This document shows, one piece after another, positions 1 to 64,000 of a DNA stretch of 64,000 nucleotides. Positions within the stretch are counted from its first letter, which is position 1; every line of letters begins with the position of its first letter. The notes under the pieces were generated by a model, which worked only from the letters and a program-made list of their open reading frames with translations, was not told the DNA's origin and did not search any database. The position numbers and the translations under genes were made by a program. Source of the DNA: a virus; IMG/VR virus record IMGVR_UViG_3300025383_000018, positions 1 through 64,000 of that record; one strand, 5' to 3'.

Positions 1-262
1 GCAGTCCCTGTTGGTCCTTGTGGTCCTTGTGGTCCGGCAGTCCCTGTTGGTCCTTGTGGTCCTTGTGGTCCGGCAGTCCCTGTTGGTCCTTGTGGTCCGG
101 CAGTCCCTGTTGGTCCTTGTGGTCCGGCAGTCCCTGTTGGTCCTTGTGGTCCTTGTGCTCCGCTTGGTCCGCCACTGGGTCCGGGAGGTCCGCTTGGGCC
201 AGAAGGCCCTTGTGGTCCGCTTGGGCCAGTACTACCAATTGGACCTTGTGGCCCACTGGGTC
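1..262 (-). repeat. Collagen-coding short repeats
   Basis: Near-perfect 18-27 base tandem units (plus strand ggtccttgtggtccggcagt and variants) encoding [11 protein letters not shown]; they continue past the left edge. Confidence 0.85.
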
Positions 263-2783
263 CTGGTGCGCTTGGATTAGCTTCTACCCAACTTCCAGAA
301 TAATATATGTATGTTCGTCCTGTTGAATTATCATACCATAATTGTCCTATTGTAGGACTTGTAGGTGCCGTATTACCGACTACTGTTGCAGCTGCTCCGC
401 CTCCGCCACTAAAACTAATATTACTAATATTACCTGCATCAACTATAACAGACGGAGTTAATGTAAATATTCTAAAATCAATTACATCAGTATCCAATGG
501 TGCTTCTGTAAAATCTACATAAGAATCAGTCACAGTATACGAATTAATAGGTTCTTGTACAATACCATTGATACTAACCATAGTACCTGCAGTAGTTGCA
601 TTACCAACAGGCAATGTGAATCGTGTACTTGATCCGTCTCCGTATTGAATATTAGAAGTGGCTACACTAAATGATGTAATAGGAACTGTCCATACATTAC
701 CATCAAACCATTCTATATTATTCAAAAGAGAATTGTATCTTATCATACCAGCAGTTGCAGTTGCTGGTCTTTGTAATACATTACCTACTGGTAATAATAA
801 ACTATCTGTACCGTTAATTTGGAAACTTGCATTTGGTACCCAACTAATGGTGTTAACGCCAACTTGCTCGCCGCGGACTGCAAAAGTATTTTGACTAGTA
901 CCATTAATATAACTAGTGCCTGAATCGTATCCAGTATTAAATGTTACCAATCCACCAGATGTTAGTGTAGTAAAAGAACCGGTACTAGCATAACTATTAC
1001 CAATTGCTGTATTTTGTATGCCGCCCAATGCTTGTAATGTTCTACCTGTTACTACAGAACTATTGACTGTTATACTATCTACAGTAAGATTTCCTGTAAC
1101 ATTGGCGCCTGCACTTGCGGTTATATTAGTAAAATTACCAGTGTTGGGTGTTACATTACCAATTACTGTATTTTGTAATCCGCTTTTTGCTTGTAATGTT
1201 GTGCCAATTACTGCACTGGTGTTAACAGTTAATCCGTTTACTACAGAATTACCGCTAACACTTTCGCTTGTAAATATTGCAGTGTTTGGCGCAATTGCAC
1301 CAATCGGTCCAGTAAATGTATTATTTGCAACAACTATATTAGCAAGAATTAAATTTGCACCTGTTACATTACCGCCGATTCCGGACCCAACTAAAACAGT
1401 AGAACCAACTGCTAACAAGTTACTGGTTTTGCTAAATGCAAGCCCTGCATTTGCACTTATTATACCACCGTCGTTAAACAGTACAAAAGTATCTTGTCCT
1501 GCAGCTGTAATGTTAGCGGTAATATTTCCGGTAAAGTTACCAACAAAAGATCCTGCAGTTATTGTTCCGTTGCTGTTAATATTACCAGCAGTTAGTGTGC
1601 CAGTTGTTGTTATATTTCCTGCAGACAAATTGCCAGTGGCAGAAATAGTATTAGCTGACAATGCACCAGTACTGATATTACCGGCTGTAAGATTTGCAGA
1701 TATGTAACCAGACTGCGAATAAATGGCATTCCACTGATAAGAAACATTACCAAGATTATATGTATTGGTGATCGACGGTATAATATCACTATTGACTTCT
1801 GCTCCAAACACAACTGTATCAGTTGTTCTGTTACCTAATATCAAATTGCCGTTAGCAGTAATACTACCAGTTGCAACAATATTTCCTGCTACATTAAAGT
1901 CTCTATAAAAGGTAATTGCAGTATTATTAAATGTTGCAATATTTCCGTAGCCGTAACTGCTGATAGTGGCATTACCGTCTGCATAAGTTGCAACATTGGT
2001 ATTACCGTTATAGATTCTACTTAAATCTAATCCTGTAATAGAATTAGCAGGAACATTGGTTAAGTAAGCACCGTTACCGATAAAGTAATTGGCAGTTACA
2101 TTGCCATTAACTACTGCACCATTTTGTATATAAACTACCCCAGTACCGTTGGGAGATAATACCAAATTACCGTTGGTACTGGTAGTGCTAATAGTAGTAT
2201 TAGCAAAAGAAAGATTACCAAAAGATCCAGTACTGGTGCCAGTTACACCAAATTGTCCAGTATATCGTGCACCGGTTACATAAATGCTTTTACCAGTGAT
2301 TAATCCAGCGGGAACATTAGCATCATTGAAGTTTAATATACCAGACTGGTAATCAAAGAACCAACCGTCGTTGTTAATTCCAGCGGCTTGTATTTGTGTG
2401 TATGACTTACCTGATAAATTTCCGTTAATGCCGGTGCTGTTGGCAATGAATACCTGTAGTAAATAGCTGGGATCTATTTCTGGAGGAATCCAATTTGTCA
2501 GACCAGTATTCCAAGTGATGTTGGTAAGAACAGTATTATCCATTGTACACTGGACAACATTATTCAAACTATTATTGTAAACTGCAACAATACTGGTGTT
2601 GGCACTGGGAATTGGAGTAGGGATCTGTCCAGACTGTGTCCATACGTGGTCACCACGTAACAACAAAGGGCTTGGATTCGGCTCCTCATACCCTTGTCTC
2701 AGATTACCTAGCGTGGTTTTAGTCGCGCCATAACCTATCTTTTTCCAAAGGTAATCAACTTTTTGTGTATCTGAGACTGCCAT
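1..2783 (-). CDS. Large fibre-like structural protein with collagen-like repeats (C-terminal end cut by window edge)
   Basis: The minus-strand frame is open from an ATG at 2783 to the window edge (about 927 codons visible). The N-terminus reads [20 protein letters not shown], a start I associate with structural proteins of aquatic T4-like phages. Then come many short TANG/TAGNI/TGN beta-repeats, an [12 protein letters not shown]-type repeat region, a segment around [19 protein letters not shown], a segment around [15 protein letters not shown], an [18 protein letters not shown] module, and finally Gly-X-Y repeats (GPQGPTG, GPSGPQG) that run off the left edge. It is probably a trimeric tail or whisker fibre. 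Its start overlaps the stop of the upstream 1704-residue gene by one base (TAATG), so the two are translationally coupled. A stretch near 1620-1960 is paralogous to part of that neighbour. The exact virion position is unknown. Confidence 0.85.
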
Positions 2784-5700
2784 TAACTAAAACTCCAAGA
2801 GGTTATATAATCTGTAGGACCCAATACAATACTGAATAAAACTTGGTTACCAGTATTGCCCGGGGCACTTGTACTACCTGTACCTAATGTTATTCCGTAA
2901 GTTGTCCCAGATATTACTGTACTTATCGGAACTGGAGTAGAGGTTGCACACCCACTAGTAAATGCTCCAGCAACACCAGATCCGTAATATGCAACTGTAG
3001 CATCTAACCAACCATTGGTGGTATAAGGCAGTGTGTCTATGCTGGTACCTGGCACTGCAAATTTTAGTCCAGATATTTTTCCAGTAATAGTAACATTCCA
3101 ACTATTGCGCCCTGTACGAGCAAACGCACCACGGAAGTATTGGTACCCGCTACTACGACCAGTGGCTAAGTTTGGTCCCACTGGCAAGTAGCCTGTACTT
3201 AAATCTGTGTTAAAGAATTTTAATTGATTCCAACGAACTACTGCTTCATCGGTTCCAGCAACTGTTTGTGCTCCACTCCATACACGGTTTGCATAATAAT
3301 TTGTACTACTAGAATACGCAGGCGTTGCTCCACTGGCTCCACTTATTACTATACGAATTGCAGGAGCAGCATTTGCACCATTGGTATCGGTTATTGTACA
3401 AGGTATTGCAGTTTCAACAAATCCCGACGGAGTAGCATTAAACACCTGTATGTTTGCTGTTGCATAAGTTGAACTGGTACCTGTTCCGTTTACATTGTTG
3501 GCAACAAAAGCCAATGTTTGAACTGCTGCAGTACTGGCAACACCTCCGATATTTACAGTTTGATTTCCAATGGAATAGCTGCTAACAGTTCCAGTATTCG
3601 CCAATGGAACTCCTCCGCTCAAATATGTTACATTACCGTCCAAGTTACCATAAGTTTTGGTCTGGGAAACAATAATATTACCGCTAGTGCTTTCTATATT
3701 TGTTCCAGGATTTACAGTAAATGGATTTACTGAACTAACTGGTCCAGAATATGTTTGACCAATCCAATTGTATATTTTGACACCGCTAACAGTAACCTGA
3801 GGGCTACCTGTATTATAATAAGGTATACCAGAAATATATCTATATGTACCAGCAGCACTTTCATAAATGTGTGCACTGGTTAAATCAATTGACGGAGTAA
3901 CTGTTAAAAAGTCTTTGGCAAATTCCACAACATTTGTATTACCTGTGGTAGAATGTGATAATTTGAAATTGTTTACGCCACTGTTCAATGTGCTGGCATT
4001 TGCAGCAATGTATGCTTCAAAGCCTTGATATAGCCCAGGTGCATAAGTCGATGCTGCAAAAGTAGTCGACACACCTGCATTGGTTAATAAATTATAATCA
4101 CTTTCGCCAGCAACAACCAATGCACCATATGTGCTGGAGTTGTCACTTATTGACAATGAAACATTTCCGTTATTACTGTTGTTTACATAAGCAGACAATG
4201 TACCAGCTGATGCATTATAAGCATAAGAAGACATTGTTACTGTGTTAACTGTGCCAGTATTTGCTACGGTTCTAGCAATAGGATTACCAGCAGTAATAGT
4301 AACTGCACCGTTGGTATTATTGGCAAAGTTTGCTGCCAAGTAAGGACCTGTACCAGTATTACCAGTGAAGGTAATTGTTTTTGCACTTAATCCATCTGGA
4401 GCTGAAATATTTGGATTGTATACTTTTAGCAATGCAGTAGTATTCCTTGGAATACTTGCAGGATTTGCAGTGGTGTGACTGGTCAGTGTTAATGTAACAG
4501 TATCTTGACTTGTTCCACTGCTGTTACTGTAGGTGTAAGCATATCTACTACCTAACACACCGCCGGGTTGACTATCACTACTTACACCTGCATTTGCAGT
4601 ACCGTCACCAAAGTTAATAGTGTAAGTAACATTGGCCATTGTTGTGTTTGTTGTACTGTTCTGTAGATAAATCGGTTGGCCAATATTGGTATAAAGATTG
4701 TTGCCGGACAACGAAGACCCGCCAACATTTGCTCTGTACAGTCCAAATCCCATAACAGGATCAGCAGTATAAATTACAATATAATTCGTACGTGTAAAAC
4801 TAGCACTACTACCAGCACCATAACCAAGATTATTATAAGCAGTAACAGAAACTGTAAATGGACTTAGTGCATTATTGGTATATGTATAACTAGGAGTTAC
4901 TGTAGTAACTGCATTGCTGAACCCGCCATCTCCCCAATTTACATTATAATGATTTGGGTTTCCTACTGAACTAATGGTTAATGTAACCAATGTGCCTGCG
5001 CCACCACTGGTAGGAGTAGCAATAAAACTTGTGCTCTTAACATATGTGTTGGCCTGTATGTTAAGCATTGCTTCGTTTAATTGGTCAATAGCATCAGTAA
5101 CCGAAGTGGTACTGGTCCAAGTACCAATTGCACCATTTACAAAGTTTTGATCTATAGGAGTTCCTAAAGGAATTGTATTGCCTAATAAGTTATTACTAAC
5201 AATATTACCAACAAAAGTTCCACTAAAGTACGCTGCAGATATGTTACCAGTTGCAGTAACTGAGTTAGCAGTAATATTGCCCAGTGTAGAAATATTACCT
5301 GCCGACAAATTACCTGATATTGTGGCAGTATTGGTTACTGTTAATGTTCCGATATTTGCAGAACCGTTAGTAGCAATATTACCAGCAGTTATATTTCCGC
5401 TTGCAGTTAATGTAGTAACATTAGCAGTACCTGCATATATACCTTTCCATTGGTTAGCGGGACTACCTAAATTATAAGTGAGTGTTAGACTAGGTAGTAT
5501 ATCACTGCTAACTTCTGCTCCGAACTGAACTGTGTCAGTTGCAGCATTTCCTAATATTAAATTACCGTTTGCAGTAATACTTCCGGTAGCAACAATATTA
5601 CCATCTACAAATAAATCTCTGTAGAATGTAAATGCTTGATCACTGAATACTGCGGTGTTGGGATTAGTATTAGTACTAAATGTAATATTTCCATCACTGC

Positions 5701-7897
5701 CAACTTTTACATTAGATAACAATTGGTATCTAATTTGTGTAGCATCAATTCCTGTTAATAAACTACCATTACCGATAAAGTAACCAGCAGCTACATTACC
5801 TAAGGTAGATATATTACCAGCAGTTAAATTGCTTGCAATATTTGCAGTAGATGCAACATATAAAGTAGATGTACTAACATATCCATTACTGGTAATATTT
5901 CCGCCGGTTATGCCACCAGTTGAATTAATTGATCCAGTTGTGGTTATATTGCCATTGGCAGTTATTGTACCAATTGTCAACGTACCCGCAGAAGTTAAAT
6001 TACCAGCAGTAAGATTTCCAATTAAATTAGCAGCATTGGCAAATAATGTATTAACGCCGCTTATATTACCTGAAGTAATTAAGTTTCCAACAGTAGCATT
6101 GCCAGTTACAGTTGCAGTTGTTGCAACTGTTAAGGTACCAGTACTAACTGTGCCGTTACTGATTAAATTTGCGCCAGTGATGTTACTATCCGCATCAATG
6201 GTACCAACTACTGCAACTTTGCCTCCAGCAAGAATATTTGTATTGGCATTTATATTATTGGCAGTAATATCTCCAGTTACATTTGCAAATCCAGAAATGT
6301 AAACATTGCCGCCAAAGAAACCATTGCCTGTGCTAACAGCATTACTAAGAGTAATTTGTGTAGCATTGCTTGATATCGATTGATTGCCAATATAAATTGT
6401 ATTGCCACCGACATATAAACTCTTAAATCTATTTGTGGTATTACCTAAGGTATAAGTTAAATCTAAACTAGGAATAATATTACCAACAACTTCGCTGGTA
6501 GAATCCAATACCAGATTTTTAACTGTTTCAACAATATTAGCAGTTAAGTTATTAACTAAATTCATATTGCCAAAATAAATTGGCAAGTACTGTGCTACGT
6601 TGGCATTGCTATAAGTACCAGAAATTGGAATCCCGTTACTGTATAGTTGATTATTTACTACTGTTAGTGTTGCACCATCTAATACCAAATTGGCTGTTGC
6701 TACTAATACATTACTGCTAACACTTGTTAAATTGTTTAGTGTACCAGTATATGTTGGCAAGTATGAATGAACGTTTGTATTACTGTATGTTTCAGTAATG
6801 GGCACACCGTTTGCAAACAATTGATTATTAACAACCGTTAGCGCCGATCCATTCAAATATAATGTTTGGTAGATGTTTGCAGTATTGGCATTTAAGTTGT
6901 CGATAGCATTTAAGTTACCACTATGTGCTGGCAAGTAAGTATCTAAATAAGCGGCAACCGATAAGTTAGTATACGTACCAGTAATTGGTACACCGTTTAC
7001 ATATAATGTATTTTTTACTGCAGTGATTGTACTGGTATCTAAATAAAGTACATTACTAATACTGGCATTATTGGCAGTAAGGTTAGATGCTGTAATTCCG
7101 TTGATACTATTTAAGTTTCCGGAATAAGTCGGTAACAGTGCTCTTACATTTGCATCACCATAATTACTTTGAATCGACTTGCCATTTAGATATATTGTAT
7201 TACCGTCTGTTGTAATACCGTATCCGCCGAGATCAATATTAGAAGCAGATATCTGTCCACCATAGGTAGGTAAAAAGGCTGCCACATTAGAATTATTGTA
7301 ATTACCAGCTACTAACGAACCATTGACAAATAAATGTGTCCCGTCCGTTGTAATATCAGTACTGTTAATATAGATATTTGATACTGTTATGGGACCGCCA
7401 TAGTATGGCAAATAAGCAGCTACGTTAGCATCACTGTAGCTACCTCTAAATGGTATTCCATCAACTGTTAGAATATTTTGAGCGTTAAACTCTAATACAT
7501 GACCACCTAATGTAATACTATTAGCAATGGTTGCTGCAGCCCATGGATATGCATTGGAACCTATACTGAATATGTTGCCCGTTAACGGCAACAAATCTGT
7601 GTTGATTGCATCTGTACCTAGTATTGATTTACCGTTGGGATAGAAGAATCCGCTGGCTATAATATTGCCTATTGTAGCAATATTACCATAAGCTGCAATA
7701 TTACCAGTTCTGATGTTACCAGTTGTAACAAAATTATTGGCTGTTATGGTGTTGCCGATTAGATTATCGGCGCCGTTACCTTGGAGAGCCGCATAAAGTT
7801 CGGTAAAGTTGTCGTTAACTTTAACGAATGCAGTTAGGATTGTCTCTCCGGTCTGTGTATTTGGACCGGTTCCAAGGTTAATTATCTGTTGTGTCAT
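2783..7897 (-). CDS. Giant repetitive tail-fibre-like protein with PKD-like domains
   Basis: 1704 residues. The N-terminus ([20 protein letters not shown], then [16 protein letters not shown]) is a fibre N-terminal module common in aquatic phages. Residues about 150-480 hold six copies of a roughly 50-residue unit with the core [15 protein letters not shown] preceded by LYVNGVPI-like text. Then follows a long TAGNI/TGNI beta-repeat stalk. Two PKD-like domains are marked by NVNWGDGG and [10 protein letters not shown] (DNA about 4590-4960). The C-terminus has a globular domain with [15 protein letters not shown] and [19 protein letters not shown], which I recall as a terminal domain in other marine phage fibres. 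A TAAATA late promoter box sits 24 bases upstream. Probably a baseplate- or collar-attached fibre; the receptor is unknown. Confidence 0.88.
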
Positions 7898-7921
7898 CCC
7901 GTAATCTCATATGGCTTTGTA

Positions 7922-7927
7922 TATTTA
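7922..7927 (-). promoter_or_regulatory. Late promoter box (TAAATA)
   Basis: Minus strand reads GCTAAATATACAAAG, 24 bases before the ATG of the 1704-residue fibre. Confidence 0.6.
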
Positions 7928-7955
7928 GCTATACCTGCAGAATCGGAATTTGAGA

Positions 7956-8957
7956 TTAGTTAGTTATTAGTATATGATAGTCAGTTGCCACATCAGTATA
8001 TGGATATTTTCTAGTGCCCCCGGGGTAAACAATCTTAACTGCTCCACTGCCCCCAGAACCTCCAGCATAACTTCCAGCGCCACCGCCGCCGTAGTTACCC
8101 CCACAAGAGCTGCCACCATTGCATCCCCCAGATCCACCGCCAGAGGCTCCATTTAGCTGCCAATAAGTACCGCCTTTGACGATGTTCGTACTAGCAGGAT
8201 TATTGGTTAAACCATGTTGACCTGCTGGGGCTATATTCCCATGAAGACCTATTCCTCCACCTCCTTGTGCACCATTCCAAGCTGCTGCGCCGCCGGCAGT
8301 AACATAATAATAGAAGCTCTCATCATATCCAAGAACATTAAAGTAATATTCCATACCAGAGTTCCATTTTCCTGGAGAACCGCCATTGTTTTGACTATTG
8401 CCGCTTCCTCCTGCACCACCTGATGAGCCATTGCCACAAGTGTATTGATACCCAAAACATAAATTAGGAGGATTGTTGGTCCCCCCTATACCTCCTGCAC
8501 CACCTGAAAATAAACTAGGTGAACCACAATTAAGTGCACTGCCCCCTACTCCCCCTGCCTCCATTGTCGAACGAAACCCACCAGCACCGCCACCCCCACC
8601 ACCAGTATTGCTGTTTCCTGCAGATCCACCGCTACCACCATATGCTTTTAGCATAGGTGTAGTCGTTCCGCTTACAGAAAGAGAACTATTACCACCAGCT
8701 TGGCCACTATTTGCCCCACCTGCACCTACTACAACTGTATAAGTTGCCCCTGGAGATACAAACATATTATTTCCGTAAGTTGTACCGCCGCCGCCACCGC
8801 CGCCGCCATATGAGGCGCCTCCGGCACCGCCGCCTCCAACAAGAAATGCAGATATTGTGTTTATATAACTAGGCATCACAAAAGTGTATGTGCCGGGCAC
8901 ATTAAATACTGCTTCCCCTTTTGAGGATGGTACATAAAATTGAATAAAAAATGACAT
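7956..8957 (-). CDS. Glycine-rich putative adhesin or fibre-tip protein
   Basis: 333 residues. An N-terminal FNVPGTYTFVMPSYINTIS strand is followed by poly-glycine text (VGGGGAGG, YGGGGGGGG, TGGGGGGAGG, ASGGGSGG) that makes up most of the protein. The TYTF-(V)P...I.....GGGGAGG opening is typical of the glycine-rich domain found in phage and bacterial surface proteins. T4-like tip adhesins (gp38 type) use glycine-rich loops as receptor-binding specificity determinants, so a receptor-contact role is plausible by analogy only. It lies between two long fibre genes, 27 bases after the collagen-like gene and without a promoter of its own that I can see, so it is probably co-transcribed with it. Confidence 0.8.
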   Translation of the reverse strand: MSFFIQFYVPSSKGEAVFNVPGTYTFVMPSYINTISAFLVGGGGAGGASYGGGGGGGGTTYGNNMFVSPGATYTVVVGAGGANSGQAGGNSSLSVSGTTTPMLKAYGGSGGSAGNSNTGGGGGGAGGFRSTMEAGGVGGSALNCGSPSLFSGGAGGIGGTNNPPNLCFGYQYTCGNGSSGGAGGSGNSQNNGGSPGKWNSGMEYYFNVLGYDESFYYYVTAGGAAAWNGAQGGGGIGLHGNIAPAGQHGLTNNPASTNIVKGGTYWQLNGASGGGSGGCNGGSSCGGNYGGGGAGSYAGGSGGSGAVKIVYPGGTRKYPYTDVATDYHILITN

Positions 8958-8984
8958 AATAAATTGTGATAAATTGGTTAATTG

Positions 8985-11900
8985 TTAAGCATTTTTTTGT
9001 ATATAAAGTATTACTTTTAAGCCAGCTCCACCGCTGTACGTTCCTGTCAATTGAATTTGAATTTGTGTATCATCGGGCAATGATGTTACTGCCAATTGGG
9101 TATTTTGCCCGACTGAACTGTAAGCACCAGTAGACAAAGTTGGGCTAATACTACATAACTGAGTGGGAGCAACTGGGCCACCATATATTATTCCAACAGT
9201 CAAAGTTCCGGAGTATAATGGGGTAGTTACACTTATTCTAGGCGGTTGCCATAATGTACAAGCAAAAGGCAACCTAAAAGTCATCACAACAGGTGAACCT
9301 GTTGCGATTGGTGTAGACTCGTCACCGCAAGCAACAGCAATATAGTCTCTTGCACCGTAACTCCATGAGTAATCATAATTTGTAGTACTATTTTTGAATA
9401 ATACTTGCCCAGCTGTTCCTCCTGTAGGAAGACCTGGACCAGCTGGGCCTGCTGGACCTGTACTACCTGCTGGGCCTGCTGGACCTGTACTACCTGCTGG
9501 ACCTGCTGGACCTGCACTACCTGCTGGACCTGCACTACCTGCTGGGCCTTGTGGCCCGGATGGGCCTGCTGGGCCTGCTGGGCCTTGTGGTCCAATATTT
9601 CCTATAGGACCAATTGGTCCTTGTGGGCCTTGTGGCCCGGCTGCGCCTTGTGCAACTGCACCAAACACCGCAGAGTTTATTCCTGAATTTTGTTGGTAAA
9701 ATAAAGCACTAAAATACAATGGATTATATGGAAGAGAAGCCGCTACAGTTCTGACAGACGAACTCGATCCACTTACATAATATCTTACATAACTACCATC
9801 AAACACTATTGTAAATATGGTACCAACACTATAAGAACCAGTAATACCAGTGCTAGAACCAGCTTCATATATTATATATGTGCCACCAACTAAATTAAAT
9901 CCGTAGTCTAAATATGCAGGAGTAGTCCCGCTAGTAGGATTCAACGCCAAGCCAGCATATATTTGATTAGTGTTAGATGCTCTAAAAGAACAAAAAGATC
10001 CGTTTAGATATCCTTGTACACTATATACCTGACTGTCGTAAGCAGTAGTTGCACCTGTTTTGCTAAAAGTATAGCCAGTTGCAGTACTTTGGACTGCGGT
10101 GCCAACTAATACAGGTGTCCAAGATCCGTTACCAGCAGCTCCCTGTGGTCCTTGCGGTCCTTGTGGTCCGACGGTTCCTTGTGGTCCTTGTACACCTATT
10201 CCGGTTGGACCCGATGGTCCTTGTGGTCCAACGGTTCCTTGTGGTCCTTGCGGTCCTTGCGGTCCTTGTACACCTATCCCAGTCGGTCCTTGTGGCCCAG
10301 GAACTGAACTAGCTGCTCCTTGAGGACCGCTTGGTCCTTGTGGTCCTTGTACTCCAGTTGGTCCTTGTACTCCTTGTGGTCCTGTTGGTCCTTGCACACC
10401 GCTCGGTCCTTGTGGGCCTGTGCCCATTGGTCCAAAAGCTATGTTAGTAAGACTTCCGTTCAATGTGGTAAAGCTACTTGCAAAGTACAAAGCAGCACCA
10501 GGGTATCTTGCTACAGAATAAACAAACGCTCCATTCTTAAAGAATTTTACAATAGACCCATCGTATGTTATTGTAAATACATCTGATGTAATATATGAAA
10601 ATTGTGTACCGCTATTAGTTCCATTCAAATATACAATAGCAGTACCATTAATAAAATACCAAGCATAATCAATTGCAGGTGTAGGAGGAGATCCTACATT
10701 GAGTGTTAGGTTTGATTGTTGGCTTAGACCAAACATTATACCTAAGTTAGTAGTACTTGATCCACTGGCACTTGCATACGCACCAAAAACAAAACCTTGG
10801 GTACTGTATACCTGTGTATCAAACGTTCCATTGGTTCCTGCTACTTTGGTATATTGTAATCCATTTGTACCATTTTGAATCGCATTTCCAGCAGGATTAA
10901 CTACAGGTGTCCAAGTACTTGCTCCGATAGTTCCTTGCGGTCCTTGTACACCTTGTGGTCCTTGCAATCCCTGCTGGCCTATTCCGGTTGGTCCTTGTGG
11001 TCCTTGCGCTCCAGTAGGCCCTTGTGGTCCTGTATTACCAGCACTACCTTGTGGTCCTGTTGGACCTTGTGGTCCCATTTCGGCTGGACTAGAATCTATC
11101 CAATAAGATTCGTAGTAAACATAAGTTCGTCCGGTATTGGTATTGTACCATAGTGCACCCACATTAGGCGAGACAGGTGCAGTACTGCTAACAGTTAAAT
11201 TTGGTCCTTGCGGTCCTTGCGGTCCTTGTGGCCCATTTAATCCGCTGGGTCCTTGTGGTCCATTTAATCCGCTGGGTCCCTGTGGACCTTGTGTACCTGA
11301 TGTTCCATTTACTCCGCTTGGGCCTTGTGGTCCCTGTGGGCCGTTCAATCCACTAGGGCCTTGTGGTCCATTTAATCCACTGGGTCCCTGTGGGCCTTGC
11401 GGTCCTTGTGTGCCTGATGTTCCATTTACTCCGCTTGGGCCTTGTGGTCCTTGTGGTCCTTGTGGTCCTGTCCCGCCAGGGCCTTGTGGTCCTTGTGGTC
11501 CTTGTACTCCTGACTGTCCGTTAGGTCCAAAAGAAGCACGATAAGATGCATAGATACTTTTTAATGTACCAGCATGATGTAGTGCAGAACCTGTGCTTCT
11601 AGCAACTGTTCTAAGCAAAGTATTATTATAATAATACTTGACATTTAATCCATCATAGATTACATACAACTGATCACCTGCTGACCAAGAACCGGTGACA
11701 TTTTGATATGCGCCGTCTTCGTATATAAGATAAGTTCCGGTATTATTGATTGTTGTTATGTAAAAACCATAATCTATATAGATATATCTATTTGCAGGTG
11801 ATCCAACTAAACCATTTACTGTGGTTATACTACTAGTACTGGTTAAACCAGCTGACATAGTATATGTAACATTTGGAGAAGTTTGAATCATTGGAGTTAT

Positions 11901-14297
11901 TGCAGTATATGCTCCGTTGACATATCCTTCTTGTGAATATATAAAATCTGTCCAAGTTTCTGGAGTTGAACTATAATTTTCAAATACATAAGGTGTTACT
12001 TGAACATACGGAGTAGATACACCTGCAGAAAATACAGGATACCATTCTCCAGTTCCGCTCGATCCTTTGGCTCCTTGTGGACCACTTGGTCCTTGTGGTC
12101 CTTGCGGTCCTGGTACTGTACTAGCGGCTCCTTGTGGTCCTTGTGGTCCTTGTGCTCCAGTTGGTCCTTGTGCACCCTGTACTCCAGTCGGTCCTTGTAC
12201 ACCAGTTGGTCCTTGCGCGCCTTGTGGACCCGGTACTGTACTAGCAGATCCTTGTGGTCCGCTTGGTCCTTGAACGCCTTGTGGTCCTTGAACTCCACTT
12301 GGACCTTGTGGGCCACTTGGACCTTGTGGGCCACTTGGGCCTGTAAATCCAGTGAATCCTTGTGGGCCTTGTGGTCCTTGTATACCCGTTGGTCCTTGTA
12401 TACCCGTTGGTCCTTGTGGTCCGGGTACATTACTAACTCCGCTTGGACCTTGCGGACCGCTTGGGCCCGATGGTCCTTGTGGCCCTTGCGCACCAGTTGG
12501 GCCTTGAACACCTGCTCCGCTAGGACCTTGTGGTCCTTGTGGTCCGGGTACATTACTGACTCCACTGGGGCCTTGTGGTCCGCTTGGTCCTGATGGTCCG
12601 CTTGGTCCTTGTGTGCCTTGTGGTCCTTGTACACCGTCTAGTCCAATTGGACCAATTGGACCTTGTGGTCCTTGGGGCCCTTGCGAGCCGTATTCCCCTA
12701 CTAGACTAACACTCCAAAAAGATTTAGGAACTCCTGAAGTTTTTACATAATCGCTGGTTACTTGCCAATGTAAATTACTATACCCGTTATCTATATTAAT
12801 ATTAGCTAATGTGCCTTCAAAAAAGTTATAATCACTGTTCCAGACACGAATTCTATTACCAACTTGAAAAGCTCCAAGTTGATTAACTGTAAATGTAGGA
12901 GATCCAGCAGGATTGGCTAAACTAAAAGTATCAGTACTATATACATTAGTAAAAGTAAGACCAGAAGGACCTTGTGGCCCTTGTACACCAGTTGGTCCTT
13001 GAACACCTTGCGGTCCTTGTGCTCCAGTATTTCCTTGGATTCCAGTTAGGCCTTGTGATCCGCTTGGCCCTTGTACGCCTTGTGGTCCCTGTGGTCCTTG
13101 TACGCCTATTCCAGTCGGTCCCTGTGGTCCTGGTACTGTACTAGCGGCTCCTTGTGGACCGCTTGGTCCTTGTGCACCAGTTGGTCCTTGTGGTCCTTGT
13201 ACACCAGATAATCCTTGATTTCCTTGAGTACCTTGTGGACCCGATGGTCCTTGTGGTCCTTGCGGTCCTTGTAATCCTTGTGCTCCGTCTAGTCCAATTG
13301 GTCCTTGTGGTCCTTGCGGTCCTTGTACACCAGTAGGGCCTTGTACACCAGTTGGTCCTTGTACACCTGTTGGTCCTTGTGCTCCAGTATTTCCTTGAAT
13401 TCCAGTCGGCCCTTGGATGCCTTGGGGTCCTTGTGCTCCAGTATTTCCTTGAATTCCTGTTGGCCCTTGGATGCCTTGCGGTCCTTGTGCTCCAGTATTT
13501 CCTTGTATGCCTTGTGGACCTTGTGCTCCTGTATTTCCTTGAATTCCAGTTGGTCCTTGCGGTCCTTGAGCGCCTGTCGGTCCGGTAATATTTCCTACAT
13601 CTAAGAATCCATTATGATGTGTTGAATCTGTTGTACTTGTTCCAGTATAAACCCATAAATGTCCAGTATCAGATGTTATGTATCCCCAACCTAATGTTTG
13701 TCCAGAACTCGGAAGTGCAGTGTAAACTGCAACAGACCCTTGAATTTCTACGCTAGTACCGGCCGGTCCTTGTGGTCCTTGTGGGCCTGGTACTGTACTA
13801 TCTAAACCACTGGGACCTTGTGGTCCTTGCGGTCCAAGTTTACCGTCTTGTCCAAATTGTCCCGATGGTCCGCTTGGTCCTGCAGGGCCGCTAGGGCCTG
13901 ATGGTCCGCTTGGTCCTAATGGTCCTACCGAGCCGCTTGGTCCTTGTGGTCCTTGTACTCCTGCACCAGTAGGCCCTGACGGTCCTGATGGTCCGCTTGG
14001 TCCTGATGGTCCCAATGAGCCGCTTGGTCCTTGTGGTCCTTGTACTCCTGCACCAGTAGGCCCCGACGGTCCTGATGGCCCTCTTGGTCCTGACGGACCA
14101 GGGCTACCTGACGGACCTGCAGGTCCTGCTGGGCCTGTTGGACCAGTTGGTCCCACTGATGTAACCAATCCTGAACTACCATTAACAATTAAATTACCGT
14201 TAATAACAAAGTCTTTAGTAGTAACAACTACATTACCAGTTGGATCTAAAGTGGTGAGATTGTAATTACCAGACGATATATTGTCATTCGAGCTCAT
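8985..14297 (-). CDS. Collagen-like long tail fibre with three lectin-like insert domains
   Basis: 1770 residues. Blocks of uninterrupted Gly-X-Y triplets ([20 protein letters not shown]) alternate with non-collagen inserts. Three inserts (DNA about 11525-12055, 10428-10925 and 9655-10130) are diverged copies of one roughly 150-residue beta-rich domain: each opens with W(T/Y)PV, contains a YS(T/V/Q)(Q/E)G(F/Y) core and an [11 protein letters not shown]-like strand, and ends FGP/FGA. They resemble concanavalin-type lectin folds, but that is inference. The C-terminal head (from about residue 1635, DNA 8985-9395) has [27 protein letters not shown] and [11 protein letters not shown], a recurrent phage fibre C-terminal domain. 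A late promoter box and an AGGAT ribosome binding site precede the ATG. Probably trimeric through the collagen stalk. Confidence 0.9.
12060..14140 (-). repeat. Main collagen-coding repeat block
   Basis: Gly-X-Y coding repeats based on the 9-base unit ggtccttgt (plus-strand reading), interrupted by non-collagen segments at about 12700-12965 and 13595-13765. Further blocks of the same gene lie at 9420-9650, 10140-10430, 10930-11080 and 11200-11520. Confidence 0.85.
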
Positions 14298-14315
14298 GAA
14301 TTATCCTGTTTTAGA

Positions 14316-14322
14316 TATTTAT
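14316..14322 (-). promoter_or_regulatory. Late promoter box (ATAAATA)
   Basis: Minus strand GAATAAATATCTAAAAC, 18 bases before the collagen fibre ATG, with AGGAT between. Confidence 0.65.
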
Positions 14323-14339
14323 TCCGTTATCAACAAAGC

Positions 14340-14360
14340 AAAAAAGGCTGTTACCAGCCC
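14340..14360 (-). terminator. Intrinsic terminator
   Basis: Read on the minus strand: GGCTG stem, GTAA loop, CAGCC, then TTTTTT. It follows the 246-residue structural gene and precedes the collagen fibre promoter, insulating the two units. Confidence 0.85.
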
Positions 14361-14397
14361 TATTTGCATTTTATCAAAAATTATTTATTTTTGTGTT

Positions 14398-15138
14398 TTA
14401 TACAGCATCAGGAATTTGTACAAAACCTACAGTACCCGCTGCTGCGTCCACGTGGTATGGTTTTGCAGTTGTTGGTAACTGACTCCAATAACGATATTTG
14501 TTACCGTTAAAATCATAGACCCAACGATTTGTAATACGGCTAGCAAAGAAACCTGCTTCCATAATATAAACACCACTTGGGGGATCTCCATCTTGTAAAC
14601 TGAAGTTAACTGTAACATTACCAATATTACCAACTGTTGCATTAATGGCTGTAATAACTACATTACCGTTAATACTTTGCTGAATGTTGTGAATGTTTGC
14701 ACCAATTTTAATACCACTAGCATCACCAACAATACTTGATACTTGATAGTACAAATATGATGATGTTGCATTACCTACTGTGTCAGCAATATTGCCGCTG
14801 AATACCGTTGTGTAAACTGGGATACTCATTTGTCCTGGGCCGCCGTCTGGTACACGACTTGGTACTAGTTTGCAAACTTTTTTGCTTGTACCGTCAGTAC
14901 ATAAAAACTTGTGCGCACCTTTTTGACGCAAAATACTACCGTTAGTAGGACCATTGCCTGTGTTTACTTGTGCGTGTATTTGTGCTCCAGCTTGTGTGTA
15001 TATACCACCAACACTACCTGGGTGACCTGTTACACCGTTGCTGGTAATTGTTTCTGGTCCAGTCTGACGATCTGTACGTGGTTGGGGATAAGTAACTCCG
15101 CTTACTGAAGTTGTTTTAGAGATTTTTAATTTTGCCAT
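14398..15138 (-). CDS. Small virion structural protein, conserved hypothetical
   Basis: 246 residues starting MAKLKISKTTSVSGVTYPQP. The middle has QKGAHKFLCTDGTSKKVCKL, a segment I recall (as K-F-x-V-x-D-G-T) in structural proteins of aquatic T4-like phages. The C-terminal half is Gly/Asn/Thr-rich beta-type sequence ending KPYHVDAAAGTVGFVQIP. It is a single-gene unit: a late promoter box at 15224-15230, a structured leader, AAGGA 8 bases before the ATG, and an intrinsic terminator downstream at 14340-14360. That arrangement suggests it is made at a level independent of the neighbouring fibres. The precise function is unknown. Confidence 0.75.
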   Translation of the reverse strand: MAKLKISKTTSVSGVTYPQPRTDRQTGPETITSNGVTGHPGSVGGIYTQAGAQIHAQVNTGNGPTNGSILRQKGAHKFLCTDGTSKKVCKLVPSRVPDGGPGQMSIPVYTTVFSGNIADTVGNATSSYLYYQVSSIVGDASGIKIGANIHNIQQSINGNVVITAINATVGNIGNVTVNFSLQDGDPPSGVYIMEAGFFASRITNRWVYDFNGNKYRYWSQLPTTAKPYHVDAAAGTVGFVQIPDAV

Positions 15139-15153
15139 TTTATTTTCCTTTAT

Positions 15154-15223
15154 AGTATGTTAGCGTTCTAAGCTACCCGAAGTGGCTGCTCCGAGAACAC
15201 TCATTTCAGAGTGTGAACATACT
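15154..15223 (-). promoter_or_regulatory. Structured 5' leader, candidate riboswitch-like element
   Basis: On the minus-strand transcript: an outer stem AGUAUGUU (15223-15216) with AACAUACU (15161-15154); hairpin ACACUC/GAGUGU (15214-15209 with 15202-15197); linker UCUCGGAGC; hairpin AGCCAC/GUAGCU (15187-15182 with 15176-15171, one C-A mismatch); then UUAGAACGC. GUUC (15218-15215) can also pair with GAAC (15168-15165), competing for three bases of the outer stem. The outer stem ends about 6 bases before the AAGGA of the gene. The GUUC-hairpin-CGGAG-hairpin-GAACGC order recalls, from memory, the glutamine-riboswitch (glnA / Downstream-peptide) families. Confidence 0.5.
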
Positions 15224-15230
15224 TATTTAC
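15224..15230 (-). promoter_or_regulatory. Late promoter box (GTAAATA)
   Basis: Minus strand AAGTAAATAAGTATGTTC. With T4 spacing the transcript would begin about where the 5' strand of the structured leader starts. Confidence 0.65.
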
Positions 15231-15289
15231 TTAAAATGGCAAAAATCTATCGATACTAATTAGTTTTTAATTATATTTTTCCTTTAATT

Positions 15290-15586
15290 TTATAATGTAT
15301 CCAATAGACTCAATAATTGAGATGCAAATACTGTTTCGTCGACGCTTGTTTCAACTAAAGGAATAATCTTTTGCTGATACATACTTGCAAATTGCTCAGG
15401 AGTATATTTCTTACTATCTATAATTTGTTTTGATTTAGTATAATACTGATCAACTACAGATTGTGGCAACAAGTTAGCAAATGCAGTTAGCTTATCTGCG
15501 TGACTTTTATAATCAGGTGAAGTTGCTGCATTACTTAATATATTGTGTAGTACACAATTATCGATTGTACTATTAATTGTTGCCAT
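15290..15586 (-). CDS. Hypothetical small helical protein
   Basis: 98 residues, predicted mainly helical (ILSNAATSPDYKSHADKLTAFANLL, interrupted by polar loops, then YTPEQFASMYQQKIIPLVE). No family recognised. Its ATG overlaps the stop codon of the upstream 242-residue gene by one base (TAATG), so it is translationally coupled to it and probably expressed from the same late promoter at 16337-16344. Confidence 0.7.
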   Translation of the reverse strand: MATINSTIDNCVLHNILSNAATSPDYKSHADKLTAFANLLPQSVVDQYYTKSKQIIDSKKYTPEQFASMYQQKIIPLVETSVDETVFASQLLSLLDTL

Positions 15587-16314
15587 TATTTTGTATCCTT
15601 ATAAATTGATTTCCAAGACTTATCAGCTTGTTCTTGTTTAGTAAATAAACCAGTAATAGTCATTACACCAATCCATACTGCACTATTTACGATTGAAAGT
15701 TTATCGTATTTTTTACCTCTTAACATTTTAGTAGCGTTATCAAAACTCCACTTAAAGTATTTTGCTTTTAAGGTGCCTTGTTGTTTGATTGCCGGTATTA
15801 CTACCTTAGGAGCAATTATGTGATAACCTTTGTGCAATGCGCGGCCAGCAAACGACTTGTCAAGTACTTCTGCACCCCAAATGTTAAGTGCTTTGTACTG
15901 TCTCGATGTCCATAAACCTTGTGCAGTTAATGCACTGGCTACTATACAACATCCATTTTCAACTGTAATAGTTCCTATATTTGATGTTCCGCCTGGTCCA
16001 GTTACTGTATACGTTATAGTCAAAGTGCTGTGATTTCCAGAAGGGCTTCCGCTGTATAATATGTCTGTACCAGAAACTACTGCACTACCAGATCCTGTTT
16101 GAGTTAATATAGTAACACTGTTATAACTACCTGTAATGTTGGTAGATAATCCTAACGAATATCCTACTACTAGTCCGTTAGGTGGATTAGGGCCTACCGC
16201 AAAATCTGATGCAACTGGTGCAGAGATGCCAGACGAACCTTGACCAAGTCCAATAAATATTCCAGGACCAACCACGATACCTGATTCAACTTTAACTCCA
16301 TATGGTAATGACAT
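15586..16314 (-). CDS. Hypothetical protein with a CFI-box-like C-terminal domain
   Basis: 242 residues. The first 120 are Gly/Ser/Thr-rich beta-type sequence (GSGSAVVSGTDILYSGSP, then an Ig-like TLTITYTVTGPGG). A sharp change occurs at CCIVASALTAQGLW; the following GRALHKGYHIIAPKVV recalls the C-[FI]-[IV]-A-[ST]-A ... G..L...Y...AP domain seen at the C-terminus of various bacterial proteins. This resemblance is by eye. A late promoter box (GATAAATA) and a TAGGA ribosome binding site precede the ATG; the gene lies just beyond the capsid gene terminator, so it forms its own transcription unit with the 98-residue gene. Confidence 0.7.
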   Translation of the reverse strand: MSLPYGVKVESGIVVGPGIFIGLGQGSSGISAPVASDFAVGPNPPNGLVVGYSLGLSTNITGSYNSVTILTQTGSGSAVVSGTDILYSGSPSGNHSTLTITYTVTGPGGTSNIGTITVENGCCIVASALTAQGLWTSRQYKALNIWGAEVLDKSFAGRALHKGYHIIAPKVVIPAIKQQGTLKAKYFKWSFDNATKMLRGKKYDKLSIVNSAVWIGVMTITGLFTKQEQADKSWKSIYKDTK

Positions 16315-16336
16315 AATTAAATTCCTATGTTAGTAT

Positions 16337-16344
16337 TATTTATC
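16337..16344 (-). promoter_or_regulatory. Late promoter box (GATAAATA)
   Basis: Minus strand TTGATAAATAATACTAAC, 22 bases before the 242-residue gene and just past the capsid terminator. Confidence 0.7.
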
Positions 16345-16351
16345 AAGCCAA

Positions 16352-16380
16352 CAAAAAAGGACCGCAATTGCGGTCCTTTA
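16352..16380 (-). terminator. Intrinsic terminator after the capsid gene
   Basis: A perfect 18-base palindrome GGACCGCAATTGCGGTCC (16359-16376), followed on the minus strand by TTTTTT. It ends the head operon after gp23. The other side has only TTTA, so it works mainly leftward. Confidence 0.9.
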
Positions 16381-16422
16381 ATGTAACTTCCCATCCCGAG
16401 GGTAAAAAGTTTTTTTCCAATA

Positions 16423-17607
16423 TTATTGGAAAGAAAGATTTGCTACACTGATTTCACTCAAGTAGTCGCCTGCATTGCCCAAAGACGAAGCAGTATTTGT
16501 TAACTCTACGTATCCATAACGTGTCATAAAGCCAACTACTGGTTCGAATGTACTTGGGTCAAGAACAACTCCAGAACTCATCAATGGAATATATGGGCAA
16601 TAGAACGCAGCTGCATCAGCTTCGCTAGAACCTTTATATCCAACTAGAACTGCAGTTGAGTCATTTGCATAACCGTCAACATAAATTCTCATTGCGCCGT
16701 TCAATGTACCAACAAACTTAGTGTTTGTAGGTGCTTCAAATGTACCTTCTGTTGTACGAGCAAAAGCTGAAGTAGTTGCAGATTGCAATACTGTCAAAGC
16801 TGCTGGTGATACAACTGCCCAGTTACCTGCGCCACGACGTGTGCGTTGAGCAATCAAGTTAGCTGCGCGGTTAACCAACACTGCCAAAGCGGCGTGCTCG
16901 TCACCTACGAATGTAGCTGTACCTGATACTGCGGCTTGGTCAAAAGCGTAATCAGTAGCTGCCAATGAACGTAGTGATCCTAGGATCTCTTGGTCAATTT
17001 CAACTGTGATTTCTTGTGCCAAAGCTGCCATAATCTCTGCTTCGATATCTAAACCGTGCATTGATTGTGCATCTTGAGCTGCTTCAAATGTCCAACGTGC
17101 TGACAACTTGCGAGTTTTAGCCTCAACAACTTGTTTCAAGATTTGAACATTGATACGCTTACCTGGTTGACCCTCTAATGAACTTGTGCTTGAAGCACGT
17201 CCAGTAGCAGTACTACCTGAGTATGCAGTAGCAATTTTGAATGGGCTCAATGCCTCGTCACCAGCTGATGCGCTAGTGTCGAATGGACTTGCTGCCGAAC
17301 TTGTTACTGTATCTGCATAGCGAACACGCAATGTATGGATCTGTGCTACAGGTCCAGTCATTGGTTGAACGCCAACGATTTCATTGGCAATAACTGTAGG
17401 CATAACACGACGGATAACTGGTAGAATAACACGGTTAAGTGTTGCTACGTTACCTGCGGATGTTGCGCCAGCAGTTGCATTTTCTGCCAAATGCTTACGA
17501 GTGTTCTCAAGGATTACACCCATTGTGGTTCTTCTAGAACCGCTTAGACCTTCGAGCAGGGCATCTTTTGTCTCGCCCCAACGGCCTTCTAATAGTGCTT
17601 GTGTCAT
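16423..17607 (-). CDS. 23: Major capsid protein gp23
   Basis: 394 residues, shorter than T4 gp23 (521). The diagnostic block LEGLSGSRRTTMGVILENTR, then NRVILPVIRRVMPTVIANEI and GVQPMTGPVAQIHTLRVRYA, is the classic gp23 signature, and the C-terminal GYVELTNTASSLGNAGDYLS fits. Several (L/I)xE sites near the N-terminus (LLE 5-7 and 17-19, ILE 32-34, LAE 40-42) fit the gp21 protease preference; cleavage after Glu42 is a guess. It follows gp22 by 22 bases, has a strong TTAGGAG ribosome binding site, and a TTAAATA box overlaps the end of gp22, so it can be transcribed on its own as expected for the most abundant virion protein. A perfect-stem terminator follows at 16352-16380. Confidence 0.97.
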   Translation of the reverse strand: MTQALLEGRWGETKDALLEGLSGSRRTTMGVILENTRKHLAENATAGATSAGNVATLNRVILPVIRRVMPTVIANEIVGVQPMTGPVAQIHTLRVRYADTVTSSAASPFDTSASAGDEALSPFKIATAYSGSTATGRASSTSSLEGQPGKRINVQILKQVVEAKTRKLSARWTFEAAQDAQSMHGLDIEAEIMAALAQEITVEIDQEILGSLRSLAATDYAFDQAAVSGTATFVGDEHAALAVLVNRAANLIAQRTRRGAGNWAVVSPAALTVLQSATTSAFARTTEGTFEAPTNTKFVGTLNGAMRIYVDGYANDSTAVLVGYKGSSEADAAAFYCPYIPLMSSGVVLDPSTFEPVVGFMTRYGYVELTNTASSLGNAGDYLSEISVANLSFQ

Positions 17608-17629
17608 TTATTTTTCTCCTAATTAGGGT

Positions 17630-18727
17630 TTATTTAAGCCCTGCTAAACGCTTGATTTCGACTACATTATTATAGTCGGGTTCGGCGCTGACCTTAGCAG
17701 TTTTATCACCAGTAACTTCTACACGACTCTCTGCCAACACAGCCTTTTCAGACTTAGGTAACACAGAGTTATTTAGAACTGCTGGTAGATACTTTTCAAA
17801 TGCAGACTTCATTCTGTCGGTCTGCACGTTTTCGAGTAACTGGCTCATTACAGCCTGTTTCTCTTTGTTTAGAGGCTTCAGTAACTCGTTAAGAGTTGCT
17901 GTACGCTCTTGTGATTCTTTGATAATACGAATTTCACGGTCTTTTGATTCAACTAGTGCAGCTTTACTTTGTACAACCTTGCGGGCTTCTACAATTTGTT
18001 GCTCTCTTTGTTTTAATGCTTTTGTTAATTTAGCGATTTGTTGGTTCTCATTTAAGTGAGTAACAGCAAATTCACTAGCAAATGCTTCAAACAAACGACG
18101 GCCAAAACTGTTCTCACGAGCAATTTGGATATCTTCTTTAAGTTGAGTCAATTCTTTGTTTAGATGTTGTGCTACAGATTCTTTAACAAGGGCAGCAGAT
18201 TGTGTAACAAATTTTTGTTGTAAGCCTGCTAATTTTGCTTTAGCTTCACGTACTAAACGAACTTTTGTTTCTACTACATCTTGTTTGTCTTTTGCAAATT
18301 CTTGAATTTCTTCGCCCAAAGTGTTAACAACAAACTGTTCAAGTCTACGGATGTTTTCTTGATAAGTTTTACGATCGCTACGTAGTTCTTTGATTTCTTC
18401 TGATAGTGTTCCCACTAAGAATTTATCAAAGTTACCTGCGCTTTCGCTCATGCGTTTAGCAAAGCGAACACGGTCAGCAGCAACTTGTTGTTTTTCTTCT
18501 GCAAATTCACGAATTTCTTTTTGGAGACTTTCTGTAACCATTTTGTCTAAAGCTTCGACCATTACACTTTTATCGTGCTCGTAGCGGCCAGCAAACTCTT
18601 CACGCATTTCTGCACGAATTTGTTCGCGAGCTTCAGTTAACTTAGATTCCCAAGCTTCGTTGATAGACGCTTTGGTTTCCTCGTTAATGATGCCACTATC
18701 TACTAATGGTTTCAATGCATCAAACAT
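17630..18727 (-). CDS. 22: Prohead core scaffolding protein gp22
   Basis: 365 residues (T4 gp22: 269). It is highly charged and almost entirely coiled-coil, with repeated EEIKEL/EEIQEFAKDK heptads at residues about 60-280, a Leu/Glu/Lys/Gln-rich composition and a low-complexity tail ending VVEIKRLAGLK. Position between the gp21 protease and gp23 capsid genes and the composition identify it as the internal scaffold that is degraded by gp21 during maturation. The ribosome binding site AGGAG lies 5 bases upstream of the ATG. The stop codon overlaps the capsid late promoter box. Confidence 0.93.
   Translation of the reverse strand: MFDALKPLVDSGIINEETKASINEAWESKLTEAREQIRAEMREEFAGRYEHDKSVMVEALDKMVTESLQKEIREFAEEKQQVAADRVRFAKRMSESAGNFDKFLVGTLSEEIKELRSDRKTYQENIRRLEQFVVNTLGEEIQEFAKDKQDVVETKVRLVREAKAKLAGLQQKFVTQSAALVKESVAQHLNKELTQLKEDIQIARENSFGRRLFEAFASEFAVTHLNENQQIAKLTKALKQREQQIVEARKVVQSKAALVESKDREIRIIKESQERTATLNELLKPLNKEKQAVMSQLLENVQTDRMKSAFEKYLPAVLNNSVLPKSEKAVLAESRVEVTGDKTAKVSAEPDYNNVVEIKRLAGLK
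17631..17637 (-). promoter_or_regulatory. Late promoter box (TTAAATA) for the capsid gene
   Basis: Minus strand GGCTTAAATAAACCC overlaps the gp22 stop codon and lies 23 bases before the gp23 ATG. Confidence 0.5.
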
Positions 18728-18739
18728 TGGCTTCTCCTA

Positions 18740-19375
18740 TTATATTTTTAAGTCTTGGATAAGGCGTTTTACTTCCTCGGCCAAATACTTCTGGACTTTT
18801 TGATTTGCACCGGCATCTCTTGCCATATCGAGAACTCTATGGCCTCCACGCATATTCATAAGCCCTTCGTAAACGGCTTTTGGGTATGCATTAGGCGCAC
18901 TGGGTTGTGCAACTATATCAACTGTGACTATCTCAAAGTCACTTACGTGGCCAGTTCCCTCGTTAACGTTTCCGCTACCACGACTGGACACTCCTAGTTT
19001 AACTCCGCTTTCCAGCATTGTTTTAACTAAATTCCCCATTGGTGTAGGGAGAATCTTTAACTTACCAAAACCGTTAGGGCCATCCATCCACATTTCTGTG
19101 ATCATATGACTTACACGGTCTAGGTTAATTTTCAAATCATCAGGATGATCTAGTTCGCCTAAGACGCTATAACCTTCCTTCAATTGTTTGTGTATACTTT
19201 CAACAGCTTCAGCAATTTCCTGAACTGGATATACACGTTGGTTAGCGTTCTTCACACCGCCTTGTACGAATATACCCTTCATATAGAGATTCTTACCTTT
19301 GCCGTCCGCAGAGTCTTCCGCCAGAACTTCCATTCTAGCGTTATCAAAGGTTAAATGTTCTCTTAGTAAGTTCAT
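18740..19375 (-). CDS. 21: Prohead core protease gp21
   Basis: 211 residues, the same as T4 gp21 (212). It shows NANQRVYP, the catalytic His in LGELDHPD (His77), and the serine in LGVSSRGSG (Ser130/Ser131), the arrangement of the herpesvirus-assemblin-like prohead proteases. The C-terminus is helical. It cleaves scaffold, core and capsid proteins inside the prohead. It lies 12 bases upstream of gp22 and 12 bases downstream of the gp67-like gene, in the canonical T4 order 67-21-22-23. Confidence 0.96.
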   Translation of the reverse strand: MNLLREHLTFDNARMEVLAEDSADGKGKNLYMKGIFVQGGVKNANQRVYPVQEIAEAVESIHKQLKEGYSVLGELDHPDDLKINLDRVSHMITEMWMDGPNGFGKLKILPTPMGNLVKTMLESGVKLGVSSRGSGNVNEGTGHVSDFEIVTVDIVAQPSAPNAYPKAVYEGLMNMRGGHRVLDMARDAGANQKVQKYLAEEVKRLIQDLKI

Positions 19376-19387
19376 TGCTTATACCAA

Positions 19388-20410
19388 TTAACGAATTTTG
19401 CCGCCAATTTCTGACTTCTTGTTAACTGGAACAGAACCGTCAGAGCCTACTGTCTTACCAGACTCGCTATCACCTTTGCCGAAGCTACGTGATGCTTTCT
19501 CTTTGTAAGCTGTCTTACCAGAGTCGCCGCCTGGGGTATTTTTGAATTTGTTAGCGCCTGGCAATTCACCACGCTTCTTAGCATATTCATTTTTAGGTTG
19601 CTCAATTGCTTTACCGTCCGGATCTTGGTTTGCACCACCTTTAGCAATATTAGCAGTAGAACCGCCCATATCATTCTTACCAGCAACAATGCTCTTAGAA
19701 TTCAATGCGGGCTTATCACCACCTGCGCCAACTGTGTTGCCGCTTTCGCCATTGCTAAACTCGCCCTTATAAGGCTCGCCAATTTTCTCAACGTATTCAC
19801 GAATCCATTCGGCTTCGGTCATTTTACGTGAGTCTTTTTTCATATCTTTCTTGTTAGACATTTTAGATTCAGACATTTCTTCTTCGTCGTCTTCCTCTTC
19901 TTCGTCCTCTTCTTCGTCTTTGGCTTCCATCATACCAGACATTTCGTCCATGTCTTCGTCGCCCATCATTTCTGAATCAGGACCGCCAACATCGTGGATA
20001 CCAGGATGATCGTGCTCTTCAGCTTCTTCACCTGCCATCAATGCATCAAATTCTGCTTTGAGTTCGTCAAGAGCATCTTCAAGATCCATTACGCGATCTT
20101 CAACATTGCCTTCTTCTTCACCGTGCTCCATGTCGCCCATTTCGCCGTCTTGCTCCATGCCGTCTTCGTCTTCTTCTGACTCTTCTGAATCAAAATCTTC
20201 CTCGGCTTCTTGCATTCCTTCTTCGTCATCAGAAACTTGGTTAGCAAGTTCTTCAACTTGGTTGCCACCAATTTCTTCTAAATCTTGTTCGTCGATTAAT
20301 GACTCATAGATATCACGTGATTTGCTAACCACAATATTGTGGAAAAGCTCACGAGCTTTATCTTCTTCACCATTAATGATGTATTCAATTAATTGTTCAT
20401 AGTTGTTCAT
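19388..20410 (-). CDS. 67: gp67-like prohead core protein with long acidic and low-complexity extension
   Basis: 340 residues. The N-terminal 40 residues (YEQLIEYIINGEEDKARELF and following HNIVVSKSRDIYESLI) match the short helical start of T4 gp67. Then an extreme acidic block (runs such as DEEEDEEEEDDEEE) spans about residues 55-190, followed by a Gly/Lys/Asn/Ser-rich tail with NEYAKKRGELPGANKFKNTPG. T4 gp67 is only 80 residues, so this is a much enlarged version. The gene sits directly upstream of gp21 as in T4. A late promoter box (GTAAATA) flanked by an AATTCTGT/ACAGAATT dyad and an AAGGAA site precede the ATG. Confidence 0.82.
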   Translation of the reverse strand: MNNYEQLIEYIINGEEDKARELFHNIVVSKSRDIYESLIDEQDLEEIGGNQVEELANQVSDDEEGMQEAEEDFDSEESEEDEDGMEQDGEMGDMEHGEEEGNVEDRVMDLEDALDELKAEFDALMAGEEAEEHDHPGIHDVGGPDSEMMGDEDMDEMSGMMEAKDEEEDEEEEDDEEEMSESKMSNKKDMKKDSRKMTEAEWIREYVEKIGEPYKGEFSNGESGNTVGAGGDKPALNSKSIVAGKNDMGGSTANIAKGGANQDPDGKAIEQPKNEYAKKRGELPGANKFKNTPGGDSGKTAYKEKASRSFGKGDSESGKTVGSDGSVPVNKKSEIGGKIR

Positions 20411-20453
20411 ATTCGGTTCCTTTTATAAAATATGTAACGGAATTCTGTATAGT

Positions 20454-20460
20454 TATTTAC
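20454..20460 (-). promoter_or_regulatory. Late promoter box (GTAAATA) inside a dyad
   Basis: Minus strand AATTCTGTAAATAACTATAC continues into AGAATT; the 8-base arms AATTCTGT and ACAGAATT enclose the box. Upstream of the gp67-like gene. Confidence 0.6.
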
Positions 20461-20517
20461 AGAATTTAGTCAAAAGTAGGGTTAAATGGGCGTTTTTTAA
20501 GGAAAAATACGGTATAA

Positions 20518-20751
20518 TTATAATCCAAGCCCGCCACCGCCCTCAGCAGCAGGTGCTTTGTACTGAGTTTGTAGTGTTTCTAATTTCTTTTCTTGCTCAA
20601 GAGTTCTTACATCATTCATGATGCGCAGCTTGTTTAACCTAGTTAACGTAAGACGAGTTTTGCGTGTATCGTCCGCGTGAATAACGCTATTATCGGACTT
20701 TTCATCACGATAACCTTTTGGTATTGGTTCAAATAATTCTAATATTTGCAT
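20518..20751 (-). CDS. Small conserved protein downstream of gp20
   Basis: 77 residues from the ATG at 20751 (MQILELFEPIPKGYRDEKSD). A longer version can start at a TTG at 20778 whose codon overlaps the portal stop (TTGA). The text DDTRKTRLTLTRLNKLRIMN resembles a small conserved gene that I recall next to gp20 in T4-like cyanophages; T4 itself has gp68 in this neighbourhood. It is charged and helical with a short Gly-rich tail. A GTAAATA box lies only 5 bases before the ATG, so a transcript from it would be nearly leaderless. Function unknown, possibly a minor prohead core component. Confidence 0.7.
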   Translation of the reverse strand: MQILELFEPIPKGYRDEKSDNSVIHADDTRKTRLTLTRLNKLRIMNDVRTLEQEKKLETLQTQYKAPAAEGGGGLGL

Positions 20752-20756
20752 ATGGA

Positions 20757-20763
20757 TATTTAC
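20757..20763 (-). promoter_or_regulatory. Late promoter box (GTAAATA) abutting a start codon
   Basis: Minus strand ACGGTAAATATCCATATG: only 5 bases separate box and ATG of the small gene after gp20. Confidence 0.45.
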
Positions 20764-20774
20764 CGTATTTGCCG

Positions 20775-22490
20775 TCAAACAGGTGCATTGACTGCATTAG
20801 TTTGTCCGCCACCGAGTCCGCCAATTGCTCCGCCAGGTGCACCTGTACCCACTGTGCCACCTTCTTCACCGCCAAGATCCGGCATTTCAGCATTTTCGAT
20901 ATCAGTATTCATACCGCCTGGGCTAATACCTACACTACGCAAATCGCTAGTTTCTGCAGGTGCGCTTTCGATATCGCCTTGTTCTTCTTTCCACATACGC
21001 TCGTTATCTGTCATTTCTTCTTCAGTTAATCCCAAATAACGTGTTAGCAAGAAACGCTTACTAAGGTAAGGATATCCTTCTAATTGTGTAAATGATCCAA
21101 TTCTGGCACCATCAACTTCAGCTTGACGATAGCTGGCAAAGTTTTGTGGCTCATTGAACTGCAGATCAAATAATCCGCCGTCAATATTGATACCTCTCCA
21201 ACGCAAGAACATTTTGAATTCTGAATCTAATTTTTCCACCACCATACGTTGTAGTCGCATACAGTATTGATTAAAACGCCATTCTTGAATTAATGCGGTA
21301 CCAACACGGCCATCGCTAAATGTGTTACCGTTACTGGTTCCGTCATCTAATCCGGTGGGCAAATAGCTGGCAGGAATACGCAAACCGCGGAATAACTTAT
21401 TGGTAAAAAAGTGCAAGTCAGTAATTTCACCTAGGTTTTGTCCGCCCGGTAATGTATCAATTTTACTACCACGACCGTCCGCAGTCTGTGGGAAGAAATA
21501 GTCTTCGTTGGTACTTAATGGATTGTATGTGGCATCCATCATATTTTGTCCGCCACCTGTTTGTGTGGGGATACGACGTTGATGTACTTCGTTTTTAACA
21601 CGATCCACAAAGGCCATGGCCATATGACTAGGCATATTACCTACGTCAATGTAAAAAATTCTACGCTCTGGCGCACGTTGCACACGATAGATAATAATTG
21701 CATCTTCAAGCAATTCTTTTTGTTTGAATACTTTGAATACATTTTCCAGTACACTATTACCAAAAGGCCAGCTAAAGTCAAGTCCTTCTGTTAGTGTTAA
21801 ATGCACTACGTGTTCTGCATTAATTGTGCTTTCGTTTTGAGCGTGCGTAAATCGACTGCCGCCGCTATAAGGGTTTTTAGGTTGCACATATGCACCTGAA
21901 CTACCGCCAACCTGCGGATGATTAACACTAACATCACTGGTGTTGACCTGTGTAGCAGTTAAATTTTGAAAGTTAGGGCTAAGATCTTTGACCACATATT
22001 GTTCAGGTTTTTTACCGTCGGCTTCATTGACAATAACTTTAACAACTTTTCCCATCTCAACCCACAATAACTTAAAGTTCTCAGGGTCTCGAATAAAGAT
22101 CTGATCTCCGTATTTGATGGTATTTCTAAAGATTTTGAATATACGTTTGTTTAATTCATTCAAACTTACCCACTGTGTTAACTGTTCTCTTATGATGTTA
22201 ACTTCATTATCTGTGGGTTTTTCTTTCCAATAAAACTTAAAAGCGGTGCCGTTTTCTTCGTTCTTTTGTGTACTAAACTCTGCTAAAATGTCTAAAGCAG
22301 CGTTAACTTCTGAATCCATATCCATTTGCTCGTACTGATTGTAACGTTCAACTCGATTAGGATGCCCGATATAAACTTCAGGTAAATTGCTTTGGTAATT
22401 TTTATAACCAAATTGTGCGCCCGAACCGTTGCCCAAGGGACTAACTGCTCCCCCGTTATTAACTGTTCGAAAATATTTTTTCCAAGCCAT
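20775..22490 (-). CDS. 20: Portal vertex protein gp20
   Basis: 571 residues (T4 gp20: 524). Typical features: MDSEVNAALDILAEF near residue 60, KIFRNTIKYGDQIFIRDPEN, GTSNGNTFSDGRVGTALIQE, LDSEFKMFLRWRGI and RFLLTRYLGLTEEEM. It forms the dodecameric ring through which DNA is packaged. The last 70 residues are Gly/Pro/Ala-rich. A late promoter box (GTAAATA, 22513-22519) and AAGG precede the ATG. The downstream small gene overlaps its stop codon if its TTG start is used. Confidence 0.96.
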   Translation of the reverse strand: MAWKKYFRTVNNGGAVSPLGNGSGAQFGYKNYQSNLPEVYIGHPNRVERYNQYEQMDMDSEVNAALDILAEFSTQKNEENGTAFKFYWKEKPTDNEVNIIREQLTQWVSLNELNKRIFKIFRNTIKYGDQIFIRDPENFKLLWVEMGKVVKVIVNEADGKKPEQYVVKDLSPNFQNLTATQVNTSDVSVNHPQVGGSSGAYVQPKNPYSGGSRFTHAQNESTINAEHVVHLTLTEGLDFSWPFGNSVLENVFKVFKQKELLEDAIIIYRVQRAPERRIFYIDVGNMPSHMAMAFVDRVKNEVHQRRIPTQTGGGQNMMDATYNPLSTNEDYFFPQTADGRGSKIDTLPGGQNLGEITDLHFFTNKLFRGLRIPASYLPTGLDDGTSNGNTFSDGRVGTALIQEWRFNQYCMRLQRMVVEKLDSEFKMFLRWRGINIDGGLFDLQFNEPQNFASYRQAEVDGARIGSFTQLEGYPYLSKRFLLTRYLGLTEEEMTDNERMWKEEQGDIESAPAETSDLRSVGISPGGMNTDIENAEMPDLGGEEGGTVGTGAPGGAIGGLGGGQTNAVNAPV

Positions 22491-22512
22491 AGTATATTAC
22501 TGCCTTATGTGA

Positions 22513-22519
22513 TATTTAC
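22513..22519 (-). promoter_or_regulatory. Late promoter box (GTAAATA) for gp20
   Basis: Minus strand AGGTAAATATCACATAAGG, 22 bases before the portal ATG. Confidence 0.6.
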
Positions 22520-22525
22520 CTAATT

Positions 22526-24673
22526 TTAATAAGCAGCTTTTAATATTTTTTCCTGTATACCTATACTATCTTCCACTGCATCTGCTACTCTTTCTAGATA
22601 TTTTGTCTGATCACGCATTGCATTAGTCAGCATAGAAAAATCAATTGACACAGGTACATTGCCATTTTTAAGTGGTATAACTGCTTCTGGGCCATCTTCT
22701 CCTGCTATACTTGGCCCTGAAGTAACGCCTCCGTCGGCTTTTTTAGGTAAATTTAACTTATCAGCTAGCCAATCGCCAATCATAGTGCCAGTTGTTGCAC
22801 CACTTACTGCACCGGCAGCCGCACCAACTGGTCCTGCTCCCAGTAATCCAACAGTACCTTCAAGTCCTGCTCCGAGTGCGCCAGCACCAATGTCCAACAT
22901 TGTTCTGCCGTGTCTATCCATAAAGGAAGTGTTATTTCCACCGCCCTTACCAACTCCTGCTTCTTCAAGCATTTGACGCACACCTTTGACTGTTTCTAAT
23001 ACCACTTTAGAAAACTGTCCTAAACTGTCAATAACATCGCGTTGCACTAATAATTTTAATGTTTGTGTTTGAGTTGCAACATCTGCTACTGTTTGCGACA
23101 ATCCCTGTGCGTTTTTAGCAAGTTGTACATTTGCTTCTGCTGATTTAATTGCTTCTGCAGTTGCAGGTCTTATTTCTTCAAGCAATGCACCAAATCCTTT
23201 TGCCGCTTGCCCAGCAGCATCTGCAGATCCTGCAGCACCTGCAGTAGCAATACCAACTGCTAAACTGCCGGATATCATATCTTTTTGTATTTGCGAATTG
23301 TACTGTGCATTAAGCTCTCTTGCTCTAAATTCATCTAATGTATTAGTTTGAAAAGCTTTATAAGTATCCCCTACTAGGTTACTCATACCCTGACTGGCCG
23401 CTTGAGCCAGTGCACCTTGCTGATTAACTATTGTACCAAAGTCTACCATATCGATAAAATTCTTGCGTTGAATTTCATTCATATTTCCCATGGCTCTTAG
23501 TACTGCAGCTTGTTGTTCGGGTGTTTTTTCTGCCAGTTTTTGTTGGAATCTCAATTGGGCTGCATCTTCCCTAGCTTTGTCCATCTTCTTTTTAGCATCT
23601 TCTCCTGTGATTGCAGTGATAGTTCTTAAATTATCAGCATACAATTGAGTTTGTCTTGCTACTTCTGCGTTACTTGCTCTTAGCGGACCGTTGTTCTGAG
23701 TCATATCCTTCATGGTTTCAGCAACCAATCCAGCTTGCTCTTCAAAACTGTAACCCAATTTTAATAAACTGATTCTCATTGAATCACCGCCTGAGTGCAA
23801 TGCTCCGCCAATCCTTTTGGCTCCTTCGGCCATTCCCAATCCAGATTTAGTAATTATGTCTGCATTATTTTTTACAACATTTGAAAATTGATCCACAGTC
23901 AAGTAGGCATTTGCGGCCGCATTGGTAAATCCATCCATACCAGTAGCAAATAATGCACCAGCAGCTGCAGATTGATTAAATGCAGCAACTAACTTGTCTG
24001 CTTCTTGAGCCAGCAACTGTATACCAGCTTTGGCCAATGCACTGAGTTCACCTGCGACAAATTTTGTAACTTCGCCTAGCCCTTGCAAGGCAAGACCAGC
24101 TACCATTCCTCTTTTGCCAAATCCCATTATTGATGAACCAACATCTTTAAGGGTGTTGCCCAAGGTATTGCCTTCTGCAGCCGCTAAAGTAACTCCTGTA
24201 GACATTATGTCTGCAGCTATCTTAAATCCGCTGGCATTGCTGGTTAAATTGCCTAACAAGCCACTGGTAATATCTTTAGAAAAAGCATATAAACTTGCAG
24301 CAGTATCACCTAGCGCCTTTCCCAGGGTATAACCAATTTGTACAGAAGCAACTTTGGTCTGTAGCTTTTTAATTTCTTCAACTAGTTCTGCACCGCCTAG
24401 TCCCAATTCTTCTGAGAATTCGTCAGTGGTTTTTCTAAGTTCCCTAAGACTGGCACTTTGTCTTCTGTTAGCGTCTGAGCTTTTAAGAACACCATCGTCT
24501 AATTTACTAAACCGTTTAATCAATGTATCTAATTGCTGGTTGCCTTTGGCAAATGTTTTATTAGTACTTTTAGTAGATTTTTTTAGATCATCCGTGGCAA
24601 AGCCAAATCGCTCACTGAATTTTTCTAATGCGTCTGTAAATTTTTGAAGAGACTCTTCACTTAAATCTGTCAT
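22526..24673 (-). CDS. Tape-measure-like tail protein
   Basis: 715 residues. Helical/coiled N-terminus (ALEKFSERFGFATDDLKKST), long Ala/Gly/Leu-rich amphipathic middle, and a C-terminus with ADGGVTSGPSIAGEDGPEAV followed by IPLKNG, the GE-(D/A)-GPEAVIPL motif typical of tail tape measure proteins. In T4 the tape measure is gp29; this gene has the same role by inference but sits next to gp20 instead of the hub cluster. An exact TATAAATA late promoter box on the minus strand (24704-24711) lies upstream, back to back with a plus-strand box for gp26. The alternative is another tail-lumen or ejected protein with the same C-terminal motif. Confidence 0.75.
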   Translation of the reverse strand: MTDLSEESLQKFTDALEKFSERFGFATDDLKKSTKSTNKTFAKGNQQLDTLIKRFSKLDDGVLKSSDANRRQSASLRELRKTTDEFSEELGLGGAELVEEIKKLQTKVASVQIGYTLGKALGDTAASLYAFSKDITSGLLGNLTSNASGFKIAADIMSTGVTLAAAEGNTLGNTLKDVGSSIMGFGKRGMVAGLALQGLGEVTKFVAGELSALAKAGIQLLAQEADKLVAAFNQSAAAGALFATGMDGFTNAAANAYLTVDQFSNVVKNNADIITKSGLGMAEGAKRIGGALHSGGDSMRISLLKLGYSFEEQAGLVAETMKDMTQNNGPLRASNAEVARQTQLYADNLRTITAITGEDAKKKMDKAREDAAQLRFQQKLAEKTPEQQAAVLRAMGNMNEIQRKNFIDMVDFGTIVNQQGALAQAASQGMSNLVGDTYKAFQTNTLDEFRARELNAQYNSQIQKDMISGSLAVGIATAGAAGSADAAGQAAKGFGALLEEIRPATAEAIKSAEANVQLAKNAQGLSQTVADVATQTQTLKLLVQRDVIDSLGQFSKVVLETVKGVRQMLEEAGVGKGGGNNTSFMDRHGRTMLDIGAGALGAGLEGTVGLLGAGPVGAAAGAVSGATTGTMIGDWLADKLNLPKKADGGVTSGPSIAGEDGPEAVIPLKNGNVPVSIDFSMLTNAMRDQTKYLERVADAVEDSIGIQEKILKAAY

Positions 24674-24684
24674 TGGTTTTTACC

Positions 24685-24692
24685 GATAAATA
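24685..24692 (+). promoter_or_regulatory. Late promoter box (GATAAATA) for gp26
   Basis: Plus strand CCGATAAATATGTATATC, 30 bases before the ATG; back to back with the box at 24704-24711. Confidence 0.65.
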
Positions 24693-24703
24693 TGTATATC
24701 AAC

Positions 24704-24711
24704 TATTTATA
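24704..24711 (-). promoter_or_regulatory. Exact T4-type late promoter TATAAATA
   Basis: Minus strand CCTATAAATAGTTGATATAC, 30 bases before the tape-measure-like gene. Identical to the T4 late consensus recognised by gp55. Confidence 0.8.
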
Positions 24712-24722
24712 GGATTCAAACC

Positions 24723-25562
24723 ATGAGTTCCAAAGCTCCTAACCCATTAACCAAACATTTTCGCCAACCTGCAATTTATTTCAAATTGCCCAGCAACGGA
24801 GAGTACTGGCCCCCGGGTAGTATTAATATGAGCCCTACTGGAGATATGCCCGTATACCCAATGACTGCTCAAGACGAAATTACACTAAAAACGCCCGACG
24901 CACTTATGAATGGACAGGGACAAGTTAATGTTATTAAAAGTTGTTGCCCAAATATTGTAGATCCTTGGAAAATGCCCAGCATTGATGTTGACGCAACACT
25001 ATTGGCTATTCGTATTGCCAGTTACGGTGATACCATGGAGTTTAGTTCTAAATGTCCTGCTTGTAACGAAGAACACAATTATGGATTGCCTTTAAGCACT
25101 ATATTAGAAAGTATCCGCCCAGCTGACTATAAAACACCAGTTAGTGTAGACGGATTAGCTATCAAACTAGCTCCTCAACTGTATTTTTCATTGAATAATA
25201 TCAATTTAATTAAGTTTGAAGAGTCTCGTATGTTGCAGACCTTAAACAATTCGGAATTAGACGATACGACTAAAGCTGCTGAAATGGAAAAACGTTTACA
25301 AAAACTAGTCGAATTAAACATCAAAGTACTAGCTGACAGTACAGAATCAATTACTACACCAGAGGGTATTGTGGTCACTGACAAAGAACAAATCAGTGAA
25401 TACTACAATAATGCCAGTAATCAAGTTATTAAAACTGTACAAAAAAGATTAGAAGAAATCAACGAAGAAAATAGTATAAAACCACAACCTGCAGTTTGCC
25501 AAGATTGTAATACACCATTTGATATACCTATCGTATTTGACTACAGTAATTTTTTCGTCTAA
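24723..25562 (+). CDS. 26: Baseplate hub protein gp26-like
   Basis: 279 residues. Contains IRIASYGDTMEF followed by a CPAC pair (Cys111, Cys114) and a second pair CQDC (Cys259, Cys262) before NTPFDIPIVFDYSNFF; the four cysteines look like a zinc-binding site. This pattern is what I know from the T4 baseplate (gp26) family in aquatic T4-like phages, where T4 gp26 itself is about 208 residues. An AGGA site lies 8 bases before the ATG and a GATAAATA late box at 24685-24692. The gp51-like gene follows immediately. Confidence 0.82.
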   Translation: MSSKAPNPLTKHFRQPAIYFKLPSNGEYWPPGSINMSPTGDMPVYPMTAQDEITLKTPDALMNGQGQVNVIKSCCPNIVDPWKMPSIDVDATLLAIRIASYGDTMEFSSKCPACNEEHNYGLPLSTILESIRPADYKTPVSVDGLAIKLAPQLYFSLNNINLIKFEESRMLQTLNNSELDDTTKAAEMEKRLQKLVELNIKVLADSTESITTPEGIVVTDKEQISEYYNNASNQVIKTVQKRLEEINEENSIKPQPAVCQDCNTPFDIPIVFDYSNFFV

Positions 25563-25567
25563 GGCTT

Positions 25568-25789
25568 TTGAATCTCAGTGACACGCAGGAAATTCTCGAA
25601 TTTATCAATCAATTCGAAAGAGAAGCAAAAGCCGTTAAAGAGGAAGCTCTGCGTATATGTTGGTGGATGCGAGGAAGTATTACCTATGACGATGCCATGA
25701 TGTTAGGCAATCAAGATAGAAGTATTATCAATAAAATTATTAACGAAAATCAAGAAGCAAGTAAAAAAACTGGACAACTTATATACTAA
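25568..25789 (+). CDS. Small baseplate-hub assembly / tail chaperone-like protein (gp51-like)
   Basis: 73 residues from a TTG start; TAAGG, which contains the end of the gp26 stop codon, serves as the ribosome binding site. Signature: EALRICWWMRGSITYDDAMM, then NQDRSIINKIINENQEASKK, a W-M-R-G-x-(I/L)-(S/T)-Y-(D/E)-(D/E)-A motif seen in tail assembly chaperones and in the small gene beside gp26 in other T4-like phages (sometimes labelled gp51). No ATG exists upstream of the conserved part. Translation is coupled to gp26. Confidence 0.75.
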   Translation: MNLSDTQEILEFINQFEREAKAVKEEALRICWWMRGSITYDDAMMLGNQDRSIINKIINENQEASKKTGQLIY

Positions 25790-26271
25790 CGAGATGAGCT
25801 TGTGCTCATCAATCACTTTCGCTATCGCTCAGTGATGCACTGTTTTCTTTTTCGCTGCTGCGAAATAGTTTCATCCAGATTAATCAGTCACACTTTGCCC
25901 GCGCAGGGCAAAGTGAAATTGAATTACTTCATCCGAGTAGCACAATCACTTAGCGTTACAACAATTACAGAGGCGGTTGGCCGGTACCTCGAGTTGCGTC
26001 TTCCCAACGGCGACTTATATAAAATACGCTAACATCTTATACAAGCGTGTGCTATCGCTAGCACGTCATTTTCGCTTTATTAACTTAAAGATTATCTATA
26101 CTCCTGACAGATAACCTGCTTTTTAATCTTTCAAACAGCAAAACCACAGCTTTTGTGATCGTCGTCCCACCTTAGGGATAGTTGCTGAGTGCTCTTGGGC
26201 GCAAAGAGTCTTCTGTCCGGGTAACCCGTGGTCCCCTTGTCATAGGCACATGATTTTAACCTGTGCGAGTC
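25790..26271. other. Gene-free, palindrome-rich intergenic region between convergent genes
   Basis: 482 bases with no convincing gene. The left half carries a run of short perfect hairpins: 25793-25810 (GATGAGC/GCTCATC), 25812-25836 (ATCACT/AGTGAT), 25850-25865 (TTTCGC/GCGAAA), 25891-25915 (CACTTTGCCC/GGGCAAAGTG, 10 pairs), 26049-26064 (GTGCTA/TAGCAC) and 26087-26131 (AAAGATTA/TAATCTTT with a nested TTATCT/AGATAA). The right half (26140-26271) is GC-richer with CGGGT/ACCCG and GCACA/TGTGC stems. None is followed by a long T-tract, so these are not ordinary intrinsic terminators. No tRNA cloverleaf was found by eye. Confidence 0.7.
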
Positions 26272-26493
26272 TTAACTGCCTGAATTGTTTACTGTATCTT
26301 TTGGTTTTGCTTTTGGTTTACTAGATGCTTTTCTGCGTTCTAATTCAACTAAAAACATGGTTCTTGTACCACGATCACTCCAATTGTTTGCTGCCCAGAT
26401 TATATAATCATCCGGTAACTCACTTAGGAAACAACCTTTGTACTTTCCCCAAGGCATTTTGGTAAAAGCATACTCATTCTTTTTACTGACCAT
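26272..26493 (-). CDS. DUF3820-like small protein
   Basis: 73 residues. The motif FTKMPWGKYKGCFLSELPDD followed by YIIWAANNW matches the short DUF3820-type domain (F-x-M-P-(F/W)-G-K-(Y/H)-K-G...-L-P-x-x-Y-(L/I)-x-W), often found alone or attached to exonucleases. The last 20 residues are Lys/Ser/Pro-rich. AGGA precedes the ATG by 9 bases. It is the last gene of the leftward replication/recombination cluster, 12 bases after the GIY-YIG gene. Confidence 0.75.
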   Translation of the reverse strand: MVSKKNEYAFTKMPWGKYKGCFLSELPDDYIIWAANNWSDRGTRTMFLVELERRKASSKPKAKPKDTVNNSGS

Positions 26494-26505
26494 AATAAAA
26501 TCCTG

Positions 26506-26940
26506 TTAACCATTTAACTTGTTTTTGATGTGGGAGCCATGAACACGGACCGAGATTTGTCCGTTATAATAATCTGCTGATTCTAAGACTTGGTGTCTAA
26601 ATTGCTCTCTTGCTTCGATATAGCTGCACTCTGCTTTACTCTTACAAAGGTATAGTATTTCCCTTGTAAAATTTTCAGCCCCTAGTTCAGCCACATCCTT
26701 GTTTAATTCGTCGTTTGAGCCATAATATTCCCGCCAGTCACTGTTGACCTTTGAGCGGATTTTCTTTTTCTTTTTTGTGCCGTTTTTAAGTTTTACTGTT
26801 TTGTATGTTGTTTTTGAGAATTTGGCTAATTTCTTACCTATGTATTTCCTATTGGAAACGTTGTTAGTGATAAGATACACAAAACCTATACAATCTTCAG
26901 GCAATTCCTCGATTATATTGTTTTGAAAGTACCACGTCAC
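26506..26940 (-). CDS. GIY-YIG family phage endonuclease
   Basis: 144 residues from a GTG start with GGAG 7 bases upstream. The catalytic motif is GFVYLITN...RKYIGKK (a GIY-YIG variant), followed by a basic KNGTKKKKKIRSK stretch, SDWREYYGSN, a helix with GAENFTREIL, and an acidic residue in SYIEAREQF (probable metal-binding Glu), ending YYNGQISVRVHG. This compact form is common as a stand-alone gene in aquatic T4-like phages. It probably nicks or cuts host or competing DNA, or acts in recombination with gp46/gp47. It lacks the DNA-binding extension of homing endonucleases. Confidence 0.8.
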   Translation of the reverse strand: MTWYFQNNIIEELPEDCIGFVYLITNNVSNRKYIGKKLAKFSKTTYKTVKLKNGTKKKKKIRSKVNSDWREYYGSNDELNKDVAELGAENFTREILYLCKSKAECSYIEAREQFRHQVLESADYYNGQISVRVHGSHIKNKLNG

Positions 26941-26992
26941 TCGACAACTCCATATGTAATATAGTTATGCCTGTGTGAGCCATGATAAAAAA

Positions 26993-28765
26993 TTATGTTA
27001 TTTCTACTGTACTGTCGTACTCTGTAAATCCGTTGCTTTTTACTACTTTTAGTATATTGTTAACCCTGCTGATCAGTTCGTCTTTGTGACTTACTAACCA
27101 AACACTCTTGTTGGCCTCTCGGCTCATCTTTTTAAGTATTGCTAAACTGTTTTCAACGCCCGAACTGTCCAATCCACTATCAATCAACTCGTCGATAAAC
27201 AACAAGTTAATAGGTTGATATAGACCTTCCCAAACATCTCTAAAGGCCCAGCTCAAACTTAAAATAAGCCTATTGCGTTCGCCTCTACTGAGATTGTCAA
27301 AGTCTAGCTCTCTACCTAATTCTTCAATGCTAACAGTTAAATCGTTTTGGAATTTAACGGTATGTGGTAATCCAATACGGTCTAAGTACTGACTTAGGCG
27401 TGCATTCAAGTAATTGAGATTCTGATCAATGATCTTTTTACGTATAAAACTGTCTTTGTTTGTCAACAACTTCAACAAAAACTCTTGATGTTCTCGAATT
27501 TTTGTTAAAGTATTCATTAAATCGTAGCTGACTTCTTGCAGAGCCTGTGTTTTCATATCGTCAATTTGTTCTGCAAAAGGGTCAGCTTCGCTTTCTTTAC
27601 TTACAATCTGACTTAATAATGTAGACATACTACTACGATGTTCAAAAGCATCTGCTTCGGTGTTGTAATAAACTTTAGGTTGTGCACCTAACTCACCCAG
27701 GTCTGCCAGTGCTTGAGTATGCTCCATCCATTGTGTGTTGGTAGCCAATGCTTGTAGCGCAGCTTCTTGTAAAGCACTACGTTTAGATTCCAACATCTTT
27801 TCGTGGCTGTCGTCGTGTAAGTCTTGTCCACAGGCGTGACACTTGTGATCTTCTAAGGCAGCAATATCAGCTCGCAGTTGATCGATAATTTTGTTTTCAC
27901 GTTTTTCATCCAGCTCACACCGTTTTATCCAATTGGTTAGTTCGGTAATGGCTTTGCGTTTTGTGTTATAAGCATTTAAGGCCTGATGTGCAGTTATCTC
28001 TGCTTCGATGTCTAATTTTGCCAGCTCGTCATAAGCCACTTGTAAAGAAGATAAATCGTCGGCTTTTTTCTTTTGCCACAACGTTTGTCTGCGAACCAAT
28101 GCATCTATTTGTTCTTTAATACGATTGTTAGCGTCATTTACCGCCTTAAGACGGTATTCTTCTTGCTGGATAGCGTCTTTTGTTGTTTTATTTTGTTCTT
28201 TTAATACTTCTGCACGCTCACTTAGTAGTGTAATACCCAACAATTGTTCGATAATAGCACGTTGATCGTTGGCTTTCAAGCTCAAAAATGGTTCAGTGTA
28301 AGTATTCAAAGCCAAGATATGTTTGAACATATCGTGACTCATAGCAAGCAATCGTTCAATTTCTTGTTGTGTTTCTCTTGAATCACCTTGACTGTTGTCG
28401 TCTTTGCTTTCCTGTTCAGCATCGTTAACATAAAACTTCAGTACATTGGGTTTTCTACCACGCTCAATGCGATAGCTCTGTCCATTACATTCAAAGTCAA
28501 TGGTTACCAACATACCTTTGGTATTGGTCTTGTTGATTAAGTTATCTTTTTTAATGTTGGTTAACGCTTGGCCAAAGAGTGCATAGCTCAGTGCGTTAAT
28601 GATAGTGGTTTTACCTGTACCATTACGTGCACCACTGTCGTCTCCTCCGAGATCAAGATTCTCTCCCAATACAAGAGTTAAATCTTCTCTGTCAAAGTTA
28701 ATGGCCTGTGTAGCATTACCTACACTCATAAAGTTGCGAACTGATAAACTGCGAATTTTAAGCAT
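26993..28765 (-). CDS. 46: Recombination endonuclease subunit gp46 (SbcC/Rad50-like)
   Basis: 590 residues (T4: 560). Walker A is GARNGTGKTT at about residues 45-54, preceded by a short GENLDLGGDDS insertion; a long coiled coil is interrupted by the zinc hook CHAC (Cys309, Cys312); the ABC signature LSRGERNRL and Walker B LLFIDELID lie near the C-terminus. It forms with gp47 the nuclease that resects DNA ends for recombination-dependent replication and host DNA degradation. It begins 8 bases after gp47. Confidence 0.97.
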   Translation of the reverse strand: MLKIRSLSVRNFMSVGNATQAINFDREDLTLVLGENLDLGGDDSGARNGTGKTTIINALSYALFGQALTNIKKDNLINKTNTKGMLVTIDFECNGQSYRIERGRKPNVLKFYVNDAEQESKDDNSQGDSRETQQEIERLLAMSHDMFKHILALNTYTEPFLSLKANDQRAIIEQLLGITLLSERAEVLKEQNKTTKDAIQQEEYRLKAVNDANNRIKEQIDALVRRQTLWQKKKADDLSSLQVAYDELAKLDIEAEITAHQALNAYNTKRKAITELTNWIKRCELDEKRENKIIDQLRADIAALEDHKCHACGQDLHDDSHEKMLESKRSALQEAALQALATNTQWMEHTQALADLGELGAQPKVYYNTEADAFEHRSSMSTLLSQIVSKESEADPFAEQIDDMKTQALQEVSYDLMNTLTKIREHQEFLLKLLTNKDSFIRKKIIDQNLNYLNARLSQYLDRIGLPHTVKFQNDLTVSIEELGRELDFDNLSRGERNRLILSLSWAFRDVWEGLYQPINLLFIDELIDSGLDSSGVENSLAILKKMSREANKSVWLVSHKDELISRVNNILKVVKSNGFTEYDSTVEIT

Positions 28766-28773
28766 TAGTTATT

Positions 28774-29790
28774 TTACAGGTTTCTATAGATGTCGAGCAA
28801 GAGATTGTTGTCGTAATGTTCACTGGAGATAGCCGTTAATTGATTGGTTACAATTTGGTCTACACTTTCAAAGTTTACGTTACCTTGTATAGCATATTCA
28901 TCTAAATCGGTACTACGCTGACTGATCAGTGTAATCTCTCTCAGATTATGACTGCCTAAATAAGTTTCTTTGATAAAGTTGGCTTCTTCGTAACTGATAT
29001 CAATATCAAGATTTACTCTAACGTGCATTCCGGGTTTTAGTACTGCATCTGCGTGATTCAATATGGTACTGAGTCCCATAACTCGATATGTGGGCTGATC
29101 CGGCCACGCATAGTGCACAGGATCTTTGCCCCACTCCAATACAGTTAGTCCTCGGTCATCATCTCCAGAGTCTGCATAATTGTGCGGAAAGCAATTACCA
29201 ATGTAGGTAATATTTTTTGATGTTTGTCGTTTATGAAAATGTCCGGTGAACACGTGTTCAAACTGGTCAAAGTGTTCGCTTTTAACTTCACCATGATCTG
29301 GCATCTGTATCATGGCATTCATATAAAAGTTGGGCAATTCAAAATGCCCAAACATATATTTTCCTTTTAGTTTAGGAATTCTTTTATAATCATCAGCCAC
29401 CAACCAAGGGGAAATGACCACATTACCATCGCTGAACCAATCATTGCATATTTGTACATTTGGGAGATGCTTTGCCCACGCAACACTTTGAACATCTCTT
29501 TTGTCGCGATAGTACAGATCATGGTTGCCAGGAATGAAATAAACACGATCAAAATTATCATTTAAGTGCTCCAACGCTTCTAAACTGTAGGTCAACGTTA
29601 AAATATTGATATTGGCACGATTATTGTGCCAATCTCCCAAGAACATTGCAGTTTCACAGCCTTCTTCTTTGGCTTTGGTTGTAGCCCATTTGACAAAATT
29701 CAAACAGTCTTCGTTGTGTAATAGACTATTGGACTTTAGTCCAAAGTGTATATCAGTGAATAGTGCAGCTTTCTTAAATAAATTACTCAT
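28774..29790 (-). CDS. 47: Recombination endonuclease subunit gp47 (SbcD/Mre11-like)
   Basis: 338 residues (T4: 339). All metallophosphoesterase motifs are present: FTDIHFG (Asp13, His15), LGDWHNN (Asp53), PGNHD (Asn89, His90), FGHFE and FTGHFHKR. It is the nuclease partner of gp46. An AAAGGA site lies just before the ATG. Two inverted repeats (29819-29836 and 29837-29852) lie between gp55 and this gene. Confidence 0.97.
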   Translation of the reverse strand: MSNLFKKAALFTDIHFGLKSNSLLHNEDCLNFVKWATTKAKEEGCETAMFLGDWHNNRANINILTLTYSLEALEHLNDNFDRVYFIPGNHDLYYRDKRDVQSVAWAKHLPNVQICNDWFSDGNVVISPWLVADDYKRIPKLKGKYMFGHFELPNFYMNAMIQMPDHGEVKSEHFDQFEHVFTGHFHKRQTSKNITYIGNCFPHNYADSGDDDRGLTVLEWGKDPVHYAWPDQPTYRVMGLSTILNHADAVLKPGMHVRVNLDIDISYEEANFIKETYLGSHNLREITLISQRSTDLDEYAIQGNVNFESVDQIVTNQLTAISSEHYDNNLLLDIYRNL

Positions 29791-29818
29791 CGTATCCTTT
29801 ATTGTGCGTGACTATACA

Positions 29819-29852
29819 GTTTACACTATTGTAAACAAAAGATCAATCTTTT
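29819..29852. repeat. Two adjacent inverted repeats between gp55 and gp47
   Basis: GTTTAC-6-GTAAAC (29819-29836) and AAAAGAT-2-ATCTTTT (29837-29852) abut each other in the 73-base gap before gp47. Could be an operator, an mRNA processing hairpin or an attenuator; read leftward, the AAAAGAT/ATCTTTT stem ends in TTTT but is AT-only and weak as a terminator. Confidence 0.5.
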
Positions 29853-29863
29853 CGAGTGTCTGT

Positions 29864-30736
29864 TTATTCTTCGTATGAACTACTACCGCCACTCATACCT
29901 TGTCGAGTATAACTGGGGTTTAAGTTGTTCATTTCTAAAATATCGTCTCGAATGTTTTGATTGCGTTTCTCTACATTAAGCACACGGGTAAAACTATTGG
30001 TAATGGCCGCAGTATAGTAAGCAAATGGATTTTGACTTTTGGACTCATCAAACTGTAGTCCAATTTGGCTCAGTTGCAATAGTGCTTGGCTGCGCATTTC
30101 GTCATTATATGTATAACCACGCCAATTACTACGAGTAGCATAACGCTCACACAGTTTCATAAACATATGAGCCAATTTATTGGTCATTGCGCCGTGATCC
30201 TTGCTGAACTCTCCAGTTTCCAAATCACCTTTCCAATGGCTTTTGCCCACTAGTACTGGGTTACCTTCTTCGTCTACTCGATAATGATAAAACGGTGGAA
30301 AATTTACTTTGATATATTTGTTGTGTTTTGGGTCTTCTTCGTCGTATTCGGTATGGGTAACTTCGTCTTCATCTTCGAATAAGCCTTTGGCAACATCTTT
30401 TGCTCTACGAGTTTTAACATCGTCAATTGGTACGTGTTCCCAAGTCATAACTCTAAACACCACATCAGTAGCAGGAATCTTTGTGTATTTGATTTCAAAC
30501 TGATCCATCTTTTGCTTTTCACCAGTGGCTAATACTGCTGCATCATAAGCAGCTTTGGCCAAACGCTCAGCTCTTAGTTTTCTAGCTTCTAACGTGTTTT
30601 TCTTGTTAATTTTTTTAACATTATCTAGAATGATATCGTAGTCTGCACATTCTGGCCCAATGTATGAACAGTATGTGGTTTTACTTTTGTGTATCTCTTT
30701 AAGAATGTCTTTGTTGTTAAGGTAATTAAACTTAAT
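29864..30736 (-). CDS. 55: Late-transcription sigma factor gp55, apparent AUU start
   Basis: The gp55 signature is NKLAHMFMKLCERYATRSNW, QALLQLSQIGLQFDESKSQN, then PFAYYTAAITNSFTRVLNVE; T4 gp55 is 185 residues. The first usual start is a TTG at 30562, but the frame is open upstream and reads KFNYLNNKDILKEIHKS, which lines up with the N-terminus of T4 gp55 (KYNYVNNKELLQAI). No ATG, GTG or TTG precedes that homologous part before the in-frame TAA. The codon placed 7 bases after a perfect AGGAG (30744-30748) is ATT (30734-30736). I therefore annotate 290 residues with an AUU start. Between the homologous blocks lies an insert of about 100 residues with an acidic FEDEDEVTHTEYDEEDP stretch. A TTGACA/TAATAT promoter lies upstream. 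Confidence 0.85.
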   Translation of the reverse strand: MKFNYLNNKDILKEIHKSKTTYCSYIGPECADYDIILDNVKKINKKNTLEARKLRAERLAKAAYDAAVLATGEKQKMDQFEIKYTKIPATDVVFRVMTWEHVPIDDVKTRRAKDVAKGLFEDEDEVTHTEYDEEDPKHNKYIKVNFPPFYHYRVDEEGNPVLVGKSHWKGDLETGEFSKDHGAMTNKLAHMFMKLCERYATRSNWRGYTYNDEMRSQALLQLSQIGLQFDESKSQNPFAYYTAAITNSFTRVLNVEKRNQNIRDDILEMNNLNPSYTRQGMSGGSSSYEE

Positions 30737-30760
30737 TTTAGTTCTCCTGGCTATAGATAT

Positions 30761-30790
30761 ATATTAACACTTTTTACTACGTGTTGTCAA
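30761..30790 (-). promoter_or_regulatory. Host-type (sigma70) promoter for gp55-gp47-gp46
   Basis: Minus strand TTGACA (30790-30785), 18-base spacer, TAATAT (30766-30761), just upstream of the gp55 ribosome binding site. Expected for an early/middle gene that must precede late transcription. Confidence 0.75.
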
Positions 30791-30822
30791 CCTTTTTATA
30801 ATATGCCCAGATTTTATTTGCC

Positions 30823-30829
30823 ATAAATA
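30823..30829 (+). promoter_or_regulatory. Late promoter box (ATAAATA)
   Basis: Plus strand GCCATAAATATTTAACAC, 22 bases before the first gene of the baseplate operon. Confidence 0.65.
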
Positions 30830-30851
30830 TTTAACACAAGGCACAATAAAA

Positions 30852-31664
30852 ATGGCAGATCCGATCCCAACCCAGGCAATATATCCAAACGGACAACCGT
30901 ATACTCCTACGAGTACACGACTTGCGGCATCTGGGCTGGTACCCGGGGGCTCGAACCCCTATCAGCCATTATCTGGATCAGTAGTTGCTCCTCCTACATA
31001 CGTAAATGCTGGTGGTGGAGTAGTGGATACTACACAGGATTGGCGTATCAGACTTAGTTTTCAACAGACAGTAGCCGATTTATTCTATAATACTCCCAAT
31101 TCACTGATGAGTCCATTGTCGATAACAAATGGAGTAATATTTCCTTATACACCACAAATTACTGTTTCGCATACTGCAAGGTATGGAACCAATACATTAA
31201 CACACAGTAACTACGCCAGTTACTTTTACGAAGGTAGTGAAATTGGAGCAATTAGTATAACCGGAGACTTTACAGTACAAAATGTAGAAGAAGGCACATA
31301 TTTAATGGCAGCAATACAGTTTTTTCGAGTGTCTACAAAAATGTTCTACGGAAAAGATGTGTTAGCAGGAACTCCTCCCCCAATGGTATTCTTGAACGGA
31401 TACGGTAGCGAATATTTTCCAAACGTTCCTTGTGTAGTAACTAATTTTAGCCATACGTTACCATCAGATGTTGACTATATGGAAATTCCTGCTGGTACTA
31501 ATGCAGTAGGTGCTCCGGTTAGATTGCCAACACTAAGTCAACTACAGGTAACTCTGCAACCTGTTTACAGCAGAAATAATATTGCCAATAATTTTGGATT
31601 AGTTGATTATGGTGCCGGAACACTAAGACAGCCTAGCGGCGGTTCATCTGGAGGATTCCTATAA
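30852..31664 (+). CDS. Tail/baseplate structural protein (tail-tube-like)
   Basis: 270 residues. Pro/Thr-rich start, then a beta-rich domain with WRIRLSFQQTVADLFYNTPN, SITGDFTVQNVEEGTYLMAA and VPCVVTNFSHTLPSDVDYME. The fold-like order (a strand pair, ISGDF-type central strand, a helix with TYLMAAIQFFR) suggests a tail-tube or tube-initiator protein; T4 gp54 or gp48 would be the positional equivalent, but I cannot decide. First gene of the rightward baseplate operon, with an ATAAATA box at 30823-30829. Its stop overlaps the next ATG by one base (TAATG). Confidence 0.75.
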   Translation: MADPIPTQAIYPNGQPYTPTSTRLAASGLVPGGSNPYQPLSGSVVAPPTYVNAGGGVVDTTQDWRIRLSFQQTVADLFYNTPNSLMSPLSITNGVIFPYTPQITVSHTARYGTNTLTHSNYASYFYEGSEIGAISITGDFTVQNVEEGTYLMAAIQFFRVSTKMFYGKDVLAGTPPPMVFLNGYGSEYFPNVPCVVTNFSHTLPSDVDYMEIPAGTNAVGAPVRLPTLSQLQVTLQPVYSRNNIANNFGLVDYGAGTLRQPSGGSSGGFL

Positions 31665-31963
31665 TGTCAGCAACATACAGTAGACATAGCCCTTACTACG
31701 GTGCAAAATATTTTGGTAATTTCATGGACGTGGTCAATATACCAGTTATACCAGCAAAATATGACGATGTACTGTTTACAATAAATTTAATTTATCAAAA
31801 TCGACCAGACCTATTGGCCTATGACCTATACGGCGATGCTAACCTTTGGTGGGTATTTGCAGCACGTAACCCCGACAGAATTGAAGATCCTGTTAAAGAT
31901 ATGACTCCAGGGTTACAAATTTTCATACCTAATAAAAATACTATTACTGCGGTGTTAGGATAA
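31664..31963 (+). CDS. 53: Baseplate wedge protein gp53
   Basis: 99 residues (T4 gp53: 196). Matches the gp53 core: DVLFTINLIYQNRPDLLAYD, LYGDANLWWVFAARN and a LysM-like end TPGLQIFIPNKNTI. gp53 locks adjacent wedges into the hexagonal baseplate. Overlaps the previous gene by one base and is followed after 3 bases by the next ATG. Confidence 0.88.
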   Translation: MSATYSRHSPYYGAKYFGNFMDVVNIPVIPAKYDDVLFTINLIYQNRPDLLAYDLYGDANLWWVFAARNPDRIEDPVKDMTPGLQIFIPNKNTITAVLG

Positions 31964-31966
31964 TCA

Positions 31967-34630
31967 ATGGCATCACAACTTGGCCAAGCTGCAGCTCAAC
32001 AACAAGGCGCATCAGTAAGTAATTTCTTCAACGGGTTATTTAATTCTCAAACACCTACACCAAATCAGCCAGTTCCGGTATTACCGTCAACCAATGCTAC
32101 TTCAACTGCAATACCTGCAACGCCTTCTGCTGCAATTTCAGCAGCTGCTGATCAGCAGAAACAATTGGATATGGCTTATACTGCTTGGCAAAATTCTATT
32201 GCGCCAGGTAATGCACTAGCAGATTGGCAAAATTCTCCAGTACCGCATTCTGGGCCAGCCAACACACTGGGAGGTGCAACTTCAATAACTGCTGGATCAC
32301 CTAGCGATCAAACATCGTCTGCAGTAAGACCATCTACTAATTCTTTAGACGGAACTGCGGGTACATCTTCGCCTAGCGCGAATACTGGTACTAGCAATAG
32401 TTTGTCATCCCAAGCTGCGGCCTTTACTCCGCAAGCAAATCCACTACATAACTATGATGATTACACTTATGGGTTAAGTCTACACTTGTTAGATATGAAT
32501 ACCTATAACAGTACTATCAATAATCCATCTGGGTATACTCCTCAAAATGTATTGATTGCCAGTGCAGGTAGATTTCCTGTGTCTTCAGGATTGCGTGATC
32601 CCAACTTCACTGAAGATTTTTTCTTTGAAGACTTTAAGATGAGCACCTACATCAGTACTACAACTCGAAACAGAAGTAGTAATCTAATAGAAGGTAGTTT
32701 TACACTAGTTGAACCTAACGGGTTTAGTTTCATTGATAGACTAGTAAAAGCATCATTGGATAAAGGCATTACCAACTATCTTAGACAACCTTACATATTG
32801 CAAATTGATTTCTTTGGCTATAACAATGACGATTCAGATGCGGGCCCAGACTTTGTGGGACCAATAGATGATTTGAAAAAAGTGTTACCTATACAAATTG
32901 TAACAATGAAAACCAAAATTACAACAAAAGGTGCAGAATACGCAGTGACTTTTGTTGCATTTAATCATTCGGCATTCAGTGAATTGTATGGAGTAACTCC
33001 TGCAAACTTTGGTGTTGTTGCCAAAACAGTAAGTGATTTATTTGGCACAGGCGGAGCTGCAGGTGCTGGCGGTACTACAGACGAGTATGGGTTAGGTGGC
33101 GGCACCAACGGTATCATTGATGCCATGAACAATCATCAGCAAAAATTATTGCAAGCACAACAGATTAAGGTTGCTTCTACTTATAGTGTTGTTTTTGATC
33201 CTAGCATTGCATCTTCGCTAATTCACCCGCAAGGCGGAGCTCCTGTAAATTTAACACACGCTGCCGTGGGCAAAAGTAAATCAGGTATAGATTTTCAACA
33301 GGGATATTTTAATATTCCAGCTGGTACTAGTATAGATTCCCTAATAGAATTTGCAGTTTCTAACAGTGATTATTTGCGAAATCAATTGTTAGATCCAACA
33401 TCGTCGTATCAACAAGGACAAAAAGATCAACCGTTGAAATGGATAAAAATTATACCTAAAGTAGAATTGATAGACTACGATCAAACATTAGATCAATACG
33501 CTTATAATGTAACTTACTTTGTTAAGCCCTGGACTGTTAACAGTAGACATCCCAATGGTCCAACTGGCAGACAACAAGGATGGGTCAAAGAATATAATTA
33601 TATTTTTACAGGCGGTACTAGCTCGTCTGGGCAGTCTAACAGCAATAGAGATGTACTTGATTTGCAAATTGATTTTAACTTTATGTACTTTAATAAAGTA
33701 ACAACCAATAGACTTAAATCAAACTATCCTAAAACTGGTGCTGGTAGCGAAAAAAACTTAAAACAATCCTTAGACGACGGAACACCTCCTACACCCACTG
33801 CTGAACAAAAGCCTAAACAAAATAATTCGCCTGCCATTGCTGGCACACATTTGATTGCCAGCTATGCTGCTTCTCATAAAAGACAAGGAGCAGATCAGCA
33901 AAACGTCAACACCGGGCAAGATGTATTAAACAGTTTTATCATTTCTGGTCAAGGCGATATGATTACCTTAAAATTAAAAATAATTGGTGATCCACAGTTT
34001 ATCAAGCAAGACGATATCTTTTACGGACAAGACAGTAATCCGCCGGACTCTGCACTATCTAATCTAGGCAATATGCCAATGGATTCAGGGGAGTTGTATG
34101 TTTACGTTAGATTCAAGAGCCCTATAGATTACGATGAAACAACAGGACTGGCTATACCAGATAAAAATCCTTACGCCAACAAGTTTAGCGGAGTATACAA
34201 AGTTATTTTAGTACAAAATCATTTTAGCCGAGGAAAATTTGAACAAGAATTAGAGCTAGCAAGAATTGGATTTGACGATTCTGACTTAGATTCTATACCA
34301 GCCAATTCTGCCAGAATAGACGATTATCTAAATCAAGGCTTATCAGTTACACAAGCTGCACAAGCACAAAGTGCCAGTGGTCCTTCTATAGTTAATAATC
34401 CTGTTGCCACTGCTGCCGCATCTGCCGGCGGTGCATCGTCTGGCGTTAGCTCTCCTGGCTTTGCAAAATCTTTAGAAAATACAGTTGTTGCACAAGCAGA
34501 AGGTGCAGTGGTTAATGCAGTGGTTGTTCAGCCAATTCAAACAGGCATTACTGCGGGACTTAACCTAGTGGGTAGTTCTGCAAGTAGTTTAATTGAGTCT
34601 GGAATATCTGGCTTAGGAGGATTGTTTTAA
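31967..34630 (+). CDS. Large tail/baseplate structural protein
   Basis: 887 residues. The first 160 are Ala/Ser/Thr/Pro/Gln-rich low complexity. A structured core begins at YGLSLHLLDMNTYNS and continues EDFFFEDFKMSTYIS, GSFTLVEPNGFSFIDRLVKA and YILQIDFFGYNN; later YAYNVTYFVKPWTVNSRHP and ISGQGDMITLKLKIIGDPQF look like hub-type beta domains; the C-terminus is again Ala/Ser-rich. I recall similar proteins beside gp53 and gp5 in aquatic T4-like phages and think it may occupy the gp27 hub position, but T4 gp27 similarity is not visible. Stop overlaps the gp5 ATG by one base. Confidence 0.75.
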   Translation: MASQLGQAAAQQQGASVSNFFNGLFNSQTPTPNQPVPVLPSTNATSTAIPATPSAAISAAADQQKQLDMAYTAWQNSIAPGNALADWQNSPVPHSGPANTLGGATSITAGSPSDQTSSAVRPSTNSLDGTAGTSSPSANTGTSNSLSSQAAAFTPQANPLHNYDDYTYGLSLHLLDMNTYNSTINNPSGYTPQNVLIASAGRFPVSSGLRDPNFTEDFFFEDFKMSTYISTTTRNRSSNLIEGSFTLVEPNGFSFIDRLVKASLDKGITNYLRQPYILQIDFFGYNNDDSDAGPDFVGPIDDLKKVLPIQIVTMKTKITTKGAEYAVTFVAFNHSAFSELYGVTPANFGVVAKTVSDLFGTGGAAGAGGTTDEYGLGGGTNGIIDAMNNHQQKLLQAQQIKVASTYSVVFDPSIASSLIHPQGGAPVNLTHAAVGKSKSGIDFQQGYFNIPAGTSIDSLIEFAVSNSDYLRNQLLDPTSSYQQGQKDQPLKWIKIIPKVELIDYDQTLDQYAYNVTYFVKPWTVNSRHPNGPTGRQQGWVKEYNYIFTGGTSSSGQSNSNRDVLDLQIDFNFMYFNKVTTNRLKSNYPKTGAGSEKNLKQSLDDGTPPTPTAEQKPKQNNSPAIAGTHLIASYAASHKRQGADQQNVNTGQDVLNSFIISGQGDMITLKLKIIGDPQFIKQDDIFYGQDSNPPDSALSNLGNMPMDSGELYVYVRFKSPIDYDETTGLAIPDKNPYANKFSGVYKVILVQNHFSRGKFEQELELARIGFDDSDLDSIPANSARIDDYLNQGLSVTQAAQAQSASGPSIVNNPVATAAASAGGASSGVSSPGFAKSLENTVVAQAEGAVVNAVVVQPIQTGITAGLNLVGSSASSLIESGISGLGGLF

Positions 34631-36753
34631 TGAGTACTTATAGCGGGTACATGAATAAAAATCGTCAAGCCAGTTTCACTGACTCGACGAAAAGTATTAT
34701 TCCCTTAACACCTGGCATATATGTTGGTGTGGTTAAGCTGGTGGACACTGGCACACGCAGTGGATTGTTGCACGTTTATATAGATGGATTCGGAGGTAAC
34801 GACCCAACTAATCCACAAAACTGGTTTAAGGTTTTGTATGCTAGTCCTTTCATGGGATCGACTCCTGGGCCTATAGGTAGTTCAGATCAAACTAATTCAT
34901 TTGACAAAACAAAACAAACTTACGGATTTACTATGATCCCACCGGACATAGATAATCTTGTATTGTGTTGTTTTCCTGAAGGTAAAATGATAGAAGGCGG
35001 ATACTGGTTTGCGTGTGTTAATCACAATCTAAGTAGACATATGATACCTTCAATAGGTAGTTTGCCTAAGGAGTTGATTGAACCAGACAGTATACCTGCT
35101 GCTTTGGCACAGTATGTTAAGCCCGGAAATATATATCCCACTGGAGAATTTAATGAACAAAATCCCGGTGTATTCAATAGTGGTTGGGCTGGAGAAGCAA
35201 AACCATTGCATCCTTATCAATTGGCGCATTTGATTAATCAAGGACTCCAAGACGACCCTGTCAGGGGAACACTAACTAGTAGTGCTCAGCGAGAAGGAGT
35301 CAGTGGAGTATTTGGTATTAGCACACCTGGCAGACCTATTCCTGCCCAAGACAGTCCAGATTATACAGATCCAGTTACCACTCGAGTAGGTGGCCATAGT
35401 TTAACAATGGACGACGGGGATGCCAATAAAGAAAGTATATTAACTAGATTGCGAACTGCAGCCGGGCATCAGCTATTGATGAACGACAGCGAAGGGATAC
35501 TATACATTAGCAATGCAACTGGCAACAGTTGGGTTGAACTGACCAAAGAAGGCGATGTGCTGATTTATGCCAAACGAGATCTGAGTATTCGTACTCAAGG
35601 CAACTTGATGATGCACAGTGATATTGATGTCACCATCAATGCCGCCAGAAATTTTAATGTTTATGCTGGACAGTCTGTTAATACTGAAAGTTTAACAGTT
35701 AACACCACTGCTAAAGATCTATTAAATGTTTATGCAGGTAACGGACAAATTGCAACCACACAAAATATGTCGTTATTGGCCGGAGGTTTTATTGGAGTAG
35801 AAGCAGCAGGCCCACTTATATTAACAGGCAAGCCAGTAGATATAAATGGCGGAGCACAGGTACCACAGGTAAATCCTCCAACACCTTTAACTCGATACAG
35901 TCTATTTGATACTATAAGCGATGGTAACATTGGTTGGAAAATTGAAACTAATCATATACAAAGTGCGGCCTATAAAGTTCCTACTCACGAACCCTATCTT
36001 AGATCTACTCAAAGTTCTGCAGAGGCACAAGCACAAGCTATTATTAGAGGAATAGACATCAAAGGTAATCCTATTTCAAGAGGGTTAACTGCCAAAGGCT
36101 ACGGCGGTAGTAAAAATTCTAACATAGGCCCAGGCCTGGCTGCCAATCAACCTGCTTCAAATTTGGCACCCACTAGTTCATTCTTAAAGCAACCTGCTCC
36201 TGGCAAAGGATTAGGAGCATTGAGCGAGGATCAACTACAGGCCTATATGGCTCAGGTTGGATTTAATGAAAGTGGCGGAAATTACGGATCTAAAAATCAA
36301 TACAATTATCTCGGCAAATATCAAATGGGCGCAGCTGCACTAGCCGATGCTGGATATGTAAAACCAGGCACAACACAAGCCACAGTGATGAATCCTGCAA
36401 ATTGGACAGGAAAAGACGGATTAAACAGTCCACAAGATTTCTTAAATAACCCTTCTGTACAAGAACAACAGATGTACAACTATACTGCCAATAACTATGC
36501 AGCACTACAAAGAACTGGAGTTATTACTGCAAATACCCCAACTGATCAAACTGCAGGATTCCTGCAAGCCAGTCACCTAGTAGGAGCAGGAGCAGTAACC
36601 ACGTGGGCACAACAAGGTATTAGCAGCAGTGATGCTAACGGTACAACTGTTGCTAGTTATTATAACAGAGGCGTTTATAGTCAGAGTCAAGTTCCTACTA
36701 TACAGGCCAGCAATGCCAGTAGAGTTCCAATGACGTCAGTGGCATTGCGTTAA
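34630..36753 (+). CDS. 5: gp5-like baseplate hub spike with C-terminal transglycosylase-like domain
   Basis: 707 residues. Residues about 25-140 form the gp5 OB-fold (TPGIYVGVVKLVDTGTRSGL, NWFKVLYASPF, PPDIDNLVLCCFPEG). Residues about 245-420 are VgrG/gp5C-like beta-helix (GHSLTMDDGD, GHQLLMNDSEGILYISN, KEGDVLIYAKRDLSIRTQGN). T4 gp5 carries its lysozyme between these; here there is none. Instead residues about 530-690 contain FNESGGNYGSKNQYNYLGKY, an ESGG...GKYQMG lysozyme/SLT-type signature with probable catalytic Glu547. It would puncture the outer membrane and digest peptidoglycan. Confidence 0.88.
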   Translation: MSTYSGYMNKNRQASFTDSTKSIIPLTPGIYVGVVKLVDTGTRSGLLHVYIDGFGGNDPTNPQNWFKVLYASPFMGSTPGPIGSSDQTNSFDKTKQTYGFTMIPPDIDNLVLCCFPEGKMIEGGYWFACVNHNLSRHMIPSIGSLPKELIEPDSIPAALAQYVKPGNIYPTGEFNEQNPGVFNSGWAGEAKPLHPYQLAHLINQGLQDDPVRGTLTSSAQREGVSGVFGISTPGRPIPAQDSPDYTDPVTTRVGGHSLTMDDGDANKESILTRLRTAAGHQLLMNDSEGILYISNATGNSWVELTKEGDVLIYAKRDLSIRTQGNLMMHSDIDVTINAARNFNVYAGQSVNTESLTVNTTAKDLLNVYAGNGQIATTQNMSLLAGGFIGVEAAGPLILTGKPVDINGGAQVPQVNPPTPLTRYSLFDTISDGNIGWKIETNHIQSAAYKVPTHEPYLRSTQSSAEAQAQAIIRGIDIKGNPISRGLTAKGYGGSKNSNIGPGLAANQPASNLAPTSSFLKQPAPGKGLGALSEDQLQAYMAQVGFNESGGNYGSKNQYNYLGKYQMGAAALADAGYVKPGTTQATVMNPANWTGKDGLNSPQDFLNNPSVQEQQMYNYTANNYAALQRTGVITANTPTDQTAGFLQASHLVGAGAVTTWAQQGISSSDANGTTVASYYNRGVYSQSQVPTIQASNASRVPMTSVALR

Positions 36754-36760
36754 TTAAGGT

Positions 36761-36767
36761 GTAAATA
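36761..36767 (+). promoter_or_regulatory. Late promoter box (GTAAATA) abutting gp25
   Basis: Plus strand GGTGTAAATACAATATGG; 4 bases before the ATG. Confidence 0.45.
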
Positions 36768-36771
36768 CAAT

Positions 36772-37146
36772 ATGGCACTATATAACGGATTCAGTACTGC
36801 GAATGGCGGTAAAAAGTTTCGATTAACCGATTTCAAGTTGGTTAAACAAGACGTCACGAACAATTTTAATATTCGCAGAGGCGAAAAGTTGATGAATCCC
36901 AGTTTTGGTACTATTATTTGGGATAGACTGTTCGATCCAATGGACAGTGATTTGCAAAATGCCATCACCAATGACGTTTACAAGATTATAGCTTATGATC
37001 CAAGAGTCTCTGCAAGCAATGTTGTAGTAACAAAATATGACAAAGGTATACAAATTCAATTTGATTTACTGTATATTGCAACAGGCCAAGTTTCTAAGTT
37101 AGAATTAAACTTCAGTAACGAATCTAATTCAATGACCACCAACTAA
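36772..37146 (+). CDS. 25: Baseplate wedge protein gp25
   Basis: 124 residues (T4 gp25: 132). Shows NIRRGEKLMNPSFGTIIWDR followed by LFDP, the gp25/TssE lysozyme-like core. It bridges wedge and sheath and nucleates sheath assembly. A GTAAATA box ends 4 bases before the ATG, so late transcripts starting there would be almost leaderless; read-through from gp5 can also provide translation (AAGG lies 14 bases upstream). Confidence 0.93.
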   Translation: MALYNGFSTANGGKKFRLTDFKLVKQDVTNNFNIRRGEKLMNPSFGTIIWDRLFDPMDSDLQNAITNDVYKIIAYDPRVSASNVVVTKYDKGIQIQFDLLYIATGQVSKLELNFSNESNSMTTN

Positions 37147-37179
37147 AACTGTACCTTTAAGTTAGCATATTTCAAATGC

Positions 37180-37187
37180 AATAAATA
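37180..37187 (+). promoter_or_regulatory. Late promoter box (AATAAATA) for gp6
   Basis: Plus strand GCAATAAATACTTAAAAC, 17 bases before the gp6 ATG. Confidence 0.65.
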
Positions 37188-37204
37188 CTTAAAACGGGAA
37201 CAGT

Positions 37205-40200
37205 ATGGCAACCACATCCAGACAAAATAGTCTACTTGTTAATCAAGATTGGACAAGATTATACGAAAGCTTTAGGAACGCAGATTTTCAAAGCTATGAC
37301 TTTCAAACCTTGCGCAAAAGCATGGTTGATTATCTACAACTTTATTATCCCGAGGACTTCAATGATTTTGTAGAAAGCAGTGAGTATATTGCTTTATTGG
37401 ATTTAATTGCCTTCTTGGGACAAAGTTTAGCATTTCGTACAGACTTAAATGCCCGTGAAAATTTTATTGATACCGCACAACGCCGTGACAGTATTCTTAA
37501 ATTAGCCAAGTTAGTTAGTTATGTTCCTAAACGTAATCAAACAGCATCAGGTTATTTGAAATTTGTCAGTGTCCAAACCACTGAGCCAATAAGTGACAGC
37601 AGTGGTATTGATATTACCAATGCTATTATACGCTGGAATGACAACACAAATATCAATTGGTATGAACAATTTGTGTCGGTTATTAATGCATCTTTGCAGT
37701 CAAATCAATACATAGGTAAACCCAGCAATAGTCAAACTATCAACGGGGTAGTAAATGACGAGTATCAGATCAATACACCCGCAAACAACTTGCCAGTGTA
37801 CGCATTTCAAACACAAGTTGAAAGCACAAGCTTGAATTTTGAAATCGTCAGCGCCAGTAGTGTGGGTAAAGACTATATCTATGAAGTAAGTCCACAACCT
37901 AGTGCACCGTTGAATATTCTTTATAAAAACGATAACTTAGGCAATGCCAGCAACAACACTGGATTTTTTGCTTATTTCAAACAAGGTTCATTGCAAAATG
38001 TAAATTTTGGAGTGACTGAAAGTGTACCAAATAATCTAGTCAGTATCAATTATAACAATATTAATAATACTGATGTTTGGTTGTATGAATTGTCCAATGC
38101 AGGTACTGTTCGTTATGAGTGGACACAAGTTCCAGCAGTGGCTGGTGTTAACATTATCTATAATAACAATTCTGCACAAAAAAGCTTTCAAGTGAATACT
38201 CGCAACAATGACCAAATTGATTTAGTATTTGGCGACGGTACTTTTGCACAAATTCCACAAGGTAGTTTTAGAACATACTTTAGAACCAGTGCAGGCCTTG
38301 CATATAAAATTACTCCAGATGAAATGCAAAACATCAAATTGAGTATTCCCTATGTCAGCAGAGCTGGCAGATTGGAAACACTGACCATAGTTGCAAGTTT
38401 GAAGTATACTATTGCCAATAGCATCGCCACTGAAAGTATTAAAGATATCAGTACAAGAGCTCCACAACAATACTATACACAAAATCGTATGGTTACTGGA
38501 GAAGATTACAATACTTTCCCTTATGGTTATTTTAACAGTATTAGTAAAATCAAATCTGTTAACCGCAGTAGCAGTGGTGTAAGTAGATACTTGGATGTAA
38601 TTGACACTACAGGAAGATACAGTAGTACAAATATATTTGCAGATGACGGTGTTATCTATAAAGAAGATGCCACTAGATATTTTGATTTTACTTGGAATAC
38701 AACTGCAGACATATTAAAAGTAATTGATAATCAGTTAACTCCTATCATCGAAAATTCGTCGATGGCTCATTTTTATTACGAAAACTTCAATCGTTTTAGT
38801 TTAACAAATATGGCCTGGAATAGAACTACAGTTGCTACAGGAGCAAGTACTGGTTATTTTGTAAGCAGTACCGGAACTCCACAAGCAATTGGAAGTGATG
38901 TAAGCGGCAATAACTCTTATCTAACACTTGAAAGTATCGTAGTGTTTAGTCCTGGCACAGGCAACTATTTTAATAGTCAAAATGAAATAGTAGCATTACC
39001 TGCGTCTGGGGTATTACCTCCCAACGGACAACCGTTATTATATGTGGCAGTAACACAATTAGTAGGAACCGGTGCTCAAGGCGTGTTAACATCAGGTCTT
39101 GGTCCAGTAACTCTGAGCCAAAATGTACCGTCTGGTGCAATTGCAACCACAGTTATTCCAAGTTTTAGTAACTCTTTTAGCAGTACATTTGTTGCTACTT
39201 TAATTAAACTAATACAAAGTTACACAGAGTTTGCGATTCGATTTGACCAAGCTACCAACAGTTGGGCAATTGTTTCTTTACAAAACATAAATTCTACTAA
39301 GCCTTTTAGTCAAGCCAATCAAGGTTCATCCAATGGCACTAACAGTGACAGCAGTTGGTTACTGAATTTTACAGTCAATGACTTAATTTATACAGTGACT
39401 GCTCGAGGACTTAGTTATGTATTTGAAAGTGCAAACCAAACTAAATTTTATTTCGACAAACAAGTTAAGATTTTTGATAGTGTAACTGGATCAACAATAC
39501 ACGACTTTGTTAACGTACTAAAAGTAAACGGAGACCCAGATACAAATCAACCTTTGCAGGAAAACATCACTTGGTTTATTGACAATCAAGTAGCAGAAAG
39601 CGACGGTTATGTTGATAATAGTAAAGTGTTAATCACATTTGCCGATTCTAATTATAATGGCGTTCCCGACAATCCAGATATATTCAAAACCATTGTTCAA
39701 CCCGATGTTGATGTTGCCAAGAAGTTGGTATTCTTCCAAAAAACGTATGGTTACGATAGTTTTATTACCTATACACTAGTCGACAATACCACGGTAAATG
39801 TTGAATATCCTAATCAACAAAGTATCAAAAATAAATTAGCAAACTATCTGGACGGTCAATTGTTCTACGCCACAGATGAACAAAATTTTTACTTGTTATC
39901 AGTGACTAATGGGGTCTATAGCTTATCGGCCACTGCAGATTATATTGTAAAAACTGGAAGACAGGGTTTATATTTCCAATACAGACACAATGCTCCAGGA
40001 AACAGACGCATAGACCCAAGCCCCAGTAATCTTATTGATATGTATATTCTGACAACTCAATACGAAAGAGACTATATTTCTTGGGTAACAGACACAACCG
40101 GTGCGATTGCAGAACCCAGTGTACCAACTAGCGAAAGTCTTAGACTGTTGTATAATGACTTGGAAAATTATAAGAGTGTAAGTGATGCTATCATTTATAA

Positions 40201-40609
40201 TTCTGCTACATTCAAGCCTTTGTTTGGCTCTAAAGCAGATTCTACACTACAAGCTACTTTCAAAGTAATTAAAAATTCAAATGTAAATGTAAGTGACAGC
40301 GAAATTCGCAGTCAAGTGCTAATGTATATTAACAATTACTTCAACACCAGTAACTGGGATTTCGGCGAAACTTTCTACTTCACTGAATTAGCCACTTATA
40401 TTCAACAAGCAATGGCACCTAACATCAGTAGTATCATTATCGTTCCTAACACTGCTGGTCAAATTTATGGTAGTATGCAACAGATTAGCAGTGGGCCAAA
40501 TGAAATATTAATCAGTTGTGCCACTGTTGAAAACATTGAGGTAATCACTGCTATCACCGCCGCTCAATTGAACCTACAAAATCAATTGGTAAATACTATT
40601 ATAAACTAA
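37205..40609 (+). CDS. 6: Baseplate wedge protein gp6
   Basis: 1134 residues (T4 gp6: 660). The N-terminus has RKSMVDYLQLYYPEDFNDFV, ESSEYIALLDLIAFLGQSLA and FRTDLNARENFIDTAQRRDS, the canonical gp6/BplC start; middle QQYYTQNRMVTGEDYNTFPY and the C-terminal YINNYFNTSNWDFGETFYFT fit the wedge iris region. About 450 extra residues lie in the middle. Own late box AATAAATA at 37180-37187 and a weak CGGGA ribosome binding site. Confidence 0.95.
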   Translation: MATTSRQNSLLVNQDWTRLYESFRNADFQSYDFQTLRKSMVDYLQLYYPEDFNDFVESSEYIALLDLIAFLGQSLAFRTDLNARENFIDTAQRRDSILKLAKLVSYVPKRNQTASGYLKFVSVQTTEPISDSSGIDITNAIIRWNDNTNINWYEQFVSVINASLQSNQYIGKPSNSQTINGVVNDEYQINTPANNLPVYAFQTQVESTSLNFEIVSASSVGKDYIYEVSPQPSAPLNILYKNDNLGNASNNTGFFAYFKQGSLQNVNFGVTESVPNNLVSINYNNINNTDVWLYELSNAGTVRYEWTQVPAVAGVNIIYNNNSAQKSFQVNTRNNDQIDLVFGDGTFAQIPQGSFRTYFRTSAGLAYKITPDEMQNIKLSIPYVSRAGRLETLTIVASLKYTIANSIATESIKDISTRAPQQYYTQNRMVTGEDYNTFPYGYFNSISKIKSVNRSSSGVSRYLDVIDTTGRYSSTNIFADDGVIYKEDATRYFDFTWNTTADILKVIDNQLTPIIENSSMAHFYYENFNRFSLTNMAWNRTTVATGASTGYFVSSTGTPQAIGSDVSGNNSYLTLESIVVFSPGTGNYFNSQNEIVALPASGVLPPNGQPLLYVAVTQLVGTGAQGVLTSGLGPVTLSQNVPSGAIATTVIPSFSNSFSSTFVATLIKLIQSYTEFAIRFDQATNSWAIVSLQNINSTKPFSQANQGSSNGTNSDSSWLLNFTVNDLIYTVTARGLSYVFESANQTKFYFDKQVKIFDSVTGSTIHDFVNVLKVNGDPDTNQPLQENITWFIDNQVAESDGYVDNSKVLITFADSNYNGVPDNPDIFKTIVQPDVDVAKKLVFFQKTYGYDSFITYTLVDNTTVNVEYPNQQSIKNKLANYLDGQLFYATDEQNFYLLSVTNGVYSLSATADYIVKTGRQGLYFQYRHNAPGNRRIDPSPSNLIDMYILTTQYERDYISWVTDTTGAIAEPSVPTSESLRLLYNDLENYKSVSDAIIYNSATFKPLFGSKADSTLQATFKVIKNSNVNVSDSEIRSQVLMYINNYFNTSNWDFGETFYFTELATYIQQAMAPNISSIIIVPNTAGQIYGSMQQISSGPNEILISCATVENIEVITAITAAQLNLQNQLVNTIIN

Positions 40610-40621
40610 TCAGAACGAGTT

Positions 40622-43600
40622 ATGCCAATTACAAAAACGGTAAATCTGTTACCAGGAACATTCCAAAGTGAAACTAATAAAAAGTTCTTAAATGCAACTT
40701 TAGATCAGTTAGTAACCGAAAGCAACTTAAAAACAATCAGCGGATATGTAGGTCGCAAGTTTGCTCCTGGGTTTGAATCTATTACAAACTATATCAGAGA
40801 ACCTGACTTAACTCGAGCCACTTATCAACTTGAGCCTAGTGTTGCAGTAACAGATCCTGCGACTCAGGACATAGAGTTTCATGTAACTTATCCCGAAGTA
40901 CTACAACAAATTAGTTATTTTGGCGGAAACGTAACAAATCAAAGTAGACTGTGGGACAGCGAGTACTACAGTTATGACCCGCACATTAATTTAGATGCGT
41001 TTATCAACTTTACACACTACTATTGGGTACCTGAAGGACCTGATAGTGTATTCGTAAGTGCAGGCAACATCTACTTAAATTCAGAAATTACAGTATTTCC
41101 TATTGATAGTCAGGGTGTTTACAATTTTAGCAATTGGAATCAAATTGCCAATCCTGACTTGGTGTTGGCCAAAGGGTATGCGTATAATTTTCACGTTAAT
41201 CAGCCAGGTAAGCCTTTTTGGATACAGAATGTTATAGGTGAATTCGGCACACATCCTAATATTGCAGGAGTAACAAATAACGGTATCGATACAGGTACCA
41301 TTACTTTTGTAGTTCCAACAGACGCAACACAAGGTACTTACTATTATCAAGACGGAGTAGTTACCAGTGAGCAAGGAACTATTCGTATTATTGATCCTGC
41401 AGTCAACACTATAAATGTTGAAACCGACATATTGGGACAAACACGTTACATCAGCCCTAATGCAGTTGAATTTGTCAATGGTCTTAAAGTTAGATTTGAC
41501 AATACTGTAATACCAGAAACATATCAAAATAAAGAATATTATGTCGAAGGTGTGGGTACCGGTATTAAACTAGTAGATGTTCAAACGTTGTTAAATGCAG
41601 AGACTGGATCTTTGGGATCCACAGTTAAAGATTATATAACAATCAATAGAGCCAGCAGTGATGTTAATCCTTGGAGCACTAACAATCGTTGGTTTCACCA
41701 AGATGTAATCACAGGCAGTAATGTCCCTACAGTGCCATTAACTGCAGACGAAACAGTATATCCTTATCCATTGGCTGCAAATTTAACTGCAGATACAGAT
41801 TTTATTACTGCGGATCAAACAGAAAGATCCAGTCCACAATTAAAAGGCCTTGCAAGAGCCAATAGACCTATTATTGAATTTGAAGCAGACTTAAAATTAT
41901 ATAATTTTGGTACCACTGGTATTACTCCAGTTACTCTATTAGATACCACAGTAACAGAACCTTTTTTAACTTTAGAAGGCAGTAAAGTTAAGTCAGTCAA
42001 TGGTATAGTTACTACTACCATAGACGGTGTGCCTTTGACAAACGGAATGACTGTGATTTTTGCTGCAATGCAAAATCCAAAAACTCCAGAAACTGTATGG
42101 AAAATAAATTTTGTTGACGAAATAGGAATAGCCAACACAGATGTCAAAACAATACATTTATCATCAGTTACTGCGGCAACTGAAAATACCAGTGTCACAG
42201 TTACCAGTGGTTTGAAAAACAGCGGTAGTTATTATTACAATGGTGTAAATTGGATTCGTGCACAACAAAAAACATCAGTGAATCAACCGCCGATGTTTGA
42301 TGTATTTGATGTAAACGGTGTTAGCTTTGGTGATACTGCAGTTTACCCTGGTAGTAATAGTTCTGCGTTTTTTGGTACAAAAATCTTTAGTTATGGAGTT
42401 GGCACAGGTGTTGCCGACAAGGAACTTGGATTCCCACTGGTCTATAAAAATATCAATAATATAGGTGATATCGAATTTGTTAATAATTTTGACAACGATA
42501 CATTTGTTTATACTGTTGATAAAGTCAACTACACTGACAAAGTAAATCGTGGATACTTATATAAAAATGAAGGTTCTTCATCGTTTGAAAAATTAAATGT
42601 ATGGCGTACAGTAGTCGAGCACAGTAAACAATATCAGGATATAAGTTACATATTTGACGGCATTACAAACTCATTTGCTATAGATGTTCCTCCTGCAACA
42701 GATGCAATAATTCCTTCTTTGTTGGTATTTGTAAACTATCAAAAATTAACAGTTGCAAGATATACTGTAACTGCTGGACCGAATAATACACAAATTGTTG
42801 TTATAGATTCAACAATTCTTAAAGATTCCGATAGAATAGATATTTTGGTATACAGTACACAAGTGAGCCAATTTGGTACTTACGAAGTTCCTGGCAACTT
42901 AAACTTCAATGCTCAAAATGCTGTGTTAACTACCCCAACATTGGGAGATATGAGAAATCATATAAACAAACTAACGCAAAACAGTACAAAATTCTTGGGT
43001 CGTTATCCAGGTGTTAGTAATTTAAGAAATATTGATGTAGTAGGGCAAGGCGGAACTATTCTGCAACAAAGCGGACCTGTTACTTTGGCATCAATGTTCT
43101 TGACAGATGACAAATTAAATTTTGTTAACAGCATCAAAACAGCACAATTTGAGTATGCAAGATTTAAGAATAAATTTATAACCTTTGCTGGTAACAGTAA
43201 CCAATTGGTTTTTAATACTGCTGCTGAAAGTGTTGATTATATTCTAAAACAAATTAATAAAGCCAAGAACAAAACATTCCCTTGGTACCACAGTGATATG
43301 GTTCCTTACGGGGACAATAAAACAATTACCACACATAAAGTAATAGAAGCAGCCATAAGAAATTATGAAATCAGCAGTATTTTTAGCCCTACTACTTTAA
43401 GCAGTCGTGCAATTTTAGTTTACCATAACGGATCGCAACTGTTGTTAAATCGTGATTATACGTTTATGACCAATAGTGCTGGTGTTAGTTTATCATCCAG
43501 TGTTACGCTAGCCATTGGGGATCTAATAGAAGTAGTTGAATATCTAAGTACAGATGGCAATTATATTCCAGAAACGCCAAGTAAATTAGGATTATATCCA

Positions 43601-46600
43601 AAATATAAACCAGGTATAGTCACTGACACCACATATCTTACTACACAACAGTTTATACAAGGACACGACGGCAGTTTAACTCCAGTGTTCAATGATTTCA
43701 GAGATTCTTTATTACTAGAATTAGAAAAAAGAATTTACAATAACATCAAAGCAGTATACGATGAATCAATTGTAAATGTATATTCAGTTAAACCTGGTAA
43801 ATTTAGAACCAACACCTATAGCCCTAAAGATTTTAATTTGATATTGAGCAGAGGATATTTACCTTGGGCAAATTCAAACCAATTGGATTATACAACTAAT
43901 TCTACTACTGATTTATCAAATCCTTTTACATTTAACTATGGTGGCAGCATTGACACAGTCAATGGAGAAACATTGCCCGGTAGTTGGAGAGCTTGTTACG
44001 AGTATTTTTATGATACACAACATCCAGACTCTGCTCCTTGGGAAATGTTGGGATTTACAGAAAAACCCAGCTGGTGGAATACACAGTACGGTCCTGCACC
44101 CTATACCAGTGGTAATAAAATATTGTGGGATGATTTAGAAGCTGGATACATTGCACAAGGACCACGTCAAGGCATAGACCCCGTTTTCAGTCGTCCCGGA
44201 TTAAGTGCAATTATTCCTGTAGACGATAGCGGTAACAGAATTCCACCATTGGGACTGCTAACAAATGACACAATAACTGACCATTTTGTACAAAACTGGC
44301 AAGTAGGACAGTATAGCCCAGTAGAAACTGCTTGGAGAAACAGCAGCGAATATGCTTATGATGTGCAAATAGCTTTGGCATTAACCAGCCCTGCAAAATA
44401 TTTTGGACTAGGTGTTGCAGTACACAAATGCAGATATAATTATGACTTGGGTCAGTTCTTATTAGACACAACAAACTTTAGATTGACTCCTGCTGATATT
44501 GACATAAATGGCTACACAGATTTGTCAGGCAATGTTACTCGTGCTGCAGGATATCTAAATTGGATTGCAGATTATCAAACACATTTAGGCATACTGTCGT
44601 CTGCCACTTTGCAACGATATGCACAAAATTATACTGTACAATTGAGCTACAGAATGGCAGGATTTAGCGGAAAACAATTCCTAAAAATACTAGCAGAACA
44701 AAATAGTCCTAATTCAATTAGTGATAGTGTTATTATTCCTGAAGAAGATTATTCTTTAGTATTGAACAAATCTACTCCTATAGGCAATCCTAGATATAGT
44801 GCAGTTAGTGTTGAAAAAACATCAGACGGATTCAAAGTCACGGGGTATGACACATTCAATCCTTATTTTACTGTTGTTATACCTAATACAACTGGCAACA
44901 GTTATGAAATATCAGTACTAAAAGAATCAGCTGCTTACTACACTGAATTCACCAACTACAAAATAGCAGTACCATACGGCACAACATTTTCCACTGTTCA
45001 ACAGTTGGTAGGATTCTTATCAGGTTACGAACAATTTTTAACATTGCAGGGATTTAGATTCAATTACTTTGACACAGACCTCGAGCAAATTAGAAATTGG
45101 GCACTAAGTGTAAATGAATTATTATTCTGGGTGCAACAAAACTGGGCAGTGGGTAGTTTAATAGTATTAAGTCCATTTGCAGATAGAGTTGAGTTTGGTC
45201 GTGCAGATGGAGTAGTTGATAAAATCTCTAATAGTTTTTACGGCAACAAGATAATGAATCAAAATTTCATTACTTTAGATCCAGACTCTTATAAGGTTGT
45301 CAGAGATGATAACTTGTTTGTTTTGGCTACTAATTCTAAGAGTGCTGATATGATAGCATTTTTAGACTTGAGTGTTGTTCAATACGAGCACGCAATTATA
45401 TTAAACAATAAAACACAGTTCAATGATTTGATATATGATCCTGCGTTAGGCCAACGACAGTTTAGATTAAAATTAGTCGGCAGTAAAACCAATGGTTGGA
45501 CTGGAATATTAAATCCGCAGGGATTTGTATACAACAATGATGTTGTGCAACTTTGGGCTGCTGGAAACGATTACCTTAAAGGCGATCTTGTACAGTACAA
45601 GAATTTCTATTATACCGCTAGTAAGGATATTCCTGCCACATCAACATTTACTTTTGCAGACTGGTTACCATACGATAAGAATCGTATGAATACCGGACTA
45701 ATGAATAACTTTGCCACAAATGCAAGTATGGGTCGTCATTTTTATGATACCGACCACGTAAATCTGCAAAGTGATTTTGCACAATATGCATTGGGATTAA
45801 TAGGCTATAGAAATCGCAGTTACTTGACAGAACTAGGTTTAGATGATACTACTCAAGTAAAATTCTATCAAGGATTTATTAAAGAAAAAGGCACACACAA
45901 TGCCATTAACGCATTGGCTGATGTAAGTTTCAATTCACAAGAATCCAACAGTATTGCAGTCAATGAAGAATGGGCATTTAGATTGGGCAGTTATGGTAGT
46001 TTAGAAACCAATCAGTATGTTGAGATAGTATTAGACGAAAACTATACATTAAACAATCCCACAAGTTTACAGGTTGTTGATAATGCAACAGTGGTATATG
46101 CAAATTTATACACCAGTGGAACAGGAGTACATAAAACTTCTGCCACTGATAAAGTATGGACAAGTCCGTTCTTCTTGACAAGAACCACAGATAGCGATTA
46201 TACAAATGATATTCAAACTGCTGGATTTGTTAATTTAGATGATGTAGATTACACAATATTTGATTTAACAGACACTTCTACACTAAGCGGAAAAGTAGAA
46301 GAAATTGGTGCAGGTAATATTATATGGTGTGCGGTTGATTATACCAAAGATTGGAATGTATATAGAGTAAATGAGTCTACCACAAATGTAGTTAAAATTA
46401 CCAATGCACTAAATGGCCGTGTACTAATGAAAACTGACGGCTATCACGGACTCAAAGAAAACGACACAGTTTTAGTATCCAACAGCAGTCAATTTGACGG
46501 ATTTTATAAAATTGAAAGAGTAGAATCACTGACAAGTTTTGTAGTTAAGTACAACGGAGATCTAACTGGCTTTAGTGGAACCACAGAGTCAGATGGCCTA

Positions 46601-49600
46601 CATAAATTGGTAAGTTTACGTTTTAATGAGCCCAGTGATGTTATTTCTTATACTCCAGTTAACGGGTGGACTGCTAACAGTAAAGTATGGATCAATGACA
46701 ATACTGCAAATAACAATTGGGCAGTATACAACAAAACAGATCCTTGGCAACCAATTTTAAGCTTTGCAACTGAAAGCCCATATGCTGGCGCCAATTTTGG
46801 TACAAGTGTAAAACTTAGTGCAGATAATAAATTAGCAATAGTTGGTGCTCCTGGATATGCCAATGGAACAGGTGCACTAGTTGAATACTTGTATGCTTAT
46901 TCAACTACTACTGGAAAATTAGCAGAAAACTCTACAATCATTGGATCTGCACAAAATACTGCCGGTATGGGCACAAGTCTTGCATTAGGTTCCAATCATA
47001 TTGTAACTGGAGCTCCTGGCAGTTCCGACGGGTCAGGCTATGTGTATGTTTATACTAAAAACTTCTTGGGCGTTATTACTCAACAACAAATTTTAGGACC
47101 AACGACTACAAATTCATCAGAATTTGGTACTAGTGTTGCAATCAGTGAAGATGCACATTGGATGTATGTAGGCGCACCTGGAGAAAAAGCAGTTTATGCG
47201 TACCAATGGTTCTCTAATTTAACATCAAGTAGTCAGACATTCTCTGCTACAACAGGATCAGACACACAGTATATGATTACTGATTTTACAATTGCAGGAC
47301 CTGAATTTTTAACTGCAACAGTAATTACTTCTTTAGAATCATATACATTAGTATACGGCACTGGTTTTACAGTATCGGGTACTACATTAACTTTTGTCAA
47401 TCCTGTGCCTGCCGGTACACTGATTGTTCGTCAACAACCTGGTTACCAGTTGAAAGATAAAATATTTTATAACAACGGTGACAATAATTTTGGCTACAGT
47501 ATTGCAACAACTACCGATGGCAGACAAATTGCAGTAGGTGCACCCACTGATAATGGCGAAGCAGGTAGTGTTAGTATATACGACAGAACTGTGGAACAAT
47601 TCTTAGGTAACGGAATAGAAACTAAATTCAGTAGCCCCCGTGAGTTAGTTTACACAGATAGAGTTTATGTAAATGATATTTTGCAAACTTACGGTACTGA
47701 TTATACCATTTATAGTGTTAGCGGTTATCCTACACATCACAGTGAATTTGAATTTACAGTTGCTCCCCCACAAAATAGTATTGTTACAATAGAAACAAAT
47801 CAATTCAAATTACTAAAACGATTTAGCAATCCAGCCGGAACAAAAGCACAGTTGGGATTCAGTGTTGACATTGATGCAACTGACAGTACTGTATATGCAG
47901 GAGCACCACACGCAAATACAAATAGATACTATGCTGGTCAAGTCTATAGATATGTAAACCAAGCAAGAGTATACGGAACCATTACTGGTAAAGTACAAAA
48001 CCCAACCGTTACTCCTGGTAATAGTATTAGAATCAACGACTTTGAAATTATATTCATCTACAGCGATTTAGATAGCACAGTAACTGCAATTAATAATCAC
48101 TTTATCCCTGGATTGTCAGCGGCTAATGTCAACGGTTATTTGCAATTGACAACAACTGCAACTGCAGATTCAAACAAAATAAGAATCTTACCTGGAATGG
48201 GAAATAGTATCCAGGATTTGGGACTAGATGTATTTGTTCAAGTTGAAATTATCAATAATCCGACTAACAATGCATACGACTTGTTTGGACAAAATGTAAA
48301 AATTAATCCATCAAATAATGTATTGGCAGTATCTAGTACTGCTGCTATAACAAGCGAAGTTACTATATTTGATACGGACCATATAGCCACTACTTTTGAT
48401 TCTGGATCAATGGTGTTTGTTGATGAAGTGATTTCCGGCGGGGTTTGGATGTTTAGCTATTTGGCAAACAGTAAAAATGATATTGCTGATCCTGGAGTAT
48501 TTGCATTTGTTCAACAGATTAATCCCTACAGTTCCGGAATTAACCCATCATTGCAACCTTATGTTAATTTTGGTAGTGCGATAGATTTTAATTCCACTGA
48601 AATGATTATTGGATCTAATTTTGATAATACATATGGTACCGCAGCTGGAAGAATTTATCAATTTAGTAATCCTGCAGGACTATTGGGGTGGGACGTTTAT
48701 ACCGCCGAAGAACCTGAAGTTGATATTAATTCTATTGTAAAAGCATTTGTCTACAGTGATAAATCACAAACAATTACACATACCCTAGATTATATTGATC
48801 CTGCAAAAGGTAAAATATTGGGAATAGCTGAACAAGATATCAGTTATAAAGTGGCACACGATCCCGGTGTTTACAATCACGGAACAAACGGTACAGTTAC
48901 TTTAGACTCTGCGTTCCACTGGGACAGCAACGAAGTTGGAAAAGTTTGGTGGGATCTTAGCACAGTACGATTCTTGAACTACGAACAAGGCAGTATACAA
49001 TATCGCACTACAAACTGGGGAGGAACATTCCCTGGCAGCAGTATTGATGTATACGAGTGGGTAGAAAGTATGTATCCACCAAGCCAATATGTAGCCACTG
49101 GTGGAGACGGGACACCAAAATATCCAGACAATAGTGCATACAGTACAGTAAATTATGTAGATCCTGAAACAAATCAGACTATTGTAAAATACTACTATTG
49201 GGTCAAAGATAAGTCTACAGTTGACGTAAAATTAAAGAACAGAACTGCTCCGGTATCAGCAATTGCAAGTTATATAAAAGATCCTAAAAATAGTGGGGTC
49301 GAGTATTTTGCTGCAATCAGAAATGATAGTATTGCAATTTATAATTTAGCAGGTACGGCAACAGGTAAAGATACCATACTCCACATAGATTATTCTACTC
49401 GTACTGATGCTGATAATATTATTCACAGTGAATTTGTATTATTAAGTGAAACAAATAGTCGTGCAGATGATATCCCCACTGCGATCTATAACAAACTAGT
49501 TGATAGTGTTAGCGGAATAGATGCATTTGGTAATCAAGTTCCAGATCCTTTGTTGCCGGTACAAACACGTTACGGAATTGGAATTCGTCCTCGTCAAAGT

Positions 49601-52567
49601 ATGTTCATTGATAAAAATCAAGCTGTCCACGAGATGGTTGATTATATCAATAGTATACTAATAAAGAATACAATTAGTAAAGGTTTTAATCTTGCTAATT
49701 TAAGTGCAGGGGAACCTATACCTAATGTGGGACTTGGTCTTTACAATACATCTGTACCTAACTTAGAAACATTGGGATATGTAGACATTGCTATATATCC
49801 AGCCGGTTACACAGTTTTAGTTGAAAACGATAGTTCAGCAAACAATCATTGGACCATTTATACTAAACGAAGAAACAACACTTGGCAATTAACAAGAACT
49901 CAAACTTATAATACTGCTGATTACTGGGAATTTGTAGATTGGTATGCTACAGGATTTGACCGTAGTACAAAGCCTACATATACAATCGGCCAACCTGCAG
50001 ATTTAAGTACACTATCATTGGTTACTGGTGATATTGTTAAAATTCTAAACAACGGTCAAGGGCAATGGAGTCTCATACAGGTATTTCCTAATGTTGTTTT
50101 ACCAATCGGTTTACAAAATGGAACCATACAGTTAACTTCTAATCTTTACGATTTAGAAGGCAACGGAATGGGGTTTGATAACGATAATTTTGATACTCGT
50201 GGCTTCGATCAAAACCCATCAATTGAAATTAGAAATATATTTACAGCCTTACGAGACGATATCTTTATCAATACAATGGATAGTGATTTTGTTAGTATGT
50301 TCTTCAGCTTAATTTATTATGCATTAAAAGAACAAAAGTCTGTTGATTGGGTATTCAAAACTAGTTTTGTAAATGTATTGCATACTATTAGAAATCTGAA
50401 TCAGACTCCAATTTATCGTAATGAAAATCAAGACTACTATCAGCAGTACATAGAGGAAGTTAAACCTTATCATACCACCATACGTGAATACACATTGGAT
50501 TATACTGCAATTGATAATGTTATGGGGTACGTTACTGATTATGATTTACCAGCTTACTATGATACGGTGTTTCAAAAATATCGTAGTCCAAGCGGTGAGT
50601 TTGGACAAGATATAAATCAATTACAAAATAATTTAACATATCAAGACTGGATCACTTCTTATACATATTCAGTTGGATCAATTGAAGTTATCGATGGTGG
50701 AAAAGATTATCCTACGCCACCTATCATTACTATCACTGGAAGTGCAATAGGCGATGATGCCACAGCTATACCTATTATGCATAATGGTTCTATTGTTTCT
50801 ATAGTAGTAACTTATCCTGGGTCGCATTATACTACACAACCAATAATTGGTATAAACACCAGTATATTTGGTGGTGGTGGGTTTGGTACTTCAGGATCTG
50901 GCCCTGCTGTAACAGAAGCACGTTTGTTGGCTCATTTGGTCAACAATACTACACGTAAGCTCAAAGCTACACTAGTCTATGATAGAATCAATTATGGTGC
51001 GGCACCGCTAACAGGAACAAGATTAACTGCTGATAACATCAATGTTAAAGCAGGTAATAAAACAATTACAGCAGATGCCACACAACTGGTTACACCTGGC
51101 GTAAGAGCCCTGACTATTACTGCAGACAATTATAACACAGTTGCATTACCATTGGATACAACACTGTCTGAGTTTGATTTAACAACTGATGTAGGTTTCT
51201 TTGCAGACAGTGCGTCATTGACCACAGACCAGAATTATATAATAGAAAAAATTACTGCACCTGCAAATGATAGAATACGTGCATTTTATCAGCCTACTTT
51301 AGGTATGCCAGGTTTGGATTACAGTTTACTACAATCCGGGATAGATTATCCTGGTGTTATAGTAGAAGGACCTTTGTATACAGATAACGGCGGTTTTGGA
51401 CAAGGCGGATTTGATATTTCATCATTTGATGGACTGATATTAAATCCTGACGGTACAGTTAGCATCAGCGATTCGTTGTTAGATTCAGTAATAGAGTCAA
51501 AATATACTGATTCTTCATTAGGCTATAGACCTGACGATGTTATTGTTGACGGCGGTGGATATGTTGATACATATAGCAGTCACGCTCCGGAAGAACTAAT
51601 ACCAGGCAGGGTATATGATACGTTGGATATGAGAATTAGTACCATTGCCAGTAACGGTGACGGTATTGCCACTAGCTTTGTTATTACTTCTATTATCATT
51701 AACGATCCTGGATTGGGATACGGAAATGTAAGAGTATTGTTAGAAAATACCTATACCGCTAACCTTACTGCAGATGATACTAGAATACTATTCCCATTTG
51801 GTGGTAACACAATAACATCCGACGAAACTGATCTTTCCAGTGATGAGATTTCAACTACTACAGTTATAACAAACAATGCAACTGCAACGTTTGACGGAAA
51901 CGGTAGTATTATCAGTATTACGCCAGACGATCCAACAGTTATCTATCATACAGCACCGACTGTTGTAATATTAGGAGCTAATACTAGCCCAGCAAACGCT
52001 ACAGTTGTAATGACTGCTGCAAGTTTTGTTACTTTTGATTACAGAATATTCAAATCAATGAATGATGAATATCAGTATTTGAGAATACCAAAAACCAATA
52101 GCACAGCCAATTTAACTGCAGATTTAGGATTACTGGACACAGTTATTCAAGTAGACGATGTTACTAGACTGCCAATTCCATCAGTGGGATCGCAAGGACT
52201 TAGACCTGGCGTAGTGTTCATTAACGGTGAAAGAATAACCTACTGGACTGTGGATAATTCCACAAATACGCTCAGTAATATTCGAAGAGCAACTGCAGGC
52301 ACTGGCGCAAATGTACATTTAGCTGGTTCGAGAATGATTGACGGCAGTGTATTCCAAGTAGTCCCGCAAAGTGCTCACACTTCTTATACTCCAGTGGCCA
52401 ACAATACTGTTACGACTACTGCAGGCAAAACTTATACTTTAGCAGAAGGTCATACTTATCAGCAAAGTAAACTTTGGTTGAATACCAATTACGGAATAAC
52501 TCCAACGGATGGCACAGGATTGTTTGAAAGCACACAAATACAAGCCGAATTCATCAAAGATAATTAA
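40622..52567 (+). CDS. Giant 3981-residue baseplate/tail structural protein with FG-GAP-like propeller repeats
   Basis: Residues 1-150 carry a conserved start (LLPGTFQSETNKKFLNATLD, LESEYYS-type SEYYSYDPHINLDAFINFTH, YYWVPEGPD) that I recall in very long structural proteins of marine T4-like phages next to gp6, in the position of T4 gp7. Residues about 2045-2700 contain at least six FG-GAP-like units (FGTSVKLSADNKLAIVGAPG, FGTSVAISEDAHWMYVGAPG, FGYSIATTTDGRQIAVGAPT, LGFSVDIDATDSTVYAGAPH), expected to form a beta-propeller like integrin alpha. Near residue 3250 is FVNVLHTIRNLNQTPIYRNE followed by YYQQYIEEVKPYHT, and near 3850 GVVFINGERITYWT with NIRRATAGTGANVHLAGS. Thirteen bases after gp6, no promoter box of its own. 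Confidence 0.9.
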   Translation: MPITKTVNLLPGTFQSETNKKFLNATLDQLVTESNLKTISGYVGRKFAPGFESITNYIREPDLTRATYQLEPSVAVTDPATQDIEFHVTYPEVLQQISYFGGNVTNQSRLWDSEYYSYDPHINLDAFINFTHYYWVPEGPDSVFVSAGNIYLNSEITVFPIDSQGVYNFSNWNQIANPDLVLAKGYAYNFHVNQPGKPFWIQNVIGEFGTHPNIAGVTNNGIDTGTITFVVPTDATQGTYYYQDGVVTSEQGTIRIIDPAVNTINVETDILGQTRYISPNAVEFVNGLKVRFDNTVIPETYQNKEYYVEGVGTGIKLVDVQTLLNAETGSLGSTVKDYITINRASSDVNPWSTNNRWFHQDVITGSNVPTVPLTADETVYPYPLAANLTADTDFITADQTERSSPQLKGLARANRPIIEFEADLKLYNFGTTGITPVTLLDTTVTEPFLTLEGSKVKSVNGIVTTTIDGVPLTNGMTVIFAAMQNPKTPETVWKINFVDEIGIANTDVKTIHLSSVTAATENTSVTVTSGLKNSGSYYYNGVNWIRAQQKTSVNQPPMFDVFDVNGVSFGDTAVYPGSNSSAFFGTKIFSYGVGTGVADKELGFPLVYKNINNIGDIEFVNNFDNDTFVYTVDKVNYTDKVNRGYLYKNEGSSSFEKLNVWRTVVEHSKQYQDISYIFDGITNSFAIDVPPATDAIIPSLLVFVNYQKLTVARYTVTAGPNNTQIVVIDSTILKDSDRIDILVYSTQVSQFGTYEVPGNLNFNAQNAVLTTPTLGDMRNHINKLTQNSTKFLGRYPGVSNLRNIDVVGQGGTILQQSGPVTLASMFLTDDKLNFVNSIKTAQFEYARFKNKFITFAGNSNQLVFNTAAESVDYILKQINKAKNKTFPWYHSDMVPYGDNKTITTHKVIEAAIRNYEISSIFSPTTLSSRAILVYHNGSQLLLNRDYTFMTNSAGVSLSSSVTLAIGDLIEVVEYLSTDGNYIPETPSKLGLYPKYKPGIVTDTTYLTTQQFIQGHDGSLTPVFNDFRDSLLLELEKRIYNNIKAVYDESIVNVYSVKPGKFRTNTYSPKDFNLILSRGYLPWANSNQLDYTTNSTTDLSNPFTFNYGGSIDTVNGETLPGSWRACYEYFYDTQHPDSAPWEMLGFTEKPSWWNTQYGPAPYTSGNKILWDDLEAGYIAQGPRQGIDPVFSRPGLSAIIPVDDSGNRIPPLGLLTNDTITDHFVQNWQVGQYSPVETAWRNSSEYAYDVQIALALTSPAKYFGLGVAVHKCRYNYDLGQFLLDTTNFRLTPADIDINGYTDLSGNVTRAAGYLNWIADYQTHLGILSSATLQRYAQNYTVQLSYRMAGFSGKQFLKILAEQNSPNSISDSVIIPEEDYSLVLNKSTPIGNPRYSAVSVEKTSDGFKVTGYDTFNPYFTVVIPNTTGNSYEISVLKESAAYYTEFTNYKIAVPYGTTFSTVQQLVGFLSGYEQFLTLQGFRFNYFDTDLEQIRNWALSVNELLFWVQQNWAVGSLIVLSPFADRVEFGRADGVVDKISNSFYGNKIMNQNFITLDPDSYKVVRDDNLFVLATNSKSADMIAFLDLSVVQYEHAIILNNKTQFNDLIYDPALGQRQFRLKLVGSKTNGWTGILNPQGFVYNNDVVQLWAAGNDYLKGDLVQYKNFYYTASKDIPATSTFTFADWLPYDKNRMNTGLMNNFATNASMGRHFYDTDHVNLQSDFAQYALGLIGYRNRSYLTELGLDDTTQVKFYQGFIKEKGTHNAINALADVSFNSQESNSIAVNEEWAFRLGSYGSLETNQYVEIVLDENYTLNNPTSLQVVDNATVVYANLYTSGTGVHKTSATDKVWTSPFFLTRTTDSDYTNDIQTAGFVNLDDVDYTIFDLTDTSTLSGKVEEIGAGNIIWCAVDYTKDWNVYRVNESTTNVVKITNALNGRVLMKTDGYHGLKENDTVLVSNSSQFDGFYKIERVESLTSFVVKYNGDLTGFSGTTESDGLHKLVSLRFNEPSDVISYTPVNGWTANSKVWINDNTANNNWAVYNKTDPWQPILSFATESPYAGANFGTSVKLSADNKLAIVGAPGYANGTGALVEYLYAYSTTTGKLAENSTIIGSAQNTAGMGTSLALGSNHIVTGAPGSSDGSGYVYVYTKNFLGVITQQQILGPTTTNSSEFGTSVAISEDAHWMYVGAPGEKAVYAYQWFSNLTSSSQTFSATTGSDTQYMITDFTIAGPEFLTATVITSLESYTLVYGTGFTVSGTTLTFVNPVPAGTLIVRQQPGYQLKDKIFYNNGDNNFGYSIATTTDGRQIAVGAPTDNGEAGSVSIYDRTVEQFLGNGIETKFSSPRELVYTDRVYVNDILQTYGTDYTIYSVSGYPTHHSEFEFTVAPPQNSIVTIETNQFKLLKRFSNPAGTKAQLGFSVDIDATDSTVYAGAPHANTNRYYAGQVYRYVNQARVYGTITGKVQNPTVTPGNSIRINDFEIIFIYSDLDSTVTAINNHFIPGLSAANVNGYLQLTTTATADSNKIRILPGMGNSIQDLGLDVFVQVEIINNPTNNAYDLFGQNVKINPSNNVLAVSSTAAITSEVTIFDTDHIATTFDSGSMVFVDEVISGGVWMFSYLANSKNDIADPGVFAFVQQINPYSSGINPSLQPYVNFGSAIDFNSTEMIIGSNFDNTYGTAAGRIYQFSNPAGLLGWDVYTAEEPEVDINSIVKAFVYSDKSQTITHTLDYIDPAKGKILGIAEQDISYKVAHDPGVYNHGTNGTVTLDSAFHWDSNEVGKVWWDLSTVRFLNYEQGSIQYRTTNWGGTFPGSSIDVYEWVESMYPPSQYVATGGDGTPKYPDNSAYSTVNYVDPETNQTIVKYYYWVKDKSTVDVKLKNRTAPVSAIASYIKDPKNSGVEYFAAIRNDSIAIYNLAGTATGKDTILHIDYSTRTDADNIIHSEFVLLSETNSRADDIPTAIYNKLVDSVSGIDAFGNQVPDPLLPVQTRYGIGIRPRQSMFIDKNQAVHEMVDYINSILIKNTISKGFNLANLSAGEPIPNVGLGLYNTSVPNLETLGYVDIAIYPAGYTVLVENDSSANNHWTIYTKRRNNTWQLTRTQTYNTADYWEFVDWYATGFDRSTKPTYTIGQPADLSTLSLVTGDIVKILNNGQGQWSLIQVFPNVVLPIGLQNGTIQLTSNLYDLEGNGMGFDNDNFDTRGFDQNPSIEIRNIFTALRDDIFINTMDSDFVSMFFSLIYYALKEQKSVDWVFKTSFVNVLHTIRNLNQTPIYRNENQDYYQQYIEEVKPYHTTIREYTLDYTAIDNVMGYVTDYDLPAYYDTVFQKYRSPSGEFGQDINQLQNNLTYQDWITSYTYSVGSIEVIDGGKDYPTPPIITITGSAIGDDATAIPIMHNGSIVSIVVTYPGSHYTTQPIIGINTSIFGGGGFGTSGSGPAVTEARLLAHLVNNTTRKLKATLVYDRINYGAAPLTGTRLTADNINVKAGNKTITADATQLVTPGVRALTITADNYNTVALPLDTTLSEFDLTTDVGFFADSASLTTDQNYIIEKITAPANDRIRAFYQPTLGMPGLDYSLLQSGIDYPGVIVEGPLYTDNGGFGQGGFDISSFDGLILNPDGTVSISDSLLDSVIESKYTDSSLGYRPDDVIVDGGGYVDTYSSHAPEELIPGRVYDTLDMRISTIASNGDGIATSFVITSIIINDPGLGYGNVRVLLENTYTANLTADDTRILFPFGGNTITSDETDLSSDEISTTTVITNNATATFDGNGSIISITPDDPTVIYHTAPTVVILGANTSPANATVVMTAASFVTFDYRIFKSMNDEYQYLRIPKTNSTANLTADLGLLDTVIQVDDVTRLPIPSVGSQGLRPGVVFINGERITYWTVDNSTNTLSNIRRATAGTGANVHLAGSRMIDGSVFQVVPQSAHTSYTPVANNTVTTTAGKTYTLAEGHTYQQSKLWLNTNYGITPTDGTGLFESTQIQAEFIKDN

Positions 52568-52575
52568 AATAAATA
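52568..52575 (+). promoter_or_regulatory. Late promoter box (AATAAATA)
   Basis: Plus strand AAAATAAATACACTATAAC, 21 bases before the 123-residue gene. Confidence 0.65.
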
Positions 52576-52596
52576 CACTATAACCTAGGAAAATCA

Positions 52597-52968
52597 ATGG
52601 CATATACAGATACATTTTTAGCAGATGCAAATTACCCAGCTGGCACAGTTGTGGTCTACGGCGGAGCTAACGAAGTTACTACCAGCAGTTTATTTGGTGA
52701 TACTTCAGTTGCCGGTGTGATTGCATCTAGTGCAGGCACACAAGCCACAGTGGTATTAAAAGGCCGTACAACTATAATGGTTATGGGACCAGTCAATCAA
52801 GGCGATTTATTGGTAGTAGCGGATAATTCAGGACTAGCGAAAAGTCTCCAAACATATAACACATTGGCTCTTAGTTTTACTATTGATATGGCCAATAGTG
52901 TATTTGCTAAAAGTTTAGTAACTGATGCTGGTACTGGTGCCAGAATGATACCAGCAGTGGTTCTGTAA
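52597..52968 (+). CDS. Small beta-rich structural protein
   Basis: 123 residues. DANYPAGTVVVYGGANEVTT, VAGVIASSAGTQATVVLKGR and VMGPVNQGDLLVVADNSGLA form an all-beta domain of the kind found as a module in phage fibres (PAG-T-V-V-x-(F/Y)-GG; G-x-V-x-x-GD-L-(L/V)). Here it is free-standing between the giant protein and the fibre cassette. Late box AATAAATA at 52568-52575 and ribosome binding site CTAGGA. Possibly a fibre cap or decoration; not proven. Confidence 0.75.
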   Translation: MAYTDTFLADANYPAGTVVVYGGANEVTTSSLFGDTSVAGVIASSAGTQATVVLKGRTTIMVMGPVNQGDLLVVADNSGLAKSLQTYNTLALSFTIDMANSVFAKSLVTDAGTGARMIPAVVL

Positions 52969-52984
52969 AACACCTTAAAACCCT

Positions 52985-52992
52985 GATAAATA
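52985..52992 (+). promoter_or_regulatory. Late promoter box (GATAAATA) abutting a start codon
   Basis: Plus strand CTGATAAATAAAAGATGG; 4 bases before the ATG of the 50-residue gene. Confidence 0.55.
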
Positions 52993-52996
52993 AAAG

Positions 52997-53149
52997 ATGG
53001 AATCAAACAAAGAACAACCTAACACCCAAAACCAGCAGACAACGAACGAATCTACTCGTCCAAATGAGTCTACTGGTATATATGTACGAGGATTCGTAAA
53101 GATCAGTGATCCTGAATCAGGTGAAGTTCTAGTAGAGACAAACGGATAA
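52997..53149 (+). CDS. 50-residue protein, short paralogue of the next gene's N-terminus
   Basis: ATG at 52997, TAA at 53147-53149. A Gln/Asn/Thr-rich polar first half is followed by IYVRGFVKISDPESGEVLVE, which matches IIQGHIKITDPSTGEVFIDK at the start of the downstream 197-residue protein. A GATAAATA late box ends 4 bases before the ATG, so the promoter seems placed for this gene. The next ATG follows its stop after 3 bases. It may be an anchoring peptide that competes with or extends the N-terminus of its neighbour, or a remnant of duplication. Confidence 0.7.
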   Translation: MESNKEQPNTQNQQTTNESTRPNESTGIYVRGFVKISDPESGEVLVETNG

Positions 53150-53152
53150 ACT

Positions 53153-53746
53153 ATGCTAGATAAAACAAATACAATAATTCAAGGGCACATTAAAATCACT
53201 GATCCCTCTACAGGTGAGGTTTTTATTGATAAAGATAATGCTATTCATTATGAAAATATGAGTGAAGCTCTTGCTCAGAGCTTGGCCAATAAAGGATTGG
53301 GCATTATTACAAATATGGCTTTTGGTAATGGAGCCACTGCAGTAGACGGTACTGGTATTATTACTTACTTGCCCACTAATACATTTGGGCAAACTGCTAC
53401 ATTATACAATCAAACTTACCAAAAAGTAGTTGATAATACCAGTGCGTTAAACACAGATCCTGCAAGAAATTACATACAAGTTCGACATACCCCTGGTTTA
53501 ATTTATACTGATTTGTTTATCAGTTGTTATTTAGATTATGCAGAACCAACAGGGCAATCGGCATTTGATAACAGCAGTACAATGCAAGGCACTTATGTAT
53601 TTGACGAATTAGGGTTGATCAGCAGTAGTGGCAGATTGTTGTCACACGTGGTTTTTCATCCAGTGCAAAAAGCATTGAACAGATTAATACAAGTAGATTA
53701 CACAATCAGAATCCAAACACTGACCAACTTGAGCAGTAATTTGTAA
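53153..53746 (+). CDS. Conserved virion structural protein
   Basis: 197 residues starting IIQGHIKITDPSTGEVFIDK then DNAIHYENMSEALAQSL, a start I recall from T4-like cyanophage structural proteins (G-H-I-x-I-x-D-x-x-(T/S)-G-E-V...N-A-I-x-(F/Y)-E-N). Then MAFGNGATAVDGTGIITY and a C-terminal YVFDELGLISSSGRLLSHVV with VDYTIRIQTL. It is probably a baseplate- or tail-attached connector to fibres. Weak ribosome binding site; likely translated by coupling with the 50-residue gene. Confidence 0.75.
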   Translation: MLDKTNTIIQGHIKITDPSTGEVFIDKDNAIHYENMSEALAQSLANKGLGIITNMAFGNGATAVDGTGIITYLPTNTFGQTATLYNQTYQKVVDNTSALNTDPARNYIQVRHTPGLIYTDLFISCYLDYAEPTGQSAFDNSSTMQGTYVFDELGLISSSGRLLSHVVFHPVQKALNRLIQVDYTIRIQTLTNLSSNL

Positions 53747-53756
53747 TGTGTAACTC

Positions 53757-53764
53757 AATAAATA
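53757..53764 (+). promoter_or_regulatory. Late promoter box (AATAAATA)
   Basis: Plus strand CTCAATAAATAAACAAAATG, 19 bases before the collagen-containing fibre gene. Confidence 0.65.
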
Positions 53765-53783
53765 AACAAAATGGACTAAAACA

Positions 53784-55046
53784 ATGTCGTATACAATAAA
53801 TTTAACCGATGGCACAACACTATCTACTATAGCAGATGGTACAGTTGATAACACTTCTACCAGTTTAGTACTGATTGGTAAAAACTTTTCCGGTTACGGA
53901 CAATTTCTTAACGACAATCTAGTTCACTTACTAGAAAACAGCAGTGCAAGCACACAACCAGCTCCAGCTTTGGCGGGACAATTGTGGTGGGATAATATTA
54001 ATAATAATCTTAATGTTTGTACAGATGGTGTACACTTCAAAACATTGGGCAGTACTACCAGCAGTAGTAGCCAACCATTGAATCCTGTAACTGGAAATGC
54101 GTGGTGGGATACTGTTAACAATCAACTTAATGTATGGAATGGTTCTTCGTGGGTTCTAGTAGGCCCAGCATTTACTACTACAAACGGAACAAGCGGTACA
54201 ATTGTAACTACCATCGTAGATACACAAGTTCCTCCAGTTAGCCATACTGCAGTAGAATTATTTGTTGGTAATCAATTGGTTGCTATTTTTAGCGGTACAC
54301 CAAATGTGTATACTCCAGCAACTCCTATTTCAGGTTTTTCAACCATTAAACCTGGTATTAATTTAATTGATCCAGGTGTATTACCTGGTTCTTCTTTTTA
54401 TGGCACAGTTACTCGTGCAAGTGATGCAGACTTATTTGGCAATGTTGCACCAAGTCAGTATGCAAGAGTTGATCAAACAAACACATTCACACATCAAAAT
54501 ACTTTTTCAGCAAACGCCACTTTCAGTAGTCCAGTGATACTGAATGGTGGAGTAGTAGCCGGCGGTAGATTAGGCCCGTCTGGCTATGCGCTGACTAGTA
54601 CAGGCACAGGTGTTACTTGGGCTAATGTATCCACAGGAGGTGGCGGCGGGCCTGGCGGAAGTGGTCCACAAGGCCCACAAGGCCCACAAGGCCCTTCAGG
54701 TCCTTCGGGTGCAGCTAGCACAGTAGCCGGACCATCTGGCCCAAGCGGCCCTCCTGGTCCCCAAGGAACGTATGTTGGTACCACTAGCCATGGTTATTGG
54801 CGGTTAAATAACGGTCTTTTAATCCAGTGGGGAAATATTAACACTGATGCAGATGGCCCACAAAATGAAACAGTTACTTTTCCTGTTGCATTTAATATAA
54901 TTGTATCTGGGCTAGTAAGCCCGTACGCAGGACCTGGCGGAGTAGGGCAAGGCCCGTTTTACTTCAATAATTTCACTGGCACAGGGTGTACTATAAATAC
55001 CACCGGTACTAAAGGTTTGGCATCTTGGCTAGTTATCGGCTATTAA
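53784..55046 (+). CDS. Collagen-containing tail fibre with gp53-like receptor-binding C-terminus
   Basis: 420 residues. The N-terminal anchor module (YTINLTDGTTLSTIADGTVD, LIGKNFSGYGQFLNDNLVHL, GQLWWDNINNNLNV) is shared with the tailspike gene at 55448. The LWW/WWDT segment is repeated once (AWWDTVNNQLNV). A short collagen stretch ([13 protein letters not shown]) follows at about residues 290-330. The C-terminus reads GYWRLNNGLLIQWGNINTDA then ENVTFP-like ETVTFPVAFN and WLVIGY, the recurrent small fibre head domain (GL-x-I-QWG...VTFP-(I/V)-AF...IGY). A late TAAATA box lies at 53759-53764. Probably the principal receptor-binding fibre, with the next gene as its chaperone. Confidence 0.87.
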   Translation: MSYTINLTDGTTLSTIADGTVDNTSTSLVLIGKNFSGYGQFLNDNLVHLLENSSASTQPAPALAGQLWWDNINNNLNVCTDGVHFKTLGSTTSSSSQPLNPVTGNAWWDTVNNQLNVWNGSSWVLVGPAFTTTNGTSGTIVTTIVDTQVPPVSHTAVELFVGNQLVAIFSGTPNVYTPATPISGFSTIKPGINLIDPGVLPGSSFYGTVTRASDADLFGNVAPSQYARVDQTNTFTHQNTFSANATFSSPVILNGGVVAGGRLGPSGYALTSTGTGVTWANVSTGGGGGPGGSGPQGPQGPQGPSGPSGAASTVAGPSGPSGPPGPQGTYVGTTSHGYWRLNNGLLIQWGNINTDADGPQNETVTFPVAFNIIVSGLVSPYAGPGGVGQGPFYFNNFTGTGCTINTTGTKGLASWLVIGY

Positions 55047-55060
55047 TTTAAGGAACAATT

Positions 55061-55438
55061 GTGACAATTTCATACTCTCCATCAACTAAAGGATTTTATA
55101 GTAGTGATATTAACTATATCAATCCAATCCCCAACGATACTATAGCAATATCCGACGAACTCCATCTAGAATTACTAGTTGGTATGGCAACATATGGCAA
55201 TGCTATTGTAGTAGCCAATGGAGTCGTTAGTTTAAGTCCAGTAATTGTTAGCAACGATGCATTGGCAGCAAAAGCTAGATCTAAACGTAATCAATTGATA
55301 TCACAAACAGATTGGACACAAGCAGGTGATGTGCCAGAAGCTATAAAAACTAAATGGGCTGCCTATCGTCAAGCACTTCGTGATATTCCGCAACAAGCAG
55401 GATTTCCAAATAACATAACTTGGCCTACGAGCCCTTAA
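55061..55438 (+). CDS. Tail fibre assembly chaperone
   Basis: 125 residues from a GTG start with TTAAGGAA upstream. The C-terminal half has ARSKRNQLISQTDWTQAGDV, AAYRQALRDIPQQAGFPNNI and TWPTSP, the hallmark of small phage tail (fibre) assembly chaperones (RN-x-LL-x-x-(S/T)-D-W-(T)...YRQALRD-(I/L)-P...WP). It lies directly after one fibre gene and before the tailspike, as such chaperones usually do, and probably helps the fibre tip trimerise. Confidence 0.88.
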   Translation: MTISYSPSTKGFYSSDINYINPIPNDTIAISDELHLELLVGMATYGNAIVVANGVVSLSPVIVSNDALAAKARSKRNQLISQTDWTQAGDVPEAIKTKWAAYRQALRDIPQQAGFPNNITWPTSP

Positions 55439-55447
55439 TATCTTACT

Positions 55448-58279
55448 ATGGCATATACACTAAAATTAGCAAATGGATCAGTATTGACTGTAGTTGCAAA
55501 CGGTACTATCAATACTACTGCAACTACTTTGCCAATGATAGGACAAAATTACACAGGTGATTTTGGTTCTATTATTGATGAAAATTTTATTCATCTATTA
55601 GAAAATTTTAGTAGTAATGCTGCACCAGCCAATCCATTAACTGGGCAAATTTGGTTTAACAGTAGCACAAAACAACTTAATGTGTATTACAGTGGAAGCT
55701 GGCACACAACTGGTAATACCGGCGGTAATACTGGCCCAGACGGGACCGGTATACAAGGTGCTCAAGGCCCAACTGGTGCTCAAGGCCCAACTGGACCAAC
55801 TGGACCCAGTGGACTTAAAGGACCGCAAGGTCCAGCTGGTTTATCTGGGCCACAAGGTCCACAAGGTCCAAGCGGACTCAGAGGACCACAAGGTCCAGGT
55901 GGCACAGGTCCTACAGGTCCGTCAGGCCCATCTGGTCTAGCAGGAACAACTGGGCCACAAGGTCCACAAGGACCGCAAGGATCACCTGGGCCGTCTTCAT
56001 ATGTCTATAGTGTAAAAAGTTATGGTGCAGCAGGCAACGGGACCACCGATGATACTCTTGCCATTCAAAGTGCAATTAATGCTGCACAAGTAACTGGCGG
56101 AACAGTATTTTTTCCTGCAGGCACATACAAGATAACCAGTGCATTAAATTTAATAGTCCCTTCATTAGGGTATTATGGCGGAGCTACTCCAGCACACGGG
56201 GTCAGAGTTCACTTGTTAGGTGAAGGCCCAGGAGCGTCTACGATTTATCAAGCGACTCGAACTGCCACTGGTCTAAATGTTTTCCCTAGCTCTTCTACAG
56301 ATTTTGGCGTTGGTGTTGTTATATCTGGATTAACTTTGTCGGGCGGGGGCGCAAGTACTGGCTCAATACCAAGTACCGGTGCTGGTTTGGTCCTAAAGAG
56401 CTTATGGTCAGTATCTGTTCGAGATTGTGAATTTATAAGTTGGAATCAAGCTATTGTCGGAACAAACTTAATAAGTTCCAAATTTGACCGCAATATTATA
56501 TCATTTAATCAAATGGGATTTAATATTTCTCCCTCAACTGTATCTGGCACTGCAGTGGCTGAATCAAATGCTATAGAGTTTAATTCTTGTACAGTTTCAA
56601 ATAATCTTACTTATGGCGGATGGGTAACCGGTGCCGGTACATTTAATTTTATCGGCGGCAGTATTGAAGGCAATGGTCCTCCAACAAGTCTTGGTGCTGG
56701 TTGGGGATTGAGAATTAGTAATTCCGGCGGCAATGGTGCAGCAGGATCTGGAGTTGGTTTTGCACTTCACGGTATTTACTTTGAAGGTAATGGCGGAATA
56801 GCAGCGTTATGGGTAGATCAAACTGTAAATAGACCAGGTATTTCTGCAACTATTACTGGATGCGATTTCCATCATTTGGCAAATGCATACGCAACAAGTC
56901 TGTTGTTTTTGCAAGCATCAGTCGACTCTTACGCATTTCCAATAGCAATAATAGGAACAGGGTTTGCCACTACAATCGGTGGATATACTCCTACATCATC
57001 AAGACCTGCAATTAACAATTACAATCAGGCATTTCCATTGTCATTAGTTGCTTGTAATTTTGGCAGTAGTGTAGATCAATATAATCTAGGCAACGGTAAT
57101 AGATTTGAAGATGGTGCAGAAATTGTAACCCATAGAAATTCTGCAGGTGCACAAGTTGGTGGAGCAGTATTAAGAGTCGGCAATCCGGTAACCGGGCAAG
57201 AAACAGGGTGGGTTGGTAATCCAAATGCAGGCGATCTAGTAGGTGTTTACTCATATATGGTAGGCGATTCTACCCATACAAGAGTATGGAGTATGAATCC
57301 TATTGTCGATTCTGCGAACGGTGCAACATCTTGGGTATTAGAAGGAGATATGAATTCTACTGTCAATGCTCCTGATCCTAGAACAGTAGGACATAATTTA
57401 GGTGTTGATATGATGTCCGGCGGTTCTGCAGCTCCTAGTGCAGCATTTTTAGCTGGATCTACTTCGACGTCGAATCGTTGGAAGCACGGTATGTGGTTCG
57501 ACGGAGTGGGCGGACAAACTGGTTCTACACTAATAAAAGCAGCCAATACCACTTCAGGTGTTACTGTAGATTATGGATTAGATCTAAGTCTTGCTAACAT
57601 AAATTATCAAGGTGTACGTGTGGGAGCAACTTCTCCAGTACAAAATACACCGGTTGGACTAAGACAATTTGGTAATCAGCCTGGATACGATACACTATTT
57701 TTACAAAGATCCTCAGACTCTTCTCCTGTAGGATACTATGTTAGGGGTGTAAATGCTGCTAACAGTCAAACAGTATTTGCAATTAGTACAAATGGTACCA
57801 TTACTGCATCTACTGCACAATTTACTGGTAATACTGCAACAAATGTATTGATAGTTAATACCAATGCTACAATTGGTAGTTCTTTAACATTGAGCGGTAG
57901 TTTGTCAGCAAACGGTTCTATAGGTGCAAACGGACAAGTATTAACTTCTACGGGCACAGGAGTCCAATGGACTACACCGTCAGGCGGCGGCAGTAGTTTC
58001 AATGGCGGGTATGTAACTAACCCTATTACACTTATAACCGGCGCAACATTGGGATTGAGTGTTGTTGGTAATGTTGGTGTTAGCGGAAATTTACAAATAT
58101 CTGGAGCAATCAATGCCGGCGGCGGGTACGGCACAAGCGGACAAGTATTAACTTCTACGGGTACAGGAGTCCAATGGACTACACCTGCCACCGGAACTGT
58201 TAGCCTTGGCGGTAGTGATTTAGATTTTGGAGATATCAATAGCTCAAATCCTGTTGATATTGATTTTGGAAACATATAA
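55448..58279 (+). CDS. Tailspike-like protein: collagen stalk plus pectate-lyase-type beta-helix
   Basis: 943 residues. The N-terminal module ([40 protein letters not shown]) is the same anchor as in the 53784 gene. Collagen repeats follow at about residues 95-180. Next, [40 protein letters not shown] is the start of the pectate-lyase-3 family right-handed beta-helix used by capsule- and LPS-degrading tailspikes; the helix runs to about residue 640. Catalytic residues cannot be assigned by eye. The C-terminal 150 residues are fibre modules with two copies of [16 protein letters not shown]. It is 9 bases after the chaperone gene. Confidence 0.87.
55755..55995 (+). repeat. Collagen-coding repeats in the tailspike
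   Basis: [13 protein letters not shown] and GPQGPQGS triplets encoded by ggtccacaaggtcca-type units. Similar blocks occur at 54660-54770 and 58450-58685. Confidence 0.85.
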
Positions 58280-59445
58280 ATATAAAATATACTCGAGAAT
58301 ACAGCAATGGCATTAAAATTTAGAAAAGGCACTGCTTCACAAATAGCTAACGTAACCCCTGCGTTAGGTGAACCGGTCTGGGCGACAGACACTTATACAC
58401 TCTATATGGGTGACGGAACCACGGCGGGCGGTCACGCAATATCAGGAACACAAGGCCCGCAAGGCGCACAAGGTCCTACTGGACTTAGAGGACCGCAAGG
58501 ACCATCGGGTGCGTCCGGCCCAAGCGGACCATCGGGTGCATCTGGTCCACAAGGACCAAGCGGACCATCAGGCGTATCTGGACCACAAGGACCAAGCGGA
58601 CCATCGGGTGCGTCTGGCCCACAAGGACCAAGCGGACCATCGGGAGTATCTGGACCACAAGGACCAAGCGGACCAAGCGGTCCTACTTTTAATGGCGGAA
58701 TTGTAACATCTGCCATTACTATTATATCTGGCGCAGCACTAGGATTAAGTGTTGTTGGTAATATTGGTGTTAGCGGAAACCTACAAGTATCTGGCGCACT
58801 CAAAGCAGGTAGTAATTATGGTACAAGTGGACAAGTATTAACTTCTACAGGTACCGGAGTGCAATGGTCTTGCTCTTCTGGCGGCGGTGGGTCTGGGGCA
58901 CAAGGACCACAAGGACCGCAAGGACCGTCAGGCCCAAGCGGTGGCGGCTCATTCTCAGGCGGTTATATAGCTAATGCAACTACTATTTTAAGTAGTGCAC
59001 CTGTTGCATTATCAGTAGTGGGCGGTGGTCAATTTGGCGGTAACTTAGGTATCGGCGGCGGAATAAGAGATAATAGTTTCTCATATGGCACAAGTGGACA
59101 AGTACTATCTTCTACAGGCACTGGAGTCCAGTGGACTACGGCATCAGGTGGTTCTGGGATATCAGGATTACATTGTGATACGTGTCCAAGACTTGGCGGG
59201 AATCTGAATTTATTTAATCATAGTATTGGTGGTACTGGTAACGTACAAGTCTATGGTGGCATAAGCGGTCTTACTGTCACTTCTTTTGGGGATGCGTCAG
59301 TATTTGGAAATCTGTCAGTATATGGTAATATTGCAATATTTAATAATAGAGGCATAATCGATAACAATTATTCGCTTGGCACAAGTGGACAAGTACTATC
59401 TTCTACAGGAACTGGAATACAATGGATTACAGCGTCAGGTGGCGG
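57932..59445 (+). repeat. Dispersed [14 protein letters not shown] coding repeat
   Basis: Five copies of a roughly 55-base repeat (ggacaagtattaacttctac core) at about 57932, 58129, 58819, 59089 and 59378, spread over two adjacent fibre genes, plus a diverged copy near 54590. They mark module boundaries. Confidence 0.8.
58275..58282 (+). promoter_or_regulatory. Exact T4-type late promoter TATAAATA
   Basis: Plus strand ACATATAAATATAAAATATA overlapping the stop codon of the tailspike gene, 24 bases before the next fibre gene. Confidence 0.8.
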
Positions 59446-59695
59446 CGGTGGGTCCGGCATAACATCAGTTTCACAAGATACCAATCCTTCATTGGGCGGC
59501 AGTTTAAGTTTGAACAACCACAATATCACTGGTACAGGCGGAATTAGTATAACTGGTACAGTTACTGCTACTCAAGCTAATATCGGCGGAAATGCAGTAG
59601 TAACTTCTAGCCAAACTAGAAACATATTTGTAAGTAGTTCAGCACCATCATCGGGGCAAGGTGCTATTGGCGATATTTGGATTAAATATAGTTAA
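58307..59695 (+). CDS. Collagen-like tail fibre with modular repeats
   Basis: 462 residues. Begins [20 protein letters not shown] then [18 protein letters not shown], a fibre N-terminal domain widespread in phages (RRGT..Q...P..GEP.(F/W)..D...L..GDGTT). Two collagen stretches (about residues 48-125 and 200-215) with [12 protein letters not shown] repeats. Then three 60-90-residue modules each ending GTSGQVL(T/S)STGTG(V/I)QW. The first is nearly identical to a module in the preceding tailspike. C-terminus: [13 protein letters not shown]-type [20 protein letters not shown]. An exact TATAAATA box (58275-58282) overlaps the stop of the previous gene, so it has its own late promoter. Confidence 0.85.
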
Positions 59696-59697
59696 AA

Positions 59698-61104
59698 ATG
59701 AGTGATACCATTCAATCAATCCAAGCCAATGTAAATTCTTACTTAACTGTATACGGCACTGATCCCAACTATACTCACGTTGCAGATGCAGGGATGACCC
59801 CTCCGCAGATCTCAACTGCGTATAATATGCCAGCTAGCAATGGCGCTGGTGTAAAAGTTGGTGTTATTAGTTTGGGTGGTGGATTTTTACAAAGTGATCT
59901 TAATAGTTCGTTATCGGACATAGGCTTGACTGCTCCTACCATACGAAAAGTTTTACTCGATGGAGCATCTGGTGTTTTTAATCCATCAGATAACGGCAGC
60001 GGAGAAAATACTTTAGATTTATATTGCGTGGCAGGATTAGTTCCATCAGCTAATATTTCAATTTATATATCAGGCGGAATTCTTCCAAGTTTATTTGCAG
60101 ATCCAGTATATGCAGCAAGTTATAATGCTGCGCATCCAACAGGATTTGCAAATGCAGTCCAAAGAGCGATCGACGATAATGTTGATGTTATTAGTATTAG
60201 TTGGGGGTATGCTGAAAAGTTAGTTCAAAGCGGGACTTCATATTATTTAGGTGATTTTCTTGCTAATACTTTTGCCAACGCAGCCGCAAAAGGCATAACC
60301 GTTGTTGTAGCATCAGGCGACAACGGATCGGAGCCAACTACCGGTACTCCTTTAACAGAAGTGCAATACCCTGGCTCAAGCCCTAACATAATAAGTGTAG
60401 GCGGAACGCATTTATCTTTTGGTACAGGAAATGTACGTGCAAGTGAAGTACCAGAATCTCATGCAGTTGATCCTGGATTTCCAACTACTTGGGGCGGTGG
60501 TGGTGGATTGAGTACTTATGTACCAGTGCCAAGTTGGCAGTCAGGTCTTACTTATAGAACTTATCAAGCATCTACAAATACAACAGGTAGTCCTACTTCA
60601 CTAACATACAGAGGTGTGCCTGACATAGCTGGTCCCATGAATGCCTATGGATTGTATATGAATGGTTCTATCGGCGGATTTGGTGGTACCAGTGCAGCCG
60701 CACCAATGATGGCTGGTATGATAGCACGTTATGTAGCATTAACAGGCAAACGACCAACACAACCATTGGGACCGTTATTTTACGGTAATACCACTGCTTT
60801 CTACGATATTACAACAGGTAACAATGATACAAATGTAAGTATTATTGGTTATGCATCTACTGTAGGATGGGATCCGGTAACCGGATTGGGTGCACCTTAC
60901 AGTGATTTAGTGTATAATATATATTCCAATGCAATAGGTAGTAGCGGTAATGTTGTTTCCACTGGTTCTAATATACGTGTCAAAACAGATGCAACTACGT
61001 GGGCTAATGTTACTGCAGTATATGTTAAAACAGATGCAACTACTTGGAGACCTGCTAACATAAGTACAAAAACTAATTCAACTACTTGGCAAGGAATTTT
61101 TTAA
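59698..61104 (+). CDS. Sedolisin-family (S53) serine-carboxyl protease, phage-encoded, no propeptide
   Basis: 468 residues. The catalytic domain begins almost at once (MTPPQISTAYNMPASNGAGV, KVGVISLGGGF), where cellular sedolisins have their mature N-terminus after a roughly 180-residue propeptide; no propeptide is encoded. Catalytic residues are all visible: GSGENTLD gives Glu103 and Asp107 (E-x3-D), VVASGDNG gives Asp208, GGTSAAAP gives Ser332. The calcium site DITTGN (Asp370) and GWDPVTGLGAP is intact. Residues 425-468 hold three repeats of (V/I)(R/Y)VKTDATTW type, resembling a fibre C-terminal module, and there is no signal peptide. It starts 2 bases after a fibre gene stop. Probably a virion-associated or fibre-processing protease. 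Confidence 0.92.
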   Translation: MSDTIQSIQANVNSYLTVYGTDPNYTHVADAGMTPPQISTAYNMPASNGAGVKVGVISLGGGFLQSDLNSSLSDIGLTAPTIRKVLLDGASGVFNPSDNGSGENTLDLYCVAGLVPSANISIYISGGILPSLFADPVYAASYNAAHPTGFANAVQRAIDDNVDVISISWGYAEKLVQSGTSYYLGDFLANTFANAAAKGITVVVASGDNGSEPTTGTPLTEVQYPGSSPNIISVGGTHLSFGTGNVRASEVPESHAVDPGFPTTWGGGGGLSTYVPVPSWQSGLTYRTYQASTNTTGSPTSLTYRGVPDIAGPMNAYGLYMNGSIGGFGGTSAAAPMMAGMIARYVALTGKRPTQPLGPLFYGNTTAFYDITTGNNDTNVSIIGYASTVGWDPVTGLGAPYSDLVYNIYSNAIGSSGNVVSTGSNIRVKTDATTWANVTAVYVKTDATTWRPANISTKTNSTTWQGIF

Positions 61105-61116
61105 GGAGATTCTAAA

Positions 61117-61293
61117 ATGACTGAACAGAAAAAATCAACTAATCCATTTATTAATATGGCCAATGCAGCCAAAGCAGCTGCAGCGCAACCAAAAGTTCCA
61201 GGTTCAAAAACATCAGCAGTACAGGCTGCAAAATTCAAACCACAAGTACAAATGAATAGACCGACAAAACGTGCTGCGGGACGTGGCGGTTAA
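61117..61293 (+). CDS. Small basic Ala/Lys-rich protein
   Basis: 58 residues: NPFINMANAAKAAAAQPKVP, then KFKPQVQMNRPTKRAAGRGG at the C-terminus. Strongly basic, Ala-rich and probably unstructured or DNA-binding. An ideal AAGGAG lies 9 bases before the ATG, 12 bases after the protease stop, so it is the last gene of the rightward late operon. I recall similar small NPF...MNRP...GRG proteins in T4-like cyanophages without known function. Its stop codon shares TTAA with the stop of the convergent gene. Confidence 0.75.
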   Translation: MTEQKKSTNPFINMANAAKAAAAQPKVPGSKTSAVQAAKFKPQVQMNRPTKRAAGRGG

Positions 61294-61544
61294 TTCTTAC
61301 TAGTATTTCCCCACTTTAGGGCCCAGTAAGTAGCAAGATCGGGCTCTAAATTAGCAGTAATATGTACTCGATACCCATATGTTCTATGGTCGAGACTTAC
61401 AGTCCATTGGGGATCGGGTCGACTATTTTCCATAATCCATCGACCTGCATCAGTTTGTTGCCATTGCCAAACTGGCTCAGCAGCATAAATCTCAGGATCT
61501 TCACAGTCAGACATAGTAAAACTGTGCACAACTAATTTTGTCAT
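61290..61544 (-). CDS. Conserved hypothetical phage protein
   Basis: 84 residues: VHSFTMSDCEDPEIYAAEPV, WQWQQTDAGRWIMENS, TYGYRVHITANLEPDLATYW, ALKWG. This text pattern (VH-x-F-(S/T)-M-x-D-x-EDPE-(I/V)-YAA-x-P-(V/I)-W-x-WQQT) is one I know from aquatic T4-like phages as a conserved protein of unknown function. The start overlaps the thyA stop by four bases (ATGA), so it is translationally coupled to nucleotide metabolism genes. Confidence 0.78.
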   Translation of the reverse strand: MTKLVVHSFTMSDCEDPEIYAAEPVWQWQQTDAGRWIMENSRPDPQWTVSLDHRTYGYRVHITANLEPDLATYWALKWGNTSKN

Positions 61545-62440
61545 ACTGCCATTGGTGCGTGTATTGCACTGTGAGATTGATAATTATCCAGTCGGATATC
61601 ACTCATAGTAAACTTATCGATATCAGTAATATCAGGATTTAACCAAAGTTGTGGCGCAGGCAAGGGTTCACGCTTCAATTGTTCTTTTGCCTGATCTACA
61701 TGGTTTAGGTATATGTGTGCGTCGCCTAGTACGTGAACGAACTCTCCTACCTGTAATTCGCACACTTGAGCTATCAGATGCGTAAGCAAGGAATAGCTGG
61801 CAATATTGAAAGGTACACCTAAAACCATATCACAACTTCTTTGATACATTTGGCAACTTAGTCGGCCATCTGTAACAGAGAACTGCGCAAATACGTGGCA
61901 AGGAGGTAATGCCATTTGATCTAACTCTCCAGGATTCCACGCACTTAATATATGTCTGCGTCCGTTGGGATCGCTTTTAATTCCTTCGATTAACTGTACA
62001 AGTTGATCTATTTCATAACGATCTGCGGCAACACGGGTACCTCCTAAATGAGCAGGGCCCATATCTTTTTGTTCTGTATATTTCCTCCAGTGCCTCCACT
62101 GTACTCCGTATATACGACCTAAGTCTCCATCATAATTGGCTCGAGGTTGCCAATATGGTGCTGTGGCATTGGCAGTCCAGATGGTGTCTTTCACTGAGTT
62201 TCTATCCCCGTGTAAGATTTCCCGTAGGCGTCGTTCGTCCCCTGAACCTTCAATAAACCACAACAACTCTGATACAACACTACGCCACGCTAGTTTTTTA
62301 GTAGTAACTGCAGGAAAGCTTTGACTGAGATCATAGCGTTGTTGCATACCGAATAAACTAATAGTTCCTGTTCCGGTTCTATCCGATTTAGTCGTGCCTT
62401 GGGTTAATACTTGCTCTAGCGCAGTTAAATATTGTTGCAT
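61541..62440 (-). CDS. td: Thymidylate synthase (ThyA type)
   Basis: 299 residues. Converts dUMP to dTMP with methylene-tetrahydrofolate. Visible: SDRTGTGTISLFG, phosphate-binding PNGRRHILSAWNP (Arg161-Arg162), catalytic Cys181 in MALPPCHVFAQF, QRSCDMVLGVPFNIASYSLL, HIYLNHVDQAKEQL and an intact C-terminal APMAV. A full-length, probably active enzyme, paired as in T4 with dihydrofolate reductase. No intron is present, unlike T4 td. Confidence 0.97.
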   Translation of the reverse strand: MQQYLTALEQVLTQGTTKSDRTGTGTISLFGMQQRYDLSQSFPAVTTKKLAWRSVVSELLWFIEGSGDERRLREILHGDRNSVKDTIWTANATAPYWQPRANYDGDLGRIYGVQWRHWRKYTEQKDMGPAHLGGTRVAADRYEIDQLVQLIEGIKSDPNGRRHILSAWNPGELDQMALPPCHVFAQFSVTDGRLSCQMYQRSCDMVLGVPFNIASYSLLTHLIAQVCELQVGEFVHVLGDAHIYLNHVDQAKEQLKREPLPAPQLWLNPDITDIDKFTMSDIRLDNYQSHSAIHAPMAV

Positions 62441-62443
62441 AAT

Positions 62444-62950
62444 TTAATATGAATTAAAAGGATTGATGTTTTTGTAAGTAGTCCAGTTACACTTCCTATC
62501 AGTACTAGGAGCTGCACCTGTTGCTCTGAATAAGCTCAAATACTTTCTCAAGTCAATTTGAACATCTACTCTACATTGAGTTTTGAAATGCGTAATATGT
62601 GCTTCTTGCACAATATCTTTTGTGGCCATTAAAATATCTGGCCCACCTATAATCCAAACAGTCTTGGTGGGATTTTCTGCTTGTATATTTTTAACACGTT
62701 CAGCTATGTCACCTCGAATTGTTTTTACACCGTGACCAAATAAAGGCCTATTGGTAACTACGTAAGTAGTCCTGTCGGCCAACGGCTTAGGCATCTTGGG
62801 ATCATCCCAGGTCTTACGACCCATTATGACTATATGTCCCTGTGTTTGTTCTTTGAAGTATTGTAAATCTTCGGAATGACTGGGCCACGGTAGTGTACCG
62901 TTAAAGCCCATTCCACCCCAATAATCTACAGCAAAAATTGCCTTGATCAT
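62444..62950 (-). CDS. frd: Dihydrofolate reductase
   Basis: 168 residues (T4 Frd: 193). AVDYWGGMGFNGTLPWPSHS with EDLQYFKE holds the folate-site acidic residue, IVIMGRKTWDD is the NADPH-binding loop, and VWIIGGPDIL the GG motif. Regenerates tetrahydrofolate for ThyA, 3 bases downstream. Its ATG overlaps the previous stop (ATGA). Confidence 0.95.
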   Translation of the reverse strand: MIKAIFAVDYWGGMGFNGTLPWPSHSEDLQYFKEQTQGHIVIMGRKTWDDPKMPKPLADRTTYVVTNRPLFGHGVKTIRGDIAERVKNIQAENPTKTVWIIGGPDILMATKDIVQEAHITHFKTQCRVDVQIDLRKYLSLFRATGAAPSTDRKCNWTTYKNINPFNSY

Positions 62951-63282
62951 AATTTTGATAATATTCTATCTGTCTCTGGTTGTACTGTACGCTCTACTAG
63001 ATCAATATCCACAAAAAAGTCAACGTTGTCGATGTACATATCTAAATCAGTAAGTCTGGATTGTACGTGATCTTCTACTTCTGTAGGATCCGCTCCTTCG
63101 CTTAATAATTTTTTAATATCTACAGTAATAATAGTTCCGTCTTTAAGATACACCATTAGTTTTTCTAATACGTGTATTGGTACTTCTTGTTTGTCAACGT
63201 CCTTAAGAATATTTTTCCAAGTTGTCTTTGGATTAAGCGTCAGCTTTTTCGACTTTGGTTTTTTTGGTTTTTCTTGTGCCAT
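62947..63282 (-). CDS. Conserved hypothetical, Lys-rich N-terminus
   Basis: 111 residues. Basic start (EKPKKPKSKKLTL), then WKNILKDVDKQEVPIHVLEK, LKDGTIITVDIKKLLSEGAD and LTDLDMYIDNVDFFVDIDLV. I recall this as a conserved T4-like gene of unknown function near frd. It overlaps the preceding gene by 50 bases in another frame and the following one by 4, an unusually tight arrangement. Confidence 0.75.
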   Translation of the reverse strand: MAQEKPKKPKSKKLTLNPKTTWKNILKDVDKQEVPIHVLEKLMVYLKDGTIITVDIKKLLSEGADPTEVEDHVQSRLTDLDMYIDNVDFFVDIDLVERTVQPETDRILSKL

Positions 63283-63925
63283 TTTCTTTTTTAGTACCAG
63301 TTAGTGCAGTTGCTTCTTTCTGCAAACGATCTGCTTCGGCTAGTAAAGCCTTGGCATCTGCCGTCATTTTTTGAGCCTGTGCTAATCTTTGTTGAGCTAG
63401 CTGTTCATCTGTTAACACTTCAGTCAAATCAACCGGTGTGTTTGGTACTACTGCAGGTTGGCTGCGACTTTCGCGAGGCACTCGAACTTCACCTGGAGTA
63501 CGACCTTCTTGAACTCTACGTTTGCCAGTCATCCCGGCAGCATTGTCCAAATCGGCCATTTCTTTAACGGCTTCTTCGCCCGCAGACATCTTGTCAAGGA
63601 TGCTGTTAAGTTCGTCTAATCTAACAGTACTCTTTACATTTGGTGTAACGATAACTTGGTTAGTTGGGACTTTCTTAATCATTTGTTCTTTGTGTAGAGT
63701 TTCCAATGCGTTGTTGCCATCGCTTAGTGTGACTCTGAACAAATAATCACTGAACTCTTTGGCTTGTTGGCCGCTTTCAGATTCCAAAGCAGTCATGATA
63801 TCATCATGGATATGACGTGGAAGTGTGTCAGGATAAATGACCAAGCACATATGTGGTTCGCCTGGAACGGTTCTGAATAATAGAATACATTTTTTGTTGT
63901 TGTGTTTACCTACGTGTTTGATCAT
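63233..63925 (-). CDS. Conserved hypothetical T4-like protein
   Basis: 230 residues. Conserved first 100 residues: IKHVGKHNNKKCILLFRTVP, GEPHMCLVIYPDTLPRHIHD, DALFR-type DYLFRVTLSDGNNALETLHK and MIKKVPTNQVIVTPN. The rest is coiled-coil and Lys/Thr-rich tail (LAEADRLQKEATAL). I recall the N-terminal domain from many aquatic T4-like phages, function unknown. AAGGAT lies 8 bases before the ATG. The 50-base overlap with the next gene encodes its Lys-rich tail. Confidence 0.8.
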   Translation of the reverse strand: MIKHVGKHNNKKCILLFRTVPGEPHMCLVIYPDTLPRHIHDDIMTALESESGQQAKEFSDYLFRVTLSDGNNALETLHKEQMIKKVPTNQVIVTPNVKSTVRLDELNSILDKMSAGEEAVKEMADLDNAAGMTGKRRVQEGRTPGEVRVPRESRSQPAVVPNTPVDLTEVLTDEQLAQQRLAQAQKMTADAKALLAEADRLQKEATALTGTKKENGTRKTKKTKVEKADA

Positions 63926-63944
63926 GATATTATCCTTGAATTGC

Positions 63945-64000
63945 TTATTGTGGTGCTACTGTGCTATCTGCTACAGGTGCTGCATCTACAGGAACATCCG
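63945..64000 (-). CDS. C-terminal end of a further leftward gene (partial)
   Basis: The minus frame entering the window encodes DVPVDAAPVADSTVAPQ and stops at TAA (63945-63947), 19 bases before the next ATG. The Ala/Pro/Val-rich tail allows no identification. Spacing and strand suggest the same operon as the thyA-frd genes. Confidence 0.55.
   Translation of the reverse strand, partial: DVPVDAAPVADSTVAPQ

Follow-up and report, generated by a model that had tools for sequence, protein, structure and literature searches.

Sedolisins (MEROPS family S53) act at acid pH and are textbook zymogens, typically made with a large N-terminal propeptide that lies outside the catalytic domain. The enzymes of phage tails mostly cut glycan or peptidoglycan. 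Catalysis by the sedolisin kumamolisin uses a protonated Asp164 (PMC5935664), and sedolisin prosegments have been reported to assist folding in a chaperone role (PMC6278154). S53-like proteases are encoded in the giant-virus metagenome assemblies Homavirus, Barrevirus, Sylvanvirus, and Terrestrivirus, which are further cases of an S53-type fold in a virus, although these are viruses of eukaryotes and their proteins are longer and encoded outside a tail cassette. A serine protease gene among baseplate or tail genes is likewise found in T4-like cyanophages, whose S8 subtilisin-like proteases (phrog_9158/phrog_3677) differ in their His-Asp-Ser triad and belong to another sequence family; in cyanophage S-H38, the S8 protease gene sits between baseplate wedge genes. 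The location of the S8 protease of Atu_ph07 was not found in the two stretches searched for it. No paper describing a phage sedolisin was found in the literature searches made.

Here, we describe a sedolisin gene in a 64,000-nucleotide stretch of DNA from a large, uncultivated virus of bacteria (the window), which is positions 1 to 64,000 of the 83.8-kb IMG/VR record IMGVR_UViG_3300025383_000018. The gene belongs to a widespread viral sedolisin family with no match in a collection of some 50,000 deposited genome records of phages. New here are a propeptide-less viral clade, its coupled loss of the residue corresponding to kumamolisin Glu32, and a protein in which an S8 and an S53 domain are fused.

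The record encodes a T4-type major head protein (gp23-type) that is 66-69% identical to those of jumbo phages, together with a gp20-type portal, a 3981-aa structural protein, and a baseplate wedge that is 34-36% identical to the wedges of Atu_ph07, CBB, GAP32, and their kin. On these protein similarities, the window phage is placed among the T4-superfamily jumbo phages (GAP32/CBB/Atu_ph07-like). The contigs that hold two S53-bearing relatives measure 345 and 357 kb, and the window record is a fragment. The cassette runs from the baseplate wedge through the giant structural protein and four fibre or fibre-assembly genes to the S53 gene (Table 1). In Atu_ph07, a giant structural protein likewise lies behind the wedge gene and is followed by smaller genes, where the window has its fibre and fibre-assembly genes. 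The S53 gene starts with ATG two bases behind the stop of the preceding fibre gene, the gap that the first-pass annotation had given. Its placement in the tail cassette stands as well, but the cassette does not end exactly there; the sedolisin is the last big gene of the tail-fibre block and is followed by a 58-aa ORF, which is Ala/Lys-rich and has a strong ribosome-binding site. The cyanophage S8 protease family phrog_9158 and the 3981-aa structural protein have a C-terminal domain in common (E=4.8e-6, window 41141-41350).

Table 1. Features of the tail cassette and of the sedolisin gene, in window coordinates.
Feature	Position	Strand	Basis or remark
Baseplate wedge subunit	37205..40609	+	phrog_10646; jumbo-phage wedge identity
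Virion structural protein, 3981 aa	40622..52567	+	phrog_10938
Tail fibre with gp53-like C-terminus	53784..55046	+	Domain match
Tail fibre assembly protein	55061..55438	+	Phage_tail_APC E=2.5e-23, phrog_188
Tail fibre/spike, collagen repeats and pectate-lyase-like domain	55448..58279	+	Domain matches
Fibre gene upstream of sedolisin: Mtd_N, collagen repeats, GDIW-type C-terminus (GDIWIKYS)	58307..59695	+	
S53 (sedolisin) gene, 468 aa	59698..61104	+	Kumamolisin match, AlphaFold2/Foldseek
N-terminal stub, residues 1-31, where the propeptide usually sits	59698..59790	+	Kumamolisin alignment; viral stubs
Mature catalytic domain, residues 32-402	59791..60903	+	Kumamolisin alignment, AlphaFold2 model
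Ser58, at the kumamolisin Glu32 position	59869..59871	+	Alignment of relatives
Catalytic Glu103	60004..60006	+	Invariant in 148/148
Catalytic Asp107	60016..60018	+	Invariant in 148/148
Oxyanion Asp208	60319..60321	+	Invariant in 148/148
Nucleophile Ser332	60691..60693	+	Invariant in 148/148
Calcium-site region D370-I371 ... W391-D392-P-V-T-G396-L-G398-A-P400, to residue 400	60805..60897	+	Conserved with kumamolisin; model
C-terminal three-fold K-T-x-x-T-T-W repeat module	60978..61101	+	Repeat analysis
58-aa basic ORF after sedolisin	61117..61293	+	Good ribosome-binding site; only in near-identical L001/L002/L109

The gene had been read as a phage S53 protease with four catalytic residues and a calcium site intact, and sequence and structure comparisons agree. 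Kumamolisin is the PDB match of the window protein in phmmer (E=1.5e-39, residues 31-402), and from residue 31 onward the protein runs in register with mature kumamolisin, beginning at kumamolisin residue 4, which fits the mature-domain start proposed earlier at about residue 32. Glu103, Asp107, Asp208, and Ser332 align with kumamolisin Glu78, Asp82, Asp164, and Ser278, respectively, the equivalent of Trp129 is kept as Trp169, and the calcium site is intact, with DI at residues 370-371 and WDPVTGLG at 391-398. The kumamolisin-type extended active site is incomplete, with Ser58 replacing Glu32. Structure prediction had been suggested as a check, and an AlphaFold2 model from 91 sequences (mean pLDDT 85.7) was found by Foldseek to be closest to kumamolisin structures; kumamolisin-As is the top match in the PDB (E 1.5e-28, TM (target) 0.86), the top 17 are all S53, and S8 subtilisins follow about 12 orders of magnitude behind. 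The catalytic core of this model is mostly at pLDDT 80-99, with a single weak loop near residues 210-220, and the calcium region is at 85-97; an earlier model from 22 sequences had a mean pLDDT of 72 and a poor calcium loop. The gene therefore encodes a genuine S53 domain with its catalytic site intact, and activity is predicted.

In the profile search suggested along with the structural check, Pfam returned Peptidase_S8 (E 1.8e-17), with the S53 model absent among its matches. Automatic annotation would therefore mislabel the sedolisin gene, and it hides the viral family under the name 'subtilase'. Membership in the phage S8 tail protease families phrog_3677/9158 was considered and rejected, as the window protein has S53 residues instead of an S8 His-Asp-Ser domain; these families give a partial, fold-level match only, over residues 149-347. 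Kumamolisin and kumamolisin-As share with the window protein the fold, the Glu-Asp-Asp-Ser site, the calcium site, and an acidic pI, and the mature domains are about 31-36% identical. The window protein is unlike kumamolisin in having no propeptide, Ser for Glu32, a conserved Cys beside the catalytic Asp, C-terminal W-repeats, and a place in a phage tail cassette.

An earlier IMG/VR scan with the window protein as query gave 25 relatives. Scanning with an alignment that included kumamolisin showed that at least 144 IMG/VR loci encode sedolisin relatives, of which 80 were kept, and the viral set after duplicate removal comprised 68 distinct proteins. An alignment holding kumamolisin also found 560 cellular relatives; the 80 that were kept reach no more than 39% identity over the matched part and come from bacteria of soil and water, with many Burkholderiales among them. 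A genome scan with virus-specific patterns found no cellular relatives. Neither the window protein nor a propeptide-bearing viral relative used as a second query had a match in 50,697 deposited phage records, a collection that may lack records very near the window.

The window protein begins with a 31-aa stub, and the propeptide domain Pro-kuma_activ (PF09286) is absent both from it and from the rest of its 83.8-kb record, as expected from the earlier reading that it has no propeptide. The companion observation, that there is no signal peptide, is correct but not distinctive; by a crude hydropathy measure of the N-terminus, applied in the same way to the window protein and the close cellular sedolisins, a strongly hydrophobic N-terminus was present in 0 of 80. 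An extension of 162-477 aa precedes the mature start in 79 of the 80 cellular relatives. The only cellular relative without one (L102:3977-4996) is from a metagenome contig and is possibly a broken gene. The 5' end is complete for 66 viral proteins. In 52 of them the mature start is preceded by 9-51 residues, in 13 by an extension of propeptide length (120-250 residues), and in L154 by an S8 domain. The propeptide-bearing viral sedolisins (L159, L160, L164-L166, L168-L176) likewise lie behind fibre genes and have YPR tails similar to one branch of the propeptide-less clade; they differ in the propeptide-length N-terminus, identified by Pfam as Pro-kuma_activ in the three tested (L160, L170, and L173), and, in 13 of 14, in keeping Glu32. 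Supply of the propeptide in trans was rejected, since PF09286 is missing from the window record and from the 16 searched records that encode propeptide-less sedolisins, two of them the 357-kb and 345-kb contigs; the positive controls, four viral records with a propeptide-bearing sedolisin, all matched. The case against supply in trans in the propeptide-less viruses is strong but not final.

In the tree, one branch separates the propeptide-less viral proteins from the rest (SH-aLRT 100) and a second sets apart all the cellular ones; viral proteins that bear a propeptide fall in the middle, which gives a gradient from cellular with propeptide through viral with propeptide to viral without. The topology was unchanged when the longest branches were removed (SH-aLRT 99 and 100). 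With support given as SH-aLRT only and no independent root, the simplest history would be a single loss of the propeptide, within viruses.

In the kumamolisin structures, Glu32 belongs to a hydrogen-bond network that extends around the active site. The residue at this position follows the same division. It is Glu in all 80 cellular proteins and in 13 of the 14 viral ones with a propeptide, but never in the 54 propeptide-less ones, of which 43 have Ser and 8 have Ala; the numbering was taken from the PDB kumamolisin chain in the phmmer alignment, which has a mutated Ala at this position. A Cys next to the catalytic Asp was gained in the propeptide-less clade (52/54). The Glu/Asp/Asp/Ser tetrad is unchanged in all 148 relatives (80 cellular, 14 propeptide-bearing viral, and 54 propeptide-less viral), and dN/dS values of 0.06-0.25 in 11 pairs indicate purifying selection on the sedolisin. 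Because the propeptide-less proteins form one clade, the losses of Glu32 and of the propeptide count as a single coupled event and not many. The Glu32 loss could mean changed or reduced activity.

A search of other phage genomes for the same neighbour had been recommended, and most viral S53 loci indeed lie directly behind a same-strand gene, usually one for a fibre. An upstream ORF is present in 65 distinct viral loci; it is on the same strand in 62 of them, and S53 starts no more than 10 bp behind a same-strand gene in 57 (median gap 1 bp). A Shine-Dalgarno-like site precedes S53 in 13 of these loci and is absent in 52, so translational coupling is likely, with S53 probably translated by reinitiation after the upstream gene. 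The upstream neighbours belong to recognised tail or fibre PHROGs or, in about half, to two unnamed PHROG families, and most of them end in one of two modules, the GDIWYQTF type (GDIWIKYS in the window) or the DPTPGSGVIAEVITT type.

The C-terminal ends of the viral sedolisins vary among W-repeats, YPR tails, and long extensions. The three W-repeats reported for the window protein were located in the DNA at 60978-61002, 61023-61047, and 61065-61089 (spacing 45 and 42 nt), and the module is weakly modelled (pLDDT about 50). The gene that follows S53 has similar repeats in L004 and L011 only. The first-pass annotation had suggested that the fibre context replaces the propeptide in folding. This is not supported, since W-repeats are absent from a large branch of that clade, whose proteins (about 407-425 aa) end in just a short YPR-type tail and lack a propeptide too; the C-terminal module therefore cannot be a general propeptide replacement. 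A search of the neighbouring proteins for the YPR tail as a shared tag found none. Gly-rich domains with tail PHROG matches are fused to S53 in L136, L021, and L131, and Ig repeats in L125 and L173. In L154, a single 1361-aa phage protein (L154:6071-10159) has an S8 subtilase domain ahead of its S53 domain; on the 345-kb contig, S8 and S53 are encoded by separate genes. L131:9989-14185 encodes S53 with Ig-like modules, Gly-rich modules, and a C-terminal domain weakly matched to the Hint type (Vint, E=0.005) behind it.

We consider it moderately probable that the sedolisin is a tail-associated endopeptidase that cleaves host surface proteins and needs no zymogen, its chemistry being silent at cytoplasmic pH. 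It would be produced late, together with the preceding tail fibre, and carried on or with the tail; such a place in the virion, part of the earlier reading, is favoured by the conserved gene position, the absent Shine-Dalgarno sites, and the tail-module fusions. During adsorption, it may cleave outer-membrane or surface-layer proteins, pili, or a matrix protein. If, as in kumamolisin, a protonated Asp is needed, the enzyme would be nearly silent while it folds in the host cytoplasm, at near-neutral pH, and an inhibitory propeptide would be dispensable; activity would be switched on outside the cell at lower pH. The phage lineage would then have dropped the propeptide once, and the chaperone role of the prosegment would fall to the catalytic domain itself. 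A more tentative proposal is that these proteins form a class of propeptide-free, pH-gated tail proteases, made at neutral pH with the zymogen dispensed with, in which the Glu32 change is compensating and lets the catalytic domain fold alone.

The fibre-maturation enzyme that had also been envisaged, trimming adjacent fibre or baseplate proteins during assembly, would suit the close linkage to the fibre gene and the probable coupling of translation with it. We regard it as possible but rather unlikely; sedolisins are acid-active and assembly is cytoplasmic, the upstream fibres of S53-bearing phages are of at least two unrelated C-terminal types, and the covalent fusion of S53 to differing C-terminal adhesin modules is more in keeping with a tip enzyme. 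Stand-alone proteins of 407-470 aa without a separate anchor domain are numerous in the family, as might be expected of a free enzyme that leaves the cell at lysis and, instead of acting on the virion, breaks down debris, matrix, or competing material. This is unlikely as well, given a gene in the tail cassette and not in a lysis cassette, the coupling to fibre genes, and the tail-type fusions.

With Glu32 gone in the whole propeptide-less clade and no propeptide, the S53 fold could also have been retained merely as the binding domain of a non-proteolytic adhesin. A dead enzyme, however, is expected to lose at least one of its four catalytic residues, whereas Glu, Asp, Asp, and Ser are invariant in all 54 propeptide-less members and dN/dS is low, and we give this explanation little credence. 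An intracellular attack on host proteins in infection would be in keeping with the lack of a secretion signal, but the late structural location, the acid-type chemistry, and the absence of a propeptide to spare the phage's own proteins make it very improbable.

If the tail-associated enzyme cuts protein, surface proteins would be implicated as a barrier or a receptor. The single-loss clade, set beside viral sisters that kept the propeptide, makes the role of the propeptide and its replacement directly testable. As to the genes that lie past the sedolisin, thymidylate synthase-like and dihydrofolate reductase-like genes, named from their sequences, are found on the minus strand directly past the window cassette (61541-62950). 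A TnsA-like endonuclease (L120:4342-4803, Pfam E=3.6e-23) overlaps the S53 gene end in L120, and proteins of 147-154 aa are found at the same position in L130, L132, L134, L148, L151, and L152.
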